Source: Propionibacteriaceae bacterium (GTDB lineage Bacteria > Actinomycetota > Actinomycetes > Propionibacteriales > Propionibacteriaceae). From it: a stretch of DNA of 64,000 nt. The stretch spans positions 124,001-188,000 of the forward strand of contig JAISHO010000012.1 in the NCBI GenBank assembly GCA_031262485.1, written 5' to 3'. The notes below the pieces were generated by a model, which did not search any database, was not told the DNA's origin, and saw only the letters and a program-made list of their open reading frames with translations. Below, in pieces: positions 1 to 64,000 of the stretch; positions within the stretch are counted from its first letter, which is position 1; each line of letters begins with the position of its first letter. Made by a program: the position numbers and the translations under genes.

Positions 1-716
1 CGCCGGTTCTCCATCGCCTGGATCCACCCAGCCCAGGTGTCGGTGTCGATGCCGGAGGCTCTGCCCAGCTTCGTCATGAGGGCACGCCATTCCGGGCGAG
101 CCGGCTCGAGATAACGGTCGGGGCGGAAGGTCGGCACGACCCGGCGGGTGAAGCTGGGATCTACGGCCAGCTTCTCGTGGTGCTCGAGATCGTCGCAGGG
201 ATCGTCCGTCGTCGCCATGAATGCGATGTCGAAGCGCTCCATGAGCGCCCGGGGGCGGAAACTGGGATCGTCCAGAGCCGCCGCGATCCCGTCGTAGATC
301 GCATCGGCCGTCTCCGCGCTCGGGCGCATCCGCAAGCCGAAGACGTCGACGAGGACGGCCGACATCCAATAGCGCATCGGCGTGCCGCGGAACAAGGGCC
401 AACGGACGCAGAACTCGCGCCAAGCCGCACGGGCCTCGGCGTCGCTGAGGACGCGCGAACCCGGTGGCACCCCGAGACGTTCGAGCGGGACGCCGTCGGC
501 GTGCAGCATGCGGTTGATGTAGTGGTCGGGGGTCAACAACAGGCTCACCGGATCGGTGAACGGCACGTCGTCGGCGATCCACTGCGGCGGCACATGGCCA
601 TGGGGGGAGATGATCGGCAGATCCCGCACGCCTTCGTAGAGACGACGGGCGACATCGCGCACCGTCGGTTCCGACGGGAAGAGACGGTCCGGATGCCATG
701 AGAGCTCTGGAGACAT
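1..716 (-). CDS. uxaC: Glucuronate (uronate) isomerase, N-terminal part, cut by window edge
   Basis: Reading the minus strand from the ATG at 716 gives 238 uninterrupted residues that run off the left edge. They match the start of uronate isomerase: LPIISPHGHVPP with the metal-binding HxH at residues 39 and 41, TPDHYINRMLHADGV at 62-76, and TTDDPCDDLEHH at 169-180. The enzyme interconverts D-glucuronate and D-fructuronate (or galacturonate and tagaturonate) in the cytoplasm, the first step of hexuronate breakdown. It is divergent from the LarA-family gene at 877, with a 160-bp intergenic region between them. The family is usually about 460 residues, so roughly half is visible. The family call is firm; which uronate it prefers cannot be read from the sequence. 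Confidence 0.9.
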   Translation of the reverse strand, partial: MSPELSWHPDRLFPSEPTVRDVARRLYEGVRDLPIISPHGHVPPQWIADDVPFTDPVSLLLTPDHYINRMLHADGVPLERLGVPPGSRVLSDAEARAAWREFCVRWPLFRGTPMRYWMSAVLVDVFGLRMRPSAETADAIYDGIAAALDDPSFRPRALMERFDIAFMATTDDPCDDLEHHEKLAVDPSFTRRVVPTFRPDRYLEPARPEWRALMTKLGRASGIDTDTWAGWIQAMENR

Positions 717-757
717 GACTCAAATCCAAGTCCTTGAGGCCGTCCGGCGCATCATTT

Positions 758-770
758 GGCAACAGTTTCC
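758..770. promoter_or_regulatory. Possible operator in the uxaC/larA divergent intergenic region
   Basis: GGCAACAGTTTCC is an odd-centred imperfect palindrome (5 of 6 base pairs) between two divergently transcribed sugar-acid genes. A LacI-type regulator is encoded 2 kb away. The size and placement suit an operator, but a single short palindrome is weak evidence. Confidence 0.25.
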
Positions 771-876
771 GCACCTTGGACGACCTCGTCACAATAATAT
801 GGGTGACGATACCGGCGCGCCCTAGGGGTCTGGAATCGCCTGAAGCCACCTGTTCCCCACTTCGTCGAGGAGTCCG

Positions 877-2178
877 ATGACCACCGCCGTTTCAGCCTCG
901 TCCCCCTCGGCGACGACGGCGCCCGAACTCATCGGCGGCGCCCACCGCCATGTCGCCGACGACGATCTGACGTCCTTCATCGAACGTCACCTGGCCGCAT
1001 CGCCGGTCGACGGGTCGGACGTCGTCCTCGTCATCCCCGACGCCACCCGCTCGATGCCGCTCCCGCTCGTCATGCGGGTCGTCCATCGTTCGCTCATCGA
1101 CCGGGTCGCCAGCCTCACCGCCGTCATCGCGCTCGGCACCCACGCTTACATGGAACAATCCGCCATCGAGGCGATGTTCGGGGTCGAGCCGGGGGGGTTG
1201 GCCGAGGCCTATCCGGGGCTGACGGTCGTCAACCACGAGTGGGCCGATCCGTCGATGATCGTTTCGGTCGGCCGCCTCTCCGCCAACCAGATCGACCAGC
1301 TCTCACAAGGAAGAATGCGTGAAGAGGTGGAGGTCGAGATCAACCGGCGCGTGGCTGAGGCGGGCCATGTCATCGTCATCGGGCCGGTCTTCCCGCACGA
1401 GGTCGTCGGCATCTCCGGAGGGAACAAATACTTCGTGCCAGGTGTGGCGACGCACGAGATCATCGATCTCACCCACTGGGTCGGGGCGCTCATCGGAATC
1501 GATGGGACGATCGGACGACGTGGCACGACCGCGGTGCGCGCCATCATCGACGCCGCCGCCGCGCTCATCCCCGCCCCGCGCTCGGCGTTGTGCCTCGTCG
1601 TCGAATCCGGTTCCGGGGCGGTCGAAGCGGCCGCCTTCGGCACGCCTGAGGAGGCGTGGGCGCTGGCCAGCGAGGTCGCGGCCGATTCCCACATCGTCTA
1701 CCTCGACGCCCCGGTGAACCGGATGCTCGCGATCATGCCGCGGCGCTACGACGACATCTGGACCGCCGCCAAGGGCTGCTACAAGGCCCAACCCGTCATG
1801 GCCGAGGGGGGCGAGGTCGTCATCTACGCGCCCCACATCACCGAGTTGTCGCAGACCCACCCCGAGATCGAAAAGATCGGCTACCACTGCATGGAGTTCT
1901 TCCTCAAGCAATGGGATGTCTACGGCGACGCGCCGAAATCAGTCCTGGCCCACTCGACCCATGTGCGCGGAGCGGGGACCTACGATCCCGCCACCGGAGT
2001 CGAACGCGATCGCATCCGCGTCACGCTGGCGACGGGAATCCCGCGCGAGGTCTGCGAGCGGGCGAACGTCGGCTATCTCGACCCGGCGACGATCGACGTC
2101 GACGCCTGGCGGGCCGATCCCGAGATCATGGTCGTCGACAACGCCGGTGAGGTGCTGTTCCGTCTCGCCGGCGAGTGA
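877..2178 (+). CDS. larA: LarA-family nickel-pincer 2-hydroxyacid racemase/epimerase
   Basis: This 433-residue protein belongs to the lactate racemase (LarA, DUF2088) superfamily, which inverts the C2 hydroxyl of hydroxy acids with a nickel-pincer nucleotide cofactor. All expected catalytic and ligand residues are present: D55 and R58 in IPDATRSMP, H89 in LGTHAYM, H174 in PHEVVG, the cofactor-anchoring K184 in GGNKYFVPG and nickel ligand H200. K184 and H200 match the numbering of the Lactobacillus enzyme. A good ribosome site (CGAGGAG) precedes the ATG. No larB, larC or larE cofactor genes are in the window. The neighbours (uxaC, LacI, gnd) point to a sugar acid such as gluconate/mannonate rather than lactate; that substrate is inference. 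Confidence 0.85.
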   Translation: MTTAVSASSPSATTAPELIGGAHRHVADDDLTSFIERHLAASPVDGSDVVLVIPDATRSMPLPLVMRVVHRSLIDRVASLTAVIALGTHAYMEQSAIEAMFGVEPGGLAEAYPGLTVVNHEWADPSMIVSVGRLSANQIDQLSQGRMREEVEVEINRRVAEAGHVIVIGPVFPHEVVGISGGNKYFVPGVATHEIIDLTHWVGALIGIDGTIGRRGTTAVRAIIDAAAALIPAPRSALCLVVESGSGAVEAAAFGTPEEAWALASEVAADSHIVYLDAPVNRMLAIMPRRYDDIWTAAKGCYKAQPVMAEGGEVVIYAPHITELSQTHPEIEKIGYHCMEFFLKQWDVYGDAPKSVLAHSTHVRGAGTYDPATGVERDRIRVTLATGIPREVCERANVGYLDPATIDVDAWRADPEIMVVDNAGEVLFRLAGE

Positions 2179-2242
2179 GCCGGTTCCCGTCCGAAGCCGG
2201 GGCAAGCCGGTTCATGCGCCCCCGACGGCCTGACCCGAAGTC

Positions 2243-2563
2243 TTAGTCGGAATGGCGGTTGGCTAGGCCGAACACGGTGGCGACGACGGTGATGCCGCCG
2301 ACGACCGCTCCGCCGAGGGCGGCCAGGCGATCGACTCGCCAGCCGTCTTCGTCACGGAATTGCGCTTTGAGGTCGTCGAACTTCGTCTTGGCCATGTCCT
2401 TGGCGTCCTCGACCGACCGGTGGACGACCGCTTTGGGGTGGACTTCGTTGATCAGTGAGCTGACGTTCTCGGCCAACCGGGACCGAGCGTCGGCCAGTTC
2501 CCGTTCGATGTCCCCGATCGTCCGCTCCGCTTTCGCGTGGGCCGCCTTGTCGTCCTGAGCCAT
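2243..2563 (-). CDS. DUF3618 small membrane-anchored protein
   Basis: This 106-residue protein has a charged, helical N-terminal half (ERTIGDIERELADARSRLAENV) and one C-terminal hydrophobic segment (ALGGAVVGGITVVATVFGL). That layout is the DUF3618 pattern common in actinobacteria; the function is unknown. I start it at the ATG at 2563 because GGAGGAGG lies six bases upstream; an in-frame ATG seven codons earlier lacks a ribosome site. It converges with the LarA-family gene and diverges from the LacI gene, so it is probably its own transcription unit, unrelated to sugar-acid use. Confidence 0.75.
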   Translation of the reverse strand: MAQDDKAAHAKAERTIGDIERELADARSRLAENVSSLINEVHPKAVVHRSVEDAKDMAKTKFDDLKAQFRDEDGWRVDRLAALGGAVVGGITVVATVFGLANRHSD

Positions 2564-2713
2564 GGCACGCCTCCTCCAGTTCACAGTGAGAATCCCTCAC
2601 CCCGTGTTCGATGATCAAGCTTAGAGGGCGCGGTGAAAGCCGACCAGTCGACCTCTCACGACGGTCCCATCCGCCTCTCACGGAACTCGTTGCCGCATGT
2701 TGCCATGATCCTC

Positions 2714-2728
2714 TACGGTGGTCTCGTG
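2714..2728 (+). promoter_or_regulatory. Leaderless-type promoter for the LacI regulator
   Basis: TACGGT at 2714-2719 sits six bases before the GTG at 2726, with TTGCCG at 2690-2695 as a plausible -35 box 18 bp away. The expected transcription start falls at the GTG. This supports that start over the in-frame ATG at 2633. Confidence 0.5.
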
Positions 2729-3892
2729 GACTCCGATATCCCCGACCCAGCCCCCCATCCCGTCACGATCTACGAAGTCGCCACCGCAGCCGGCGTCAGC
2801 CCCTCGACCGTCTCCCGCACCTTCTCCCGGCCCGGGCGCGTCTCCGTTCGAACGGCCGACCATGTCCGCACCATCGCCCAGAAACTCGGCTACCGCGACG
2901 AAGCCGTTTTCCGTCCGGTCGTCAACTCCCGCACCCACGTCATCGCGCTGGCCGTCTCCGACGTCACCAATCCGTTCTACTTCGGGCTGTTACGGGGAGC
3001 TGAGGCGGCCGCCGCCAAGGCCGGATACACGATCCTGTTGCTCGACGCCCAGGAGTCCTCCGATCACGAGCGCGACAATCTCGCCCGTGTCCTCCCCCTC
3101 GTCGACGGTTTGCTCGTGGCGAGTTCGCGGATGAGCGACACCGTCTTGCGGTCGATCGCCAAGACCCATCCCCTCGTCGTCCTCAATCGGCATGTCGCCG
3201 GCCTGACCTGCGTGGTCCCCGACGTCAAGCTGGGGATGCGCCAAGCCATCGCCCACCTCGTCTCCCTGGGGCACACCCACCTCCACTATGTCGCCGGGCC
3301 GGACGCCTCCTGGATGTCGGGGATGCGCTGGATGGCGATCCGTGAGGCGGCTTCCGACGGCTCCTTCACCCCGCACCGAGTCGGCCCGGCCACGCCGACG
3401 GTCGACGGGGGGAAAGCGGCAGCCCGGCTCGTGGCCGATCGCCGAGCGACGGCGGTGCTGAGCTACAACGACCTCACCGCCATGGGGTTGATCCAGGGAC
3501 TGAAAACGCTCGGGTTACGCGTGCCTCAGGACGTCTCCGTCCTCGGTTTTGACAACATTTTCTCTTCCGACTTGGTGACACCGTCGTTGACGACGATCGC
3601 CGCGCCGATGGGGAAACTGGGCGAGACGGCCGTCGCCCACATCATCACGATGCTGTCCGGATCGCGCACCCACACCTCGGGGCCGATCACGGTGCCGGTG
3701 CGCCTCATCGTCCGATCCTCGACCGGCGTCGCACCCGGCGTGGAGCCGAACCGACGTCGCGGCGGCTCCATCCCGGAAACACCGTGCAAATTCCTGTCCC
3801 ACGAGCCTGGGGCCAGCACAATGGTTCCTAGCGGGACGACCCCGGGCGAACCATTGCCGGAAGCCGCGAACGGCGTCCTTCCCACCCACTGA
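2726..3892 (+). CDS. LacI-family transcriptional regulator
   Basis: The N-terminal helix-turn-helix reads TIYEVATAAGVSPSTVSRTF, followed by the LacI hinge region and a periplasmic-binding-protein-like effector domain (VIALAVSDVTNPFYFGLLRG near the start, VSVLGFDNIF near the end). From the GTG at 2726 it is 388 residues; the ORF can be extended upstream to 2633, but that extension contains the promoter. Roughly 50 residues follow the usual family end (RLIVRSSTGVAP), rich in Pro, Gly and Arg and unlike any domain I know. It is 43 bp upstream of gnd and near larA and uxaC, so a role in sensing a sugar acid or phosphorylated sugar is likely but inferred. Confidence 0.85.
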   Translation: MDSDIPDPAPHPVTIYEVATAAGVSPSTVSRTFSRPGRVSVRTADHVRTIAQKLGYRDEAVFRPVVNSRTHVIALAVSDVTNPFYFGLLRGAEAAAAKAGYTILLLDAQESSDHERDNLARVLPLVDGLLVASSRMSDTVLRSIAKTHPLVVLNRHVAGLTCVVPDVKLGMRQAIAHLVSLGHTHLHYVAGPDASWMSGMRWMAIREAASDGSFTPHRVGPATPTVDGGKAAARLVADRRATAVLSYNDLTAMGLIQGLKTLGLRVPQDVSVLGFDNIFSSDLVTPSLTTIAAPMGKLGETAVAHIITMLSGSRTHTSGPITVPVRLIVRSSTGVAPGVEPNRRRGGSIPETPCKFLSHEPGASTMVPSGTTPGEPLPEAANGVLPTH

Positions 3893-3935
3893 TCGACCCA
3901 TTCGTCCACTGACCATCATCTTCACGAGGAGCCCG

Positions 3936-5408
3936 ATGTCCGAGACCGTCACCACCACACCGGTTACCACCGCCGAGGACGGCGCCGCCCAGGTCGGCGT
4001 CATCGGCATGGCTGTCATGGGCTCGAACCTGGCCCGCAACCTCTCCCATCACGGCTACCGCACCGCGATCTTCAACCGGACGACGGCGACGACGTTGGAG
4101 TTCGCCAAGCGGTTCCCGCAGGAGGGCTTCGTCGTCACCGAGACGCTCGAACAGTTCGTCGCCGCTTTGGAGCGGCCGCGGCGGATCATCCTCATGGTCA
4201 AGGCCGGCCAGGCCACCGACGCCACGATCGATTCGCTCGTCCCGCTGCTCGAGCAGGGCGACATCGTCGTCGACGGTGGCAACTCGTTCTTCCAGGACAC
4301 CCGTCGCCGGGAGGCGGCCCTGCGCGAGCACGGCATCCACTTCGTCGGCGCCGGCATCTCCGGCGGCGAGGTCGGGGCGCTCGAGGGGCCGGCCATCATG
4401 CCGGGCGGCTCGGAACACGCTTACACCTATGTCGGCCCCATCCTCGAGGCGATCTCGGCCAAGTACCACGATGAGCCGTGCTGCGCCCACATCGGGCCGG
4501 ACGGCGCCGGTCACTTCGTCAAGATGGTCCACAACGGCATCGAATACGCCGACATGCAGTTCATCGGCGAGGCCTACGAATTGCTCAAGGGGGCGGGGTT
4601 CTCCCCGGCCGAGGCGGCCCACGTCTTCGCCGCCTGGAACACCGGGGATTTGGAGTCCTACCTCATCGAGATCACCGCCGACGTCCTCCAGCAGCTCGAC
4701 GCCGCCACCGGGGTGCCGCTCGTCGACCTCATCGTCGACGAGGCCGGCATGAAGGGCACCGGCACGTGGACGGTGGCCGAAGCGCTCAAGCTGGGCGTTC
4801 CGGCGGCGTCGATCGGCGAAGCCGTCTTCGCCCGCGCCGTCAGCTCGACGCCCGATCTGCGCCAGGCCGGCCAACGCGCGCTGTCGGGGCCGTCCGGCTC
4901 GATCCCGGTCGAGGACCGGGCTCAGTTCACCGAGGACATCCGCCAGGCGCTGTGGGCCTCCAAGGTCGTGGCCTACGCCCAGGGTTTGCACGAGATCGCC
5001 GTCGCGGCCACCGAATACGGCTGGTCGATCGACGTCGGCGCGGTGGCGAAGATCTGGCGGGCCGGCTGCATCATCCGGGCCCGCCTGCTCGATCGCATCG
5101 CCGACGAGTACGCTGCCGACAATCTCGTCACCTTGCTCGAGGCTCCCTCGATCGCCGAGGAGTTGGCTCGCTGCCAGCTGGCCTGGCGCCGCGTCGTCGG
5201 GGTGGCGACGACGGCCGGGGTGGCGATCCCGGGGTTCAGCTCGGCGCTGTCGTACTACGACATGGTGCGCGCCCCGCGCCTCAACGCCGCGTTGACCCAG
5301 GGCTTGCGCGATTACTTCGGCGCCCACACTTATCGTCGGATCGACCAGCCGGGCGTCTTCCACACCTTGTGGTCGGACGACCGGCGTGAGATCAAGGTCT
5401 CCGACTGA
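3936..5408 (+). CDS. gnd: 6-Phosphogluconate dehydrogenase, decarboxylating
   Basis: This 490-residue cytoplasmic enzyme oxidises and decarboxylates 6-phosphogluconate to ribulose 5-phosphate, forming NADPH. The dinucleotide-binding start GVIGMAVMGSNLARNL is at 21-36, the substrate loop GAGISGGEVGALEGPAIM at 138-155, and the catalytic lysine region GHFVKMVHNGIEYADM at 192-207. Length and ends match the long, dimeric Gnd family. A GAGGAG site precedes the ATG. It follows the LacI-type gene by 43 bp and precedes an aminotransferase by 17 bp, so these three may be co-transcribed. Its presence beside uxaC and the LarA homologue suggests a sugar-acid route that drains into the pentose phosphate pathway. 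Confidence 0.97.
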   Translation: MSETVTTTPVTTAEDGAAQVGVIGMAVMGSNLARNLSHHGYRTAIFNRTTATTLEFAKRFPQEGFVVTETLEQFVAALERPRRIILMVKAGQATDATIDSLVPLLEQGDIVVDGGNSFFQDTRRREAALREHGIHFVGAGISGGEVGALEGPAIMPGGSEHAYTYVGPILEAISAKYHDEPCCAHIGPDGAGHFVKMVHNGIEYADMQFIGEAYELLKGAGFSPAEAAHVFAAWNTGDLESYLIEITADVLQQLDAATGVPLVDLIVDEAGMKGTGTWTVAEALKLGVPAASIGEAVFARAVSSTPDLRQAGQRALSGPSGSIPVEDRAQFTEDIRQALWASKVVAYAQGLHEIAVAATEYGWSIDVGAVAKIWRAGCIIRARLLDRIADEYAADNLVTLLEAPSIAEELARCQLAWRRVVGVATTAGVAIPGFSSALSYYDMVRAPRLNAALTQGLRDYFGAHTYRRIDQPGVFHTLWSDDRREIKVSD

Positions 5409-5425
5409 ACCGAAGGGAGGGCGTC

Positions 5426-6601
5426 ATGCCCGCACTCAATCATCGGGCCGAGCCGCTGAGCGACTCTTGGATCCGTTCCATGACGCAGGTCAGCCGTCAG
5501 CACGAAGCGATCGATCTGGCTCAGGGGTTCCCTGACCACCAGCCGCCGCAGGTCGTCCTCGACGAGTTGGCCCGGATCGCCCACGACGGCCCGCACCAGT
5601 ACGCCATCAGCTGTGGGTCGCCGCGCCTGCGCGAGGCTTTGGCCCGCAAGCAGGAGGCGTTCCGGGGCACACCGGTCGACCCGGAGCGTGAGATCGTCGT
5701 CACCTGCGGGGCGACGGAGGCGATGCTCGTCGCTTTGCTCAGCGTCGTCAACCCGGGCGACAAGGTCGCGATCTTCACCCCGTACTACGAGAATTTCGGC
5801 CCCGACAGCATCATCGCTGGGGCGACACCGGTGTATATCCCCTTGCGGGAGCCGACGTTCGAGTTCGACGCCGACGAGGTCGAGGCCGCTTTCAAGAAGG
5901 GCGCGAAGGCGCTCATCCTGTGCAACCCGTCGAACCCGTCGGGGCGTTCCTTCACCCACCACGAGATGGACGTTCTGGCTGCGTTGGCGCAGAAATACGA
6001 CGCCTGGGTCATCACCGACGAGGTCTATGAGCACATCGTCTATCCGCCGCACGAGCACATCTCGATGGCCGCGCTGCCGGGCATGTGGGATCGCACGATC
6101 ACCTGTTCGAGCTTGTCGAAGACGTATTCGATGACGGGCTGGCGGATCGGGTATCTCATCGGCCCGCCCGCCGTCGTGTCGGTGGCGAAGAAGATCCACG
6201 ACTTCGTCACCGTCGGCGCCTCGTCGATCCTCCAGGAGGCGGCCACCCCGGCGCTCGACTTGCCGCCGGAGTACTACGCCTCGCTCCAGGAGACGTACAT
6301 CCAACGCCGTGACCTCTTCCTCAACGGTCTCGACGACCTCAAGGTGACGACCTCGCGGACGGAGCCGGAGGGCGGCTACTACGTCCTCGTCGACATCGCC
6401 GACTACGGGTATGACTCGGACGAGGATTTCTGCGTCGATCTGGCCGAGAAGGTCGGGGTCGGCGCGGTGCCGGGATCGATGTTCTTCCATGAGCCGACGA
6501 ACCACCTCATCCGACTCAACTTCGCCCGCGACGAGGCGGTGTTGACGAACGCGCTCAACCGTCTCTCGGAGATGTCGAAGCTACGACGGGCCCGTTTCTG
6601 A
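5426..6601 (+). CDS. PLP-dependent aminotransferase, class I/II
   Basis: This 391-residue fold-type I aminotransferase has the substrate-arm start IDLAQGFPDHQPP, cofactor residues NPSNPSGR (167-174) and TDEVYE (197-202), the Schiff-base lysine K232 in SSLSKTYSMTGWR and the arginine of GWRIGYL. It resembles the aspartate/aromatic/kynurenine aminotransferase group; the exact amino donor cannot be told from sequence alone. A ribosome site (AAGGGAGGG) precedes the ATG and only 17 bp separate it from gnd, implying co-transcription. It converges with birA. Confidence 0.88.
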   Translation: MPALNHRAEPLSDSWIRSMTQVSRQHEAIDLAQGFPDHQPPQVVLDELARIAHDGPHQYAISCGSPRLREALARKQEAFRGTPVDPEREIVVTCGATEAMLVALLSVVNPGDKVAIFTPYYENFGPDSIIAGATPVYIPLREPTFEFDADEVEAAFKKGAKALILCNPSNPSGRSFTHHEMDVLAALAQKYDAWVITDEVYEHIVYPPHEHISMAALPGMWDRTITCSSLSKTYSMTGWRIGYLIGPPAVVSVAKKIHDFVTVGASSILQEAATPALDLPPEYYASLQETYIQRRDLFLNGLDDLKVTTSRTEPEGGYYVLVDIADYGYDSDEDFCVDLAEKVGVGAVPGSMFFHEPTNHLIRLNFARDEAVLTNALNRLSEMSKLRRARF

Positions 6602-6629
6602 GGGCGGTTTCCAGTTCCTGAGTTCGAGG

Positions 6630-6659
6630 ACGGCGCCCGGGTTTCGGCCTGCGCGCCGT
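6630..6659. terminator. Possible bidirectional terminator between aminotransferase and birA
   Basis: ACGGCGC at 6630-6636 pairs with GCGCCGT at 6653-6659, followed by TCTT. It lies in the 83-bp convergent gap. The stem is short and the loop is 16 nt, so this is tentative. Confidence 0.3.
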
Positions 6660-6684
6660 TCTTGCTTGTGGGGCCGCCGCGAGC

Positions 6685-7470
6685 TCAGCGAGCGGCGCGG
6701 ACGTGCTCGATCTCGCCGGAGCCGAACCAGCGGACCGCGTCTCCAGGCACGTTCGTGGCGGCGATGTCGAGGCCGAGGCGGCCGTCGTCGCCGATCGCGA
6801 CCGCCCGCCCAGTGATCGTCTCGACTCCCCCGGCGCTGGGGACGGTGACGTCGACGACGCGCCCGAGCGTAGAGCAGAGCCGCCGGTAGGGCTCGAGCAC
6901 GGCGGCGTCTCCTTCGGCGCGCCAGCGCTCCATCGTCTCCCCGAGGGCGCCGAGGACGGCGTCGGCCGCCTCACGCGGGGTGATCCCGGTGGCCCCTGCG
7001 AGGGCCAACGAGGTCGCCCGCGGGATCGGCAGGTCGGCGACGGTTTGGCTGAGGTTGAGCCCGATTCCGGCGATGGCTAGGTATTTCACCTGAGAGTTCG
7101 GGGTGGACGAGGGAACGGCGCGGGTCTCGACGAGGATGCCGGCCAGTTTCTTCTCCTCGACGAGGACGTCGTTGGGCCATTTGAGCCGGGCGTCGATCCC
7201 CCAGGTCGTGACGGCGGTGGCGGTGGCGAGGCCGACGGCGAGCGGCAGGATCGGCCACCGGGTCGGCTCAGCGGGAAGCGCGAGAGCGGCGGAGAGAGCG
7301 AGCGAGGAGCCCGCAGGGCTCGACCAGACGCGCTCGAGGCGGCCCCGCCCGGCCATCTGCTCCCCGGCGATGAGGACGTCACCAGGTTCGAGCGCGCCGC
7401 CATGGGCTCGAGCGGCGAGGTCGGCGTTCGTCGAACCGGTCCGCTCGACCGTGGTGATGTTCCAGATCAT
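6685..7470 (-). CDS. birA: Biotin--[acetyl-CoA-carboxylase] ligase
   Basis: This 261-residue biotin protein ligase activates biotin with ATP and attaches it to carboxylase carrier domains. Visible motifs are ERTGSTNADLAA at the start, the biotinyl-AMP loop GRGR (41-44), KWPND (97-101) and KKLAGILVE (107-115), followed by the small C-terminal domain. There is no N-terminal helix-turn-helix, so it is the monofunctional type that does not repress biotin genes. Its start is 10 bp after the stop of the upstream UbiA-type gene, so the two are probably one transcript. Confidence 0.93.
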   Translation of the reverse strand: MIWNITTVERTGSTNADLAARAHGGALEPGDVLIAGEQMAGRGRLERVWSSPAGSSLALSAALALPAEPTRWPILPLAVGLATATAVTTWGIDARLKWPNDVLVEEKKLAGILVETRAVPSSTPNSQVKYLAIAGIGLNLSQTVADLPIPRATSLALAGATGITPREAADAVLGALGETMERWRAEGDAAVLEPYRRLCSTLGRVVDVTVPSAGGVETITGRAVAIGDDGRLGLDIAATNVPGDAVRWFGSGEIEHVRAAR

Positions 7471-7480
7471 CCAGCCCCCG

Positions 7481-8494
7481 CTAGGTGGCGAAGATAGCCA
7501 AGGCCACGCAGACTAGCCACAGGCATGCCATGGCGAGAAGGGTGACGTCGCCGAGGACGGCGTCCTCGGGCTCGCCGGCTTTGCCGGCGTCGATGACGCG
7601 GGCGTAACTGATGATGACGAGGGCGAAGGGGGCGATCGAGACGATGGCCCAGGGGATGCCGAGCCAGGTGTCGTCGTGGTGTTGGTCGAAGGCCCACAGG
7701 GCGTAGCTCGAGACGACGAGGGCGGCCGACATGCCCCAGATGAAGCGGAGGAAGGTGGGGGTGTACCCGGCCAAGGAGGGGCGGGTCTTGGCGGCTGAGC
7801 CGAGGGTGACGAGTTCGGAGTAGCGCTTGCCGGCGACCATGAAGAGGGATCCGAATCCGGCGACGAGGAGGAACCATTGGCTGAGCAGGAGTCCGGTGGC
7901 GACGCCGCCGGAGATGGCGCGCAGGAGAAAGCCGATGGTGACGACGGCGAGGTCGATGATGGGGCGGTCCTTGAGCCACAGCGAGTAGCTGATTTGGAGG
8001 AGGACGTAGAAGACGAGGATGGCGCCGAAGTCAGTGTCGAGGAAGAAGCCGAGGGCGAATCCGGCGAGCGCGCAGCAGGCGCCGATGACGAGCGCGGTGA
8101 CGGGTCGGATCTCTCCGGCGGCGATGGGGCGCAGGCGTTTGACGGGATGGCGGCGGTCGTCTTCGGCGTCGCGGACGTCGTTGACGACGTAGATGGCGGC
8201 GGAGACGGCGATGAACGCGACGACGGCGAGCAGGGTGCGCCACAGCACCCCGGTGTGGAAGAGGGTGCCGGCGGCTAGCGGCGCGGCGAGGACGAAGACG
8301 TTCTTGAGCCATTGCCTGGGGCGCAACACCCGGATCGCCGCGGGGAGCTGATGGCGGGGCGGGGTCGCCGCGACGACCGTGTCCCCTGAGGGGCCGGTCG
8401 GTGGCGCCGTCGTGGCAGGGGTGGCGCTGGCTCCGTTCGCCGGCGTTTCGGCGGCCGCGTCGTCTCGTGCCACGGTTTCGTTCGTCTCATTCAT
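7481..8494 (-). CDS. UbiA-family prenyltransferase, decaprenyl-phosphate phosphoribosyltransferase-like
   Basis: This 337-residue membrane protein has about nine hydrophobic segments after a 50-residue Ala/Thr/Pro-rich tail. The aspartate-rich site NDVRDAEDD at 105-113 and the start VLRPRQWLKNVFVLAAPLAAG are typical of the UbiA branch that makes decaprenylphosphoryl-5-phosphoribose. In mycolic-acid bacteria that product is the arabinose donor precursor for the cell wall; nothing else here shows the host makes arabinogalactan, so the acceptor is open. I start at the ATG at 8494; the open frame extends further upstream without support. The ribosome site is weak. It lies 10 bp upstream of birA. 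Confidence 0.8.
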   Translation of the reverse strand: MNETNETVARDDAAAETPANGASATPATTAPPTGPSGDTVVAATPPRHQLPAAIRVLRPRQWLKNVFVLAAPLAAGTLFHTGVLWRTLLAVVAFIAVSAAIYVVNDVRDAEDDRRHPVKRLRPIAAGEIRPVTALVIGACCALAGFALGFFLDTDFGAILVFYVLLQISYSLWLKDRPIIDLAVVTIGFLLRAISGGVATGLLLSQWFLLVAGFGSLFMVAGKRYSELVTLGSAAKTRPSLAGYTPTFLRFIWGMSAALVVSSYALWAFDQHHDDTWLGIPWAIVSIAPFALVIISYARVIDAGKAGEPEDAVLGDVTLLAMACLWLVCVALAIFAT

Positions 8495-8597
8495 CGTTTT
8501 GAGGAGATTACCCCAGACACCCGAGTTCTCAGCGCCATCATCATGACCACGGCTGAGGCTCATGGGCCGGCGGCTGTCTGCTCTGGAATCGCCTCGG

Positions 8598-8613
8598 TAG
8601 GGTGACGATCGTG
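8598..8613 (+). promoter_or_regulatory. Leaderless-type promoter for the lipoprotein gene
   Basis: TAGGGT at 8598-8603 is seven bases before the GTG at 8611, the same geometry seen at metG and icd. It favours the GTG at 8611 over the GTG at 8602, which overlaps the -10 box. Confidence 0.5.
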
Positions 8614-9045
8614 TCGAACCGCTCCACCCGTCGCTCCCGGTCGTTCGCCGGGCTGCTCGCGATCGCCTCAGCCGTCGCGCTCGGCGGGTGTGCTGCCGCC
8701 GCCCCGGACGCCATCGATCCTTCACCGACCACGGTGGTCTCCCCCGCCGGTGGTGTCGCCTTGGCGTCGCTCGGGTTCACCCATGAGCCAGCTGAGCGCG
8801 TGTGGTTGCCGGCCGATGTCGACGTCACCGCTTTCGTCGATCAGCCGAACGCCCTAGTCGTGACGGGTGATGGCAGCGACGCGGCGCAGGTCGAGGATTT
8901 CTTGGCCGAGACCCTGCCTGACACAGGGTGGACGGTCACCGCGGAGGGCGAGGGCGGCTTGATCTTCGAATCCGGGGAATGGAACGGGGCGTTCGCCGCG
9001 GGCGAGGACACCTGGGGCCTGACTGTCCGCAACGACGAGGGCTGA
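8611..9045 (+). CDS. Small secreted lipoprotein, unknown function
   Basis: This 144-residue protein begins with a basic segment (SNRSTRRSRS), a hydrophobic core and a lipobox ending ALGGC, so C27 should be lipidated and the mature protein anchored on the outer face of the membrane. The mature part is acidic and small, with no domain I recognise. GTG at 8611 fits the promoter spacing. It diverges from the UbiA-type gene and converges with maf. The lipoprotein call is well supported; the role is unknown. Confidence 0.75.
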   Translation: MSNRSTRRSRSFAGLLAIASAVALGGCAAAAPDAIDPSPTTVVSPAGGVALASLGFTHEPAERVWLPADVDVTAFVDQPNALVVTGDGSDAAQVEDFLAETLPDTGWTVTAEGEGGLIFESGEWNGAFAAGEDTWGLTVRNDEG

Positions 9046-9122
9046 GCGTCGCCTCACGGCGGAGACGACCAGACGACCACGGGCCGGGCTCTCGTCCTGC
9101 GCGAGCCGAGTTGAGCGTCACT

Positions 9123-9752
9123 TCACGGTCGGGGCGACCACAGCGAGGTCCAGGAGACGCCAAGATCGGCCAGCATGAGGCGCAGGAGCGGAAGGCTCAC
9201 GCCGACGACGTTGTGGTGGTCGCCTTCGATGTGGGTGATGAAGGGGCCGCCGAATCCGTCGATCGTGAAACCCCCGGCGACCTCGGCCGGTTCACCGGTG
9301 GCGACGTAAGCATCGATGTCCTCGTCGGAGAGATCGGCGAAATGGACGACGGTGCGAGCGACACGGGTGTCGGCTTGGACGGATCCGGCGCAGCGAACGA
9401 TGACGCGATGCCCGGTGATGAGCAGCCCGCTATGCAGACGAAGCCGTTTCCACAAGGTGACGGCCCGTTCGCTCGTGCCGGGTTTGCCGACGGCACGGCC
9501 TTCGAAATCGAGGACGGAGTCACACCCGATGACGATGAGATCCTCATCCGCTCGCGGCCCTTGGTCGGCTGAGGTCAGTTGTGCGAAGACGGAATCAGCT
9601 TTCTGCTCCGCCAAAGCGGCGACTAGTTCTCCCGTGCTCGAGCGGCGGGTGAGCGATTCGTCGACGTCGGAGACGATGACCTCAGGATCGAGCCCGGCCC
9701 GGCGCAGGGTCAGCAAGCGGGCCGGTGATTTCGACGCCAGGACGACACGCAT
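9123..9752 (-). CDS. maf: Maf-family nucleoside triphosphate pyrophosphatase
   Basis: This 209-residue Maf/YhdE-type protein hydrolyses non-standard or excess nucleoside triphosphates to monophosphates. The opening VVLASKSPARLLTLRRAG is the family nucleotide-binding signature (usually ASxSPRR), and GCDSVLDFEGRAVGKP carries the conserved acidic residue and glycine loop. I place the start at the ATG at 9752, with GGGAGAAG upstream, rather than at 9797. Note the ASKSPAR variant, with alanine where arginine is usual. It converges with the lipoprotein gene. Confidence 0.88.
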   Translation of the reverse strand: MRVVLASKSPARLLTLRRAGLDPEVIVSDVDESLTRRSSTGELVAALAEQKADSVFAQLTSADQGPRADEDLIVIGCDSVLDFEGRAVGKPGTSERAVTLWKRLRLHSGLLITGHRVIVRCAGSVQADTRVARTVVHFADLSDEDIDAYVATGEPAEVAGGFTIDGFGGPFITHIEGDHHNVVGVSLPLLRLMLADLGVSWTSLWSPRP

Positions 9753-9909
9753 AGTTCTTCTCCCTCTCTCGCCACCGGGCCGACGCGGGCCGTCCATCCG
9801 CCGGTGGACAAGGGGCTGAGGGCGCCGTCCAAGGGGTGGCTCACGCCTTTAGGGTACGCTCACAATGTCACAACTATGCGTCACTCATCGTGTTTTTTGG
9901 ATCGAGGTC

Positions 9910-11289
9910 ATGTCGAACGTCGGGGTCACCATTGCGGTCGTCGCTCTGCTCATCATCGTCGGGGGGGTCTTCGCCGCTTCAGAAATGGCGCTCGTCAGTT
10001 TGCGCGAGTCTCAGATCAAACACCTAGCCGGACAGGGGCGCCGGGGGCAAAAGGTGGCGGCGCTGACGGCGAATCCGAACCGCTTCCTCTCCGCCATCCA
10101 GGTCGGCATCACTCTGACCGGGTTCTTGGCGGCGGCCTTCGGCGGCGACAATCTGGCGGAATACGTCGCTCCTGTGTTGACACGGGCCGGCTTACCCGAA
10201 TCGGTCGCCTCGACGATCGCGACGATCCTCGTCACCATCGTCATCTCGTATTTCTCGATCGTCATCGGTGAATTGACGGCCAAACGCCTCGCCATGCAAC
10301 GGGCGGAGGCGTTCGCGCTGACCTTGGGCGGATTCGTCGACGTCATGGCGACCTTGGCCCGCCCGGTCATCTGGTTCCTCGGCGTCTCGACGAACATCGT
10401 CGTCCGTCTGCTGGGGGGCGACCCGAAGGCTTCCCGGGAGGAAGTGACCGACGAAGAGTTGCGCGCCATGGTGACGGGCTCGGCCAGCTTGGGCGACGAG
10501 GAACGTCACATCGTCGAAGAGGTCTTCGCCGCTGGTGAACGGAGCTTGCGCGAGGTCATGGTGCCGCGCACCGAGGTCACCTTCCTCGATGGCGACATGC
10601 CGGCATACAAGGCGATCACCGCCGTCGAATCGGCCCCCCACTCGCGCTATCCGGTGACGGGGCGTTCGGTCGACGACATCGTCGGTTTCCTCCATGTGCG
10701 CGATCTCATGGGGCTCGACCCGACCGGTCGTCAGGCGCCGATCCGCCAACTGGCCCGCCCCGTGACGGCGTTGCCGGCGACCGTCAAGGTGCTCCACGCC
10801 CTCACCCAACTGCGGCGCGACTCCGCCCATCTCGCCATCGTCCGTGACGAATACGGCGGCACTGCGGGGATCGTCACCCTCGAGGATCTCATCGAGGAGT
10901 TGATCGGGGAGATCCGCGACGAATACGACGCCGACGTGCCGATCGTCAAGGCTTCCGGCATCGGTCTCGACGTCGAGGGGCTCGTCACCTTGGAACAGTT
11001 CCGTGATCTGACCGGATACATCCTGCCTGAGGGTCCCTATGACACGTTGGCCGGTTTCTGGGTCGCGTGCCAGGGCGATCTGCCTGAACTCGGGGCGACG
11101 GTGCACACCGTGTTGGCCCGAGCTGGCACCCCCGAGGAGGTCGAGGGAGAACCGGTGGCCTTGACCGTCTCCGAACTGGACGGACGACGTGCCGCACGAA
11201 TAAATGTTCGTGTTGTTGATGTCCGAGGCGATGCCACCCCATCAGTGGCTCCCGCCTCACCCACTCCCTCGAATCATTCGTCTGACTAG
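9910..11289 (+). CDS. CNNM-type transmembrane / CBS-pair / CorC-HlyC protein (hemolysin C family)
   Basis: This 459-residue protein has an N-terminal DUF21 (CNNM) membrane domain of about four helices (residues 1-165, including GVFAASEMALVSLRESQIKHLA), then a CBS pair containing VMVPRTEVTFLDGDMP, DIVGFLHVRDLM and LAIVRDEYGGTAGIVTLEDLIEELIGEI, and a C-terminal CorC_HlyC domain. The family is linked to magnesium or cobalt efflux; the hemolysin name is historical. GAGGTC precedes the ATG at 9910. A Ser/Pro-rich tail ends the protein. It appears monocistronic, followed by a 143-bp AT-rich gap. Confidence 0.88.
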   Translation: MSNVGVTIAVVALLIIVGGVFAASEMALVSLRESQIKHLAGQGRRGQKVAALTANPNRFLSAIQVGITLTGFLAAAFGGDNLAEYVAPVLTRAGLPESVASTIATILVTIVISYFSIVIGELTAKRLAMQRAEAFALTLGGFVDVMATLARPVIWFLGVSTNIVVRLLGGDPKASREEVTDEELRAMVTGSASLGDEERHIVEEVFAAGERSLREVMVPRTEVTFLDGDMPAYKAITAVESAPHSRYPVTGRSVDDIVGFLHVRDLMGLDPTGRQAPIRQLARPVTALPATVKVLHALTQLRRDSAHLAIVRDEYGGTAGIVTLEDLIEELIGEIRDEYDADVPIVKASGIGLDVEGLVTLEQFRDLTGYILPEGPYDTLAGFWVACQGDLPELGATVHTVLARAGTPEEVEGEPVALTVSELDGRRAARINVRVVDVRGDATPSVAPASPTPSNHSSD

Positions 11290-11432
11290 GCAAATATTAC
11301 ACTTATCAGAGATTAATTGCGATACCAATTTCCCTATGAACAATTTGTCATCTTTTCAGATCGGCCCAGTTCTGCGACACTGAGGACAGCGGACAACGCG
11401 ACACACAAGCGTTGGTCCGCGGGGAGCGGGAC

Positions 11433-12767
11433 ATGAACGACGCTGATGGGGCGAAGACATTGACCTCCGCCGAAGCGAAATATTTGCTGGAGGCGGTGGT
11501 CAGCCGGGATGGGGGCCGGTTGTTGTCTTATGCCCTTGACCATGTCGACGCCAGTCCGGGGCGATCGACGACGGCTACCTACCGGACGAGAATCGCGCGC
11601 CCTCAGGGGAACACGAACGAGACGATCGGGGTGACGATCCGCGCCAACGGACCGAACACCTCCGATCGCAAGGCGAAGCTCTTCGCCCAAAACGGTGTCC
11701 AGGCGGCGTGTTGGTTTTACCCCAACGATCCTGATCTGCCGGGGTTGGCCCACGCCAGCGACCCGGTGGCGATGTCACAGCTGTTGCGCCGCTGCGGCCT
11801 GCCAGAGGAAGGATCGGCGCCCGAGGATCTCACGATCACACTCATCCGCTACCGGCCCCGGCGACGGGCGGTGTTGCGTTGCCGGACCGCCAGTGGGGTG
11901 ACCGTCTACGTCAAAGCCTGCCGGGAGAGCGACGTGGAACGGATCCGGGTGCGCCATGAGATCCTCACCGCGGCCAAAGTGCCCTGCCCGAAGGTCTTGG
12001 TGACGACCGACGATTACCTCCTCGTCCTCACCGAATTGTCGGGCCATCCCTTGTCGAAGGCGATTTTCGACGAGTCTCGCCCGGTCACGGCGCAGGGATT
12101 GCTCACCCTGCTCGACAGTTTGCCGCACGACGTCATGAGGTTGGAGCGGCGCCCCCCTTGGGCCTCCTCGGTGCGCCACTACGCCTCTGTGGTCTCAGCC
12201 CGGCTTCCCTCCGAGGAGCGCCGGCTCAACCACCTCGCCCAGTACATCTCGACCGCGCTCGCTCCCCTGCCGTTGGGCGAGGAGCCGACGCACGGGGATT
12301 TTTACGAGGCTCAGATCTATGTCAACGACGGCCAGGTGACCGGTTTGCTCGACATCGACACGGTCGGACCGGGACGGAGGGCTGACGATCTCGCCTGCCT
12401 ACTCGCCCATCTCGCTTGCATCCAGCGCATGGACGCCGCCCAGACCGAGCGGGTGCGACGCTTGGCCCGCGGTTGGATGGCGGCGTTCGATAGCCGGGTC
12501 GATCCCTGGGAATTGCGGCTGCGCGCCGCCGGGGTGGCGATTTCCCTGGCCACAGGGCCGTTTCGGTCGCAGGAACCGCAGTGGGAACGCGAGACGAAAC
12601 GGATGATCGACATCGCCGACGGGTTCGTCAAGCAAGCCGTCCAGATCGGTGGGCCAAGAGTCACCGGCCGACCTCACGGCCCGGCGCTCGATTTCGCCTC
12701 AGCGGTGGTGTCGGCCGCCCCTCCCCGGCGCGATCGCGAGTCACGCCGTCCTGCTCCGGTCGGTTGA
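11433..12767 (+). CDS. Phosphotransferase of the aminoglycoside-kinase (APH)/choline-kinase fold
   Basis: This 444-residue protein has a kinase-like fold with the catalytic loop HGDFYEAQIYV near residue 286 and the metal-binding DIDTVGPG about 15 residues later. Before that are an N-lobe segment (VTVYVKAC) and a hinge-like VLTELSG. The family phosphorylates small hydroxylated compounds; no substrate can be inferred and resistance is not implied. I start at the ATG at 11433 with GGGAGCGGG upstream. It is preceded by a conspicuously AT-rich 143-bp gap (11290-11432) that probably holds its promoter, and followed by metG. Confidence 0.7.
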   Translation: MNDADGAKTLTSAEAKYLLEAVVSRDGGRLLSYALDHVDASPGRSTTATYRTRIARPQGNTNETIGVTIRANGPNTSDRKAKLFAQNGVQAACWFYPNDPDLPGLAHASDPVAMSQLLRRCGLPEEGSAPEDLTITLIRYRPRRRAVLRCRTASGVTVYVKACRESDVERIRVRHEILTAAKVPCPKVLVTTDDYLLVLTELSGHPLSKAIFDESRPVTAQGLLTLLDSLPHDVMRLERRPPWASSVRHYASVVSARLPSEERRLNHLAQYISTALAPLPLGEEPTHGDFYEAQIYVNDGQVTGLLDIDTVGPGRRADDLACLLAHLACIQRMDAAQTERVRRLARGWMAAFDSRVDPWELRLRAAGVAISLATGPFRSQEPQWERETKRMIDIADGFVKQAVQIGGPRVTGRPHGPALDFASAVVSAAPPRRDRESRRPAPVG

Positions 12768-12897
12768 GCCCCACGAGACGCTGATCCCACCGTCGCTGCC
12801 ACCGTCGGCGTCGTCTGACTCCGGCCAGCCGGTCGACTCGGTCCCCGACCTGGAACCGCTCGATGCCGAGGCCCCCTCCCGTCGTACGGGTCCGCGC

Positions 12898-12913
12898 TAG
12901 GGTATTCCTCATG
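12898..12913 (+). promoter_or_regulatory. Leaderless-type promoter for metG
   Basis: TAGGGT at 12898-12903 lies seven bases before the ATG at 12911. There is no ribosome site, which fits a transcript that begins at or next to the start codon. Confidence 0.55.
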
Positions 12914-14698
12914 TCGAAGATTCTCGCAGCCGTCGCTTGGCCGTACGCCAATGGCCCTCGTCACATCGGGCATGTCTCCGGGTTCGGGGTGCCCTCCGAT
13001 GTCTTCTCGCGCTACATGCGGATGGCGGGTCACGACGTCCTCATGGTCTCCGGCACCGACGAGCACGGCACGGCCATCCAAGTTCAGGCTGACAAGGAGG
13101 GATTGACCCCTCAGCAGACGGCGGACAAATACCATCGCGTCATCGCCGAGGATCTGACCGGCTTGGGGCTGAGCTACGACCTCTACACCCGCACGACGAC
13201 GTGCAACCATGCACGTGTCGTCCAAGAATTGTTCCGCGCCCTGCACGCCAACGGCTATGTCGTGCCACACACCCAGTTGGGAGCGATCTCGCCGTCGACC
13301 GGGCGGACCCTGGCCGATCGCTACATCGAGGGCACCTGCCCGATCTGCGGCTACGAGGCGGCCCGGGGCGATCAGTGCGACAACTGCGGCAATCAGCTCG
13401 ACCCCATCGACCTCATCAATCCGCGCTCACGCATCAACGGGGAGACGCCGAAGTTCGTCGAGACGGAGCATTTCTTCCTCGACCTGCCGTCCTTGGCCGA
13501 GGCTTTGTCGGCCTGGTTGGCGACGCGGCGCGACTGGCGGCCCAACGTCATGAATTTCTCGCTCCAGCTGCTCAAAGATCTCAAGCAACGCCCCATCACC
13601 CGTGATCTCGACTGGGGCATCCGCATCCCCCTCGACGGGTGGCGCGACAACCCGATGAAGTCGATCTATGTCTGGTTCGACGCCGTCATCGGCTACCTTT
13701 CCGCCTCCATCGAATGGGCGTCCCGCAAGGGAGAACCGGAGGCGTGGCGGCAGTGGTGGCAGAACCCCGAGGCGTTGTCCTACTACTTCATGGGGAAAGA
13801 CAACATCACATTCCACTCGGTCATTTGGCCGGGGATCCTCCTCGGCGCCAACGGCGAGGGGGCGAAGGGTGGCACGCCGAGCGCCTTCGGGAAGCTCGAC
13901 TTGCCGACGGAGATCGTCTCGAGCGAGTTTTTGACGATGAGCGGTTCGAAGTTCTCGACCAGCCGCTCGACCGTCATCTACGTGCGTGATTTCCTCCGCG
14001 AGTTCGGCCCGGACGCGCTGCGGTATTTCATCGCGGTGGCGGGCCCTGAGAATCAAGACACCGATTTCACGTGGGACGAGTTCGTCCGGCGCACCAACGC
14101 CGAGTTGGCCAACGAGTGGGGCAACCTTGTCAACCGCTCCGTCTCGATGGCGTTCAAGAACAACGGCGCCGTGCCTGCGGCGACGGATCTGCGCGACGTC
14201 GACTCCGATCTCCTCAAGCTGAGCCAGGGCGGCTTCGTCAAAGTCGGCGAATTGTTGGGGCGGGCCAAGTTCAAGCAGGCCATCGGGGAGGCGATGCGGG
14301 TCGTCGCGGCGGCCAACCGCTATCTCTCCGACACCGAGCCATGGAAGCTCAAAGACGATCCGGCTAGGCGAGGCACCGTCCTTCATACGGCTTTGCAGGT
14401 GGTCCAGGACGCCAACACCTTGCTCACGCCCTTCCTTCCCCACGCCGCGCAGAAGGTCCATGAGACGCTCGGCGGCACGGGCGTGTGGGCGGCTCAGCCG
14501 TCGATGGTCGAGGTGAGCGAAGAGGGCAATGAGGATTACCCGATTCTGACGGGCGATTACGCCAGCGAGCAGGCCCGCTGGGAGTCGACGCCGATCGAGG
14601 CCGGTCGGCCCCTAGCCAAGCCGTCGCCCCTGTTCGCCAAACTCGACGAGTCCTTGGGTGAGACGGGCCCGGAATGGGCCCCGGTCAACCCGGCCTGA
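12911..14698 (+). CDS. metG: Methionine--tRNA ligase
   Basis: This 595-residue class I synthetase charges tRNA-Met. The opening [19 protein letters not shown] includes the HIGH motif at residues 18-21. A zinc knuckle with four cysteines ([17 protein letters not shown]) lies near 143-159, and the second signature is KFSTS near residue 346, a common actinobacterial form of KMSKS. The protein ends after the anticodon-binding helical domain and lacks the C-terminal tRNA-binding extension of longer MetRS. The ATG at 12911 is preferred to the upstream ATG at 12863 because the promoter box ends at 12903. Confidence 0.96.
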
Positions 14699-14802
14699 AC
14701 GCGGTCGTCTTTGTTCGTGGTCGCCACGGCCACAGGTGACTCGGGATCCGTGTCAGCCCGAGACCGCCAGTCCGGCCCGAGGCTAGTGACGGCGGATCTG
14801 GG

Positions 14803-15993
14803 TCAGTAAACGGCGGTCAGCGTCTCAGCCGTCTCGCTCATGCCGTACCAGGCCGGCGTGTTCGTGATCGTCTCCTCGGCCAGGATCGACGCCACCTTGG
14901 CGAGGTCGAGGTTCCCGTCGCGTCCTTTCGTCGCCTCGGCCCAGCGGCGTTGCCGCTCGTAGCTGGCGCCGCGTTCGAGGATCGTGTGGGTGAAGTCGAG
15001 TTCCTCGGCACAATCCAGTTGCTCAGCGTAGGGCTCGAGGCGGTCGAGGAGGGCGGGCAGACCCTCGCGGAGGGGCAGGGTGCGCCGCCCGGGCTGGGGG
15101 GTGATGATGGTGGCGTCGAGCCCGTAACGGGCGGAACGCCACTTGTTCTCGCGGACGAGCCAAGGGGCGAGATAGTCGGGTTCCTCGCCGCGATCGAGGG
15201 AGTCGGCGAAGAAAGCCCCGAGACATTGGGTGAGCGCCGCCTCACAGGCCAGTTCGCGCAGGGTGGTGGCCGAGTCGGGGATGCGGTTCTCGATCGTGCC
15301 GAACTTGGGCGAGGGGCGCACGTCCCAGCGCAATTCGTCGACGTGGGTGATCATGTCGCAGGCGACGAGGTCGTCGATGTAGGCCTCGAAAGCGTCCCAT
15401 TCGGCGAAATAGTACGGCAGCCCGTTGGTGGGCAACTGCTGGAACATCATGGTGCGCTGGGAGGCGAACCCGGAGTCCTCGCCGTCCCAGAAAGGCGAGG
15501 AGGCCGTCACGGCGAGGAGGTAGGGGTAGAAGCGGGCGAAGGTCCACGTCATCGGAAGGACCTTGTTCTGGTCGTCGACGCCGAGGTGCACGTGCGTTCC
15601 GCAGATCGCCATCTGGCGGCCCCACCACTGGTTCCGTTCGGTGACGATGTCGTAGCGCGGGGTGCGGAAGGGAGCTTGATCGGCCGGGCGGCTGAAGGGG
15701 TGGGAGCCGCCGCCCATGAGGGCGACGCCGAGGTCGCGTCCGGCCTCGTCGAGGCGCTCGAGGTGTTCGGCGAGATCGGCGATGGCGTCGGCGACACGGG
15801 CGTGCGGCTGGGAGACGATCTCGATCATGCAGGGGAGGTATTCCTTGCGCACCGGTTGGTCCTCGCCGCCGCCGACAAGGTCGATGAGTTCAGCGGCCGC
15901 CGGGGTGAGCGCGTGGGTCTGACGGTCGACGAGGTGGAGCTCCCATTCCAAGCCGATCGTCGCGAGCGGGGACTGGCTGAAGGTCACCTTCAT
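14803..15993 (-). CDS. Glutamate--cysteine ligase family 2 (YbdK/GCS2) carboxylate-amine ligase
   Basis: This 396-residue ATP-dependent ligase belongs to the GCS2 family. Evidence is IGLEWELHLVD at 13-23 with the metal-binding glutamates, the central CGTHVHLGV, and the C-terminal NKWRSARYGLDA. Members form gamma-glutamylcysteine or related amide bonds. The precise acceptor in this host is not evident, since many actinobacteria use mycothiol and keep such enzymes for other roles. GAGGAGG precedes the ATG at 15993, clearly better than the start at 16062. It diverges from icd. Confidence 0.88.
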   Translation of the reverse strand: MKVTFSQSPLATIGLEWELHLVDRQTHALTPAAAELIDLVGGGEDQPVRKEYLPCMIEIVSQPHARVADAIADLAEHLERLDEAGRDLGVALMGGGSHPFSRPADQAPFRTPRYDIVTERNQWWGRQMAICGTHVHLGVDDQNKVLPMTWTFARFYPYLLAVTASSPFWDGEDSGFASQRTMMFQQLPTNGLPYYFAEWDAFEAYIDDLVACDMITHVDELRWDVRPSPKFGTIENRIPDSATTLRELACEAALTQCLGAFFADSLDRGEEPDYLAPWLVRENKWRSARYGLDATIITPQPGRRTLPLREGLPALLDRLEPYAEQLDCAEELDFTHTILERGASYERQRRWAEATKGRDGNLDLAKVASILAEETITNTPAWYGMSETAETLTAVY

Positions 15994-16161
15994 GGGGATC
16001 CTCCTCGTCGATGGGTCCGTTCCTGCGCACCCAATTTTAAAGGGTCGTCCGTCGGTGTCCACTTGTTGAACAATGCCCCCGCCCGTGGCTCCGTGCGCTG
16101 CCGAGCATAGCGTCGGAGCAAGCCTCTCCGAACGACGAGACGTGGTGTCGGACCCACCGTC

Positions 16162-16177
16162 TAGACTTCATCGTGTG
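16162..16177 (+). promoter_or_regulatory. Leaderless-type promoter for icd
   Basis: TAGACT at 16162-16167 is followed seven bases later by the GTG at 16175. No ribosome site is seen, and the upstream open frame would run through the promoter. Confidence 0.55.
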
Positions 16178-17395
16178 AAAATAACTGTGGCGAAACCGGT
16201 GGTCGAACTCGACGGCGATGAGATGACGCGCATCATCTGGCACGCCATCCGTGAGCGGCTCATCCTCCCCTATCTCGACGTCGATCTCGATTATTACGAT
16301 CTCGGGATCGAGCATCGCGACGCGACGGAGGATCGCGTCACCGTCGAGGCGGCCGAGGCGATCAAACGCCACGGCGTCGGCGTCAAATGCGCCACGATCA
16401 CCCCTGATGAGGCGCGCGTCGAGGAATTCGGCCTCAAACAGATGTGGAAGTCGCCCAATGGCACGATCCGCAACATTCTCGGCGGCGTCGTCTTCCGTGA
16501 GCCGATCGTGGTGAAGAACATCCCTCGTTTGGTGCCGGGGTGGACGAAGCCGATCGTCATCGCCCGTCACGCCCACGGCGATCAATACAAGGCGACGGAT
16601 TTCGTCGTGCCGGGCGCTGGGAAGGTGACGATCACCTTCACGCCGGAGGACGGCTCGCAGCCGGTCGAGCATCTCGTCGCGAATTACGGCGACGACGGCG
16701 GCGTGGCGATGGGGATGTACAACTTCACCCAGTCGATCGAGGATTTCGCCCAGGCTTGCCTCTCGTATGGGCTGGCCAGGAATTATCCGGTCTATCTCTC
16801 GACGAAGAACACGATCCTCAAGGCCTACGACGGCGCCTTCAAAGATATCTTCGCCCGGATCTACGAGACGGAATACAAGGAGCGTTTCGAGGCGGCCGGG
16901 TTGACGTATGAGCACCGCCTCATCGACGACATGGTCGCCTCGGCGCTCAAGTGGGAGGGCGGCTACGTCTGGGCATGCAAGAACTACGACGGCGATGTGC
17001 AATCCGACACCGTCGCCCAGGGGTTCGGCTCGCTCGGGCTCATGACGTCGCTTCTCATGACCCCCGATGGGAAAACGGTCGAGGCGGAGGCGGCCCATGG
17101 CACGGTGACAAGGCATTATCGTCTCCATCAGGAGGGCAAGCCGACGTCGACGAATCCAATCGCGTCGATTTTCGCCTGGACGGGCGGCCTCAAACATCGC
17201 GGTTCCCTCGACGGCACGCCGGATGTGACGCGCTTCGCCGAGACGCTCGAGCGGGTCTGCGTCGGCGCGGTCGAAGCGGGAAAAATGACGAAGGATCTCG
17301 CCCTGCTCGTCGGCCCGGATCAATCCTGGTTGACGACTGAGGAGTTCCTCGACGTCCTCGAGCATGATCTCGCCGCAGCGATGAAGGCGGCGTGA
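16175..17395 (+). CDS. icd: NADP-dependent isocitrate dehydrogenase (homodimeric)
   Basis: This 406-residue enzyme converts isocitrate to 2-oxoglutarate in the TCA cycle. It aligns end to end with the eukaryote-like dimeric IDH type: [16 protein letters not shown] at 7-22, the substrate segment [13 protein letters not shown], and [10 protein letters not shown] in the cofactor site. Length and sequence separate it from the monomeric 80-kDa IDH found in many actinobacteria. The GTG at 16175 is chosen from the -10 spacing; it gives the family's usual short N-terminus. Confidence 0.95.
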
Positions 17396-17606
17396 GCGGC
17401 CGTCGCGCCTCGTGTCTGATGCCCTGCTACTCTGGATGAGACGGCAGAGCGACGTGACGGGGGTCACCGGGCCGATATGTTTTCGAAGAAATATCCCCCT
17501 CGGGAACAGTCGGCGATGTGAGCGCTCATGGCACGTGAACGCCGCCGTTGGAGAGGTGTGCTCCCCATCTCTCAGTGGTGCTCTGTGAGAACAAGGATTT
17601 TTCAGT

Positions 17607-19400
17607 ATGTCTGACGAGACCCGGCCCCGCGGATCCTCATCTTCGAACCCGTGGGTCACTCCCCGGCGCGATCAGCCGGAGCAGGAAGCTCCGCGCGATT
17701 GGCGCGACACCCCCAGCGAATGGGAGGAGTCGCCCGAGGAGCCCTGGGACGATCGCCCCCACAACCGTTGGGACGACGACCAGGATCAGTCGCACGACCG
17801 GACTCGCGAACGCTGGGATGACCAGCGGGACCGCTGGGATGACGATGGCCGTGCGCGCCGAGTCGGCGCTGATGACGACCGCTCCTCCTCGTCCTCCGGT
17901 TCGGCCTCCGCGAACAAATGGACGGGCGATTACCACCAGGGGTGGGATGAGGACGAGTGGACGGACGATGTCCGCGATTACAGCCTCGATCGCCCGACCA
18001 CCTCCGAGGCGCCGCCGCGGGACCGCCGAGCCACCAGCGGTGATCGCCGATCGTATCCGTCGGGCCGTTCGTCGTCTTCGTCTTCTGCTTCTGGGGCTGG
18101 ATATGACTCCAGACGTTCGCCGTCGGCTCGTTCCTCGGCGGGTGATTCGTCGTCACGTTCCGACGTTGAGGCGGGAGCCCAGCGCTGGCAGGCCGCGTCG
18201 CAGCGGACGACCGGAGAGAGGGACGACCGGTCGTCGTCGCGGACGGCGTCGTCGCAGCGTTCCCGTGCCCAGGAGTGGGATGGCGCCAGTGATCCTTCCC
18301 GCGGCGCAGGGGCTCGCGCCGGGGCGGCCCGGGATGAGCGTTCGGGCTCGTCTTCGAGGTCGTCGCACGCGGAGGCTGCCGACACTCCCCCGCCGACCGG
18401 CGTCAAAGGAGTGATCCATCGTTTCAACGTCTGGCTGGGACCGGTGTTCGATCTGCTGCGCCAGCCAGAAGCTGAGTTGCGCGCAGCGGATGGTCTCCCG
18501 GCCGACGCGGTGCGGCGCGACCCGGAAAATCCCCAGCACAAGTTCACGTTGAACCCGTTCGCGCGGTTGGCCGTGTTCGCCGTCCTCTTCATCCTCACGT
18601 TCTTGTTCGTCAACACGATCTATATGGCGGTGACGGGGTCGGCGACGATGCCGGAGATCGTCTTCACCACCTTGGCGGCCTTGTGCGCCCTCGGTTCGTA
18701 TCTTCTTTTCACCTGTCTCATGGAGGGGCGGGTCTGGCCGATCGAATTGGCGGCGCGGCGTTGGGTGGGCGTTTTGCTCGGCATCGCGGCGGGCGTCGTG
18801 CTCATCACCGTCATCGTCGGCATCATCGCCTTGTTCGGCGCCTACCGGATCCGGGGGCTCAACCCGGCCCATTCCTTCTGGCTCGACTTCATCAACATGG
18901 GGATAGCCGCCGCGCTCGTCGAGGAGATTCTCCTGCGCGGCGTGCTAGCTCGGGTGCTCGAAGACGCTGTCGGCTCCTGGATCTCCATCGGCATCGTCAC
19001 TGTCGCCGTCGTCCTCTTGCAATTGCGCGTCTCAACATCACCGGTGGCGTTGCTCGCCGTCGCGGCCGGCTCCGGTGTGCTGCTCACCGCCGTGTATTTC
19101 GTCACCCGCTCGCTGTGGTGGGTCATGGGGTTGCACCTGGCTTGGAATATGACGGAGAACCTCTGGGGATCGGTCATGTCGGCCTCGTTGTCGGCCAACT
19201 CGGGGCTGCCCGCCACCTCGTGGCCGGGGCCGGCTTGGTTGACCGGTGGCGCCGTCGGCGTCGAGGCCTCTATCGTCGCCTTCTTCCTCTTCGGCGGAGC
19301 GTCGGCCTGGATCCTCGTTCAAGCGCAACGTCACGGTCTCATCGTGGCGCCGTCGTGGAAGCGCGGGGAGCGTCCTGTGAGCGCCGGCCATGCCGCCTGA
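17607..19400 (+). CDS. CPBP-family intramembrane glutamic endopeptidase with long disordered N-terminus
   Basis: The C-terminal half (residues about 310-590) has eight or so membrane segments and both CPBP motifs: EEILLRG near 436 (EExxxR) and GLHLAWNMTENL near 508 (HxxxN). These form the active site of CAAX-prenyl-type and bacteriocin-immunity-type proteases. The first 260 residues are low complexity, rich in Asp, Arg, Ser and Trp, with repeated RWDD-like words, and should be disordered and cytoplasmic. The substrate is unknown. It starts 211 bp after icd and is followed by the amidotransferase. Confidence 0.85.
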   Translation: MSDETRPRGSSSSNPWVTPRRDQPEQEAPRDWRDTPSEWEESPEEPWDDRPHNRWDDDQDQSHDRTRERWDDQRDRWDDDGRARRVGADDDRSSSSSGSASANKWTGDYHQGWDEDEWTDDVRDYSLDRPTTSEAPPRDRRATSGDRRSYPSGRSSSSSSASGAGYDSRRSPSARSSAGDSSSRSDVEAGAQRWQAASQRTTGERDDRSSSRTASSQRSRAQEWDGASDPSRGAGARAGAARDERSGSSSRSSHAEAADTPPPTGVKGVIHRFNVWLGPVFDLLRQPEAELRAADGLPADAVRRDPENPQHKFTLNPFARLAVFAVLFILTFLFVNTIYMAVTGSATMPEIVFTTLAALCALGSYLLFTCLMEGRVWPIELAARRWVGVLLGIAAGVVLITVIVGIIALFGAYRIRGLNPAHSFWLDFINMGIAAALVEEILLRGVLARVLEDAVGSWISIGIVTVAVVLLQLRVSTSPVALLAVAAGSGVLLTAVYFVTRSLWWVMGLHLAWNMTENLWGSVMSASLSANSGLPATSWPGPAWLTGGAVGVEASIVAFFLFGGASAWILVQAQRHGLIVAPSWKRGERPVSAGHAA

Positions 19401-19456
19401 CGCGTCGGGATTCTAGAATCCTTGCTGTCATCAGCAATTTGAATGGATCATGCACT

Positions 19457-20194
19457 ATGCCCCCTGTGAAACCCTTCCTCCTGCTCAGCACCCGTGACGA
19501 CGACGCCACGGCGATCGGCGAAGCGAGCGCGGTGCGACGGGTCTGCGCCCTGGCCGACGATGACTTGGTGCAGCTGCGTCTCGAACAAACTCCCCTGCCA
19601 GCCGACCTCTCACTCGACGATTACGCCGGCGTCATCCTCGGCGGCTCCGGATTCTGCACCTCATCGGCAACGAAATCTCCCCTCCAGCAACGCGTCGAAG
19701 CCGATCTCGGCCGTCTCCTCGACGAGATCATCGAGCGTGATTTCCCCTTCTTCGGGCTCTGCTACGGGGTCGGAGTGCTGGCGACCCACCTCGGCGGCGT
19801 CGTCGACTCGACCCACAAGGAGGATGTCGGCGCCATCGCCATCCGGCTGACCGAAGCGGGGCGGGCCGATCCGCTCACCGCCGGGCTGACCGAACCCTTC
19901 TGGGGCTATGTCGGACACAAGGAAGCAGTCCGAACCCTGCCCGAGGGGGCGGTCGTCCTCGCCACCGGGGAGACGTGCCCCGTCCAACTCTTCCGCGTCA
20001 AGACGAACGTTTACGCCGCGCAGTTCCACCCCGAACTCGACACCGACGGCCTCATCGAGCGCATGGGCGTCTACCGCAACGCCGGTTATTTCGCTCCCGA
20101 CGACTTCGACCGCCTCGCCGCCGACGCGCATGCCAGCGGCGTCGACGGGACGCAGGAGATCCCCCTCCAACGCTTCGTCGAACGTCACCGCTGA
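19457..20194 (+). CDS. Class I glutamine amidotransferase (GMP-synthase-like GATase domain)
   Basis: This 245-residue protein is a free-standing triad glutaminase: nucleophile C102 in FFGLCYGVG, and H191 and E193 in FHPEL. Such proteins release ammonia from glutamine for a partner, or act on gamma-glutamyl compounds. No synthase partner is adjacent, so the acceptor is unknown. I begin at the ATG at 19457; an in-frame TTG at 19439 is possible. A TAGAAT box at 19414-19419 could drive it with a short leader. It closes the housekeeping block before the accessory region. Confidence 0.85.
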   Translation: MPPVKPFLLLSTRDDDATAIGEASAVRRVCALADDDLVQLRLEQTPLPADLSLDDYAGVILGGSGFCTSSATKSPLQQRVEADLGRLLDEIIERDFPFFGLCYGVGVLATHLGGVVDSTHKEDVGAIAIRLTEAGRADPLTAGLTEPFWGYVGHKEAVRTLPEGAVVLATGETCPVQLFRVKTNVYAAQFHPELDTDGLIERMGVYRNAGYFAPDDFDRLAADAHASGVDGTQEIPLQRFVERHR

Positions 20195-20263
20195 CGCGAC
20201 AATTCCGCGCTTCGCATCGGCACCGCTCACTTGGCGCCGGGGGCGGTCGCACACCGCCGTCTA

Positions 20264-20285
20264 GTCGGGTACGTCTATACCCGAC
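20264..20285. promoter_or_regulatory. Inverted repeat upstream of the first DUF4143 ATPase
   Basis: GTCGGGTA (20264-20271) and TACCCGAC (20278-20285) form a perfect 8-bp inverted repeat around six bases, 63 bp before the ATPase start. It could be an operator or an RNA hairpin. The sequence differs from the repeat before the second ATPase. Confidence 0.4.
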
Positions 20286-20348
20286 GAAATGGCCAGATCG
20301 ACGTTTTCTTTCGATACGATGGAATCAAATCGATCTGGGAGGCACCCG

Positions 20349-21566
20349 ATGGCACCCATGTTGCGCCGCGAGCGCTACCTCGACGCTCTGCGCCCGTACT
20401 ACGACCAATACGACATCGTCAAAGTGCTGACCGGCATTCGCCGGTGCGGCAAATCGGTGCTGCTGAGCCAGATCGCCGAGGAGATCGCCGAGAAGACGGG
20501 GGCGGACCACGTCATCCTCCTCAACTTCGAACTGACGGACTACGCCGACATCCACGGCCCCGCCGATCTCGACCGCCACATCCGTGAACGCATCGTCGAC
20601 GATCGTCCTTACTACGTCTTCCTCGATGAGGTTCAAGAAGTGCCCGGGTTCGAGAAGGGCATCAACTCACTGCGCGCCCGGGGCAACATCTCCCTGTTCA
20701 TCACGGGCTCGAACGCCCATCTCCTCAGCGGCGAACTCGCCACCTACCTCTCGGGCCGCTACGTCGAACATCGCGTGTGGCCGCTCAGCTATACCGAAGC
20801 TCTCCACCTCGAGGGGGCCTCCCCCGCCGGTGGCGACACGGCGTCGCTCATGGACTACCTCACGTGGGGCGGCCTCCCCCAACGGTTCGCCTTCGAAGGA
20901 TCACAGCTACGGGCGTACCTCCGCGACGTCTTCAACTCGGTCATTCTGCGTGACGTCGTCCAGCGTTCAGGCGTCCGCGACATCGCAGCGCTGGAGACGA
21001 TCCTCGATTTCACGATGGAGAACCTCGGCCGCGTCATCTCCCCCGGATCGATCACCGACTACCTTAAGTCGCAACGGCGCAGCATCTCAACCGAGACGAT
21101 CTATGCCTACCTACGCGCCATGACCGATTCGCTCCTCCTCAACCGGGTGCGCCGGTGGGACGTTCGTGGCAAACGCATCCTCGCCACCCTCGACAAGTAC
21201 TACAGCACTGATCTCGGCATCCTCACCACCCGGCAAGTCGGCGCCGGCCCGGGCATCGGCGATCGCATCGAGAACACGGTGTACACCGAGCTGCGCTCAC
21301 GCGGTTTCGACGTGTACACCGGGAAAACCTCCCACGGCGAGATCGACTTCGTGGCCATCCGCGACAGTGTCCCCCACTACATCCAAGTCGCCTACCTCAT
21401 CGCCGACGAGAACGTCGCTGCCCGGGAGTTCGGCGCCTTCTCCCCCGTTGGAGACAACTACCCCAAGTACGTCATCAGCGCCGACCCGCTGACACAGAGC
21501 CGAGACGGGATCGTGCACCTTGGTCTGGTGCCGTTCCTGGTGGATCCTCCCGGTGAGCTTACCTAG
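20349..21566 (+). CDS. AAA ATPase with C-terminal DUF4143 (first of two paralogues)
   Basis: This 405-residue protein has an AAA_14 ATPase domain: Walker A GIRRCGKS at 29-36, Walker B YVFLDEVQ at 89-96 and a sensor-like ITGSNAHLLSGEL. The DUF4143 region follows, with a nuclease-like core near the end (RIENTVYTELRSRGFDVYTGKTSHGEIDFVAI, having the E...D pattern of the PD-(D/E)XK fold). The family is widespread in bacteria and archaea and its biological role is unsettled. GGGAGG precedes the ATG at 20349. It is tandem with a related gene at 21673, separated by 106 bp. Confidence 0.8.
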   Translation: MAPMLRRERYLDALRPYYDQYDIVKVLTGIRRCGKSVLLSQIAEEIAEKTGADHVILLNFELTDYADIHGPADLDRHIRERIVDDRPYYVFLDEVQEVPGFEKGINSLRARGNISLFITGSNAHLLSGELATYLSGRYVEHRVWPLSYTEALHLEGASPAGGDTASLMDYLTWGGLPQRFAFEGSQLRAYLRDVFNSVILRDVVQRSGVRDIAALETILDFTMENLGRVISPGSITDYLKSQRRSISTETIYAYLRAMTDSLLLNRVRRWDVRGKRILATLDKYYSTDLGILTTRQVGAGPGIGDRIENTVYTELRSRGFDVYTGKTSHGEIDFVAIRDSVPHYIQVAYLIADENVAAREFGAFSPVGDNYPKYVISADPLTQSRDGIVHLGLVPFLVDPPGELT

Positions 21567-21592
21567 GGCGAACAGACGACGGCCTTGATACA

Positions 21593-21654
21593 AGTTTCTT
21601 CCATACTAGAAACTATTGACTAATTTCTTCTGAGTTTCTAGTATGGAAGAAACT
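21593..21654. repeat. Perfect 22-bp inverted repeat enclosing the promoter of the second ATPase
   Basis: The segment 21593-21614 is the exact reverse complement of 21633-21654, separated by 18 bases. Each arm is itself partly palindromic (AGTTTCT at one end, AGAAACT at the other), so the site can be read as two head-to-head operators. The left arm lies just upstream of the -35 box and the right arm covers the -10 box, the classic arrangement for repression. Confidence 0.85.
21616..21644 (+). promoter_or_regulatory. Sigma-70-type promoter for the second ATPase
   Basis: TTGACT at 21616-21621 and TAGTAT at 21639-21644 are spaced by exactly 17 bp. The -35 box lies in the loop of the inverted repeat and the -10 box in its right arm. 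Transcription would start near 21651, before the ribosome site at 21658. Confidence 0.6.
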
Positions 21655-21672
21655 CAGAAAGGAGGATCGTCG

Positions 21673-22971
21673 ATGCTCATTCGGCACCTCTACCTCGACA
21701 GGATCTCCTCCTACTTGGACACTCCCGTCGTCAAGGTTCTCACTGGTGTGAGACGCTGTGGCAAGAGCACGATCCTCACGATGGTTCGCGATCTCCTTCT
21801 CGAACGTGGCGTTCGACCGGAGCAAATCTGGATCGTCACCTTCGAATCCCTCGCCCACGAACATCTCACCGATGCCAACTCTCTGTACGAAGAAGGTCTC
21901 GAACGAGCCGCCCAGGCCGAGGGCAAGCTGTACATCCTCCTCGACGAGATTCAGATGGTCGATCGTTGGGAACGCGTCATCAACTCATTCCGCGTCGATC
22001 TCGACTGCGACATCATCATCACTGGCTCCAACGCCTCGCTCCTTTCCGGAGAACTCGCCACCTTCCTCACTGGACGCTACGTGGAATTTCGCATCCACCC
22101 CCTCTCCTTCAGCGAATATCAGGAGCTCTCCTTCACCACATGGATATCACAGCGCCGTGAAACCGCCCGAGAGAACAAACTTCTTCACCCCAACGAGCAG
22201 TCCACCACCACTGAGGAACTCACTGAGCTCTGGCACGCCCTCCACCCCCAAGCATCCCTCTTCAATGAGTTCGTCCGCTTCGGCGGCCTGCCGGGAATCC
22301 ACGAACTCCGAGGCGATGCCGACGTTCAGGAGCAGTACCTCCAAGACGTCCTCAACTCCGTTCTCCTCAAGGATGTGGTGAGTCGGTTCAAGATCCGTGA
22401 CGTCAACCTCCTCGATCGCGTCCTCAACTTCGTCGTCTCAAACCTCGGTCAAGTCATCACCGGCAAGCGCATCGCCGACTATCTCAAGAGCCAACGACGC
22501 AACGTCGGCGTCGAGACGATCTACAACTACCTCGATTACCTCGCTCAAGCTTTCATCATCCACAAGGTCTCCCGCTACGACATCACCGGGAAGAGGATCA
22601 TGGAGACCCACGAGAAGTACTTTCTTGAGGACCAAGGGTTCGCCACCGCACGCCTTGGCTATCGCCCCCAAGAGTACCCCGGTCTCCTTGAAAACATCGT
22701 CTACCTCGAACTCATCCGACGGGGTTATGACGTTCACATCGGCAAGCAAGGGAACGCCGAGGTTGACTTCATCGCCACCATGGGATCTGAAAAGATATAT
22801 GTCCAAGTGAGCTACCTGCTCGTAAGCCCCGAAGTTGTCGAGCGTGAGTTCAAACCACTCCGCGAGGTCAAGGATCACTTCCGTAAGATCGTCCTCAGCC
22901 TTGACGACACAGAGAATTACACAAGTGCTGAGGGAATCGAGAGAATAAATGTCAGGAAATTTCTTTCTTGA
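21673..22971 (+). CDS. AAA ATPase with C-terminal DUF4143 (second of two paralogues)
   Basis: This 432-residue protein is clearly related to the one at 20349: Walker A GVRRCGKS at 25-32, Walker B LYILLDEIQ at 86-94, ITGSNASLLSGEL and the C-terminal NIVYLELIRRGYDVHIGKQGNAEVDFIA. The ATG at 21673 is chosen over 21643 because AAAGGAGG lies seven bases upstream and the earlier ATG lies inside the promoter repeat. Its GC content is visibly lower than that of the housekeeping genes. It converges with the last gene of the polysaccharide locus. The role is unknown; possibilities include a stress, defence or plasmid-type module. Confidence 0.8.
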   Translation: MLIRHLYLDRISSYLDTPVVKVLTGVRRCGKSTILTMVRDLLLERGVRPEQIWIVTFESLAHEHLTDANSLYEEGLERAAQAEGKLYILLDEIQMVDRWERVINSFRVDLDCDIIITGSNASLLSGELATFLTGRYVEFRIHPLSFSEYQELSFTTWISQRRETARENKLLHPNEQSTTTEELTELWHALHPQASLFNEFVRFGGLPGIHELRGDADVQEQYLQDVLNSVLLKDVVSRFKIRDVNLLDRVLNFVVSNLGQVITGKRIADYLKSQRRNVGVETIYNYLDYLAQAFIIHKVSRYDITGKRIMETHEKYFLEDQGFATARLGYRPQEYPGLLENIVYLELIRRGYDVHIGKQGNAEVDFIATMGSEKIYVQVSYLLVSPEVVEREFKPLREVKDHFRKIVLSLDDTENYTSAEGIERINVRKFLS

Positions 22972-23008
22972 AGAAGATCCACCTCTCAAATACAATCCCG
23001 GTAGCAAG

Positions 23009-24448
23009 TTATTTCTTAATAAAACTTCGAAGAAATTTCAGTATCAATATTGCTATAGAATTCTTCATGGCAATGGATAAAGCGAAATATACCAACCCTC
23101 CAAAAAATAATGAGGTTAGCATAAATATTTCCCCGTTCAAATAGTGTTCAGCTACCGTGATTAACAACCCCAACGCGCACGATGCCAGGATAACTTTCCC
23201 AAAGTTTACAAAATCGACCTGGAATCTATCGACTTTATGGCTAAACCAAATACATAATGCCAATACTATCGTTTCTGAAATAACACCAGCCCACGCTGCA
23301 CCGTTCTGCTGATATCGCGGGATAAAAATAATATTCATTATCAAACTAACACAGGCTCCCAGACCTACCGCGATAAGTAATTTGTTTTCATTCCCGGATG
23401 AAACAAGTATTTGTGTACCAACAAAACCGCTAAATCCAAGGGAAGGGATCAAAAAAGAAGAAATTTTCAATGTCTCTCCGACGGGGATAAAAGCAGTTCC
23501 ATATAGGAATATAGCCAATTCATCTGATATCAGAAATAATCCAATACATGATGGAATTAAAACAAATGAGAGAAACGACAAGGCTGTCGAAGTTAGTTTT
23601 CGGAATTGTTCCCTATCTTCACTCCATGCTAATGTTAATCGTGGCAAAAAAACGGCAGTTGAAGCCGCTATTGTAGTCAATAGCATTCTAACGAGCTTTA
23701 CGGAATTCGAGTAGTAGGCCACTGCTTCTACGGTTGATAAAAGCCCAAGAAGAGTGACATCGAACAAAACATAGACCTGAATGACCAATGAAGTTGCGAA
23801 AAAAACCAATGAAGATCGTATATGATTTTGCAGACCAGAAAAACGGAATTTCGTGAAATTTTTTGTTTTCACCAACTTACAAAAATTCCAGATATTATTT
23901 CCCGCGGTTCCAAATACTAATATCCCACAGTAAACAATAAGATCTGAGCTGTTCCTCACAAAACAGAAAATAAGGACAAGGCTCAAAACTCGAATTATTG
24001 CACCGCGAATTGCAATAAATCTATAATTCCCTATGCCTTGGAAAAACCAGTCTACATTAAGGCCACTGAAAATAATCCCCACACCAGCAACAACGTAAAG
24101 GGCTCCATTTGTTCTATATAGCGGGCTAACAAATACTATTGCAATATAGGCGAAGAAACATACGATTCCTGAAATCAGTCCAAGAGAACCAAGCTCTTCA
24201 ACAATCCGTCTTCTATCCGATGCTTTTCCCTTGACCACCGATACCAATCGAATACCATAAGTTGGTATTCCCAATACGGCAAAAATAGCAAAATACTGTG
24301 CCAAATTCTGGGAATAAGCTACTCTTCCAACACCTTCGGGAAGCAATATTCGTGCGACATAGGCGCTCGAAACTACAGGAAAAATAATATTTAGGCATCG
24401 ATAAAATACGTTGAATATCGAATTTTGAAGTAGAGATTCTTCTTTCAT
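23009..24448 (-). CDS. Wzx-type polysaccharide flippase
   Basis: This 479-residue protein is almost entirely hydrophobic with about 12-14 membrane segments and the start NSIFNVFYRCLNIIFPVVSSAYVARIL typical of the Polysacc_synt/MOP flippases. It should move the undecaprenyl-linked repeat unit across the membrane. Its ATG overlaps the TGA of the upstream glycosyltransferase by four bases (ATGA), so translation is coupled. It is the last gene of the locus and converges with the second ATPase across a 37-bp gap. Confidence 0.88.
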   Translation of the reverse strand: MKEESLLQNSIFNVFYRCLNIIFPVVSSAYVARILLPEGVGRVAYSQNLAQYFAIFAVLGIPTYGIRLVSVVKGKASDRRRIVEELGSLGLISGIVCFFAYIAIVFVSPLYRTNGALYVVAGVGIIFSGLNVDWFFQGIGNYRFIAIRGAIIRVLSLVLIFCFVRNSSDLIVYCGILVFGTAGNNIWNFCKLVKTKNFTKFRFSGLQNHIRSSLVFFATSLVIQVYVLFDVTLLGLLSTVEAVAYYSNSVKLVRMLLTTIAASTAVFLPRLTLAWSEDREQFRKLTSTALSFLSFVLIPSCIGLFLISDELAIFLYGTAFIPVGETLKISSFLIPSLGFSGFVGTQILVSSGNENKLLIAVGLGACVSLIMNIIFIPRYQQNGAAWAGVISETIVLALCIWFSHKVDRFQVDFVNFGKVILASCALGLLITVAEHYLNGEIFMLTSLFFGGLVYFALSIAMKNSIAILILKFLRSFIKK

Positions 24449-25422
24449 ATTGAATCAGTGAAAATATCATTTACAGATTTATAGAATTCGTCTTTTTCTG
24501 TAGAAATAATGTCCCTGTAGTGATCGAACTCTCTTGCATGAGCATCGAAGTCAAAAAATATCGAATAAATCAATTCTCCTATTCGTGGAATCTCATTGCG
24601 ACTATCATAAAATTTGTACTGCCATGGAATCGGAACATCAATTGCATTAGCTGCGGAACCTTTTCGTCCGGTTATTACGCAGCATCCTCTCATTGCCGCT
24701 TCTCTTGGAAATCGATCCTTCCCAGGGTGTGGTCCAAAATCAATATAGACCTTCGCAGTATCAAGTAACTGAATTATCTCTTCAGTTGACATATCAACTA
24801 ATGGAACATAGGAAAATTGAGGGAAATGTGAAATAATTTGTTTTGCAAACTTCAATCCTTTTTTTGGATTATAGACTACAATATTTTTCCGGTTTGAAAA
24901 TGAAATATTTGCAGGTAGATAATCGCTCGAAATATAATCGGATAGAACTTTTGGCGAAATTCCATGATTTAATAGATACTGACGAGCATATTCGCTCTGT
25001 ACTAAGTGTAAGCAATCCTCTCGTTTCGTGAGTTCTCTAAGTGAAAATCTCCATTTTTTATGCTTGAAATATGATAGAAATCTTCTAGCCGCACCATCAG
25101 TTCCAGCAAATATACAATTCAATCTCAGATAGTTATCAACACTGAGCCACCATATATATTTTTTTTCTTTTGGAAATGTATGTGCAACCGAGACTAACGT
25201 TTCCGGAAGAACAATTATGTTGTCCTTATCGTCAGGTATTTCGCTTACCGCAATCCATGATTCACAATATTTTCTAAACTCAGCTGGAGTCGGGTTAATA
25301 CCAGGATTTACATAAGCTATTTTTGCATCTCTTCCTATATCAAGTAGAGCAAATACCAACTGATGAAGCAGTTCAGTTCCACCGGTTTTTATCCGAGGAG
25401 GACATACAACGTATATTGACAT
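24445..25422 (-). CDS. Glycosyltransferase, GT-B like, polysaccharide locus
   Basis: This 325-residue protein has GT-B features: a glycine-containing start IYVVCPPRIKTGGTELLHQL and a C-terminal donor-site region FGPHPGKDRFPREAAMRGCCVIT, which resembles the E-x7-E area of GT4 enzymes. The sugar cannot be assigned. It overlaps the flippase start by four bases and lies 175 bp downstream of the Wzy gene. Codon use is AT-rich like the rest of the island. Confidence 0.6.
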   Translation of the reverse strand: MSIYVVCPPRIKTGGTELLHQLVFALLDIGRDAKIAYVNPGINPTPAEFRKYCESWIAVSEIPDDKDNIIVLPETLVSVAHTFPKEKKYIWWLSVDNYLRLNCIFAGTDGAARRFLSYFKHKKWRFSLRELTKREDCLHLVQSEYARQYLLNHGISPKVLSDYISSDYLPANISFSNRKNIVVYNPKKGLKFAKQIISHFPQFSYVPLVDMSTEEIIQLLDTAKVYIDFGPHPGKDRFPREAAMRGCCVITGRKGSAANAIDVPIPWQYKFYDSRNEIPRIGELIYSIFFDFDAHAREFDHYRDIISTEKDEFYKSVNDIFTDSI

Positions 25423-25597
25423 AAATAGACCATCACTATATTAGGGATCCTTCAGGCCCACACTGAGGCATATTCATAACAAAGAGGAACCCACAAAGAA
25501 CTTCGAAACCCACTTGGGGAACTACTAACTCCGTCGTTCATGCGAACTAAAACAATTTAAATATTAACAAATGTTATATATTTAATCAGCAAACCGC
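25423..25597. other. Non-coding gap inside the polysaccharide locus
   Basis: This gap breaks an otherwise tightly packed operon. Its middle part is more GC-rich than the flanking genes. On the minus strand it holds only a 29-codon open frame starting near 25539, which I do not recognise. It may be a remnant of a deleted gene or of an insertion. Confidence 0.3.
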
Positions 25598-26794
25598 TCA
25601 AATATCAAATACTGAATTATTATTAAGCATCGCAAGGAATACATTAACCCAAAAATTTTCTCTGGAGACAAGAAAAAGGATAAACGAAGAAATAGAATAA
25701 AGAATTGGGAAAAATGGTAATATCCATTTAGGTACTATGCTTTCCCCACTATATAAACTCATATTTCCATAAACACTAGTGGCTCTATCGGAACCATCAT
25801 TCTCTTTACCCATGCCAGAAATAGGAGAGATTTCACTCCAATAAGATGTTGAGTTAATCATAACAGCTAAATATATTGGTGCAAGAGCAATCAAGACTCG
25901 ATATGCATCAACAGTAACAAAATTCAAAGGAATTAGCAGTAGCGATGCAAGATTTATCCTCTTCATGATAGAAATTGTACTAGTCGAAGCATGATCTCCA
26001 ACCACTCCAGACGAAACATGAAGTACTTTTATGAACGCAGCGACAAGTAAATAATGCAAAAAAATTAGAATAGCGACTCTCGTTAACCCTTCAAGATCAA
26101 ATCTTTCAGTCCATGAAATTCCTCCACTTACTTTGTACACCACAGACTCCAGTGTTTGTGGTATTAGATTTACAATTACAGAAAAAGAAACAACTGAAAT
26201 TATCTCGATTGAAATTAATGTAATCAGTAAAATCCGGAATTTCGCTTTCTCCCTTATTAGGCCAAGAAAGGCAATCAATGAGATGATTAATGAGTAGTGC
26301 ATTAAGGTTCCGGCAATAATTAATATCGCAGCTATCCCAAGCTTTAGCTTGGTCTTGTTGTAGGAAAAAATTATAGCAACTGCCGGAATTACAAATATTA
26401 ATCCACACGTGTACCGGATTATACAAGTATAGATTGAAAATGGAAATAGTAGCAATAAATATGGTACTATATTAGCTCTGGTAAATTTTCTTACAGTGAT
26501 AGCAAGAATGCCTGTAAATGTAAAGCCCACAATTATTAGAAACTGCTGGTAATCGAGTCCAGCATTCCTCGAAATTTCGATCACCAAATTAAATAATGGT
26601 TCATTTCTAGTGTCTCCAATAGTAGCATACTCGAACTTTGTCTCATGAACTAATCTATCCGCGTTATCGGTATTAAAAGAAAACAAAATGGCAAGAAGAA
26701 TCCACCCCATGATCCCAAGAAGTGAAAGCCTTGGGAGCACTATGCAAAATATAACGGCAGTTACCGTTAAAGTCATAATGAAAAATACTGCCAC
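25598..26794 (-). CDS. Wzy-type polysaccharide polymerase (EpsG-like)
   Basis: This 398-residue integral membrane protein has about ten hydrophobic segments and a large central loop, and resembles the EpsG/O-antigen polymerase group. Its position between the sugar-nucleotide gene and the flippase, and the absence of any ABC transporter in the locus, support a Wzy role. It probably starts at a GTG with GGGGAAAGAA upstream. Polymerases diverge so widely that this call rests mostly on topology and context. Confidence 0.7.
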   Translation of the reverse strand: MAVFFIMTLTVTAVIFCIVLPRLSLLGIMGWILLAILFSFNTDNADRLVHETKFEYATIGDTRNEPLFNLVIEISRNAGLDYQQFLIIVGFTFTGILAITVRKFTRANIVPYLLLLFPFSIYTCIIRYTCGLIFVIPAVAIIFSYNKTKLKLGIAAILIIAGTLMHYSLIISLIAFLGLIREKAKFRILLITLISIEIISVVSFSVIVNLIPQTLESVVYKVSGGISWTERFDLEGLTRVAILIFLHYLLVAAFIKVLHVSSGVVGDHASTSTISIMKRINLASLLLIPLNFVTVDAYRVLIALAPIYLAVMINSTSYWSEISPISGMGKENDGSDRATSVYGNMSLYSGESIVPKWILPFFPILYSISSFILFLVSRENFWVNVFLAMLNNNSVFDI

Positions 26795-26876
26795 TTCTTT
26801 CCCCGTAAAACGATAGAGACAAGAATTACTTATAAGTTACGCGTGATTATATTTAGAAAAATTATGGATTCTATCT

Positions 26877-28256
26877 TCAGTTACAGTAGTCATCCTTCTT
26901 GATATCAATAACTGATCCCGAAATAGGAGAAGACAAAACTTTTAGTGTCGCCTCAGCAACTACCTTCGGCGATAGCAATGTTCTCTTATCTTCCTGTCCA
27001 AATGCCTTCCTCCTCATTGGCGTATCAGTTCTTTCGGGATTAATCGCATTTACATGTATATTTTCTTCAGCCCATTCGTCCGAAAGTGCTTGCATCAGAT
27101 TTACGACAGCTGCCTTTGAAGAGGAGTACAGCGCATAGTTCTCTCTTCCTCGTGTATAGGAAGATGAAGTAAAAAAGACCAGATGCCCTTGAGTTTCCCT
27201 AAGGTATTTAAAAGATTCCCTAGCTACGATTACCGGACCAATATAATCACAAGAAATCTCATCCAACACTTCAGTGAGAGTACTGTTAATTAATTTTCCT
27301 GATCGAAGGGTACCTGCTGTAATAACAACCGCATCAATGCGCCCGTACTCATCGAAAGCATCTTTCAAAGCTTTCTCAACACTGTGACTATCACAAATAT
27401 TTAGCCCAGTTGTAGATCTAGAATGTGGGCATACTCTCGCCCCGTATGTAGAGGCAATCTCTGTAATTTCTTCACCAATTCCGCTGCTAGCCCCCAAAAC
27501 GACAATGACCTTGTCTACAATCTCCAAGCAGTCATTAGTGATGTTTGCTAGCTTCGTTGCCCTCATTTGGAATATCTTATCCGCTAGATATAAATCTACG
27601 GGAAATGTAACTTTGATATTTTCTTGGGTTCCAGTAATGCATTTTATAGAAACTGATGGAAGGAAGTTCAAAACTATCCCACAATCATCTGTCCCAGAGT
27701 ATACTTGCGAATTTTCCGAGTGAAAATAAGCTTTCTCAATAGTCGATAATAAGAATGCTTGCGGAGTCTGCCCCCTTCTGAGAAAATTTCTGTCCGGAAT
27801 ACCGCATATCAGATTATTATCATCAATGCTCACAATCGTATCTGAAGAAGGAATAACAACATCAACTGCTTGATATGTGTCTAGTTCATTCACACATTGC
27901 CGTATTGTTTCCGGATCTACTAAAGGTCTGACTGAATCATGGATTACAACTTTAATATCTTCGGAATGTTTACTTGACAAATGTTCAATTGCTCTCATGG
28001 TCGACTGCGAACGAGTTGCTCCGCCAACAATTAGATCTGCAACCTTGCTATACCTATCACCCAACATTTCATCAAGATAATCCTTCCAACCTTCAGATAC
28101 TACTACTAAAATTGAATCTATGAATGGTGATGATTGAAATGCATCTAAGGTATGTTCGATTATTGGCTTACCAGCAACCCTGATATATTGTTTTGGCATG
28201 GAAAAACCAAATCTTTCCCCTACACCTCCAGCCAAAATTACTGCACAAGTTTTCAT
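26877..28256 (-). CDS. Bifunctional cytidylyltransferase / SDR reductase (CDP-ribitol synthesis, Bcs1-like)
   Basis: This 459-residue fusion has two enzymes. Residues 1-235 are an IspD/TarI-type cytidylyltransferase with the CTP loop LAGGVGERFGFSMPKQ and HDSVRPLVD at 106-114. Residues 245-459 are a short-chain dehydrogenase with GASSGIG at 255-261, serines at 364-366 and the catalytic YSSSK at 377-381. This is the domain order of Haemophilus Bcs1/Acs1, which reduces ribulose 5-phosphate to ribitol 5-phosphate and makes CDP-ribitol. The next gene upstream is a LicD-type transferase that could use the product. The substrate is inferred from the fold pair and context; other CDP-alditols are possible. 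Confidence 0.82.
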   Translation of the reverse strand: MKTCAVILAGGVGERFGFSMPKQYIRVAGKPIIEHTLDAFQSSPFIDSILVVVSEGWKDYLDEMLGDRYSKVADLIVGGATRSQSTMRAIEHLSSKHSEDIKVVIHDSVRPLVDPETIRQCVNELDTYQAVDVVIPSSDTIVSIDDNNLICGIPDRNFLRRGQTPQAFLLSTIEKAYFHSENSQVYSGTDDCGIVLNFLPSVSIKCITGTQENIKVTFPVDLYLADKIFQMRATKLANITNDCLEIVDKVIVVLGASSGIGEEITEIASTYGARVCPHSRSTTGLNICDSHSVEKALKDAFDEYGRIDAVVITAGTLRSGKLINSTLTEVLDEISCDYIGPVIVARESFKYLRETQGHLVFFTSSSYTRGRENYALYSSSKAAVVNLMQALSDEWAEENIHVNAINPERTDTPMRRKAFGQEDKRTLLSPKVVAEATLKVLSSPISGSVIDIKKDDYCN

Positions 28257-28310
28257 TACAATCTACCTAAAACGAAATCACTATACTTCCAGCGCATTCT
28301 CTAACTAATA

Positions 28311-29120
28311 TTAAACCTCGTCATTTTCTAAGTCGCGCATTGTCAGATTATGATTATCTCGATGCCTTTCATCTGGAGGGGTCATGTAATCTCCATAAAT
28401 CCTTGAGAGATATTGTTCACATCTTTCCGGTATAAATACTTGGGTATTTTCAAAGAAATGTAATCTTGGTTCTCCAAAATACGATTTGGGGACTACTTCT
28501 CGATATCTATATCTTCCCAAAAAATTCCCGACATAGGCAGATTCTTCAAATTTCCAATGCGACCTAAACTTTGAAAATGCATCTGTAATTCGCTCTGTTG
28601 GAATTCTTTCTTCAAGGTCCAGTAGGCGTCCTAATTTAATTAAGTATTGCTTATACCATGGTCTATGTATTGAAATATCTGCATGATTAACTTTTCCCAT
28701 TCTCAAGAAGAATAGGAAAATAAAACATATTCCATAATGAGCTAACCTAAATAGGTGTTTTCTAGGGGCACCGTCAATTGGAAACACATCAATATACGGA
28801 TCTTTAACCACGTCGAAAACACAAGGACTCCATATCTCTTTCCCCTTGACGTGTTTTGTATACATTGCAGCACCATCACATGGGGTTACCAGGCTGCCCT
28901 CAGGAAATTTACCTTGGTCTAGAGATATAAGTTTATCGAACGCCCATCTTGGCATTCCGATATCAATATCATCATCCCAAGGAATAAATCCATGATCTCT
29001 TATCGCTCCAATTGCCGTTCCTCCAATTACATACCAAGGGAGATTTTCCTTATCACATAGCGACTTAAACGCTATCAGTGTGTCCAAAGCATAACTTTGG
29101 ACATCTGTCAATCTCTTCAT
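28311..29120 (-). CDS. LicD-family phosphotransferase (predicted ribitol- or choline-phosphate transferase)
   Basis: This 269-residue protein carries the LicD signature VIGGTAIGAIRDHGFIPWDD with acidic metal ligands at 49-51 and D53. LicD proteins move phosphocholine or related groups from CDP-donors to glycans, and the related animal proteins fukutin and FKRP transfer ribitol phosphate. Here it lies 54 bp before a CDP-ribitol synthase fusion and no choline genes are seen, so ribitol phosphate is the likely group. A GAGGATG ribosome site precedes the ATG at 29120. Confidence 0.82.
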   Translation of the reverse strand: MKRLTDVQSYALDTLIAFKSLCDKENLPWYVIGGTAIGAIRDHGFIPWDDDIDIGMPRWAFDKLISLDQGKFPEGSLVTPCDGAAMYTKHVKGKEIWSPCVFDVVKDPYIDVFPIDGAPRKHLFRLAHYGICFIFLFFLRMGKVNHADISIHRPWYKQYLIKLGRLLDLEERIPTERITDAFSKFRSHWKFEESAYVGNFLGRYRYREVVPKSYFGEPRLHFFENTQVFIPERCEQYLSRIYGDYMTPPDERHRDNHNLTMRDLENDEV

Positions 29121-29174
29121 GACATCCTCGTAATACTTAGGTCAGGACAACTCATATAAATCGTATCGGGAATA

Positions 29175-29240
29175 CTACAGAATAGCAATTATAATTTCCT
29201 TTGCTATCAACTCTGACATTTCCAGTTCTTCTTTGGGCAT
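29175..29240 (-). pseudogene. 21-codon open frame, possible gene remnant
   Basis: A strong ribosome site (GGAGGAAA) formed by the last codons of the upstream GT2 gene leads into two nearby ATGs. The one at 29240 opens a 21-residue frame (MPKEELEMSELIAKE...) ending at a TAG; the other stops after 12 codons. This looks like the surviving 5' end of a translationally coupled gene that was deleted, or a tiny peptide. Confidence 0.3.
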
Positions 29241-29241
29241 T

Positions 29242-30273
29242 TCATTGATTTCCTCCTAGATATCGGCATCGATATTCCTCAACTGGGAAATATTTCTGAT
29301 ACCCAACGAACGGAGTAGTGTATAATCTGATTTTCTGAGCTATAGATATCCTATTTACACGCATACGAACCATAAGCCGAAGTAACCGTACACCACCAGT
29401 TGCGATTGATGTTTCTATTTGTTCAAGGGACACCGGGGCTTTTATCTCTGCCTTTGTAGAATTTAACAGTTCCGCCACCGAAGATGTATGTGTCAACGGC
29501 CCAGCCGAATCCCTTCGTAGTTTCTTCAGATACCTTACGACATTCCTAATAGAACATTTCTCTTTTAGATTAGACAAATTGGTTTGAGGCATCATTCCAC
29601 CTATCCGGGAAACGTTACTTCCGTGCCTTCGATATCTGACCAACTTATTATCAATAAAGGAAATATCTCCTAGCAAATATGCGCACTTCACAATAAAGGC
29701 ATCATGCGCAAAGTAGTATCCCGGAGAAATCTTTGTTAAGTCCGGCAGGAGACTAATTAGTTCATAATTAAACATCATAAGACACCCATAATATATATGA
29801 GCAAATAACGGGGTACCTGAATTTGTTTGGCATAATCCACGAATTGAATTTAGGCTTTCGTGTTCTATTTCGCCGCCACAATTGATAATACTTGCATCAG
29901 ATATTATTACTCTTGGTGAAGTCCCTAACTCTTTGAAGTTAGAGACTATCGTCTCTAACTTTTCCGGCTCCCAGAAATCATCTTGATCTGAAAAAGCAAA
30001 GAATTGGTAATTATTTCTATTTTCATAGGCTATGGCCAATAGATTCATGAAGTTTCGGAACGGACCTACATTCTCACTGTTTCGAATAACATATTTTACC
30101 CGCGCATCTCTTTGCTGAAACTCATATATAACATCTAAGGTAGAGTCAGATGAATTATCATCTGCAATAATGATCTCCCAATCTCTATTTGTTTGGCTTT
30201 CGATCGAATATATCTGCTCGGATATATATTTTATCCCGTTAAAGGTAGCCATAAGTATTAGTACGCTCGCCAT
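29242..30273 (-). CDS. GT2-family glycosyltransferase
   Basis: This 343-residue enzyme has a GT-A fold: VLILMATFNGIKYISEQIYSI at the start, IIIADDNSSDST in the nucleotide-binding region, and FAFSDQDDFWEPEK with the DxD-like motif. These features match rhamnosyltransferase-like GT2 proteins. It is cytoplasmic and probably adds one sugar to the lipid-linked repeat unit; donor and linkage are not deducible. A modest ribosome site precedes the ATG at 30273. Confidence 0.82.
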   Translation of the reverse strand: MASVLILMATFNGIKYISEQIYSIESQTNRDWEIIIADDNSSDSTLDVIYEFQQRDARVKYVIRNSENVGPFRNFMNLLAIAYENRNNYQFFAFSDQDDFWEPEKLETIVSNFKELGTSPRVIISDASIINCGGEIEHESLNSIRGLCQTNSGTPLFAHIYYGCLMMFNYELISLLPDLTKISPGYYFAHDAFIVKCAYLLGDISFIDNKLVRYRRHGSNVSRIGGMMPQTNLSNLKEKCSIRNVVRYLKKLRRDSAGPLTHTSSVAELLNSTKAEIKAPVSLEQIETSIATGGVRLLRLMVRMRVNRISIAQKIRLYTTPFVGYQKYFPVEEYRCRYLGGNQ

Positions 30274-30309
30274 GATTTACCTGATGGCATTCATGCTATA
30301 TTCTCTGAG

Positions 30310-31320
30310 CTACAACGACTGCAGGCGATTAGCAACATATTTGTACCATAATCCTGCGCGTGAAGAAATTATTCTAGAACTCGTAACACAAGCCGTGCAA
30401 AACTGATTTTCGTCAAGAGAAAGCACGTTATTAAATGCCGCTAATGCTCCAGAAATATCGCCCGCTGGAAACGTCTGGATTGATCCCCCTTCTGGAAATA
30501 AATACGGTAGAATTCCCACTCTTGACGAAACAACATATGCTCCCCTGGAGATTACTTCTTGGGCAGTTAGACACGCAGTCTCTGATAATGAGGGGATCAA
30601 TACGATATCCCCTGCCTCCACCCAATCAGGCCCTTTGCCGAATTCCTCTAACCACGGTGACAGACTCCGCCTTATGTACTTTTCATATTTCGTATCTCCA
30701 TCGATACTTTCACCCAAAGCGACCCGACATATCAAACCTTTTTCTTCCAGGGATCTATATATATCGGGAACTATATCCAAACCTTTAACCCTGTCTGGAC
30801 GTGCAAATGTTTTAACCTTCCTCGTTGGCATAGCCGAGTTAACTTGAGGTCCAGCTTCACAGATACTCAGCCAGGGAGGATTATCCGTAACAGGTAACGA
30901 GCAAGATATTCCTGGCTCGACAGAAAGGCATATATTATATTGACTTTGAAGAAATTTAGTAATTTTTCTGTAAAAAATATTCCTAGGATATGAATGTACT
31001 ATTGAGATAAGCTTGACAGGTCGTCCATTATCTCTAATTTTCTTAGCGAGCCGAGCAACCCCCTGAAGATCAGAGTTCGTGTTTGAACACAGCGCGACTG
31101 TCATATTATTTGGATATGATCTTATGTCCTCAAATATGCGATCTGCCGAGAAAAATATTTTTACATTCTTCCCAATGATCATTTTTTTTGACAGCTCGTT
31201 CGAGGTGAGCAGATATACTATACTATTCTCAAAGATTTTATTGGATATCAACTGTTCAAGGACCACTTGCCCGCCGCCTTTGGCTTGTTTCCTATCGACA
31301 AAAATAATTATGTCACTCAT
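30310..31320 (-). CDS. Glycosyltransferase, GT4-like
   Basis: This 336-residue protein begins MSDIIIFVDRKQAKGGGQVVL and ends with a donor-binding region (IVLIPSLSETACLTAQEVISRGAYVV) typical of GT-B enzymes. The ATG at 31320 overlaps the TGA of the preceding gene by four bases (ATGA), which favours this start over the one at 31371. The sugar specificity is unknown. It should act on the lipid-linked intermediate at the cytoplasmic face. Confidence 0.65.
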   Translation of the reverse strand: MSDIIIFVDRKQAKGGGQVVLEQLISNKIFENSIVYLLTSNELSKKMIIGKNVKIFFSADRIFEDIRSYPNNMTVALCSNTNSDLQGVARLAKKIRDNGRPVKLISIVHSYPRNIFYRKITKFLQSQYNICLSVEPGISCSLPVTDNPPWLSICEAGPQVNSAMPTRKVKTFARPDRVKGLDIVPDIYRSLEEKGLICRVALGESIDGDTKYEKYIRRSLSPWLEEFGKGPDWVEAGDIVLIPSLSETACLTAQEVISRGAYVVSSRVGILPYLFPEGGSIQTFPAGDISGALAAFNNVLSLDENQFCTACVTSSRIISSRAGLWYKYVANRLQSL

Positions 31321-32453
31321 AAAACCGAACTCACCAAAGGAAGTGGCTGAGGCAGGCCAGAAGATACCCAATGCAAAAAATTTGACTTGAATCTTTCCCT
31401 AGAGAATATTGTTGCCCTCTCTGCACTACTCAAAGTATCAATCTTTTCTACACGGTCGAACGCCTCGCGAAGAGTCTCTCCGTTCCATTTCTCAACCAAT
31501 ACCCCCCCTTGACATATAGTCACTGACTCTGCGGCTCCACCAAGGGAATTCACTATTACCGGGGCACCACATGCCATTGCTTCGACGGGCATAATTCCGA
31601 AGTCTTCAATTGGTGGAAATATATATGCTGTACAGCGTTGGAATAGAGCCCTCAGTAATTCATTAGATGGTTTATTTAGAACTAGCACAGGAACACTTGC
31701 TCGTCGGCCTAGTGACTGTAACTCTCTGTACTCTGGTCCAGATCCCGCCAAGACAACAGGGATTCCTATACTTTCACCCGCTTCGATAACATAATTGAGG
31801 CATTTATACGGAACAAACCTAGATGCTCCTAGAATAAATTCTAAAGGTAGGTTCTCTAAAGACCTCTCCTCTTCATCTCTGACAAAGGAAGACCAATCTG
31901 AAACAGACTGGATCTCCTCAACATCGACGGGCGGATATATGACTACCGAATCACGACCCCATGAGTCCTCTATACGCTTTCTTACGAATTCGGAGTTCGC
32001 AGCGATTGAAACTGCTTCAGATGATCTCTCCTTATCGATTTTTTTAAGGAACGGAGATACAAAACGAGGTAATATACCTCTTCCGCGTCTATCAATCTCC
32101 GGTGCCCAAATGTACCGAGCGGGGGTATGAGCGTACACAAATTTTGGAATATCGGATTGTCCGATAAATTTCGCATGATGCGCAAACAAATGACTGCTTG
32201 CAACTATCCAATCAAAATCTTTCTCTGCCTTAAGTCGAGGCCAAATACCAAGCATCGCCGGCATCGACAACAACTTCTTCCCACGAAGAGGAGTTCTCGA
32301 TAAACTACTTTCATGTGCAGTTGGAAAATGAACTAAGTCATTATTCCATAATGTATATATCTCGGCGTCGGGAAATACCTCGACCATCGCAGATAAGACA
32401 TTTTCGGATCCTCCGATACTTTCAATCCATTCATGAACGATTGCACCGCTCAT
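31317..32453 (-). CDS. GT4-family glycosyltransferase
   Basis: This 378-residue GT-B enzyme has a clear GT4 C-terminal motif EDFGIMPVEAMACGAPVI with the two conserved glutamates, and a nucleotide-sugar region (ILGASRFVPYKCLNYVIEAG). The start IVHEWIESIGGSENVL contains the glycine pair of the acceptor domain. Many relatives are mannosyl- or galactosyltransferases in exopolysaccharide loci. GAGGAAAG precedes the ATG. It is the first AT-rich gene after the initiating transferase, and overlaps the next gene by four bases. Confidence 0.85.
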   Translation of the reverse strand: MSGAIVHEWIESIGGSENVLSAMVEVFPDAEIYTLWNNDLVHFPTAHESSLSRTPLRGKKLLSMPAMLGIWPRLKAEKDFDWIVASSHLFAHHAKFIGQSDIPKFVYAHTPARYIWAPEIDRRGRGILPRFVSPFLKKIDKERSSEAVSIAANSEFVRKRIEDSWGRDSVVIYPPVDVEEIQSVSDWSSFVRDEEERSLENLPLEFILGASRFVPYKCLNYVIEAGESIGIPVVLAGSGPEYRELQSLGRRASVPVLVLNKPSNELLRALFQRCTAYIFPPIEDFGIMPVEAMACGAPVIVNSLGGAAESVTICQGGVLVEKWNGETLREAFDRVEKIDTLSSAERATIFSRERFKSNFLHWVSSGLPQPLPLVSSVL

Positions 32454-32550
32454 TTCTTTCCTCGGATCATGACAATTGCTTATCTTAATTGTTTTTCGGT
32501 TACAGAGATCACCGAATTACGGGAGATTACGACTTGCCGAATTTCTAGAC

Positions 32551-34260
32551 TTAATATGCGCCCACTCCCTTAATTACTACAAATAATGTTTTTACTATAA
32601 TTAATAGATCGGTTACAATCGACCAATTTTCGACGTACCGAAGATCTGCCCGTATTGCTTCCTCTGCCGTAAGTTTCGATCGCCCTGTCACTTGCCACAA
32701 GCCAGTGATCCCGGGCTTGATGAGCAAGCGTCTCATATGCACATTCGTGTATTCATCAACCTCACGCTGAACCTGGGGGCGTGGCCCAACAACACTCATT
32801 GAACCTTTTAAGACAGTCCAAAATTGGGGGAGCTCGTCAAGGGAGTATTTTCTGAGCGCATGGCCAAGCGAGGTGATCCGGCTGTCATTCTCCAGCTTGA
32901 AGAGAAGAGAACTCCCACCATTCTCGTTGATCAACGAATCGATCTGGTCTTCTGCATCGACACACATCGTGCGGAACTTATGAATGGTGAAGGGCTCACC
33001 ATCCCTGCCGATTCGTTCTTGCCGAAATATGACAGGCGCCGATGGGTCGCTGAGCTTGATGAGAAGGGCGACGGTCCCAAGCACGGGAGATAGGATCACG
33101 AGGGCGAGAGCAGAGAACACGACGTCGAACGCCCGCTTGAGCACGAGCTCCCAACCGTCGTACTTGGGGAGATCGACGTAGACGAGGTTGAGCGCCTCAG
33201 CCGCTTGGGAAGACATCCGAGGGCCAGTGATATCGGTGATGGAGGCCTGAAGTATGAATTCGACGGGGCTCTTCTCCATCTCCCAGGAGATGTGGCGGAT
33301 CTCCATCTTGCTGAGGCCGCCGAGGATCATGATGGCGCCGATTCCGTCGTCGGTGAGATCAGCGGAAACGTCCTCAAGCCGAATGCGATGAAGCTGTCGC
33401 AAAGCCGGTGGTAGCTCTCTGCCAGCCGTTCCATCGGTGACACAGATGGCGACAGGACGATATCCAGCCCCCCGGACTTTGGCGATATCAGAGACCATCG
33501 TGGCGATGTCCGCCACGGGACCGACGAGGAGTGCGGGGGTCATATATCGGCCCTCACGCTGTCGACGACGGTTGAGCACAGTACGTGCGACCCACCGTTC
33601 AGCGATGAGAGCGACGACACCCATCGGTAGCGTCAGCACGAACATGAAACGAGCCACGGGCATCTGCACGATGAAGGAGAAGATGGCGACAAGCCCGAAG
33701 AGCCACAGGCTGGCTTTGACGACGCGCTGATATTCGACCACTCCGACACCGACGCAGTTTCGGCGCCTCGTCCCCTGGGCGCCGAGCAGAGCGATCCACA
33801 GGAAGAGAAGGACGACGCCGATGACGGCGTAACGGCCCGGCGCGATCGTCCCGGTGAACACATCGGGATAGTTCATCCGCCAGGAGAAGGTTCCCGTGAT
33901 GACTGCTGTGAGAACAACCGAATCAAGGATGACGAGCAACCGGCGGAAGCGTCGATACCACGTGGAATCCCCCTCGAAACGGCGGGGTTTCTCCTCGATT
34001 GGGAGGGCAGATTCGCCCTGGGCGACCGTTCGTGGGTTGTAGCCCTCGTAGACACCCACCGCTCGGGCCGCTCTCCCCTGTGTGGGGTCGGTGACGGTGA
34101 CGAGACGACGCTCTAACAGAGCCGTCGAAGACACGCCGCCACCTGCGTTCACAAGGGGGGATGTCATCAGTTCAGGGCTTGCGCCCGCCTCCTCCTGCGC
34201 GGAGGCAAAAGAGACAGTGTGAGGGCGCGAAGTATGAACATGGGTAGTTTTTCTTCCCAT
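32551..34260 (-). CDS. Polyprenyl-phosphate sugar-phosphate transferase (initiating enzyme)
   Basis: This 569-residue protein begins the repeat unit by moving a sugar phosphate to undecaprenyl phosphate. It has a disordered N-terminus, about four membrane helices (107-230), a CoA-binding-like middle domain and the catalytic Bac_transf domain (KRAFDVVFSALALVILSP, KFRTM, SLDELPQFWTVLKGSMSVVG, KPGITGLWQVTGRS). GAGGAGG lies just before the ATG. The 5' two-thirds is GC-rich like the chromosome, while the last 500 bases become AT-rich, so the gene appears mosaic. It heads the minus-strand locus. Confidence 0.92.
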   Translation of the reverse strand: MGRKTTHVHTSRPHTVSFASAQEEAGASPELMTSPLVNAGGGVSSTALLERRLVTVTDPTQGRAARAVGVYEGYNPRTVAQGESALPIEEKPRRFEGDSTWYRRFRRLLVILDSVVLTAVITGTFSWRMNYPDVFTGTIAPGRYAVIGVVLLFLWIALLGAQGTRRRNCVGVGVVEYQRVVKASLWLFGLVAIFSFIVQMPVARFMFVLTLPMGVVALIAERWVARTVLNRRRQREGRYMTPALLVGPVADIATMVSDIAKVRGAGYRPVAICVTDGTAGRELPPALRQLHRIRLEDVSADLTDDGIGAIMILGGLSKMEIRHISWEMEKSPVEFILQASITDITGPRMSSQAAEALNLVYVDLPKYDGWELVLKRAFDVVFSALALVILSPVLGTVALLIKLSDPSAPVIFRQERIGRDGEPFTIHKFRTMCVDAEDQIDSLINENGGSSLLFKLENDSRITSLGHALRKYSLDELPQFWTVLKGSMSVVGPRPQVQREVDEYTNVHMRRLLIKPGITGLWQVTGRSKLTAEEAIRADLRYVENWSIVTDLLIIVKTLFVVIKGVGAY

Positions 34261-34465
34261 AACCTCCTCGCCTGCCTCATCTGTTTCTAACGTTCAGATT
34301 GAGACACTATCAGAAAGCAACATGACGCAAAACCCAAATTTCACACCACAATGCCTTTATGGTTACAAGGTGTTGTTGGGCTCCTTGAACCGTGACCTAC
34401 CCGTAACTCCAGCTCCCCTTGGGGCAGCCGCACCGACACGGCCGACAGAAGAGTTAGGGCTCCTG

Positions 34466-34474
34466 TGGTAAGGT
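34466..34474 (+). promoter_or_regulatory. Extended -10 promoter element of tRNA-Leu
   Basis: TGGTAAGGT places an extended -10 box 14 bases before the mature tRNA. No good -35 box is seen at 17 bp. Confidence 0.4.
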
Positions 34475-34488
34475 GAACCCGCTTACAA

Positions 34489-34571
34489 GCGCGAGTGGCG
34501 GAATGGCAGACGCGCTGGCTTCAGGTGCCAGTGCCCGCAAGGGCGTGGAGGTTCAACTCCTCTCTCGCGCA
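34489..34571 (+). tRNA. tRNA-Leu (anticodon CAG)
   Basis: An 83-nt tRNA folds fully. The acceptor stem GCGCGAG pairs with CTCGCGC, the anticodon stem CTGGC/GCCAG encloses the loop TTCAGGT (anticodon CAG), there is a leucine-type long variable arm, and the T loop is TTCAACT. The discriminator is A at 34571 and CCA is not encoded. It lies between the polysaccharide locus and a tandem hairpin repeat. Confidence 0.95.
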
Positions 34572-34573
34572 CG

Positions 34574-34754
34574 AGAAGGTTGGAAGGTCCCTGTTCGCAG
34601 TGCGAACGGGGACCTTCTCGTCATACCGGTCCGGGGGCCTAGCCCCCGGAGCCCCAAGAAAAAGGGGGCTGGGGTCGGTTCGTGGAGCGAAACGACCCCA
34701 TTCAATTCGTTGCGGGGGCCAAGCCCCCGAACCCCACGACCGGACGCGATCAGG
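34574..34754. repeat. Hairpin-rich repeat, copy 1
   Basis: This is the first of two tandem direct copies of about 180 bp that begin AGAAGGTTGGAAGG. Each holds a series of potential hairpins: the GTTCGCA stem, CCGGGGGC/GCCCCCGG, AGCCCC/GGGGGCT around an A-rich loop, GGTCGGTTCG/CGAAACGACC and CGGGGGC/GCCCCCG. No protein is encoded. Copy 1 abuts the tRNA. Confidence 0.85.
34584..34616 (+). terminator. Long hairpin directly after tRNA-Leu
   Basis: Bases 34584-34599 pair with 34601-34616 with one wobble (AAGGTCCC at the base, GTTCGCA near the tip). TTCTCGTC follows. It could end the tRNA transcript. The same hairpin recurs 213 bp further on without a tRNA. Confidence 0.45.
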
Positions 34755-34786
34755 ATGGCCAGGAGCGCCGATCAGGGTTGCCCGCC

Positions 34787-34965
34787 AGAAGGTTGGAAGG
34801 TCCCTGTTCGCATTGCGAACGGGGACCTTCTCGTCATACCGGTCCGGGGGCCTAACCCCCGGAGCCCCGAGAAAAAGGGGGCTGGGGGCGGTTCGTGAAA
34901 CGAAACGACCACATTCAATTCGTTGCGGGGGCCGAGCCCCGAACCCCACAAGCGGACGAGATCGG
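34787..34965. repeat. Hairpin-rich repeat, copy 2
   Basis: This is the second copy, offset 213 bp from the first with a 32-bp spacer between. It differs by scattered substitutions, several inside stems, and one deleted C. The two copies and the tRNA fill the 424-bp gap before the PIN gene. Confidence 0.85.
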
Positions 34966-34995
34966 ACGAGGCGTGAGGACGAGCATCAGAGACGG

Positions 34996-35652
34996 TCAAG
35001 AGACCGGTCGACATCTTGTGCAGACACCTTGTTGCAAGAGCTCAGTGAGCATAAGGCAGCGGAGACATCGATTCCCCCGGTATAACTCATTGGGAGGATT
35101 GTGCGTGGCGGCGAGAGGCTCAGCATCGAAGGAGAGCCTATGTGCCGCGACAGTCAAGGGATGCAGCTTCCCGAGAACAACGTGAAGTTCCTCTGGCGTT
35201 CGTGACGGATTCTTCATGCGTTCCGAGAGAAGCCTGAGAGCTCGCGCGTACCCCAACCTTGTGACCCGTTCCGCAAGAAACAAGTCATGGTTGACTACTG
35301 CGAGGCCGACGACGTCAAGGTCTTCTTCGCCGAAGTCGTCAACATCTTCCGTAACGATGAAGTGAGCTTTAGCAGCCACGGCATCAGCGAGGATTTGACG
35401 ATCTTTCTGGCTTGTCCAGAAGAACTGTTCAGCGCCGTCTCCCGTTGGCGACAATGATTGCCCCGCCTTTTTCCTCACGAACGCTAGAGACTTGGCTGAT
35501 TCTCTCAGATGGCTGTCGCCTTCACGCTCGGCGTAGTCACTCCAGACGACCGAGTATCCGCTGGCGTCCGCAGCAAACATGAGGAGGGACCGAGTAACAG
35601 GTTTTGCCAAGATGTTGCCATCGAGAAAAACCACGGCCTGAAGGTCATTCAT
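34996..35652 (-). CDS. PIN-domain ribonuclease toxin with C-terminal CxxC pairs
   Basis: From the ATG at 35652 this is 218 residues. The PIN fold is shown by D11 in VVFLDGNIL, an acidic residue in the DRQILADAVAAKAHFIV block and the TEDVDDF motif (D103, D106); such enzymes cut RNA. It is longer than a typical VapC, and the tail has CLRC at 196-199 and CTRC at 211-214, which could bind zinc. The start overlaps the end of the HTH antitoxin gene by eight bases, so the pair is translationally coupled. The target RNA is unknown. Confidence 0.75.
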   Translation of the reverse strand: MNDLQAVVFLDGNILAKPVTRSLLMFAADASGYSVVWSDYAEREGDSHLRESAKSLAFVRKKAGQSLSPTGDGAEQFFWTSQKDRQILADAVAAKAHFIVTEDVDDFGEEDLDVVGLAVVNHDLFLAERVTRLGYARALRLLSERMKNPSRTPEELHVVLGKLHPLTVAAHRLSFDAEPLAATHNPPNELYRGNRCLRCLMLTELLQQGVCTRCRPVS

Positions 35653-35995
35653 CGCCGAAGAGTTCCGCCTCGACCTCTGGCGCCCACTCGTCGGCAAGCG
35701 TTCCCATGGTCTGTTCCCAGACGCGGCGGTACTCCTGGAACGGAATACGGTGACGGTTACCGACCATGATCGAGTGAATCTCGCCCGCCGCAATCTTCCG
35801 GGACACGGTGGACCGCGACATCATGAGGCCACGACCAACCTCGGCCGGAGTCATCATCTTCGGCTCACTCGTGACCGTGACAACTTCTCCCGCTTGGCCG
35901 GCCTTGCGAACGTAATCAAGCAAACGAGGCATCCACGGAGGATCCGATTTCTCCGCTACAAGAGTTTCTGGTTCGAAGATCAGAGCTTCTGACAT
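35645..35995 (-). CDS. Excisionase-type HTH antitoxin
   Basis: This 116-residue protein has an excisionase-like helix-turn-helix: MMTPAEVGRGLMMSRSTVSR followed by KIAAGEIHSIMVGNRHRIP. This is the usual upstream partner of PIN-domain toxins and would both neutralise the toxin and repress the operon. Its last eight bases overlap the toxin start. A TAGGAT box seven bases upstream of the ATG suggests a leaderless transcript. Confidence 0.78.
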   Translation of the reverse strand: MSEALIFEPETLVAEKSDPPWMPRLLDYVRKAGQAGEVVTVTSEPKMMTPAEVGRGLMMSRSTVSRKIAAGEIHSIMVGNRHRIPFQEYRRVWEQTMGTLADEWAPEVEAELFGDE

Positions 35996-36037
35996 ACACC
36001 TAATCCTACGCCATGCTGCACAGACAAACTAGATCTA
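35996..36037 (-). promoter_or_regulatory. Promoter and possible operator of the toxin-antitoxin pair
   Basis: On the minus strand TAGGAT (plus-strand positions 36003-36008) is seven bases before the ATG at 35995. A perfect palindrome TAGATCTA lies at 36030-36037, a plausible site for the HTH antitoxin. Confidence 0.4.
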
Positions 36038-36187
36038 ACTGATCATATCTTGGTTTCTCAAAGCCCCCTCGACCGTCGACATGAACTGTCTCCCCGGCGC
36101 GTTTTAGATGACTCTAGGTGTTGCGTCAGGTATGTTGAAGGTTGTGTGCCGTGTGTGAGACGAACCGACGACCTGAGGAGCCTCCCC

Positions 36188-36877
36188 GTGACCTCCGCCC
36201 CTGTTGCCACTGACTCGTCGAGCCCCTCATTGACGTTGCCTGATTTCTACGCCACTGACGATCGCAACCCGCCGATCGATCTATCGGAACCAGTCGGAGG
36301 ATTCCGGCTGCCAGCTCACCCCCCTGTCATCAGCGACCCTGCGGCCGCGTGGCAGCACAACAGCGAATCCGCCGCCGCAGTCGTGCTCGTCTCCGACGCA
36401 GAGGAAACCGGCCTGACCGATGGTGACGACGCCATCGACGATCCACAGTGGCCGGCGGACGCTCACCAACCGGTCATCCAGCACAGCGCTCCTCGCCCCG
36501 GGCCGGCCTCCGAGGCGCCGATTCGGCGTTCCGGCATTCCCGGAGGAGCCGGACCTTCGCGCCATCAACACAGCCACCAACACCACACGGCGACGACCGG
36601 ACGGCACGAGTCACGGCCGGCGCCGATCCCCGGGCGCCGCAAGCCCCGGGGCCGCGGGCTCGCCACCGTCATCGTCTTCCTCGGGCTCATCACCGCCGGG
36701 CTCGCCGGCGGCGCCATCTACGCCATCGCCAGCGGGGACGTTCCAGAAGACACGCTCACCTTCGTCTTCACCCCGACCGTCCTCACCTACATCGTCACCG
36801 GGCTCGTCTGCTACTTCGGCTTCCTCGTCGCCCTCGTCGGCGTCGCCGTGCGTCTCGCGCTCCGCGCCCGTCTGTGA
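36188..36877 (+). CDS. Putative membrane protein with disordered N-terminus
   Basis: This 229-residue protein begins at a GTG preceded by GAGGAG. About 150 residues are Pro, Ser, His and Ala rich without a recognisable fold; two membrane helices follow (LATVIVFLGLITAGLAGGAI and TYIVTGLVCYFGFLVALVGV). I do not recognise a family. It may belong with the downstream conserved small gene and LytR_C gene, since all three face the same way. Confidence 0.6.
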   Translation: MTSAPVATDSSSPSLTLPDFYATDDRNPPIDLSEPVGGFRLPAHPPVISDPAAAWQHNSESAAAVVLVSDAEETGLTDGDDAIDDPQWPADAHQPVIQHSAPRPGPASEAPIRRSGIPGGAGPSRHQHSHQHHTATTGRHESRPAPIPGRRKPRGRGLATVIVFLGLITAGLAGGAIYAIASGDVPEDTLTFVFTPTVLTYIVTGLVCYFGFLVALVGVAVRLALRARL

Positions 36878-36963
36878 CCTACGACGGTCACCTTGTCTGT
36901 CGCGCCTCAAACGTCGAGGTTCATGGTGGTCGGTGGGATGGCCCGTAAGCAGGAACAGACCAC

Positions 36964-36978
36964 TAAGCTCTCCGTGTG
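36964..36978 (+). promoter_or_regulatory. Leaderless-type promoter of the 97-residue gene
   Basis: TAAGCT at 36964-36969 is six bases before the GTG at 36976; no ribosome site is present. Confidence 0.5.
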
Positions 36979-37269
36979 ATCTTCAAACGCGTCGGGGATG
37001 AGCGCCCCTATCCACCGCACGGGCTCACCACGAAGGAGTGGGGAAAGATCGAGCCGAGCGAAGTGCGGCTGGCCGACCTCGTCACGACGAAACGCCTCCT
37101 CGATCTCGACGTCCTCTTCGACGAGGACTCCACGTTCTACGGCGACCTCTTTCCCCACGTCGTCGCCTGGCAGGGCGAGTTCTACCTCGAGGACGGCTTG
37201 CACCGCACGTTGCGCGCTGCCCTCCAGCAACGCCAGACCATCCATGCGCGGGTTCTCACCATCGAGTAG
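36976..37269 (+). CDS. Conserved actinobacterial small protein (often labelled VapB-family)
   Basis: This 97-residue protein (YPPHGLTTKEWGKIEPSEVRL near the start, DSTFYGDLFPHVVAWQGEFY in the middle, LHRTLRAALQQRQTIHARVL near the end) matches a small conserved actinobacterial family that automated pipelines call VapB antitoxin. No PIN toxin lies beside it; its partner in position is the LytR_C gene 116 bp downstream. The sequence shows no helix-turn-helix or AbrB pattern, so the antitoxin label is doubtful. GTG at 36976 is supported by the -10 spacing. Confidence 0.75.
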   Translation: MIFKRVGDERPYPPHGLTTKEWGKIEPSEVRLADLVTTKRLLDLDVLFDEDSTFYGDLFPHVVAWQGEFYLEDGLHRTLRAALQQRQTIHARVLTIE

Positions 37270-37385
37270 ACTCCGATGCGTGCCTGTGAGGGTCCGCACT
37301 CGCGGGGCGCAGTGGAGAAAGAACATTCCGGCCGCGATTCCCTCACCGAGGGCCCGCCGCGGCCGAGCCTTGTGGAGGAGGGATC

Positions 37386-37997
37386 GTGTCGGGTAGCTCA
37401 ACGATGGAAAAGCTCAAAGCACCGATCGCTCTCATCATCTTGTTCGGCATCCTCGCCTTCGGGATCTGGTGGGGTTACCGCACCGTCACCGCTCCCATCG
37501 AATACGCGCCACCGCCCCCCTGCGTCACCGTCGCCATGGAAGAGCTGACGACCGCCTCCGTCACCGTCGACGTCTTCAATGGCGGCGAACAGCGCGGGTT
37601 GGCCAACGACGTCGCCCGGGCGCTGCGCAACGGCGGCTACATCGTCGAAAACGTCGGCAACACCGAGGAAGACCACCCCGTCGTCAATGAGACGACGATC
37701 GTCGGGGTCTCCGCCGACAGCCCCGAAGTCCAACTCGTCGCCAGCTGGTTCAACAACGTCATCATCGAAGCCGACGGGCGGCCCGACCACACCGTCGACG
37801 TCCTCGTCGGCAACGCCTACGGCGGCATGACCGAGGCTCCGCCCATGGCGCTCCCCCTCCCCACCGGCGAAGTCTGCCTCCCCCAGAGCGAAGTGCCCGA
37901 AGAAGAAGGCGCCGTCGAAGGAGAAGCGGGAGCTGACGAGGCCGCTCCTGAAGGAGAAGCCGCTCCCGAGGGCGAGGGTGAGACCGCCGAAGGCTGA
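37386..37997 (+). CDS. Membrane-anchored LytR_C-domain protein
   Basis: This 203-residue protein has one N-terminal membrane helix (APIALIILFGILAFGIWW), then an extracytoplasmic LytR C-terminal domain (SVTVDVFNGGEQRGLANDVARAL to residue about 150) and a repetitive Glu/Ala/Gly tail. It lacks the LytR-CpsA-Psr catalytic domain, so it is not itself a wall-polymer ligase. A strong GGAGGAGGG site precedes the GTG. It converges with rsfS across 34 bp. The role may be in the cell envelope but is not shown here. Confidence 0.82.
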   Translation: MSGSSTMEKLKAPIALIILFGILAFGIWWGYRTVTAPIEYAPPPPCVTVAMEELTTASVTVDVFNGGEQRGLANDVARALRNGGYIVENVGNTEEDHPVVNETTIVGVSADSPEVQLVASWFNNVIIEADGRPDHTVDVLVGNAYGGMTEAPPMALPLPTGEVCLPQSEVPEEEGAVEGEAGADEAAPEGEAAPEGEGETAEG

Positions 37998-38031
37998 CGG
38001 GCGAACGTCTCAGTTCTGCGCTCCCTGATCC

Positions 38032-38382
38032 TCACCAGGTGAGATCAGGGCTGTCGAACCACAACCGATCCAACGCGAACTGCCCCCGCGCCTCCGCCTG
38101 CTGCACGTGGACGACGACCGACCCATAATCGAGCAGCACCCACCGCCCCTCCTGAGCGCCCTCTCGGCGCAGCGGCTTGAACCCCTCGCCGAGCAGCTTC
38201 TCCTCGACGGCGTCGACGATGGCTCCCGCCTGGCGTTCGTTGCCGGCGGTGACGATGACGAAGACGTCCGCGATCGACAATCGCTGCGAGACGTCGAGCA
38301 CACGGATGTCTTGCCCCAACTTCTCCTCCGCCGCGGCGACCACGCCACGGGCGATCGTCTTCGCCTCCTCGGAAGCCGTCAC
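38032..38382 (-). CDS. rsfS: Ribosome silencing factor RsfS
   Basis: This 116-residue Iojap-family protein binds ribosomal protein L14 on the large subunit and blocks subunit joining when nutrients are low. The core [25 protein letters not shown] and the [11 protein letters not shown] segment are diagnostic. Its GTG overlaps the nadD stop by four bases (GTGA), so it is translated with nadD. Confidence 0.95.
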
Positions 38383-39059
38383 GCGATCTCCTCCACGTTC
38401 TCTGGCACGGGCTCCTGGTAGAGCCCGCGTTTCGCGATGTACTGAACGATGCCGTCGGGCACGAGATACCAGATCGGCAGCCCCTGGGCGACCCGGTCAC
38501 GGCAATCCGTCGACGAGATCGCCAACGCCGGCACCTCGAGCAGCGTCACCCGGTCGCTCGGCAACTGGCTGACGATCGACATGTCGAGCGGTGAGCCCGG
38601 CCGCGACACCCCGACGAAATGCGCCAGATCGAACAGATGGTCCGTGCCCTTCCACGTGAGGATCTGCGACAGCGCGTCCGCCCCGGTGATGAAGAACAAA
38701 TCGACGCCGTCGCCCCGGGCGGCCCGCAGATCACGCAACGTGTCGATCGTGTATGTCTCGCCGCCCCGATCGATGTCGACCCGGCTGATCGAAAAACGCG
38801 GATTCGACGCCGTCGCGATGACCGTCATGAGATAACGGTCCTCCGGCGACGACACTCGGCGCTCGGCCTTCTGCCACGGCGACCCCGTCGGCACGAACAC
38901 CACCTCGTCAAGACCGAACCGGTAAGCCACCTCGGAGGCGGCCACCAGGTGACCGTGGTGGATCGGATCGAACGTGCCACCCATGACCCCCAGCCGCAAC
39001 CGGGCGCCCGGCTCATGCGCCAACCCCTCCTCGGACAGAGGGGAGAACGTCTCACTCAT
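38379..39059 (-). CDS. nadD: Nicotinate-nucleotide adenylyltransferase
   Basis: This 226-residue enzyme joins nicotinate mononucleotide and ATP to deamido-NAD. The nucleotidyltransferase signature [11 protein letters not shown] is at 27-37 and the second motif appears as ISSTDCRDR (usually ISSTxIR). I use the ATG at 39059; the upstream extension to 39203 overlaps obg. It lies 10 bp after obg and overlaps rsfS, as in many actinobacteria. Confidence 0.94.
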
Positions 39060-39069
39060 GCGCCGCAGT

Positions 39070-40602
39070 CTACGGGCCGACCGGCGTCTCTGCTGACGCG
39101 TCGTCATCGGCCCAGTCGTCCCACTCCTCGTCGTCGGGATCGAAGCCCTCCGTCGCCAAGTTGACGGCCCGCTCCGCCTCCTTCTGGGCGTGATACGCGG
39201 CATCCTTGACCCGACGACGGCGCACCGCCGGACGCAGCTCCTGGAGCCGGTTGTCGTCTCCCCGGCGGCTCAGCAACTCCGCGCCGATGTCGATTTGAGG
39301 CGCGAAATCGAAGACGACGGCGTTCGCCCCGCCGATCGCGACCGTGTCACCAGCGACGGCGCCCTGCTTGAGCAGTTCGTCTTCGATGCCGATGCGGTTG
39401 AGGCGGTCCGCCAGATACCCGACCGCCTCACCGTTGCTGAAATCAGTCTGCTTGACCCAACGCTCCGGTTTGACGCCGCGCACCCGCCACAGGAAACCCT
39501 CCCCGTCGTTCTCACGGGTGACGGTGAACTCCGGGCCGTTCGCCGGCACCGGCGTCAGCACGATCCGCCGCGGCTCAGGCGCAGGCGCCGCCGCCCGCCG
39601 CGCCTCGACGATTCCCGCCATGGCGAAGACGAGCGCCTTGAGGCCCTCCCCCGTCTTCGTCGAAATCTCGAAGACCGTCAATCCCCGAGCCTCGAGATCG
39701 GGGCGCGCCATCGCCGCCACCTCACGCCCATCGGGCACATCGACCTTGTTGAGCGCGACGAGACGAGGACGATCCTCTAAGCCCCCATGGGCCGCCAGCT
39801 CTCCCTCGATGACATCGAGATCGCTCACCGGATCACGGCCGGGCTCGTAGGTGGCGCAGTCGATGACATGGACGATCGCCTGGCAGCGCTCGATATGGCG
39901 GAGAAAATCGAAACCCAACCCTTTGCCCTGGGCCGCGCCCTCGATGAGCCCCGGCACATCGGCCACCGTCAACGTCGTCGACCCCGCCACGACGACCCCG
40001 AGGTTCGGCGTCAACGTCGTGAACGGATAATCGGCGATCTGGGGCCGAGCCCGCGAGATCGCCGCGATGAGCGACGACTTGCCCGCCGAAGGGAAGCCGA
40101 CCAGCCCGACATCGGCGACGACCTTGAGCTCGAGGGTGATCTCGCGATCCTCGCCGTCCTCCCCCAACAAGGCGAAACCGGGAGCCTTACGGGCCTTCGT
40201 CGCCAAGGCCGCGTTGCCGAGGCCACCGCGACCGCCCTGGGCCACGACCACCTCCGCGCCCGCTCCGACGAGATCGGCCAACACCTCCCCGGTGGCGACA
40301 TCCGTCACAACCGTGCCGTCCGGCACCGTCAAGACGACGTCGCCGCCATCAGCGCCATCAGCGTTGTTCCCCTTGCCCGGCTGCCCGTTGTCGGCCGAAC
40401 GATGGGCGTGACGGTGATAGGCGACGAGCGTCGTCGTCGACGGATCGACCTTGAGGATGACCGAGCCGCCATCGCCCCCGTTGCCCCCGTCGGGCCCGCC
40501 GAGCGGCTTGAACTTCTCCCGGTGCACCGACGCGCAGCCATGCCCGCCCCGCCCGGCTGTGACCTGGAGCGTGACCGTGTCAACAAAAGAGGGAATCGCC
40601 AT
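39070..40602 (-). CDS. obg: GTPase Obg
   Basis: This 510-residue GTPase acts in 50S ribosome assembly and stress control. The glycine-rich Obg fold spans 1-160 ([14 protein letters not shown]), the G domain has GFPSAGKSS at 169-177, [16 protein letters not shown] and NKVD near 287, and a C-terminal OCT domain plus an acidic tail ([13 protein letters not shown]) follow. Length is at the long actinobacterial end. It is downstream of rpmA, separated by 177 bp with a terminator-like hairpin. Confidence 0.97.
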
Positions 40603-40727
40603 CGCGGCCCCACCTCACCTTCGTCTGAAGAATCGCCGCACCGTCACCATCGAGGCGAGCGACCGGCGAAGAGCGCCGGATCGGCCGACACCCGGGCGCA
40701 GGAACACCGGTGCGGGAACGCACGAAA

Positions 40728-40752
40728 GGGACGGCTCTCATCGAGCCGCCCC
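40728..40752 (-). terminator. Terminator-like hairpin after rpmA
   Basis: On the minus strand GGGGCGGCTC pairs with GAGCCGTCCC (one wobble) around GATGA, followed by TTT. It would reduce read-through from rplU-rpmA into obg. Confidence 0.5.
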
Positions 40753-40779
40753 CTCGTAGCTGAAAAACTGTGATAACGC

Positions 40780-41031
40780 TCAGTCGCCGACGACCGAGAC
40801 GATCCGCCGACCGCGGCGTGTGCCGAACTCGACCTTGCCCTCGGCCAGAGCGAACAACGTGTCATCGCCACCACGGCCGACGTTGAGGCCCGGGTGGAAA
40901 TGGGTGCCGCGCTGACGGACGATGATCTCGCCCGCGTTGACGGCCTGGCCGCCAAACCGCTTGACGCCGAGACGCTGCGCTGTCGAATCACGACCGTTGC
41001 GCGACGAAGACGCGCCCTTCTTATGTGCCAT
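40780..41031 (-). CDS. rpmA: 50S ribosomal protein L27
   Basis: This 83-residue ribosomal protein has the invariant start [33 protein letters not shown] and the C-terminal GRRIVSVV. It does not carry the cleaved N-terminal extension seen in some firmicutes. It is 11 bp after rplU in the standard rplU-rpmA-obg order. Confidence 0.98.
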
Positions 41032-41042
41032 GGCTCACTCCC

Positions 41043-41348
41043 TCACTTGATGCCGGTGACCTTGACCCGCGTGTAACGCTGGCGATGCCCCTGGCGCTTC
41101 AGATAGCCGGTCTTGTTCTTGAACTTGATGATCTTGATCTTGGGGCCCTTCGTCTCCGCCATGACCTCGGCCGTGACCGAGAAGGCGGCGAGCTTGGCCG
41201 CATCCGTCGTGACGGCGTCGCCGTCGACGACCATGAGGGGCGTCAGATCGATCGTGTCGCCGATCTTGACGTCACGCTTGTCGATATCCAGGACGTCGCC
41301 CTCGGCGACTTTGTGCTGCCGTCCACCACTACGCACGATCGCGTACAC
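41043..41348 (-). CDS. rplU: 50S ribosomal protein L21
   Basis: This 101-residue protein has the L21 start [17 protein letters not shown] and the C-terminal [21 protein letters not shown]. It starts with GTG at 41348. Its own promoter (41473-41501) lies in the 244-bp gap after the RNase E/G gene, giving a leader of about 120 nt. Confidence 0.97.
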
Positions 41349-41472
41349 GTCCGACCTACTCTCACACTCGTAAACTTCTGCTCACCGCATGATCGCGATG
41401 ACGGGGCCCTCCCGGAGGGAACGAGACCCAAGGCTCTCAGCACGTCCGCATGACACGGCGCGCCGACGACTC

Positions 41473-41501
41473 ATCCTAGATGATCACTCCAAGGTGAGCA
41501 A
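41473..41501 (-). promoter_or_regulatory. Promoter of rplU-rpmA
   Basis: On the minus strand TTGCTC (41496-41501) and TAGGAT (41473-41478) are 17 bp apart. The transcript would carry a leader of roughly 120 nt with a CCCTCCGGGAGGG hairpin, a possible control region. Confidence 0.5.
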
Positions 41502-41592
41502 CTTGTCACCACGGTGTGAACATCGGTTCCCTCTGCCCCCTCCGGCGGCGCCGTCGCTGAGACGACGCCGAGCGGACGGGCCGCGGGAAGAC

Positions 41593-44232
41593 TCACGATT
41601 TCCGGTTGCGCCCTCCCCCGCCGCGACGGTTGCGCTTGTTCTCGCGCTCGCCGCCGTCGGCCGGAGCCTGGGTGTCGACCGGGGTGTCGTAGCGGATGTA
41701 CCCCAGCCCCTGGCAGTGCTCGCACGGTTTCGTGAAAGCCTCCGCCAACCCGGTGCCGACCCGCTTGCGCGTCATCTGGACGAGCCCCAAGGAGGTGACC
41801 TCGGAGACCTGATGACGCGTGCGATCACGGCCGAGGCACTCGACGAGACGACGCAAGAGCAACTCGCGGTTGCTCGGCAGGACCATGTCGATGAAGTCGA
41901 TGACGATGATGCCGCCGATGTCGCGCAGACGCAGCTGACGGACGATCTCCTCGGCCGCCTCGAGGTTGTTCGCCGCGACCGTCGCCTCGAGGTTGCCGCC
42001 CGAGCCGGTGAACTTGCCGGTGTTGACGTCGATGACCGTCATCGCCTCCGTCCGGTCGATGACGAGCGAGCCGCCCGAGGGCAGGTGAACCTTGCGGTCG
42101 AGCGCCTTGGCGATCTGCTCGTCGATCCGGTACTGGGCGAACAGGTCGCCGCTGGCGTCGTGATCCCAATGGTCGATCCGCGCCGCCAGATCCGGGGCGA
42201 TGTGATCGAGATAGGCCTTGACGGTGTCGTGGGCGTCGATCGCCGAGCCGTTGCCGTCGACGATGAGCTTGGAGAAATCCTTCGTGAACAGGTCGCGCAC
42301 GATCCGCATCGTCAGATCGGGCTCAGCGTAAAGAAGCTGGGGGGATTGCCCCTTGGCCACCTTCTTCTCGATGACCTCCCACTGGGCCTTGAGCCGGTTG
42401 ACGTCGTGGACCAGCTCCTCCTCCGAGGCGCCCTCGGCGGCGGTGCGGATGACGACGGAGGCCTCGTCGCCGACGAGCGAGTCGAGGATGGATTTGAGAC
42501 GGCCCCGCTCGACGTCGGAGAGCTTGCGCGAGACGCCCGACAGGTGCCCCTTGGGCGCGTAGACGACGTAGCGGCCGGGGATCGAGATGTGCGAGGTGAG
42601 CCGGGCCCCCTTGGCTCCGACCGGGTCTTTCGAGACCTGGACGAGGATCGGTTGGCCGGAGGCGTAGGCGTCCTCGACCTTGCGCGAGGAGCCCTTCTCG
42701 CCGAGGGAGTCCCAATCGACCTCGCCGGCGTAGAGGACGGCGTTGCGCCCCCGGCCGATGTCGATGAAGACGGCCTCCATGCTCGGCAGGACGTTTTGCA
42801 CGCGCCCGAGGTAGATGTTGCCGATGAGCGAGGTGGCGGCGGCCCGGTCGACGTAGTGCTCGACGAGGATGCCGTCTTCCAAGACGGCGATCTGAGAGTA
42901 TTCGTCGCGTTGACGGATGAGCATCGTGCGATCGACCGACTCACGGCGGGCCAGGAATTCCGCCTCGGAGACGATGGGGGCGCGGCGGCGGCTGGCGGCC
43001 CGGCCCTCGCGGCGACGCTGGCGCTTGGCCTCGAGACGGGTCGAACCCTGGATGCCGGTGACAGAGTCGTCGGCTTCCTTGTTCTTGCCACCGTCCTTGG
43101 TGCGATTGCGCTTGCGCGGCTCGCGGACCTTGACGACGATCTCGGCGCCCTCGTCGTCCGTCTCATCACCGGCGTCGGAAGGATCCTCTCCCCGGCGGCG
43201 GCGACGACGGCGACGACGGACCGCGTCGGATTCGCCCTCATCGTCGGATTCCGAACTGTCAGCCTCGGACGAGGCGCCGGCAGCGGATTCGCTCTCTTCG
43301 GAGGCGTCCTCGTCATCGTTCGTCTCATCGGACTCGGCCCGATCGTCGCCCCGGCGACGACGACGGCCACCGCGACGGCGGCGGCGGCGGGAGAACTCGC
43401 CCGTCTCATCGTCACCCTCGCGTTCGGAGGGAGAATCGCTTCCTTCTGGCTCGTCGGCGCTGTCCTGGGCGATCGCTTCGGCTAGGTCGTCGAGTTCTTC
43501 GCGGCGCGGCGCGCGGGAGCGGGAACGGCGGGCCCGGGTGTGGGAGAGCTCGGCCAAGGCGTCCCCGATCGGGTCTTCGCCGGAGGTTCCAGTTGTCAAC
43601 GCCGGGGTCGAATCCGAAGAACCGGGCAACAATTCAGGGGAGGCCGGGGCGTGGCCCAGCTCAGCCCGGGAGGCTCCCGCCTCGATCGCGGCGGCGTCAC
43701 GCTCCGGGTGGGAGTCATCAACCGCATTGGAGGTCGAACGGTTCCGCGGCGTCGTCGTGCGGCTCCGGCGGTTGCGTTGCGTCGAGGGACGGGTCGTCGC
43801 GTCTGCTTCCGAACCGGCGGGGTCGCCGGATTCATCGGGCGAGGAGCCAGCCGACGGCGCCTCGCCGGAGGGGGTGTCACCGGCCGCGACGCTCGCTGCG
43901 GCGGAGGAACGACTGCGCGTGGAGCGGGTGCGCCGAGCCGGGGCTCCTTGAGCCTCGGCGGCGGAATCGTGGGAGGAGGCGTCGTTTGCTTGAGAACGAT
44001 CGCCTGGCCCGGTTGTGTCGGCGGTGGAATCCGGGGAATCGTCGGCCGCTCGATCGGCGGCAGACGAACGTTGGCGGGTCGTGGTCGCAGTCCGGCGCCG
44101 CCGGGTCGCCCGGGGCGCATCGTCAGATGCCGCCGAGGTGGTCGGGTCCCCGGCGAAAGCGGGGATCGTCTCCTGAGCTGGGGACGATGTTTCCGACGTC
44201 GCGGGGGCGGGTGAGAATTCTTCGTCGAGCAT
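41593..44232 (-). CDS. rne: Ribonuclease E/G
   Basis: This 879-residue endoribonuclease matures rRNA and tRNA and starts mRNA decay. The catalytic core is in the second half: S1-type region NIYLGRVQNVLPSMEAVFIDIG near 467, IDVNTGKFTG near 737, DIGGIIVIDFIDMVLP near 774 and the zinc-link CEHCQGLGYI near 837. The first 400 residues are low complexity, rich in Ser, Asp, Glu and Arg with RRRRR blocks, likely disordered and RNA- or partner-binding; actinobacterial RNase E enzymes often carry such extensions at the N-terminus. AGAGGAGC precedes the ATG. A long 5' region follows upstream. Confidence 0.94.
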   Translation of the reverse strand: MLDEEFSPAPATSETSSPAQETIPAFAGDPTTSAASDDAPRATRRRRTATTTRQRSSAADRAADDSPDSTADTTGPGDRSQANDASSHDSAAEAQGAPARRTRSTRSRSSAAASVAAGDTPSGEAPSAGSSPDESGDPAGSEADATTRPSTQRNRRSRTTTPRNRSTSNAVDDSHPERDAAAIEAGASRAELGHAPASPELLPGSSDSTPALTTGTSGEDPIGDALAELSHTRARRSRSRAPRREELDDLAEAIAQDSADEPEGSDSPSEREGDDETGEFSRRRRRRGGRRRRRGDDRAESDETNDDEDASEESESAAGASSEADSSESDDEGESDAVRRRRRRRRRGEDPSDAGDETDDEGAEIVVKVREPRKRNRTKDGGKNKEADDSVTGIQGSTRLEAKRQRRREGRAASRRRAPIVSEAEFLARRESVDRTMLIRQRDEYSQIAVLEDGILVEHYVDRAAATSLIGNIYLGRVQNVLPSMEAVFIDIGRGRNAVLYAGEVDWDSLGEKGSSRKVEDAYASGQPILVQVSKDPVGAKGARLTSHISIPGRYVVYAPKGHLSGVSRKLSDVERGRLKSILDSLVGDEASVVIRTAAEGASEEELVHDVNRLKAQWEVIEKKVAKGQSPQLLYAEPDLTMRIVRDLFTKDFSKLIVDGNGSAIDAHDTVKAYLDHIAPDLAARIDHWDHDASGDLFAQYRIDEQIAKALDRKVHLPSGGSLVIDRTEAMTVIDVNTGKFTGSGGNLEATVAANNLEAAEEIVRQLRLRDIGGIIVIDFIDMVLPSNRELLLRRLVECLGRDRTRHQVSEVTSLGLVQMTRKRVGTGLAEAFTKPCEHCQGLGYIRYDTPVDTQAPADGGERENKRNRRGGGGRNRKS

Positions 44233-44698
44233 GAGTGCTCCTCTTCACCGGCTGGGGGCCGGAGTCGTCTTCGTGGGGCGGGCCTCACGAATCAAGCCTG
44301 AAATATCCGGGCTTCGTGCTCGCCGCGGTCCGCCGGAAGGATCTCTCCGTGTCAAGGAGAATTCTCGGTGGTCGCGGTCAGATGGACGAAGCGACGTGGG
44401 CGTCTCTTGGAATCAGCCGAGATCAGCCCGGGCCCGCTCGTGCCTTCCGCGGGGATCTTGACGTGAGATCCGGTTCCACCGAACGGCGCGAAAGCGCGGC
44501 CTTGGAACGTATTATTCCACATCGTTCCCATCGCAGTCGCCGCGCCCCTATCGATGAGCCCCCTTTCGCCCCAGGTGATTCGCCGAATGACGACCGTGCG
44601 CCCGCGTTCACGCACGATTGGCCCGCCTGGGCGATTCCTGGCGTGGCGCGATCACGGCCACCGTTCACAAAACCCTCATGATGCGGAATGCTCGTCCT
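44233..44698. other. 466-bp intergenic region between rne and the maltokinase gene
   Basis: I see no gene here. It holds the ribosome site of rne, an imperfect 21-nt palindrome at about 44291-44311 (AAGCC ... GGGCTT), and an AT-rich patch with TATTAT at 44510-44515. It must contain both divergent promoters and probably a long rne leader. Confidence 0.5.
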
Positions 44699-46015
44699 AT
44701 GGCATTCTCGATCACTCCCGCACCGTCCCTCTGGCATGACGTCATCACCGAGGCGCGCTGGTTCTCCTCCCACGGCGAGGACGCCCGCATCGCCCGGATC
44801 GACGCTGGGCCGTGGTATCGCGTCACCGACGAGGTGGCGGTGCGCTCCGAGTTCGCCACCGTCGTCGCCGGGGCGCACGAGGAACACGAGGCGATCTACC
44901 ACCTCATCGTCGGCTACCGACCCACGGGGCAGGCCGACCCCTCCGTCGTCATCGGCTGTGTCGAGGAGACGAGTGACGGCGTCACACAGACGTTCGACGT
45001 CGTCGACGCGACGAGTGATCCGCTGGCCCGCGACGCCCTCGTCGACGCCCTCGTCGATTCCACGACGCCGGGGCCGATGACATGGCTCTCCGCTCCCCCG
45101 CCGCCCGGGATCCCGGCCACGACGGCCGCCGGGTTCTCCTCCAACACCCTCCTCCTGCTCGGCGAGGAGATCCTCCTCAAAATAATCCGGCGTCTGCCCG
45201 GCGGGGCGGCGATCGAGGCGGAGATGCTCGGCGGTCTCAACGGATCCGCTCTGGCCCCCCGGCTGCTCGGCGTCTTCGCCTTGGAGACGGCCGAGGGCGA
45301 ATCGGAGCCGATCACCTTGGGGCTCGCCATCGAACGCTTGGCGAATCGGGGGGACGGCTGGGAACTGGCGGTGGCCGCGTGCCAAGCCGGACGATCCTTC
45401 GCCGCCGAAGCCCAAGAACTCGGCCAGACCCTGCGCCTGCTCCACGACCGTTTGGCCGACGTCTTCCCCACCGAACAGCGGCCCCGCCACGAGTTGACCG
45501 CGGCTCTCCACGCCCATGCCCTCGACGCCACCGCCGACATCGCCCCGCTCAGCGCCCATATCAGCGAGATCGACCGGGTGCTCGGGCCAGACGGAGACGC
45601 CGACACAAGCGTTGTCACCCAACGCGTCCACGGCGATTTCCACCTCGGTCAGGTTCTCGCCACCGACGATGGTTGGCGGGCGATCGATTTCGAGGGCGAA
45701 CCGCTCAAGACGCCGCAGGAGAGACGCCAGGCGGATTCCCCGCTGCGCGACGTCGCCGGCTTGCTCCGTTCCCTCGACTACGCCCGGGCCCATCATCCTG
45801 AGCCGGATTCCGAGGCGGCCCGTGCTTGGGGTGAAGAGGCCCGTGCCGCCGCGCTCGACGGCTACGGCCCGATCGACGATCCGGGGCTGCTGGCCGCCTA
45901 CGAGCTCGACAAGGCGTTATACGAGGTGGTCTACGAGTTGCACCACCGCCCCGATTGGGCGCCGATCCCCCTGCGGGCGGTCGCGACTATTCTGGCTGGC
46001 GCAGCGGAGAAGTGA
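44699..46015 (+). CDS. Maltokinase-like protein
   Basis: This 438-residue protein resembles actinobacterial maltokinase (Mak/Pep2), which phosphorylates maltose to maltose 1-phosphate for the GlgE glucan pathway. Key features are RVHGDFHLGQVL near 309, DFEGEPL and the RRQADSPLRDVAGLLRSLDYA block. No treS or glgE lies next to it, so the pathway is inferred. Start choice is uncertain: ATG at 44699 or 44678, neither with a good ribosome site. Its last 29 bases overlap the convergent DUF2344 gene. Confidence 0.75.
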   Translation: MAFSITPAPSLWHDVITEARWFSSHGEDARIARIDAGPWYRVTDEVAVRSEFATVVAGAHEEHEAIYHLIVGYRPTGQADPSVVIGCVEETSDGVTQTFDVVDATSDPLARDALVDALVDSTTPGPMTWLSAPPPPGIPATTAAGFSSNTLLLLGEEILLKIIRRLPGGAAIEAEMLGGLNGSALAPRLLGVFALETAEGESEPITLGLAIERLANRGDGWELAVAACQAGRSFAAEAQELGQTLRLLHDRLADVFPTEQRPRHELTAALHAHALDATADIAPLSAHISEIDRVLGPDGDADTSVVTQRVHGDFHLGQVLATDDGWRAIDFEGEPLKTPQERRQADSPLRDVAGLLRSLDYARAHHPEPDSEAARAWGEEARAAALDGYGPIDDPGLLAAYELDKALYEVVYELHHRPDWAPIPLRAVATILAGAAEK

Positions 46016-46703
46016 GCGTCCCCTCGGCGTCGAGGTGGCCATGGCCCGTCCGCTTAAGGAGGGGCGGGGAGGTCAGTGTGTGGCCGAGCAGCCCGGCGGC
46101 CGCGGCGACGACGTCGTCAGGGCGCACGAGCGGTTCCTCATGGCGCAGCGTCATCGCGCAGGTCCGATCGCCGGTCGTCGTGAGATTGAGGACGGCCGGG
46201 CGGGTGTCGAAGGTCCGTTCCCCGTTCTTCGTCAACCGGGTGGCGAGGGCCTCATCGGCGGCAAGATAGCGGTCAATCGACGCCGGGGCGACGATCGCGG
46301 CGTCGGCTTCCTCGACGACGGCTTCCCACCTCGAGCCGTCGAGGAACCGGGTGAGCGACGAGACGGCCGACTCCCCCGCTTCGAGGACGACGAAACCCTC
46401 GGGCAGGTGCGCGTTGAGAGCTTCGACGACGTCGGAGGGATCCCGTCGCTCGGACAGCCCGATCTCGACGAACTCGGCTTCAGACAGCGCCCCGGTCGGC
46501 GCCGGATTGGCGTAGGAGATCCGCGGATGAGGATGGAAACCGGACGAGAGCGCCAACGGGACTCCGGCCCGGCGCAAGGCCCGTTCGAAGACGCGGGCGA
46601 AGTCACGGTGCGACGTGAAGCGCATCCGGCCGCGTTTGGCGTAGCGCAAGACGAGCTTGAGCGCCGGAGGGGGCTGCTGGGGAGGCTGCTTCTGCCGTGC
46701 CAT
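45987..46703 (-). CDS. DUF2344 radical-SAM-associated protein
   Basis: This 238-residue protein (LRYAKRGRMRFTSHRDFARVFERALRRAG, ALSSGFHPHPRISYA) is the TIGR03936/DUF2344 partner of the TIGR03960 radical SAM protein. The start ATG shares its A with the stop TGA of that gene, so the two are made together; in some bacteria they are fused. The substrate is unknown. The 3' end overlaps the maltokinase gene tail to tail by 29 bp. Confidence 0.88.
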   Translation of the reverse strand: MARQKQPPQQPPPALKLVLRYAKRGRMRFTSHRDFARVFERALRRAGVPLALSSGFHPHPRISYANPAPTGALSEAEFVEIGLSERRDPSDVVEALNAHLPEGFVVLEAGESAVSSLTRFLDGSRWEAVVEEADAAIVAPASIDRYLAADEALATRLTKNGERTFDTRPAVLNLTTTGDRTCAMTLRHEEPLVRPDDVVAAAAGLLGHTLTSPPLLKRTGHGHLDAEGTLTSPLRQPE

Positions 46704-48703
46704 CAGGCCGCCTTCGTCAACGGCGTCAGGGGAATGAGGTGGCGCCCGGTCGGGCCGAGGTCGAGGGAGGTCTCCAGCATCGGACAAACCCCACAATCGG
46801 AGCACCCCTCCCAACGGCAATCGCCGACGGTGAGCTCAGATTGGGAATCCTGCCAGTCGTCCCACAGCCAATCCCGGTCGACGCCGACGTCGAGGTGGTC
46901 CCAGGGCAGGACTTCGTCGCGATCACGCTCCCGGGTGGTGAACCACCCGAGGCTGACGCCGAGCGGTTCGAGGACCTCGGCGGCGCAGCGGCTCCACCGC
47001 TCATAGGAGAAGTGCTCGCTCCACCCGTCGAAGATCCCGCCGTCGCGCCAGACCGCCTCGATGACGCGCCCGACTCGACGGTCGCCCCGGGCGATGAGTC
47101 CTTCGACGACGCCAGGCCAGCCATCCGAATAACGCACGGTGATGGCTCGGCTGTGACGGCGATCGGCCCGCACACGATCGCGCAACCCCTGGATGCGCCG
47201 GTGGACCGTCTCCGGATCGGCCTGGGCGGCCCACTGGAACGGGGTCTGCGGTTTGGGCACGAACCCCCCGATCGAGATCGTGCAGCGCGCCTCGCGCCCC
47301 CCGGTGATTCTCCGGCCGGCGTCGACGACACGGGCGGCGACATCGGCGATGGCGACGACGTCCTCGTCCGTCTCACCCGGCAACCCACACATGAAATAGA
47401 GCTTGATCTGGCGCCAACCGGCGGCGAAAGCGGCCTCGGCGGTGGCGATGAGATCGTCCTCGTCGACGTTCTTGTTGATGATCCGCCGCATCCGCTCCGA
47501 ACCTCCCTCAGGAGCGAAGGTCAGGCCGGTGCGCCGCCCATTACGGGCCAATTCCTCGGCCAAGTCGATGTTGAAGGCGTCGACCCGCGTCGAGGGCAAG
47601 GAGAGGGAGACGTTCGTGCCCTCGTAACGATCGGCCAACTCGCGGGTCAGCGGGGCGATCTCGGAATGATCCGCGCTCGAGAGCGAGAGCAGACCGACTT
47701 CTTCATAGCCCGTCGCCTCGAGACCGCAGGCGACCATCTGGCCGATGACGTCGATCGAGCGCTCCCGCACCGGACGGGTGATCATGCCGGCCTGGCAGAA
47801 CCGGCAGCCCCGGGTGCATCCGCGGAAGATCTCCGCCGAGTAACGCTCGTGGACCGTCTCCGCCACCGGCACGAGCGGGCGCTTCGGGTAAGGCCAGGCG
47901 TCGAGACGCTCGAGGAGGTATTTCTCCACCGTGGCCGGGGCGGCAGCATTGGTGGGACGGATCGCGGTGATCTGCCCGGCCCGTTCGTCTCCCGCCGGCG
48001 CGTAGTCGACGTCGTAGAACGCGGGGACGTAGAACTTCCCCGTCGCGGCCAGACGCTCGAGCACCGCCGTGCGTCCGCCCGCACGACCGGATTCGATCCA
48101 CTCGGCGACGATGGCGCTGAGGTCGAGGACGGCCTGCTCACCATCGCCGAGGACGGCGACATCGATGAAATCGGCCACCGGCTCCGGGTTGGTCGCGACG
48201 TGCCCGCCGACGACGACGAGAGGATCGCCGGCCCCACGATCGGCGGCGTGGAGGGGGATCCCGGCCAGATCGAGGGCTTCGAGGAGGTTCGTCACGCCCA
48301 ATTCGGTGGCCAGCGACACGCCGAGGACGTCGAAAGCAGCCACCGGCGCGTGGGATTCGAGGGTGAACTGTGGAATGCCGTGCCCGCGCATGAGGGCCGC
48401 GAGATCGGGCCAGACGGCGAAACTGCGCTCGGCGAGGACGTCGTCGCGTTCGTTGAGGACCTCGTAGAGGATGGCGAGCCCTTGGCTGGGCTGGCCGACC
48501 TCGTAGGCGTCGGGGTACATGAGGCACCAGTGGACGACGGCCTCGCCCCACGGCTTGACGACCGCGTTGATCTCCCCGCCGACGTATTGGACGGGCCGGG
48601 AGACGCGCATGAGGAGCGGTTCGAGACGGGGGAAGAGATCGGGCGGCGACGCCGCGAGAGTACCGCTGACGTTGCCTGGCTCACTAGGTGAAACAAGATT
48701 CAT
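46703..48703 (-). CDS. B12-binding-type radical SAM protein, TIGR03960 family
   Basis: This 666-residue protein has a cobalamin-binding-like N-terminal domain (VVGGHVATNPEPVADFIDVAVLGDGE) and a radical SAM core with the FeS cysteines in FRGCTRGCRFCQAG near 293-301. A cysteine-rich C-terminus (CRWEGCSDCGVCPML) could hold a second cluster. The family is conserved across actinobacteria near rne and rplU, suggesting an RNA or ribosome modification, but its reaction is not established. Confidence 0.88.
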   Translation of the reverse strand: MNLVSPSEPGNVSGTLAASPPDLFPRLEPLLMRVSRPVQYVGGEINAVVKPWGEAVVHWCLMYPDAYEVGQPSQGLAILYEVLNERDDVLAERSFAVWPDLAALMRGHGIPQFTLESHAPVAAFDVLGVSLATELGVTNLLEALDLAGIPLHAADRGAGDPLVVVGGHVATNPEPVADFIDVAVLGDGEQAVLDLSAIVAEWIESGRAGGRTAVLERLAATGKFYVPAFYDVDYAPAGDERAGQITAIRPTNAAAPATVEKYLLERLDAWPYPKRPLVPVAETVHERYSAEIFRGCTRGCRFCQAGMITRPVRERSIDVIGQMVACGLEATGYEEVGLLSLSSADHSEIAPLTRELADRYEGTNVSLSLPSTRVDAFNIDLAEELARNGRRTGLTFAPEGGSERMRRIINKNVDEDDLIATAEAAFAAGWRQIKLYFMCGLPGETDEDVVAIADVAARVVDAGRRITGGREARCTISIGGFVPKPQTPFQWAAQADPETVHRRIQGLRDRVRADRRHSRAITVRYSDGWPGVVEGLIARGDRRVGRVIEAVWRDGGIFDGWSEHFSYERWSRCAAEVLEPLGVSLGWFTTRERDRDEVLPWDHLDVGVDRDWLWDDWQDSQSELTVGDCRWEGCSDCGVCPMLETSLDLGPTGRHLIPLTPLTKAA

Positions 48704-48729
48704 AAGGGTTTGTTGATGCCTCTAAATTG

Positions 48730-48742
48730 GTGAGAATTTCAC
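48730..48742. promoter_or_regulatory. Possible operator between the radical SAM gene and dhaK
   Basis: GTGAGAATTTCAC is an imperfect palindrome in the 86-bp divergent gap. It may control dhaKLM; no regulator is adjacent. Confidence 0.3.
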
Positions 48743-48789
48743 GATGATCACCCCTAGGCTACCGGAGCGATTCGTGACAGACTCGGCTC

Positions 48790-49788
48790 ATGAAGAAACT
48801 CATCAATGACGCCAGCGCCGTTGTCACCGACTTCCTCGCTGGCTTTGCCGCCGCCCATGACGATCTCGTCCAGGTCGACCACGAGAACCGTGTCGTCTAC
48901 CGCTTGGGCGGAGCGAAAGAGGGCAAGGTGGGCCTCGTCTCCGGAGGGGGATCCGGGCACGAGCCGCTCCACGGCGGTTTCGTCGGTTTCGGCATGCTCG
49001 ACGCCGCTTGCTGCGGCGAAGTCTTCACTTCGCCAGTGCCGGATCAGGTGTTCGCCGCCACCCAAGAGGTCGATTCGGGGGCTGGGGTCCTCCACATCGT
49101 CAAGAACTACACCGGCGACATCATGAATTTCGAGATGGCCGCTGAGATGGCCGCCGCCGAGGGGATCACCGTCGAGGCGGTCGTCGTCAATGACGACGTC
49201 GCCGTGCAGGATTCGCTCTACACCGCCGGTCGCCGCGGGGTCGGTCTGACGGTCCTCCTCGAGAAGATCGTCGGCGCCGCCGCCGAGGACGGCATGCACC
49301 TGCTGGCCCTCAAGGAACTCGCCGAGCGCGTCATCGCCAATGGCCGTTCCATGGGGATGGCGCTCACGAGCGTCACCGTCCCGGCCGCCGGCAAGCCGAC
49401 CTTCGAGTTGGCCGACGACGAGATCGAGCTGGGCATCGGCATCCACGGCGAGCCCGGCCGTGAACGTCGCAAGATCACGACGGCGGCGGAGACGGCCGAG
49501 CTCATGCTCAAGCCGATCCTCGACGACATCGACTATCGCGGCTCCGAAGTCATCGCCTTCGTCAACGGCATGGGCGGCACCCCGCTCATGGAGTTGTATG
49601 TCATGTACAATGAGGTCCGTCGCGTCCTCGAGGCCAACGGTGTGCGGATCGTGCGCGATCTCGTCGGCAACTACATCACCAGCTTGGAGATGGCCGGCTG
49701 CTCGATCACCCTGCTCAAGGCCGACGAGGAGATGATCAAGTACTGGGACGCCCCGGTCGTCACCCCTGGCCTGCGCAAGGGGCAGTGA
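48790..49788 (+). CDS. dhaK: PEP-dependent dihydroxyacetone kinase, DhaK subunit
   Basis: This 332-residue subunit binds dihydroxyacetone covalently through a histidine (H219 in GIHGEPG) and has the substrate loop SGGGSGHEPLHGGFVG at 51-66. With DhaL and DhaM it phosphorylates dihydroxyacetone using phosphoenolpyruvate passed through the PTS. It begins the dhaKLM operon; dhaL starts within three bases of its stop. Confidence 0.97.
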   Translation: MKKLINDASAVVTDFLAGFAAAHDDLVQVDHENRVVYRLGGAKEGKVGLVSGGGSGHEPLHGGFVGFGMLDAACCGEVFTSPVPDQVFAATQEVDSGAGVLHIVKNYTGDIMNFEMAAEMAAAEGITVEAVVVNDDVAVQDSLYTAGRRGVGLTVLLEKIVGAAAEDGMHLLALKELAERVIANGRSMGMALTSVTVPAAGKPTFELADDEIELGIGIHGEPGRERRKITTAAETAELMLKPILDDIDYRGSEVIAFVNGMGGTPLMELYVMYNEVRRVLEANGVRIVRDLVGNYITSLEMAGCSITLLKADEEMIKYWDAPVVTPGLRKGQ

Positions 49789-49790
49789 CG

Positions 49791-50405
49791 ATGGCGCTCG
49801 ACTTGACGGCCGTCAACCAATGGATGTCCGCCTTCGCGGCGGATGTCCATGAGAATGCCGACCTGTTGACTGATCTGGACCGCCAGATCGGCGACGCCGA
49901 CCACGGTTCCAACATGGATCGTGGCATGGCCGCCGTCGTCGCGCTCGATCCGGGAAGTTTCGACAGCCCGGCCGCCTACCTCAAGAAGGCGGGCATGACG
50001 CTCGTCTCGACGGTCGGCGGGGCCTCCGGGCCGCTCTATGGCACCTTCCTGCTCCGCGTGGCAGGCGGGTGGCCCTCCGACGGAGACGCCGCCGGGCTGG
50101 GTTCCGCCTTACGGGCGGGCCTCGACGGCCTCCTCCAACGGGGCCGGGCCGCCGTCGGAGACAAGACGATGATCGACGCCTTGTCTCCAGCGCTCGACGC
50201 CTACGACGCCCACGCCGGAGAAGGGATCGGCCCCGCCTTGACGGCCGCAGCCGAAGCCTGCGCCGCCGGGCGTGACGCGACGATCCCGCTCGTGGCCAAG
50301 AAAGGCCGGGCCTCGTATCTCGGTGAGCGCAGCGCCGGTCACCAGGATCCGGGGGCCACCAGCATGACGATGCTCATCGAAGCGGCCGCTCGCACCCTCT
50401 CCTGA
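49791..50405 (+). CDS. dhaL: Dihydroxyacetone kinase, ADP-binding DhaL subunit
   Basis: This 204-residue subunit holds the nucleotide: IGDADHGSNMDRG at 33-45 supplies the magnesium-binding aspartates. ADP stays bound and is recharged by DhaM. I use the ATG at 49791; a GTG at 49785 would overlap the dhaK stop (GTGA) and is also possible. The C-terminus has the usual HQDPGATSM loop. Confidence 0.95.
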   Translation: MALDLTAVNQWMSAFAADVHENADLLTDLDRQIGDADHGSNMDRGMAAVVALDPGSFDSPAAYLKKAGMTLVSTVGGASGPLYGTFLLRVAGGWPSDGDAAGLGSALRAGLDGLLQRGRAAVGDKTMIDALSPALDAYDAHAGEGIGPALTAAAEACAAGRDATIPLVAKKGRASYLGERSAGHQDPGATSMTMLIEAAARTLS

Positions 50406-50611
50406 CCCATCAGGGCTTTGGTGGTGGGGAGCCGGGAGGACCTGGACCATTCTCGCGCCAGGGACACAGGCTCGCCCGGTTCCACACCACCAGGGGATTC
50501 ACCTGAGCGTCAACGGTGGAGGACACTCATCGCTCACGACAGTGATCGCCGGCAGAGGTTGTCGCCTTGCCCGAATCCGTCGCTCGCCCGTCATTGAAAG
50601 AAAGTGAACTT

Positions 50612-51397
50612 ATGATCGGAATTGTCGTCGTCTCTCACAGCATGCCGCTCGCCGAGGCCGCCGTGGCCTTGGCCGAACCGATGGCCGCCGCCGGAGTGAC
50701 ACCGCCCATCGCTGTCGCCGCCGGAGTCGACGGCGGATTCGGCACCGACGCCACCGCCATCTCCGAAGCCATCAGCCTCACCGCCGAGGTCACCGACGGA
50801 GTGCTCATCCTCGTCGATTTGGGCAGTGCCATCCTCTCGAGCGAGATGGCCCTCGAACTCGTCGATCCCGATCTCGCCGCCCGCACCAGGATCAGCCCCG
50901 CTCCCCTCGTCGAAGGGCTCGTCGCCGCCGTCGTCACGGCCTCGACCGGAGCCGACCTCGCCACCTGCGCGGCCGAGGCCGAAGGCGCCCTTTCGGCCAA
51001 ACGGAGCCAACTCGGCCTCGATGACGACCCTGTCACCTCGACCGCCCCGGAAACGACCGCACCGCAGGATTCCGCCGCCACCGCTGACAGCGCGGACGCC
51101 GCCGCCTCAGGCGATCTCAGCTTCGACGTCGTCATCGCCGACCCCCACGGGCTCCACGCCCGCCCGGCCGGAGCGCTCGTCTCGAGTTTGGGCGGTCTCA
51201 ACGCCACCGTCACTCTGACGAACACGACGACGGGCAAGGGACCTGTCTCAGCGGCCAGTTTGTTGACGGTGATGACCCTCGGTGTCAAACAAGGCGACAC
51301 GCTCCACGCCGACATCACCGGCCCCGAGGCGGCCACCGCCCTCGAACGTCTCGAAAGCTTCGCCAGCGCCGACGCCGCAGCCGGCCAAGCGGGGTGA
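50612..51397 (+). CDS. dhaM: Dihydroxyacetone kinase phosphodonor DhaM (EIIA-HPr fusion)
   Basis: This 261-residue protein joins a DhaM EIIA domain (phospho-site H9 in VVVSHS) to an HPr-like domain (H182 in GLHARPAG) through a Ser/Ala/Thr linker. It passes phosphate from the PTS to DhaL. Unlike the E. coli protein there is no enzyme I segment, so a separate enzyme I is needed. The ATG at 50612 is preferred; it follows dhaL by 206 bp, the one loose join in this operon. Confidence 0.93.
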   Translation: MIGIVVVSHSMPLAEAAVALAEPMAAAGVTPPIAVAAGVDGGFGTDATAISEAISLTAEVTDGVLILVDLGSAILSSEMALELVDPDLAARTRISPAPLVEGLVAAVVTASTGADLATCAAEAEGALSAKRSQLGLDDDPVTSTAPETTAPQDSAATADSADAAASGDLSFDVVIADPHGLHARPAGALVSSLGGLNATVTLTNTTTGKGPVSAASLLTVMTLGVKQGDTLHADITGPEAATALERLESFASADAAAGQAG

Positions 51398-51481
51398 CGG
51401 AGGGAGAACCAGCGCCGACAGTGACCTGGCGGGTTGCCCTGCCGGGCGCCGCAACGACGACCTGTTAGGCCCGACAGACCA

Positions 51482-52840
51482 TTAGATCTCCTCGTCGCGT
51501 CGACGGAGGAGAAGATCGCGCGCCTGACCGGCCAGGATGACCGAACCGGCGACGAGGATACCCGCGCCGATCCCCGCCAGATCGGCCGTCATGATGGCTC
51601 GGTCGATCGCGTCGGCGACGTGGGGGACGACGACGACGCGCTCCGGGCCAAAGATCTCGCGGGCGAGGTCGCCCAACTCCTCGGCCGGACGGGCTCGGGG
51701 GGTGTCGAGCGTCGTGACGATGAGGGTCGCGACATCCGGTTCGAGCAATTCAAGAGAACCGCGAGCGTCCTTGTCGGCCATCATGGCCCACACGGCGATG
51801 AGCGGCGAGAAAGAATACGCTTCGCGGATCGTCGCCACAGTCGAGGCGACCGCCGCCGGATTGTGCGCGGTGTCGATGACGACGGGCGGCCCGGAATGGA
51901 CCAACTCGCTGCGGGCCGGGGCGACGACCGCGTCGAAACCGTCCTGGACGACAGCCGGATCGAGCCCCCGACCCCCGTTGAAGGCTTCGACCGCGGCGAC
52001 AGCGAGAACCGCGTTGTGCGCCATGGAGGCGCCGTGGAGAGGGAGGTGGAGATCGCCGATCGGGCCGCCTCCGGCCGTCTCGAGGCGGATGACCTGCCCG
52101 CCGACGGCGATCTGGCGATCCAGCAAGGCGAAATCGACTCCCTCGACCGTCACCTGGGCGCCGGCTTCGACGGCCCGGGCGACGAGCACCGCGGCGGCCT
52201 CCTGCTCCTGGCCGGCCAACACCGCCCGCCCCCCCGGCTTGATGATGCCGGCCTTCTCCTGGGCGATCGCCGTCAGGGTGTCGCCCAGCAGATGGGTGTG
52301 GTCGAGACTGATCGGGGTGACGACGGAGACCGCGCCATCGGCCACATTGGTGGCGTCCCAGGCGCCACCCAAACCGACCTCGACGATCATGACATCGACC
52401 GGCGCGTCGGCGAACGCGGCATAGGCCATCGCCGTCAGATATTCGAAGAAGGTGACCTTGACCCCGTCGATGAGCCGTTCGTCGATGAGCGCGACGAGAG
52501 GGGCGATCTCCTCGGCCAGATCGTCGAACCGTTCGGCCGAGATCGGCTCTCCGTCGATGGCGATGCGCTCGCGGACATCGACGAGGTGGGGCGAGGAGTA
52601 GCGGCCGGTGCGCAACCCTTGGGCCCGCAGAAGGGCGTCGATGACGATCGCCGTCGAGCCCTTGCCGTTCGTCCCCGTGATATGGACGACGGGGGCCGAG
52701 CGCTGGGGCTCGCCGAGCAATTCCATGAGCGGGGCGATCCGGCCCAGGCTCGGAGCGACCCGATGTTCCGGCCAGCGCGCGAGCAGGCTGGCCAACACCT
52801 GAGCATGACGAGTGGAGGAGGAGGCGGTCGGATCGGTCAT
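51482..52840 (-). CDS. folC: Folylpolyglutamate / dihydrofolate synthase
   Basis: This 452-residue Mur-ligase-like enzyme adds glutamate to folates. The P-loop GTNGKGS is at 56-62, with FFEYLTAMAYAAFADA and VIDTAHNPAA as further family motifs. It normally sits beside valS in actinobacteria, but here a MauE/DsbA/MinD-like group lies between them. It diverges from the MauE gene. Confidence 0.95.
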   Translation of the reverse strand: MTDPTASSSTRHAQVLASLLARWPEHRVAPSLGRIAPLMELLGEPQRSAPVVHITGTNGKGSTAIVIDALLRAQGLRTGRYSSPHLVDVRERIAIDGEPISAERFDDLAEEIAPLVALIDERLIDGVKVTFFEYLTAMAYAAFADAPVDVMIVEVGLGGAWDATNVADGAVSVVTPISLDHTHLLGDTLTAIAQEKAGIIKPGGRAVLAGQEQEAAAVLVARAVEAGAQVTVEGVDFALLDRQIAVGGQVIRLETAGGGPIGDLHLPLHGASMAHNAVLAVAAVEAFNGGRGLDPAVVQDGFDAVVAPARSELVHSGPPVVIDTAHNPAAVASTVATIREAYSFSPLIAVWAMMADKDARGSLELLEPDVATLIVTTLDTPRARPAEELGDLAREIFGPERVVVVPHVADAIDRAIMTADLAGIGAGILVAGSVILAGQARDLLLRRRDEEI

Positions 52841-52983
52841 CGCCTCAGTCTAGAAGACGGCCCGGCTTCGACTAGGAAGCGTCTACGAGTCCGTTCGGAT
52901 CAGCGGCGGGAGACGACGGGGCGGCGGCACACAGCCCCGTTCCACGCCCTCGACACGCCCGGGAAAGCAGGTTTTAGACGGGG

Positions 52984-53553
52984 GTGAGTACGATGGACGA
53001 CATGTCTTCCACGGCGACACCCACGAAGCCCGGCCCGGCCCGGCTCCTCGGATATGTCATCGAGCATTGGCAGGAGGCGGTCGGGCTCGTCGCCCGTCTC
53101 GTCCTCGGCATCACGCTCCTCGTCGCCGGTCTTCTCAAAATCGGCAACCTTGAGTCGATGGTGCTCGCCGTCGACGCCTACGACGTCGTCCCCTATTCCC
53201 TGGCCCGTGTCATCGGCTATGTCCTGCCGCCGGCCGAAGTCATCGTCGGGGCGCTGCTCATCGTCGGTCTCTTCACCCGGTTATCCGGGCTGGCCGGCGC
53301 GCTCATGATGTTCGTCTTCATCCTCGGCATCTCCCAAGCCTGGGCCCGTGGGCTGTCGATCGACTGCGGCTGCTTCGGCGGCGGCGGACCGATCTCCCCA
53401 GAGGAAGCCGTGGCGCAATACCCCTGGGAGATCCTGCGCGACACCGCCTTGTTGGCCTGCGGCGCCTGGCTGACGATCAACCCGAAGACGCTTCTCAGCG
53501 TCGACTCCTGGCTTTTCAAACCGATTTCCCCCGACCCTGACCAGCGCGACTGA
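52984..53553 (+). CDS. MauE/DoxX-family redox membrane protein
   Basis: This 189-residue protein has four membrane helices and the paired cysteines CGCF (128 and 130) of MauE-type proteins, which supply electrons or oxidising power to exported thiol proteins. It is 27 bp before a DsbA-like gene, so the two likely form one redox unit. The start may instead be the in-frame ATG at 52993 or 53002. Confidence 0.85.
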   Translation: MSTMDDMSSTATPTKPGPARLLGYVIEHWQEAVGLVARLVLGITLLVAGLLKIGNLESMVLAVDAYDVVPYSLARVIGYVLPPAEVIVGALLIVGLFTRLSGLAGALMMFVFILGISQAWARGLSIDCGCFGGGGPISPEEAVAQYPWEILRDTALLACGAWLTINPKTLLSVDSWLFKPISPDPDQRD

Positions 53554-53580
53554 TCTAGCGCCCCCGAGGAGAATGTGATC

Positions 53581-54300
53581 ATGGCAAACACCCCTTCAGA
53601 CTCCAACCCGAGCCAGTTCAAGCGGAAGCGCTCCTCGATCGTCCTGCTCGGCATCATCATCGCGGGCCTCGTCTTGGCCGGAGCCATCACGATGCTGCTT
53701 CAACGGGGCGGGCCCGAGGTCACCCCCGATCCGCCGAACGCCAACGCCGACCACTCCGGCATCGTCGTCAACCCCGAGGCCACGACCCAGCACTCCCTCG
53801 TCATCTATCTCGACTATCAATGCCCTTGGTGCGCCCGGTTCGACATCGCCTTCCGCGACATCATCAATCAAGCCGCCGACGATGGCGTCGTCAAGGTCGA
53901 ATATCGCGCCATGACCTTCCTTGACAGCATGCTCGGCAATGACTCCTCCGTCAGAGGCGCGGTCGCCGCCGCCTGTGCCGACGAGGTCGGCGTCTACCGC
54001 GAGGTGCACGAGGAGATCCTCAACCGGCAGCCGGCCCAGGAGGGCGACGGCTTCACCGACGACCAATTGCGGGAGATCATCCCCTCCGCGGTCGGTTTGT
54101 CCGGCGGCGATCTGACCGCCTACCAGCGTTGCTTCGACACCCAGGCGACGATCGGTTTCGTCCAGGGGACGAACACGAAGGCGGGGCAGGCCGGGATCAA
54201 CTCGACACCGACGTATCTCCTCGATGGGGTTCAAATCAACAACCAAATCGACTATCAGAACCCCGCCACTCTCCAAGCCCTCTTCGACACTCTCGGCTGA
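53581..54300 (+). CDS. Membrane-anchored DsbA-like thioredoxin-fold protein (first)
   Basis: This 239-residue protein has one N-terminal membrane helix (residues 20-40) and an exported DsbA-type domain with CPWC at 81-84 and the cis-proline in NSTPTYLLDG. It should form or reshuffle disulfides in secreted proteins. GAGGAG precedes the ATG at 53581. It is paired with the MauE-like gene upstream. Confidence 0.9.
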   Translation: MANTPSDSNPSQFKRKRSSIVLLGIIIAGLVLAGAITMLLQRGGPEVTPDPPNANADHSGIVVNPEATTQHSLVIYLDYQCPWCARFDIAFRDIINQAADDGVVKVEYRAMTFLDSMLGNDSSVRGAVAAACADEVGVYREVHEEILNRQPAQEGDGFTDDQLREIIPSAVGLSGGDLTAYQRCFDTQATIGFVQGTNTKAGQAGINSTPTYLLDGVQINNQIDYQNPATLQALFDTLG

Positions 54301-54608
54301 TATCACGTGGGTGGTATCACGTCGTCGTAGGCAATAGTGCCTTTCTCTTTCATGATACGGACGCTCCGAGAAGAGAGAATCACCTAGCCACAGGCTAGAT
54401 TCCAGCGACCGATTTTCCATCATCCATTGAATCCCCTATATTTAGAGGGATAAATTCTGTTCCCTGGAGAGCGGGAACAGGAAAATGTTTTAATCCGGTC
54501 GCCCCGGCCTGGTAGGCGCGTTCTGTGGAGTTCCAGGGCGCGATCCCCCCTTCGATCCGGGTGTGGTATGCGCTCCGTGGCGTGTGCCCGCAGAGGTGTG
54601 GAGTGTGT
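54301..54608. other. 308-bp AT-richer intergenic region before the MinD-like gene
   Basis: No gene is seen. Two hairpins are present: CTAGCC/GGCTAG at 54384-54398 and CTGTTCCC/GGGAACAG at 54457-54480. The first may end the DsbA transcript; the second may be a terminator or an operator for the MinD-like gene. Confidence 0.4.
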
Positions 54609-57518
54609 ATGAAGACTGATGCGGTGAACCCGCGGTCTCGGATCCGAGCCGTCATCCGACCCGACGGACATGGCGAAGTCACCGTCAATGACATCACCTA
54701 CCCCATCCGTTCCGACAGCCCGGAAGAGACGCGATCCACCGCGATCTCGCTCATCACCGACATCGCCCGCCAGTGGGAGCGCTCCGTCCGCGTCATCGCC
54801 GTCGAGCCCGAAGGGCGCTGGCCGCTCATCGTCCACCCCGACGGCCGCGTCGAACCCGACACCGAGCCGCGTCCGCGCAAGCGTCGCCGCCCCCGTCCCG
54901 CTGAGGGCGCTCCGGCCGCCGCCTCCGCCGCCTCCTCCGCATCGCCTGAGAGCGCCGCGGAACCGTCGGCCACCTCGCCAGTCTCAGCTCAATCCGCCGC
55001 CTCGGCGCCGTCCGCCCCCGAACCCGTCGCCACCCCGGCGCCGGCGCCCGCGTCCATGCCCTCCGACCAGGCACGAGACGACGAGAAGCGCCCGTCGGAG
55101 CCCGCATCCAGGCCCGCTGAAACGCTCGACGACTCCGCTCCCGCCCCTGCTTCCGAACGCCGCCGCCCCTCCCCGCGCAAGCGTCCGCGCCGCCCCCCCA
55201 CCGCCGCCCCGACGGCGGCTCCGGAGCCCGATCTCGAGGCGGGGCAGCCCCTCGTGGCATCGCCCGAGTCGTCCTCCGAGCCGCTGGCACGTTCGACTGA
55301 TCCCCTGGAGACGGTCGAACCGGTCGCCACCGGCGTCGTGACGGCGACCATCATCTCTCCGGAATCCTCCACCTCGCCGATCCCGGCCTCGTCGCCCGAT
55401 CCGCTGCCCACTCCTGACCCCTATGGAGACATCTGGGATGCCGATCCGGTGACCCCTCACCCCGCCGACGAGCGCCCGGGCGATGAGCCCCGGGGCGATT
55501 CCTTCACGGCGCCCGATCATCCTCACGGCGAGGTCGAGCCGACCCCAGGGCCCGAGGGCGGCGACACCATCGCCCTAGAGGAAAGCGACAACCTTCCCGT
55601 CCACAATCAGCGGGCGAGGCCGGTTCTCGTGGCGCGCGAGCAGGGCCCGCAGATCAGCCCGTATGATCTCCCCATTCCTCCGCCTGACCTGGCTCCGAGC
55701 CAGGCTTCGTGGTCGCCGGCCGACGGCCCCGCCCTCTCCAGCGACGCCCCCTCATGGGCGACGGGCGAGCCGACCTGGTCCGGCCCCTCGAAGACGATCT
55801 CCTGGTCGTCGGAAGCCTCCGGGTGGTCGAGCGAGACGAGTTCGAAGTTGGGCCCCTCCTCGCCGGTGGAGATTCCCGCCGATCCCCACGAGGACGAGAC
55901 CCCGGCCGGTGAGACCCTCACCGATCCGGACGCTCTCACCGACCCGGACGCTTTCATCCCCTCCGATCCCTTCGCCGAATCGCGTCCCGACGCCGACCCT
56001 GCGGTGGACAGATGGCGCCCGCACAACGACGATGACCATTCTTTCCACGACGACGAGGATCGTTCCTATCGCGAGAGCCGTGAGCCCGCGCCAGAGGCCG
56101 ACGAGCGCTTCGACGTCGATCGGCGCTGGGATGACGAGGCGCCTCAAGGTTTCGCCTCGTCGACCGACGATCATGACTACCTCGACGACGATCGGCCCGC
56201 CCCTGGTTACCCCGACGACGCCCCTGGCTACCACGACGACGACGTCCAGCGCAGCGCCTTCGGCGACGACCGCTTCGCCGACGACGGCCGCGACCGTTTC
56301 CGAGGCGACATCTTCGCCGACGACGACTTCCGGCGCGATCACGATGACCGCCGCGACCTCGACCCTCAGTTCCCCTCTCACCACGATCGCATCGACGATC
56401 CGGCCTACCGCTTCGACCGCGACGAGTGGGTGGATTCCCGGCTCGAGTCCGGCCCGTACATGGACCGCGGCCGCGAGGAGGGGCCGTATTCGGCCCACAG
56501 CGCGTGGTCTCCGGTCGATGTCGATCCCGAACCCTACGTTCCCGCCCCGCCGCGGCATCTGCCCGCCCTGCCCGCCACCCGCCAGGCTCCGGCTTTGTCG
56601 CCGGATCGTCCCACCTTCATCGCCGACCCGAGGATCGACGAGCGGGCGGCCCAAGGCTGGCGCGGCCAACTCAACCGTCTCGGGCTTCGTCTCAAGCCCG
56701 GCGAGGCCGAGGTGACCCACCGGCGCGATGTCGCCGACGTCTCCCGGCACTGGCCCGGGCCGCGCACCATCGCCGTCGTCAATGGCAAAGGGGGATCCGG
56801 CAAGACGCCGACGTCGATCCTCCTGGCCGCCGTCTTCGCCCGCTACGGCGGCGCCGGGGTGCTCGCCTGGGACGCCAACCAGACCCGGGGCACCTTGGGC
56901 TGGCGCACCGAACAGGGCCCGCACGAGGCCACCGTCATGGAACTCTTGCCGGAGGCGAACCGCCTGCTCGCCAGCGAGGCCCACGCCGCCGACCTCGACT
57001 ATTTCGTCCACCACCAGAGCCGGGATCGTTTCGACGTCCTGCGCTCCCAACCGGCCCTCGTGCCCGGACGCCACCGCATCGGCGTCGAGGACGTCGACGC
57101 CATCCACGCGGTGGCGGCCAAGTATTACCGGCTCATCATCATGGACTCCGGCAACGACGAATCCGATCCGGCGTGGCTGCGCATGATCGACGTGGCCGAC
57201 CAACTCGTCGTCACGACGACGACGCGGGCCGATCACGCCGAGGCCGGCGCCCTTCTCCTCCACGACCTGGCCGCCCGCGACGAACGCTCCGCCGCCTTGG
57301 CCTCCCGGGCCGTCGCGATCATCTCCAAGGCCGATCCGAAGGCGTCGAAAGAGACGATCGCCACCTTGAGCCAGGGGTACACGGCGATGACCCGCCAGAT
57401 CGTCACCGTCCCCTACGACGCCGCCATGGTCGACGGGGTGCTCCGCTACGACTCCCTCAAGTTCGAGACCCAGAAAGCTTGGTTGCACGCAGCCGCTGTC
57501 ATCGCCGAAGGATTGTGA
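54609..57518 (+). CDS. Large MinD/ParA-like ATPase with long disordered region
   Basis: This 969-residue protein has a compact N-terminal part (about 1-75, IRAVIRPDGHGEVTVNDITYPI), then about 630 residues rich in Pro, Ala, Asp, Arg and Ser with DDD/DRF repeats, and a C-terminal MinD/ParA ATPase. The deviant Walker A GKGGSGKTPTS starts near 727, followed by the Walker A' aspartate (AWDANQTRGTLGW) and YRLIIMDSGNDES. The plan resembles mycobacterial EspI-type or secretion-associated ATPases, but no type VII secretion gene is seen here. It lies between two DsbA-like genes. Confidence 0.78.
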   Translation: MKTDAVNPRSRIRAVIRPDGHGEVTVNDITYPIRSDSPEETRSTAISLITDIARQWERSVRVIAVEPEGRWPLIVHPDGRVEPDTEPRPRKRRRPRPAEGAPAAASAASSASPESAAEPSATSPVSAQSAASAPSAPEPVATPAPAPASMPSDQARDDEKRPSEPASRPAETLDDSAPAPASERRRPSPRKRPRRPPTAAPTAAPEPDLEAGQPLVASPESSSEPLARSTDPLETVEPVATGVVTATIISPESSTSPIPASSPDPLPTPDPYGDIWDADPVTPHPADERPGDEPRGDSFTAPDHPHGEVEPTPGPEGGDTIALEESDNLPVHNQRARPVLVAREQGPQISPYDLPIPPPDLAPSQASWSPADGPALSSDAPSWATGEPTWSGPSKTISWSSEASGWSSETSSKLGPSSPVEIPADPHEDETPAGETLTDPDALTDPDAFIPSDPFAESRPDADPAVDRWRPHNDDDHSFHDDEDRSYRESREPAPEADERFDVDRRWDDEAPQGFASSTDDHDYLDDDRPAPGYPDDAPGYHDDDVQRSAFGDDRFADDGRDRFRGDIFADDDFRRDHDDRRDLDPQFPSHHDRIDDPAYRFDRDEWVDSRLESGPYMDRGREEGPYSAHSAWSPVDVDPEPYVPAPPRHLPALPATRQAPALSPDRPTFIADPRIDERAAQGWRGQLNRLGLRLKPGEAEVTHRRDVADVSRHWPGPRTIAVVNGKGGSGKTPTSILLAAVFARYGGAGVLAWDANQTRGTLGWRTEQGPHEATVMELLPEANRLLASEAHAADLDYFVHHQSRDRFDVLRSQPALVPGRHRIGVEDVDAIHAVAAKYYRLIIMDSGNDESDPAWLRMIDVADQLVVTTTTRADHAEAGALLLHDLAARDERSAALASRAVAIISKADPKASKETIATLSQGYTAMTRQIVTVPYDAAMVDGVLRYDSLKFETQKAWLHAAAVIAEGL

Positions 57519-57642
57519 TTCGTTCCCTATCGGGACTCTCGTCATTTGTTCACCGGCCCCTCACCGGGTATTCTCCTCGCCCCGGAGCCACATGGTATTT
57601 TGGCCAGTGGCATTGTGAATGAGGATGAAGCTAGGGGATTCC

Positions 57643-58416
57643 ATGGCGAAAAGCGCGTCACGCCGCGAACAATTGCAGGCTCAACGTCTGGCGGCGGCGA
57701 AAAAAGAACGTCAGCAGCGCATTGTCATCGCTGTCGTCGGGGTTGTCGTCCTCGCTCTCATCATCGCGGTGGCGGTGTGGGGCGTCAATCAGGCCCGCCA
57801 ACCCGCTCAAGGCGGCGGGGAAGTGCCTGAGATCGCCTTGGCCGACAGCTCCGGTCTGGCCGTCAATCTGACCCCGCCGGCCAGCGGGGCGAAGACGCTC
57901 GACATCTATTCCGATTACCAGTGCCCGTCCTGCCGCACCTTCGACCTCACGCTCCACAGCGTCCTCGACGAAGCCGTCGCCTCCGATCAGATCGACGTCC
58001 GGGTGCACCTGCGCAGCTTCCTCGACACCAACCTGCTCAACGACTCTTCGCGCCAGGCCTCGATCGCCGCGACCTGCGCCGCGATGAACGGGACGCAGAC
58101 CTTCTGGGATTTCCACAATGAGATCTTCACCAACCAGCCCGCCGTCGAGGGCGACGGTTACGAGGAGTCGGTCCTGCGTGAGACGATCCCGGCCGAAGTC
58201 GGGATGACCGGCGACACGCTCACGACCTTCCAGTCCTGCTATGACAACGCCGAAACCGGCGCCTTCGTCGACGGGATGGAGGACGCCGCCGCCCGCACCG
58301 AGTACAACTCGACGCCGGTGTACCTCGTCGACGGAGTCCAGGTGAACGCCGACATCTGGGACGCGAAGACTAGTTCGCCCGACGCTTCGGCGATGCGCGA
58401 ACTGCTCGGCCTCTGA
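57643..58416 (+). CDS. Membrane-anchored DsbA-like thioredoxin-fold protein (second)
   Basis: This 257-residue protein has a basic N-terminus, one membrane helix (28-49) and an exported DsbA domain with CPSC at 94-97 and cis-proline in NSTPVYLVDG. It is related to the first DsbA-like protein but has a different active-site dipeptide, so its redox potential probably differs. AGGGGA precedes the ATG at 57643. It lies just before valS. Confidence 0.9.
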   Translation: MAKSASRREQLQAQRLAAAKKERQQRIVIAVVGVVVLALIIAVAVWGVNQARQPAQGGGEVPEIALADSSGLAVNLTPPASGAKTLDIYSDYQCPSCRTFDLTLHSVLDEAVASDQIDVRVHLRSFLDTNLLNDSSRQASIAATCAAMNGTQTFWDFHNEIFTNQPAVEGDGYEESVLRETIPAEVGMTGDTLTTFQSCYDNAETGAFVDGMEDAAARTEYNSTPVYLVDGVQVNADIWDAKTSSPDASAMRELLGL

Positions 58417-58538
58417 TCGTCCTTTCCCCACCATCGTTCGCTCACGTCGCTTGGGGCCTTGTCGGCTCAGGCGACGTGAGCCGGTCGACGGCGTCGCGCT
58501 CGTCGCCTCCCTCGTCGGCCCCCTTGCGTCGAACCTTC

Positions 58539-58553
58539 TAGAATGGCCCCATG
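58539..58553 (+). promoter_or_regulatory. Leaderless-type promoter for valS
   Basis: TAGAAT at 58539-58544 is six bases before the ATG at 58551. This leaves no room for a T-box or other leader. Confidence 0.55.
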
Positions 58554-61133
58554 ACCACAACTGACACCGTTTCATCCACCGCCCTGACCCGGATGCCCGA
58601 CCGCCCCGTCCTCGAAGGGTTGGAGGAGAAGTGGGTCGGCCAGTGGAGCGAGGAGGAGGTCTACGCTTTCGAGCGCCCCGCCACCCGCGACGAGGTCTTC
58701 TCGATCGACACTCCCCCGCCGACGGTGTCCGGATCGCTGCACGTCGGCCACGTCTTCTCCTACACCCACACCGACGTCGTCGCGCGCTATCAGCGCATGC
58801 GCGGCAAGCACGTCTTCTATCCGATGGGGTGGGATGACAACGGGCTGCCGACCGAACGGCGAGTGCAGAACTACTACGGGGTGCGCTGCGATCCCACGCT
58901 GCCCTACGAACCCGACTTCACTCCCCCGGCCAAGCCGGATCCGAAGCGCCAGATCGCGATCTCGCGCCAGAACTTCATCGAACTGTGCAACGAGCTGACG
59001 GCGATCGACGAGAAGACCTTCGAGGATCTGTGGCGCCGTGTCGGCCTCTCGGTCGACTGGAAGCAGCTGTACACGACGATCTCGCCGGAGACGATCGCGA
59101 CGGCCCAGCGCGCCTTCTTGCGCAATCATGGCCGCGGCGAGGCCTATCTCTCCTTCGCCCCGACCTTGTGGGATGTCACCTTCTCGACGGCCGTCGCCCA
59201 GGCCGAACTCGAGGCCCGGCAGTATCCCGGCTTCTACCACCGGGTCCGTTTCACTCGTCCCGACGGACAAGCCGCCTATATCGAGACGACGCGCCCGGAG
59301 CTCATCGTCTCCGTCTGCGCGCTCATCGCCCACCCCGACGACGAGCGCTATCAGAGCCTCTTCGGCACGACGGTGACGAGCCCGCTCTTCGGCGTCGAGG
59401 TGCCGGTGCTGGCCCATCCCGCCGCCGAGCCGGACAAGGGCGCCGGCATCGCCATGTGCTGCACCTTCGGCGATTTGACGGACGTCCAATGGTGGCGGGA
59501 GCTCGACTTGCCGATGCGCACCGTCATCGGCCGCGACGGACGCCTCCAGCGCGAGACTCCGTCCTGGCTCGTCCACCCTGAGCCCTACGAAACGCTCGCC
59601 GGGAAAACCGCTTTCTCCGCCCGTGAGGCCGTCGTCGCACTCCTGCGCGACAGTGGCGACCTCGACGGCGAGCCGACCCCGACGACGCGGATGGCGAACT
59701 TCTACGAGAAGGGCGACAAACCGCTCGAGATCGTCGCCACCCGCCAGTGGTACATCACCAACGGCGGGCGCGATGAGAAGCTGCGCCGCCGCCTCCTCGA
59801 CCGGGGCGAGGAATTGGCCTGGACACCCGAGTACATGCGCCATCGCTACGAGAACTGGGTCGAGGGGCTCAACGGCGACTGGCTCATCTCGCGTCAGCGT
59901 TTCTTCGGCGTGCCCTTCCCCGTCTGGTATCCGCTCGACGCTGAAGGCCAGACGGATTGGGATCATCCGATCGTGCCGGAGGAGTCCGCGCTGCCGATCG
60001 ATCCGATGACCGATCCCGCGCCCGGCTACGACGCCTCCCAGCGCGACGTGCCTGGCGGATTCACCGCCGACAAGGACGTCATGGACACCTGGGCGACCAG
60101 TTCGCTGACCCCGCAGATCGCCTGCGGCTGGGAACGCGATGATGAGTTGTTCAACCTCACTTTCCCCATGGACATGGCTCCGCAGAGCCACGACATCGTG
60201 CGGACCTGGTTGTTCAGCCGGATCGTGCGCGCCGAGTTGGAGAATCACACGTTGCCGTGGAAGCGCACGACGATCTCCGGCTTCGTCGTCGATCCGGATC
60301 GCAAGAAGATGTCGAAGTCGAAGGGCAACGTCGTCGTGCCGACGGAAGTGCTGGAGAAGTTCGGCTCCGACGCCGTGCGGTGGCGTGCCGCCATGGCGCG
60401 TCCGGGGGCGGACTCCCCCTTCGACGAGACGCAGATGAAGGTCGGGCGCCGTCTCGCCACGAAGATCCTCAACGCCTCGAAGTACGTCCTCGGCATCCCC
60501 GGCAACGATCCGGCGACGTGGTCGGTCGATCTCGTGACCGACCCGGCCGATCAGGCGATGCTGGCGGCTCTCGACGGTGTCGTCGCGCAGGCCACGGAGT
60601 CGTTCGAGGCCTTCGAGTACACCGACGCGCTGGAGGCGGCCGAGCGTTTCTTCTGGACTTTCTGCGACGACTACATCGAGTTGGTCAAGGAGCGCGCCTA
60701 TGGCGCCCGGGGCGAGGCGGCCGCGGCGTCGGCCCGCTCCGCCCTCGGGTTGGCGCTGGGCGTCCAACTGCGCCTGTTCGCCCCGTTCTGTTGCTTCGTC
60801 ACCGAAGAGGTGTGGCGTTGGTGGCACGACGACTCGATCCACCGCGCGGCCTGGCCCCTGCCGGGCGAGGTCACCGCGCCGGGCGATCCGGCCGTCCTCG
60901 ACGACATCGCCGCCGCCCTCGTCGCTATCCGGGGCGCGAAATCGCAGGCCAAGGCCTCGATGAAGACGGAAGTCTCCGCCGCGACCTTCCACGGGCCTGA
61001 AGACGCTTTGACGAGGCTGCGGGCCGTCAAGGACGATCTGCGCGCCGTCGGACGGATCACCGGAAACATCGCCTGGCAAGCGGACGAGGGGCCGATCACG
61101 GCCGACATCACTTTGACGCCCTCACAGCCCTGA
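58551..61133 (+). CDS. valS: Valine--tRNA ligase
   Basis: This 860-residue class I synthetase charges tRNA-Val. It shows PPPTVSGSLHVGHVFSYTHTD near 55-75, MGWDDNGLPTERRVQN, an editing domain and KMSKSKGN near 586. The sequence type (GWDDNGLPTER rather than GxDHAGIATQ) is that of a divergent ValS clade found in some actinobacteria, and the C-terminal coiled coil is short. The start is fixed by the -10 box at 58539. Confidence 0.95.
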   Translation: MTTTDTVSSTALTRMPDRPVLEGLEEKWVGQWSEEEVYAFERPATRDEVFSIDTPPPTVSGSLHVGHVFSYTHTDVVARYQRMRGKHVFYPMGWDDNGLPTERRVQNYYGVRCDPTLPYEPDFTPPAKPDPKRQIAISRQNFIELCNELTAIDEKTFEDLWRRVGLSVDWKQLYTTISPETIATAQRAFLRNHGRGEAYLSFAPTLWDVTFSTAVAQAELEARQYPGFYHRVRFTRPDGQAAYIETTRPELIVSVCALIAHPDDERYQSLFGTTVTSPLFGVEVPVLAHPAAEPDKGAGIAMCCTFGDLTDVQWWRELDLPMRTVIGRDGRLQRETPSWLVHPEPYETLAGKTAFSAREAVVALLRDSGDLDGEPTPTTRMANFYEKGDKPLEIVATRQWYITNGGRDEKLRRRLLDRGEELAWTPEYMRHRYENWVEGLNGDWLISRQRFFGVPFPVWYPLDAEGQTDWDHPIVPEESALPIDPMTDPAPGYDASQRDVPGGFTADKDVMDTWATSSLTPQIACGWERDDELFNLTFPMDMAPQSHDIVRTWLFSRIVRAELENHTLPWKRTTISGFVVDPDRKKMSKSKGNVVVPTEVLEKFGSDAVRWRAAMARPGADSPFDETQMKVGRRLATKILNASKYVLGIPGNDPATWSVDLVTDPADQAMLAALDGVVAQATESFEAFEYTDALEAAERFFWTFCDDYIELVKERAYGARGEAAAASARSALGLALGVQLRLFAPFCCFVTEEVWRWWHDDSIHRAAWPLPGEVTAPGDPAVLDDIAAALVAIRGAKSQAKASMKTEVSAATFHGPEDALTRLRAVKDDLRAVGRITGNIAWQADEGPITADITLTPSQP

Positions 61134-61272
61134 GAAGCGAGACAAAGGCCACCCGGCTCGGCTAGGTTGACCCTAGAGATCGCGGCACGGTGGTCTGTCG
61201 GCTGAGGCGATGAGTCATCGGGCGGCATGTCGCTGTGGATGCGGTCTCCTAGCCGTTCGGAAGGGGGCTTCA

Positions 61273-62847
61273 ATGCGGAAGTTGCGGGCCGATGTCGTCG
61301 TCGTCGGCGGTGGCTCCACAGGCGTGGGGGTGGTGCGTGACGCCGCCATGCGCGGTTACAAGGCGATCCTCGTCGATCGGGCCGATCTGGCTCAGGGCAC
61401 GAGCGGTCGTTTCCATGGTCTCCTGCATTCGGGCGGGCGTTACGTCGTCTCCGATCCCGAATCGGCCACCGAATGCGCCGAGGAGAACGCCATCGTCACG
61501 CGGATCCAACCCCACGCTGTCGAGACGACCGGTGGGTTGTTTGTCGTCACACCCCACGACGATCCCGCTTTCGGCGATCAGTTCCTCGCCGGCGCCCTCA
61601 AGGCCAAAGTGCCGGCCCGCGAGATCGACCCAGCGCTCGCGCTGGCCCGTGAGCCCCGCCTCAACCCGGGGATCCTGCGGGCCTTCGAAGTCGAGGACGG
61701 CACGGTCGACGGGTGGCAGCTGGTCTGGAGCGCCGCCGCCTCGGCGCAGGCCTATGGCGCCGAGATCCTCTCGTATCACGAGGTCGTCGCCGTCGAACGC
61801 ACCGGCGAGGCTGTCACCGGGGTGCGTTGCCTGAATCGCAAGACCGGCGAAGACGTCACCATCGAGTGCGGTTTCGTCCTCAACTGCGCCGGTCCGTGGG
61901 CGGGCCGGATCGCGAACGCCGCCGGGTGTCAGCCGGTCGACGTCGTGCCCGGGCGCGGCATCATGGTGGCGATGGCCCATCGGCTCGTCAACACCGTCGT
62001 CAACCGGTGCATCTATCCGGCCGACGGCGACATCCTCGTGCCGATCCACACCGTCTGCGTCATCGGCACGACGGATCACCCGACGACTGACCCGGATCAC
62101 CTCGAGATCCCGCGCGAGGAAGTCCAGCAGATGCTCGACGCCGGCGAGGAACTCATCCCCGGCTTCCGCGACGCCCGCGCCGTCCACGCCTGGGCCGGCG
62201 CCCGTCCCCTCATCAAGGACAAGCACGTCGCCGCCACCGACACCCGGCATATGAGCCGCGGCATGTCGGTCATCGACCACCGCGAGCGTGACGGGTTGTC
62301 CGGGCTGCTGACGATCGGCGGCGGCAAGTTGACGACCTACCGGCTCATGGCCGAGCACATCGTCAACGCCATGGAGGAGCAGTTAGGCGTCTCGCACCCG
62401 TGCCGGACAGCCGACGAGATCTGCCCCGGCAACGTGCCCGGAAAGACGTACCTCATCACGGATCGGCTCCACGAGCGCGAGGAGGACCGACTCTCCGATC
62501 AGATCATCTGCGAGTGCGAGCTCATGAGCCGCTCGATGTTCATCGATCTGTTGGAGAAGTTCCCCCAGGCCAGCTTCGACGATCTCCGCCGCCAGCTGCG
62601 GGTCGGGATGGGGCCGTGCCAAGGCGGTTTCTGCTCCAGCCGGATCGCCGGGCTCACTTTCGAGGAAGGCGCCGTCGACATCGAACGAGCGACCGGCCTG
62701 CTGCGTCTGTTCCTCGAGAACCGTTGGATCGGGCTGTGGCCCATCCTGTCCGGCGACCAAGTCCGCCAGGCCGCCCTCGACGACTGGATCATCCAAGGGA
62801 TCCTCGACGTCGACCATCTGCCCCACCCAGCCAAGGAGGAGATCTGA
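61273..62847 (+). CDS. glpA: Anaerobic glycerol-3-phosphate dehydrogenase subunit A
   Basis: This 524-residue FAD enzyme oxidises glycerol 3-phosphate to dihydroxyacetone phosphate. It has VVVVGGGSTGVGVVRDAAMRG at the start and a BFD-type iron-sulfur domain (ICECELMS and CQGGFCSSR) near the C-terminus. GGAAGGGGG precedes the ATG at 61273. Its stop shares a base with the glpB start, and glpC should follow beyond the window. Confidence 0.94.
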   Translation: MRKLRADVVVVGGGSTGVGVVRDAAMRGYKAILVDRADLAQGTSGRFHGLLHSGGRYVVSDPESATECAEENAIVTRIQPHAVETTGGLFVVTPHDDPAFGDQFLAGALKAKVPAREIDPALALAREPRLNPGILRAFEVEDGTVDGWQLVWSAAASAQAYGAEILSYHEVVAVERTGEAVTGVRCLNRKTGEDVTIECGFVLNCAGPWAGRIANAAGCQPVDVVPGRGIMVAMAHRLVNTVVNRCIYPADGDILVPIHTVCVIGTTDHPTTDPDHLEIPREEVQQMLDAGEELIPGFRDARAVHAWAGARPLIKDKHVAATDTRHMSRGMSVIDHRERDGLSGLLTIGGGKLTTYRLMAEHIVNAMEEQLGVSHPCRTADEICPGNVPGKTYLITDRLHEREEDRLSDQIICECELMSRSMFIDLLEKFPQASFDDLRRQLRVGMGPCQGGFCSSRIAGLTFEEGAVDIERATGLLRLFLENRWIGLWPILSGDQVRQAALDDWIIQGILDVDHLPHPAKEEI

Positions 62848-64000
62848 TGGCCCGCATCGTTGTCATCGGCGCCGGGTTCTCCGGGCTCGCCGCCGCGCTC
62901 CGTCTGCGCCAGCTCAACCATGAGGTCACCCTCGTCGCCAAGGGCGTGGGCGGGCTGCAACTCTCCCAGGGCACCGTCGACATCCTCGGCTACGCCCCCG
63001 AATGGGTGCAGGCGCCGTTCAAATCCTTCGCCGCTTTCATCGAGGCCAACCCGGATCACCCCTACGCCACGATCGGCACCCAGCCGGTCAAGCGAGGGTT
63101 GACCTGGCTGTCGGATCTGTTGCCCGGACTCGTCGTCGGCGACATGGAGAAGAACGTCTGCCTGCCCACCCCGGTCGGGGCGATGCGCCCGACGGCCCTC
63201 TATCAACCGTCGATGGCCTCGGGCGTCCTGACGAAGGGGAAATCGTACGCCATCGTCGGCTTCAATCAACTGAAGGATTTCTCCCCCGAGTTCTGCGCCG
63301 CCAACCTGACGCGCACTCCCCTGCCGACGGGCGGGTCGGTGACGGCGACGGCTTACCGGATCGACCTCGAGGTCGCCCCCGGCGAGGCCGACAGCTCGGC
63401 TCTGCGCTACGCCCGGGCCCTCGACGATCGCCCGGAGTTTCGCACCCGGCTGGCCGACGCCGTCAAGACCGTCATCGGCCCCGAGGACATCGTCGGGTTG
63501 CCGGCGTGCCTCGGGTTGGACGATCCGACGATCCATATCGACTTGGCCCAGGCTATCGGTCGGCCAGTCTTCGAGATCCCCCTCTTGCCGCCCGGGGTGC
63601 CGGGGATGCGGATCAACGAGGCGCTCATGCGGGCCCTGCGCAAGGCGGGGGCACGCTTGGTTCTCGGCAGTTTCATCACCGGCTTCGAAGCCTCCGCTGG
63701 TTCGATCGTCTCGGTGACCGTCCAGCAAGCCGGCCACGACCGGGAGTTGCCGGCCGACATCGTCGTCTACGCGCCGGGCGGGTTCGAATCAGGGGCGCTC
63801 ACCCTCGATTCAGCCGGGAAGATCAGCGAGCGGACTTTCGACCTCCCGTTGACGGGGACGAACGCCGCCGACCTCGTCACCGGCGACTATTGGCATGATC
63901 AAGCCCTCTTCAAAGTGGGGGTGAGAACGGATTCGACCATGCGAGCGCTCGGCCCCGATGGGGCGCCTGTGTATGGCAACCTCTACGCGGTCGGGTCGAT
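62847..64000 (+). CDS. glpB: Anaerobic glycerol-3-phosphate dehydrogenase subunit B, cut by window edge
   Basis: The ATG at 62847 overlaps the glpA TGA by one base, with AAGGAGGAG just upstream, and the frame stays open to the right edge (384 residues seen). It begins with an FAD-binding motif MARIVVIGAGFSGLAAALRL and continues with GlpB-type sequence such as GVGGLQLSQGTVDILGYAP and SGVLTKGKSYAIVGF. GlpB carries flavin and works with GlpA and the membrane-bound iron-sulfur subunit GlpC to pass electrons to quinone. Only the last part of the protein is missing. Confidence 0.92.
   Translation, partial: MARIVVIGAGFSGLAAALRLRQLNHEVTLVAKGVGGLQLSQGTVDILGYAPEWVQAPFKSFAAFIEANPDHPYATIGTQPVKRGLTWLSDLLPGLVVGDMEKNVCLPTPVGAMRPTALYQPSMASGVLTKGKSYAIVGFNQLKDFSPEFCAANLTRTPLPTGGSVTATAYRIDLEVAPGEADSSALRYARALDDRPEFRTRLADAVKTVIGPEDIVGLPACLGLDDPTIHIDLAQAIGRPVFEIPLLPPGVPGMRINEALMRALRKAGARLVLGSFITGFEASAGSIVSVTVQQAGHDRELPADIVVYAPGGFESGALTLDSAGKISERTFDLPLTGTNAADLVTGDYWHDQALFKVGVRTDSTMRALGPDGAPVYGNLYAVGS

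Follow-up and report, generated by a model that had tools for sequence, protein, structure and literature searches.

A uxaC, gntE, lacI and gnd locus in a Propionibacteriaceae bacterium and a predicted mannonate-gluconate route for uronates

The canonical UxuA/KDG (Ashwell) pathway for uronates shares its UxaC and UxuB steps with a second route, which goes through mannonate and gluconate and was proposed for Thermotoga maritima by Rodionova in 2012, as related in passages of two papers that cite the proposal (PMC6978723, PMC7583248). According to the relevant passages of PMC7583248, PMC3750489 and PMC6978723, the T. maritima UxaR regulon comprises gnd-uxaRED-gntEK and kdgAK-uxuBA, thus bringing together a GntE-type epimerase, gnd and uronate genes, and the flow proposed for it runs from mannonate to gluconate and 6-phosphogluconate. 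The D-gluconate 2-epimerase activity of T. maritima GntE2 (LarAH20) has been published (PMC7583248), and assayed GntE enzymes take free mannonate (PMC7583248, PMC11770544). In Corynebacterium glutamicum, GntE1 (LarAH19) represents an actinobacterial GntE from a group with uronic-acid context and is active on D-mannonate; its KM of 120 mM for this substrate leaves the native one open and weighs against a bypass of this kind (PMC7583248). A further comparison is offered by Lactobacillus suebicus, where a hybrid isomerase-phosphoketolase route leads from mannonate to 6-phosphogluconate without UxuA and KDG, with phosphorylation preceding epimerisation, as set out in part of PMC6978723. The idea is therefore already known, from the 2012 proposal and from the GntE activity reported in 2020, and the locus described here adds a further predicted case.

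The window, a stretch of 64,000 nucleotides from a Propionibacteriaceae bacterium, begins with the 5' part of uxaC, for uronate isomerase, on the minus strand (1..716; NF002794, PF02614). The gene runs past the left edge; its complete form (L002:17295-18716) scores 549 bits against the glucuronate isomerase model NF002794 (cut-off 387) in a profile search, and it supplies the UxaC that the route to 6-phosphogluconate requires. Outside the window, after uxaC and on the same strand, lies a UxuB-like gene of the mannitol dehydrogenase family (L002:15869-17269; PF01232 and PF08125 over cut-off), for which the top NCBIfam model is fructuronate reductase at 247 bits, below the cut-off of 603, with D-arabinitol dehydrogenase a close second; the search for uxuB thus returned a gene of the right family after uxaC, but under the cut-off. 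On the plus strand follow the LarA homologue P0001 (877..2178, 433 aa), a LacI-family regulator (2726..3892; PF00356 and PF13377 over cut-off) and gnd, for a decarboxylating 6-phosphogluconate dehydrogenase (3936..5408), which matches NF006765 with 676 bits (cut-off 413) and TIGR00873 with 623 bits (cut-off 427). The start codon of lacI is uncertain, the GTG at 2726 being favoured over the first start in the frame, at 2633, on reading the sequence; the LacI-family protein passes the cut-off of no NCBIfam equivalog. The arrangement of uxaC, a LarA homologue, lacI and gnd within 5.4 kb, as described in an earlier note on this DNA, is confirmed by these profile matches, with uxaC cut by the window edge. 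Besides UxaC and Gnd, the locus encodes an enzyme that is likely a fructuronate reductase, a LarA homologue of the GntE type and a regulator of the LacI family. This LacI-family regulator sets it apart from the T. maritima system.

P0001 carries the Lar_N domain (PF09861) over cut-off, as expected for the LarA fold, and its predicted model (pLDDT 94.3) superposes on 4nar, T. maritima GntE2, with TM scores of 0.86/0.89. This is the nearest solved protein both in sequence and in fold; when the two folds are aligned, about 31% of residues are identical. With the LarA reference positions taken from PMC7583248 (R75, K184 and H200; D72, H108, H174 and K298), all positions for binding of the nickel-pincer nucleotide (NPN) and for catalysis are filled, by D55, R58, H89, H174, K184, H200 and K299, bearing out the full set of pincer residues noticed earlier. 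The substrate-side signature of GntE is also present, as E175, V176, W295 (helix 11), A358 and H359, each found in 107 of 107 homologues, the last two being placed by our own mapping; taken together, the cofactor, catalytic and signature positions are kept in 105-107 of the 107. The loop residues are E and V here and E and S in T. maritima GntE2. Among curated NCBIfam equivalogs none is passed. The nearest model, LarAH18 'putative hexonate epimerase' (NF052594), gives 152.9 bits against a cut-off of 500, so that P0001 is not a member and a group 18 identity was dropped, while members over the cut-off occur in three sister genomes (G021, G043, G060). Its closest solved relative belongs to LarAH group 20; the likeness to C. 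glutamicum GntE1 is drawn from the published description, the group 19 sequence standing outside the comparison. A lactate or malate racemase can hardly be what this gene encodes, even though automatic names in databases include 'lactate racemase': P0001 scores 56 bits where 460 are needed for the former and 87 where 500 are needed for the latter, and it has the GntE signature rather than the residues given for LAR or MAR, and on residues and profile scores this identity was ruled out. Residues, the nearest solved structure and gene context support its assignment to the GntE type, and it is predicted to be an NPN-dependent D-mannonate/D-gluconate 2-epimerase. The suggestion of a gluconate epimerase rather than a lactate racemase is thus supported by residues, 4nar and context.

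From these genes, a pathway can be proposed in which UxaC would form fructuronate from glucuronate and the UxuB-like enzyme would turn this into D-mannonate by reduction. With the nickel-pincer nucleotide bound, GntE would then invert C2 through a hydride transfer, yielding D-gluconate; a kinase, for which no candidate was recognised in this genome, would produce 6-phosphogluconate, and Gnd would decarboxylate the latter to ribulose 5-phosphate; mannonate dehydratase and KDG would be bypassed. We put the probability that the locus carries uronates along this path to 6-phosphogluconate and on into the pentose phosphate pathway at roughly 65%; genes, gene order, residues and an operator-like motif are read from the sequence, and the enzyme steps follow by inference.

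The genome, whose assembly is 95% complete, gives a mixed picture. T. maritima has kdgAK-uxuBA, whereas UxuA is not found here (no match in a PF03786 search), in line with a route that avoids it. An enolase-type mannonate dehydratase unrelated to UxuA, ManD, is encoded (685 bits, cut-off 550) and mannonate therefore has another possible exit, so the lack of UxuA was dropped as sufficient proof of a bypass once ManD was found. No gluconokinase passed the cut-off, either with TIGR01313 or among the 4 of 5 FGGY genes scanned (PfkB kinases lay outside the search), and LarB, LarC and LarE were not found in the assembly. The earlier note had proposed a bypass from mannonate through gluconate into Gnd and would have taken a complete uxuA/kdgK route, together with a missing gluconate kinase, as evidence against it; what was found comes near to this, with no gluconokinase and with ManD present, but UxuA is not found either, and in some relatives all five steps are encoded together. 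The proposal thus survives in part, and the case for it is weaker in this genome than at the level of the group.

Gene neighbourhoods in relatives support the mannonate-gluconate route at that level. Within flanks of at most 10 kb around gntE in 80 loci, at least 8 of which are shared with the family loci used elsewhere in the analysis, UxaC or UxuB is found in 53 (UxuB in 50, UxaC in 45), a grouping that is therefore not due to chance, and UxuA in none. Gnd occurs in 16 loci and gluconokinase (GntK) in 15, and 7 of the 80 encode UxaC, UxuB, GntE, a kinase and Gnd together, the kinase being of PfkB type in one of the 7. Genes for NPN synthesis accompany gntE in 42 loci (LarE 38, LarB 34, LarC 31). 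Counting against the bypass, 11 loci have no pathway or cofactor gene nearby. These figures depend on our ORF caller, which recovered gntE itself in 77 of the 80 loci and can be expected to have missed other genes about as often; C. glutamicum GntE1 is not part of the set. Among 197 genomes of the same family, gntE tracks larC, the two being present together in 60 and each without the other in 14. For the 104 of the family that carry uxaC, gntE alone is found in 54, UxuA alone in 23, both in 14 and neither in 13; gntE thus tends to exclude uxuA, even when stratified by genus (p 0.009), with 7 of the 14 exceptions in one genus. UxuA calls were split into strong (34 of 52, best E < 1e-79) and others at a point of our own choosing.

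Other explanations for the locus have to be considered. The substrate of the epimerase may be a different hexonate or else an aldarate, as in a reaction from D-glucarate to D-mannarate, the uronate genes being merely functional neighbours; this was raised for C. glutamicum GntE1 by its discoverers, given the high KM for mannonate and the uronic-acid context (PMC7583248), and P0001 passes no curated equivalog. We regard it as unlikely, since the mannonate-making UxuB is near gntE in 50 of the 80 loci and a gluconokinase, Gnd or PfkB kinase in 25. A changed order of steps, with a kinase forming 6-phosphomannonate from mannonate before the epimerase acts, was seen in L. suebicus extracts, as described in part of PMC6978723, and would agree with the kinase genes beside gntE in relatives; assayed GntE enzymes act on free mannonate (PMC7583248, PMC11770544) and the L. 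suebicus epimerase gene has not been pinned down, making this order very improbable here.

Two further readings concern this genome in particular. Mannonate could leave through ManD to KDG, with GntE only feeding gluconate in by the reverse reaction or equalising the two pools; besides the ManD gene itself, one locus (L184) in which KDPG-aldolase-like and KDG-kinase-like genes accompany gntE and ManD speaks for it. The ManD of this genome resembles the E. coli-type RspA, with HGPSD where Caulobacter enzymes have HGATD. Enzymes of this E. coli type dehydrate mannonate only very poorly. Moreover, the neighbours of ManD here match 0 genes of the compared uronate loci, ManD lies near gntE in only 1 of the 80, and gntE adjoins gnd rather than KDG genes, which renders such an exit a little less likely still than an alternative substrate. 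It is also conceivable, if improbable, that gntE is a remnant whose product, with LarB, LarC and LarE all missing, stays cofactor-free and inactive; the gene is missing from all 18 further genomes sampled in the genus, and 5 of the 6 g7 genomes with gntE likewise have no LarC. Its reading frame is intact, all active-site residues are kept, and all 22 genomes that carry gntE in an assembly of ten contigs or fewer have LarC. The latter figure is also why a LarC-free system was not retained as an explanation; larB, larC and larE are grouped in relatives, and one assembly gap could therefore remove all three.

The mannonate-gluconate bypass is likely widespread in actinobacteria. A broader proposal, to which we give a little better than an even chance, is that throughout Actinomycetota UxuA/KDG was replaced as the normal uronate route by a regulon under LacI control that depends on nickel. 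It would comprise uxaC-uxuB, gntE, gnd, larBCE and either gluconokinase or, taking over its role, a PfkB-type kinase, with the operator GTTKCC-N3-TGTTGCC; growth on uronates would depend on nickel and pass through the pentose phosphate pathway. Should this hold, nickel would be a requirement for uronate use in a large group of bacteria, soil, host-associated and industrial ones among them, which would draw NADPH and pentose phosphates from uronates via Gnd and skip KDG; the actinobacterial GntE group would receive the native substrate that the discoverers of GntE1 left in question, and many 'lactate racemase' database entries would be corrected. Loci from cultured strains were identified and are open to direct testing.

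Concerning regulation, bare palindrome mining of 32 intergenic regions yielded nothing in common; a direct-repeat motif was spotted by eye in its output. The palindrome GGNAACNGTTNCC was rejected as an operator: it has a single exact match in the window (758-770) and is missing in front of these genes in 39 further loci. The candidate LacI operator, GTTGCCGCATGTTGCC, lies on the plus strand 5' of lacI (2689..2704); with one mismatch allowed, nothing else in the window matches, against 0.10 matches expected. The exact operator is found neither in the uxaC-gntE gap here nor in any of the six g7 loci; that gap contains GGCAACAGTTTCC (758..770, no strand assigned), which includes one half site (GGCAACA) of the candidate operator, a weak indication. 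It is probably through candidate sites of the form GTTKCC-N3-TGTTGCC that the LacI protein acts as a repressor of these genes. The same motif also stands upstream of lacI in three other loci (L035, L036, L039), and in 12 of the 80 loci the motif occurs upstream of gntE, uxaC or lacI; of 17 exact matches in these 80 loci, 14 fall upstream of pathway genes, in regions that make up 4.2% of the bases.

The window (G000:C43:124001-188000, in an assembly of 2.84 Mb, 49 contigs and 95.24% completeness) opens with uxaC (1-716, minus strand, continuing past the window edge), whose complete gene scores 549 bits with the glucuronate isomerase model (cut-off 387). It is followed by the gntE-type gene for the LarA homologue P0001 (877-2178), by a LacI-family gene ending at 3892 and by gnd (3936-5408); profile scores and coordinates confirmed these as the real neighbours that the earlier note had claimed. 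Between gntE and lacI lies a DUF3618 gene (2243-2563, minus strand), for which no counterpart was matched among 39 compared loci. Next after uxaC, outside the window, is a mannitol-dehydrogenase-family gene (L002:15869-17269), whose top NCBIfam match is fructuronate reductase (247 bits, cut-off 603), with D-arabinitol 4-dehydrogenase at 239. From the neighbouring genes inside the window a uronate bypass had been proposed, leading through mannonate and gluconate to 6-phosphogluconate and Gnd. The proposal was well judged and stands at the level of the actinobacterial group, but the kinase and the cofactor supply are unproven in G000, the genome of the window. The route was proposed for T. maritima by Rodionova 2012, according to passages of PMC6978723 and PMC7583248, and the T. 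maritima regulon is given in a passage of PMC3750489 as gnd-uxaRED-gntEK with kdgAK-uxuBA; the G000 locus is a further case of this already published route type, not a new idea. No description of the route in actinobacteria was found in the titles and abstract openings of the open-licence papers searched.

Four solved-structure sequences matched P0001 at E 0.001, of which 4nar aligns along almost its entire length (2e-61) and three align partially. According to passages of PMC7583248, 4nar is the D-gluconate 2-epimerase GntE2 of T. maritima, with cofactor residues R41, K164 and H180 and substrate-side residues E155, S156 and G286. In the alignment to 4nar the cofactor residues correspond to R58, K184 and H200 of P0001, bearing out the nickel-pincer residues attributed to it earlier, and the substrate-side residues correspond to E175, V176 and A298. 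The usual GntE signature is E, V, A and H, as stated in PMC11770544; P0001 carries E175 and V176 and, according to our own mapping, A358 and H359. An alignment of 107 sequences combined P0001 with those of the family loci and of the named loci whose GntE frame exceeds 350 aa, two locus sets that overlap. The marked D and R are retained in 105 of them, the other 2 having gaps there, and the remaining eleven marked positions in all 107. The AlphaFold2 model of P0001 (pLDDT 94.3) has 4nar as top Foldseek match (TM 0.86/0.89, rmsd 2.4, 31% identity), followed by other LarA-family structures. The closest named proteins are from Propionibacteriaceae. P0001 passed none of the curated NCBIfam equivalogs, the closest being the LarAH18 hexonate model (152.9 bits, cut-off 500), and six named relatives behaved in the same way; thus, the group seems to have no NCBIfam model of its own.

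The bypass claim stood in part for G000: UxuA was not found in this 95.24% complete genome, but a ManD-type mannonate dehydratase, unrelated to UxuA, is present (L149:8177-9385, i.e. G000:C15:38177-39385; 685 bits, cut-off 550), and neither a TIGR01313-type gluconokinase nor LarB, LarC or LarE was found. None of the ManD neighbours in G000 matched any gene of the compared uronate loci, and the protein resembles the E. coli-type RspA, reading HGPSD versus HGATD in the Caulobacter enzymes. Enzymes of the E. coli RspA type dehydrate mannonate very poorly. Among five FGGY genes of G000, the four scanned matched best as xylulokinase or rhamnulokinase, under cut-off, and the fifth, adjoining an aquaporin-like gene, is read as a putative glycerol kinase. 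Thirteen other gntE genomes also lack LarC, and LarB or LarE exceeds its cut-off in none of these 14, G000 included. The missing LarC is more likely due to an assembly gap, since all 22 gntE genomes with at most 10 contigs have it, versus 38 of 52 others; in genus g7, five of six gntE genomes are without LarC, a higher share than gaps by themselves would lead us to expect.

Among 197 genomes sampled from the family, G000 included, matches were obtained for P0001 in 74 (E 1e-30), LarC in 74, UxuA in 52 (34 strong) and UxaC in 104. Both gntE and larC occur in 60 genomes, gntE alone in 14, larC alone in 14 and neither in 109; gntE accompanies uxaC in 68 and is found without it in 6. The 104 uxaC genomes divide into 54 with gntE only, 23 with UxuA only, 14 with both and 13 with neither (Fisher p 2.7e-5, inflated by relatedness, as are the exclusion statistics in general); when all 197 are taken, with or without uxaC, the exclusion does not reach significance (p 0.08 with strong UxuA matches, 0.14 with all of them). 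Stratification by genus gave odds ratios of 0.04 for strong UxuA (p 0.009) and 0.13 for all (p 0.008). The exception is genus g17, where seven of eight uxaC genomes carry both genes.

Genes were called in 41 stretches, the own locus and 40 others, and in the recurrent arrangement, which has variants, gntE faces uxuB-uxaC and is followed by lacI and in many cases gnd; one locus, L062, reads gluconokinase, uxuB, uxaC, gntE, lacI, gnd, larE, larB. There and in L055, L056, L057 and L063 a gluconokinase-like FGGY gene adjoins uxuB; the one scanned has TIGR01314 as top match (356.5 bits, cut-off 648.6). Five other loci contain a PfkB-family kinase (L066:17089-18162, L069:12814-13890, L067:5010-5999, L061:13601-14674 and L047:11501-12589; mutual identity 65-81%), which either adjoins one of uxaC and uxuB or lies between gnd and gntE (with other genes intervening in L067). 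It occupies the place that the FGGY gluconokinase has in other loci. The PfkB protein is likely a replacement gluconokinase, possibly of a new type; it may instead be a KDG kinase, since its weak top matches, under cut-off, are KDG-kinase-like models.

In a wider survey, 80 named loci out of at least 564 confirmed were compared, with flanks of at most 10 kb per side and many contigs shorter. Nearly all are labelled actinobacteria (Propioniciclava, Tessaracoccus, Microlunatus, Geodermatophilus, Blastococcus, Streptomyces, Cellulomonas, Kribbella, Actinoplanes, Knoellia, Brachybacterium, Dermabacter, Nocardia and others) and one record Acidobacteria. Near gntE in these 80 were UxuB (50), UxaC (45), LarE (38), LarB (34), LacI (32), LarC (31), Gnd (16), GntK (15), PfkB kinase (2), Eda (2), KdgK (1) and ManD (1), while in none of the 80 did a called frame have UxuA as its closest match, even with the threshold at E 1e-4. 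Of these loci, 42 have both UxaC and UxuB, 42 have one or more NPN genes, and 11 have no pathway or NPN gene nearby. All five steps are present in seven (L172, L173, L198, L201, L212, L215 and L217), the kinase step of L212 being a PfkB kinase. In Geodermatophilaceae bacterium URHB0062 (L184:3994-12543) gntE lies with ManD, two KDPG-aldolase-like genes and one KDG-kinase-like gene, where the predicted GntE may feed gluconate into a KDG route.

A candidate LacI operator, GTTKCCNNNTGTTGCC, derived by eye from intergenic comparison output, is common to the region upstream of lacI in G000 and three genus members (L035, L036, L039), and occurs once in the window (2689-2704), where 0.10 occurrences are expected if one mismatch is allowed. 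The uxaC-gntE gap of G000 has no exact copy, only a half site within 758-770, and none was found in the six loci of g7, whose gntE is the closest. Across 235 loci the exact motif is present in 24, four being copies of the G000 locus, and most are without it. In the 80 named loci (1.47 Mb) there are 17 exact matches, 14 of them, in 12 loci, within 300-base windows upstream of GntE, UxaC, UxuB or LacI (4.2% of bases); the binomial figure of 3e-17 overstates the case because the loci are related. Allowing one mismatch raises the number of matches to 59, of which 20 lie outside the upstream regions of pathway genes; 31 of the 80 loci have a match inside such a region. In 35 family loci unused in the derivation, all five exact matches, in four loci, fall in upstream windows.

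No gntE was found in 18 other sampled genomes of the G000 genus. Two of them, G043 and G060, keep uxuB-uxaC-lacI-gnd without gntE, and few UxaC (74-77%) and LacI (68-69%) proteins are as close to the G000 ones as theirs, while their UxuB and Gnd are no closer than those of g7; the closest gntE is that of g7 (66-72% in the compared stretches), which has the order OsmC-uxuB-uxaC-gntE in common with G000. Hence gntE was probably lost in the sister genomes, with replacement by transfer as a less probable alternative. Instead of gntE, G060 (L086:6819-9754), G021 (L087:9441-14163) and G043 (L088:6916-9745) have a LarAH18 hexonate epimerase (564-577 bits, cut-off 500) adjoining larB and larE, and no LarC (PF01969) was found anywhere in these 98-99% complete genomes, which points to a cofactor route that works without LarC or else to a gap common to all three. 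In five genomes of g18 (G017, G040, G073, G087, G097), all without gntE, the LarC matches reach only to about position 235 of 375, and four of the five have an in-frame TGA, a pattern suggestive of a decaying cofactor route; UxuA is present in G017, G040 and G073. In G119, 99% complete and without uxaC or LarC, gntE is cut down to residues 136-370 (G119:C16:199054-199764) and is likely a remnant.
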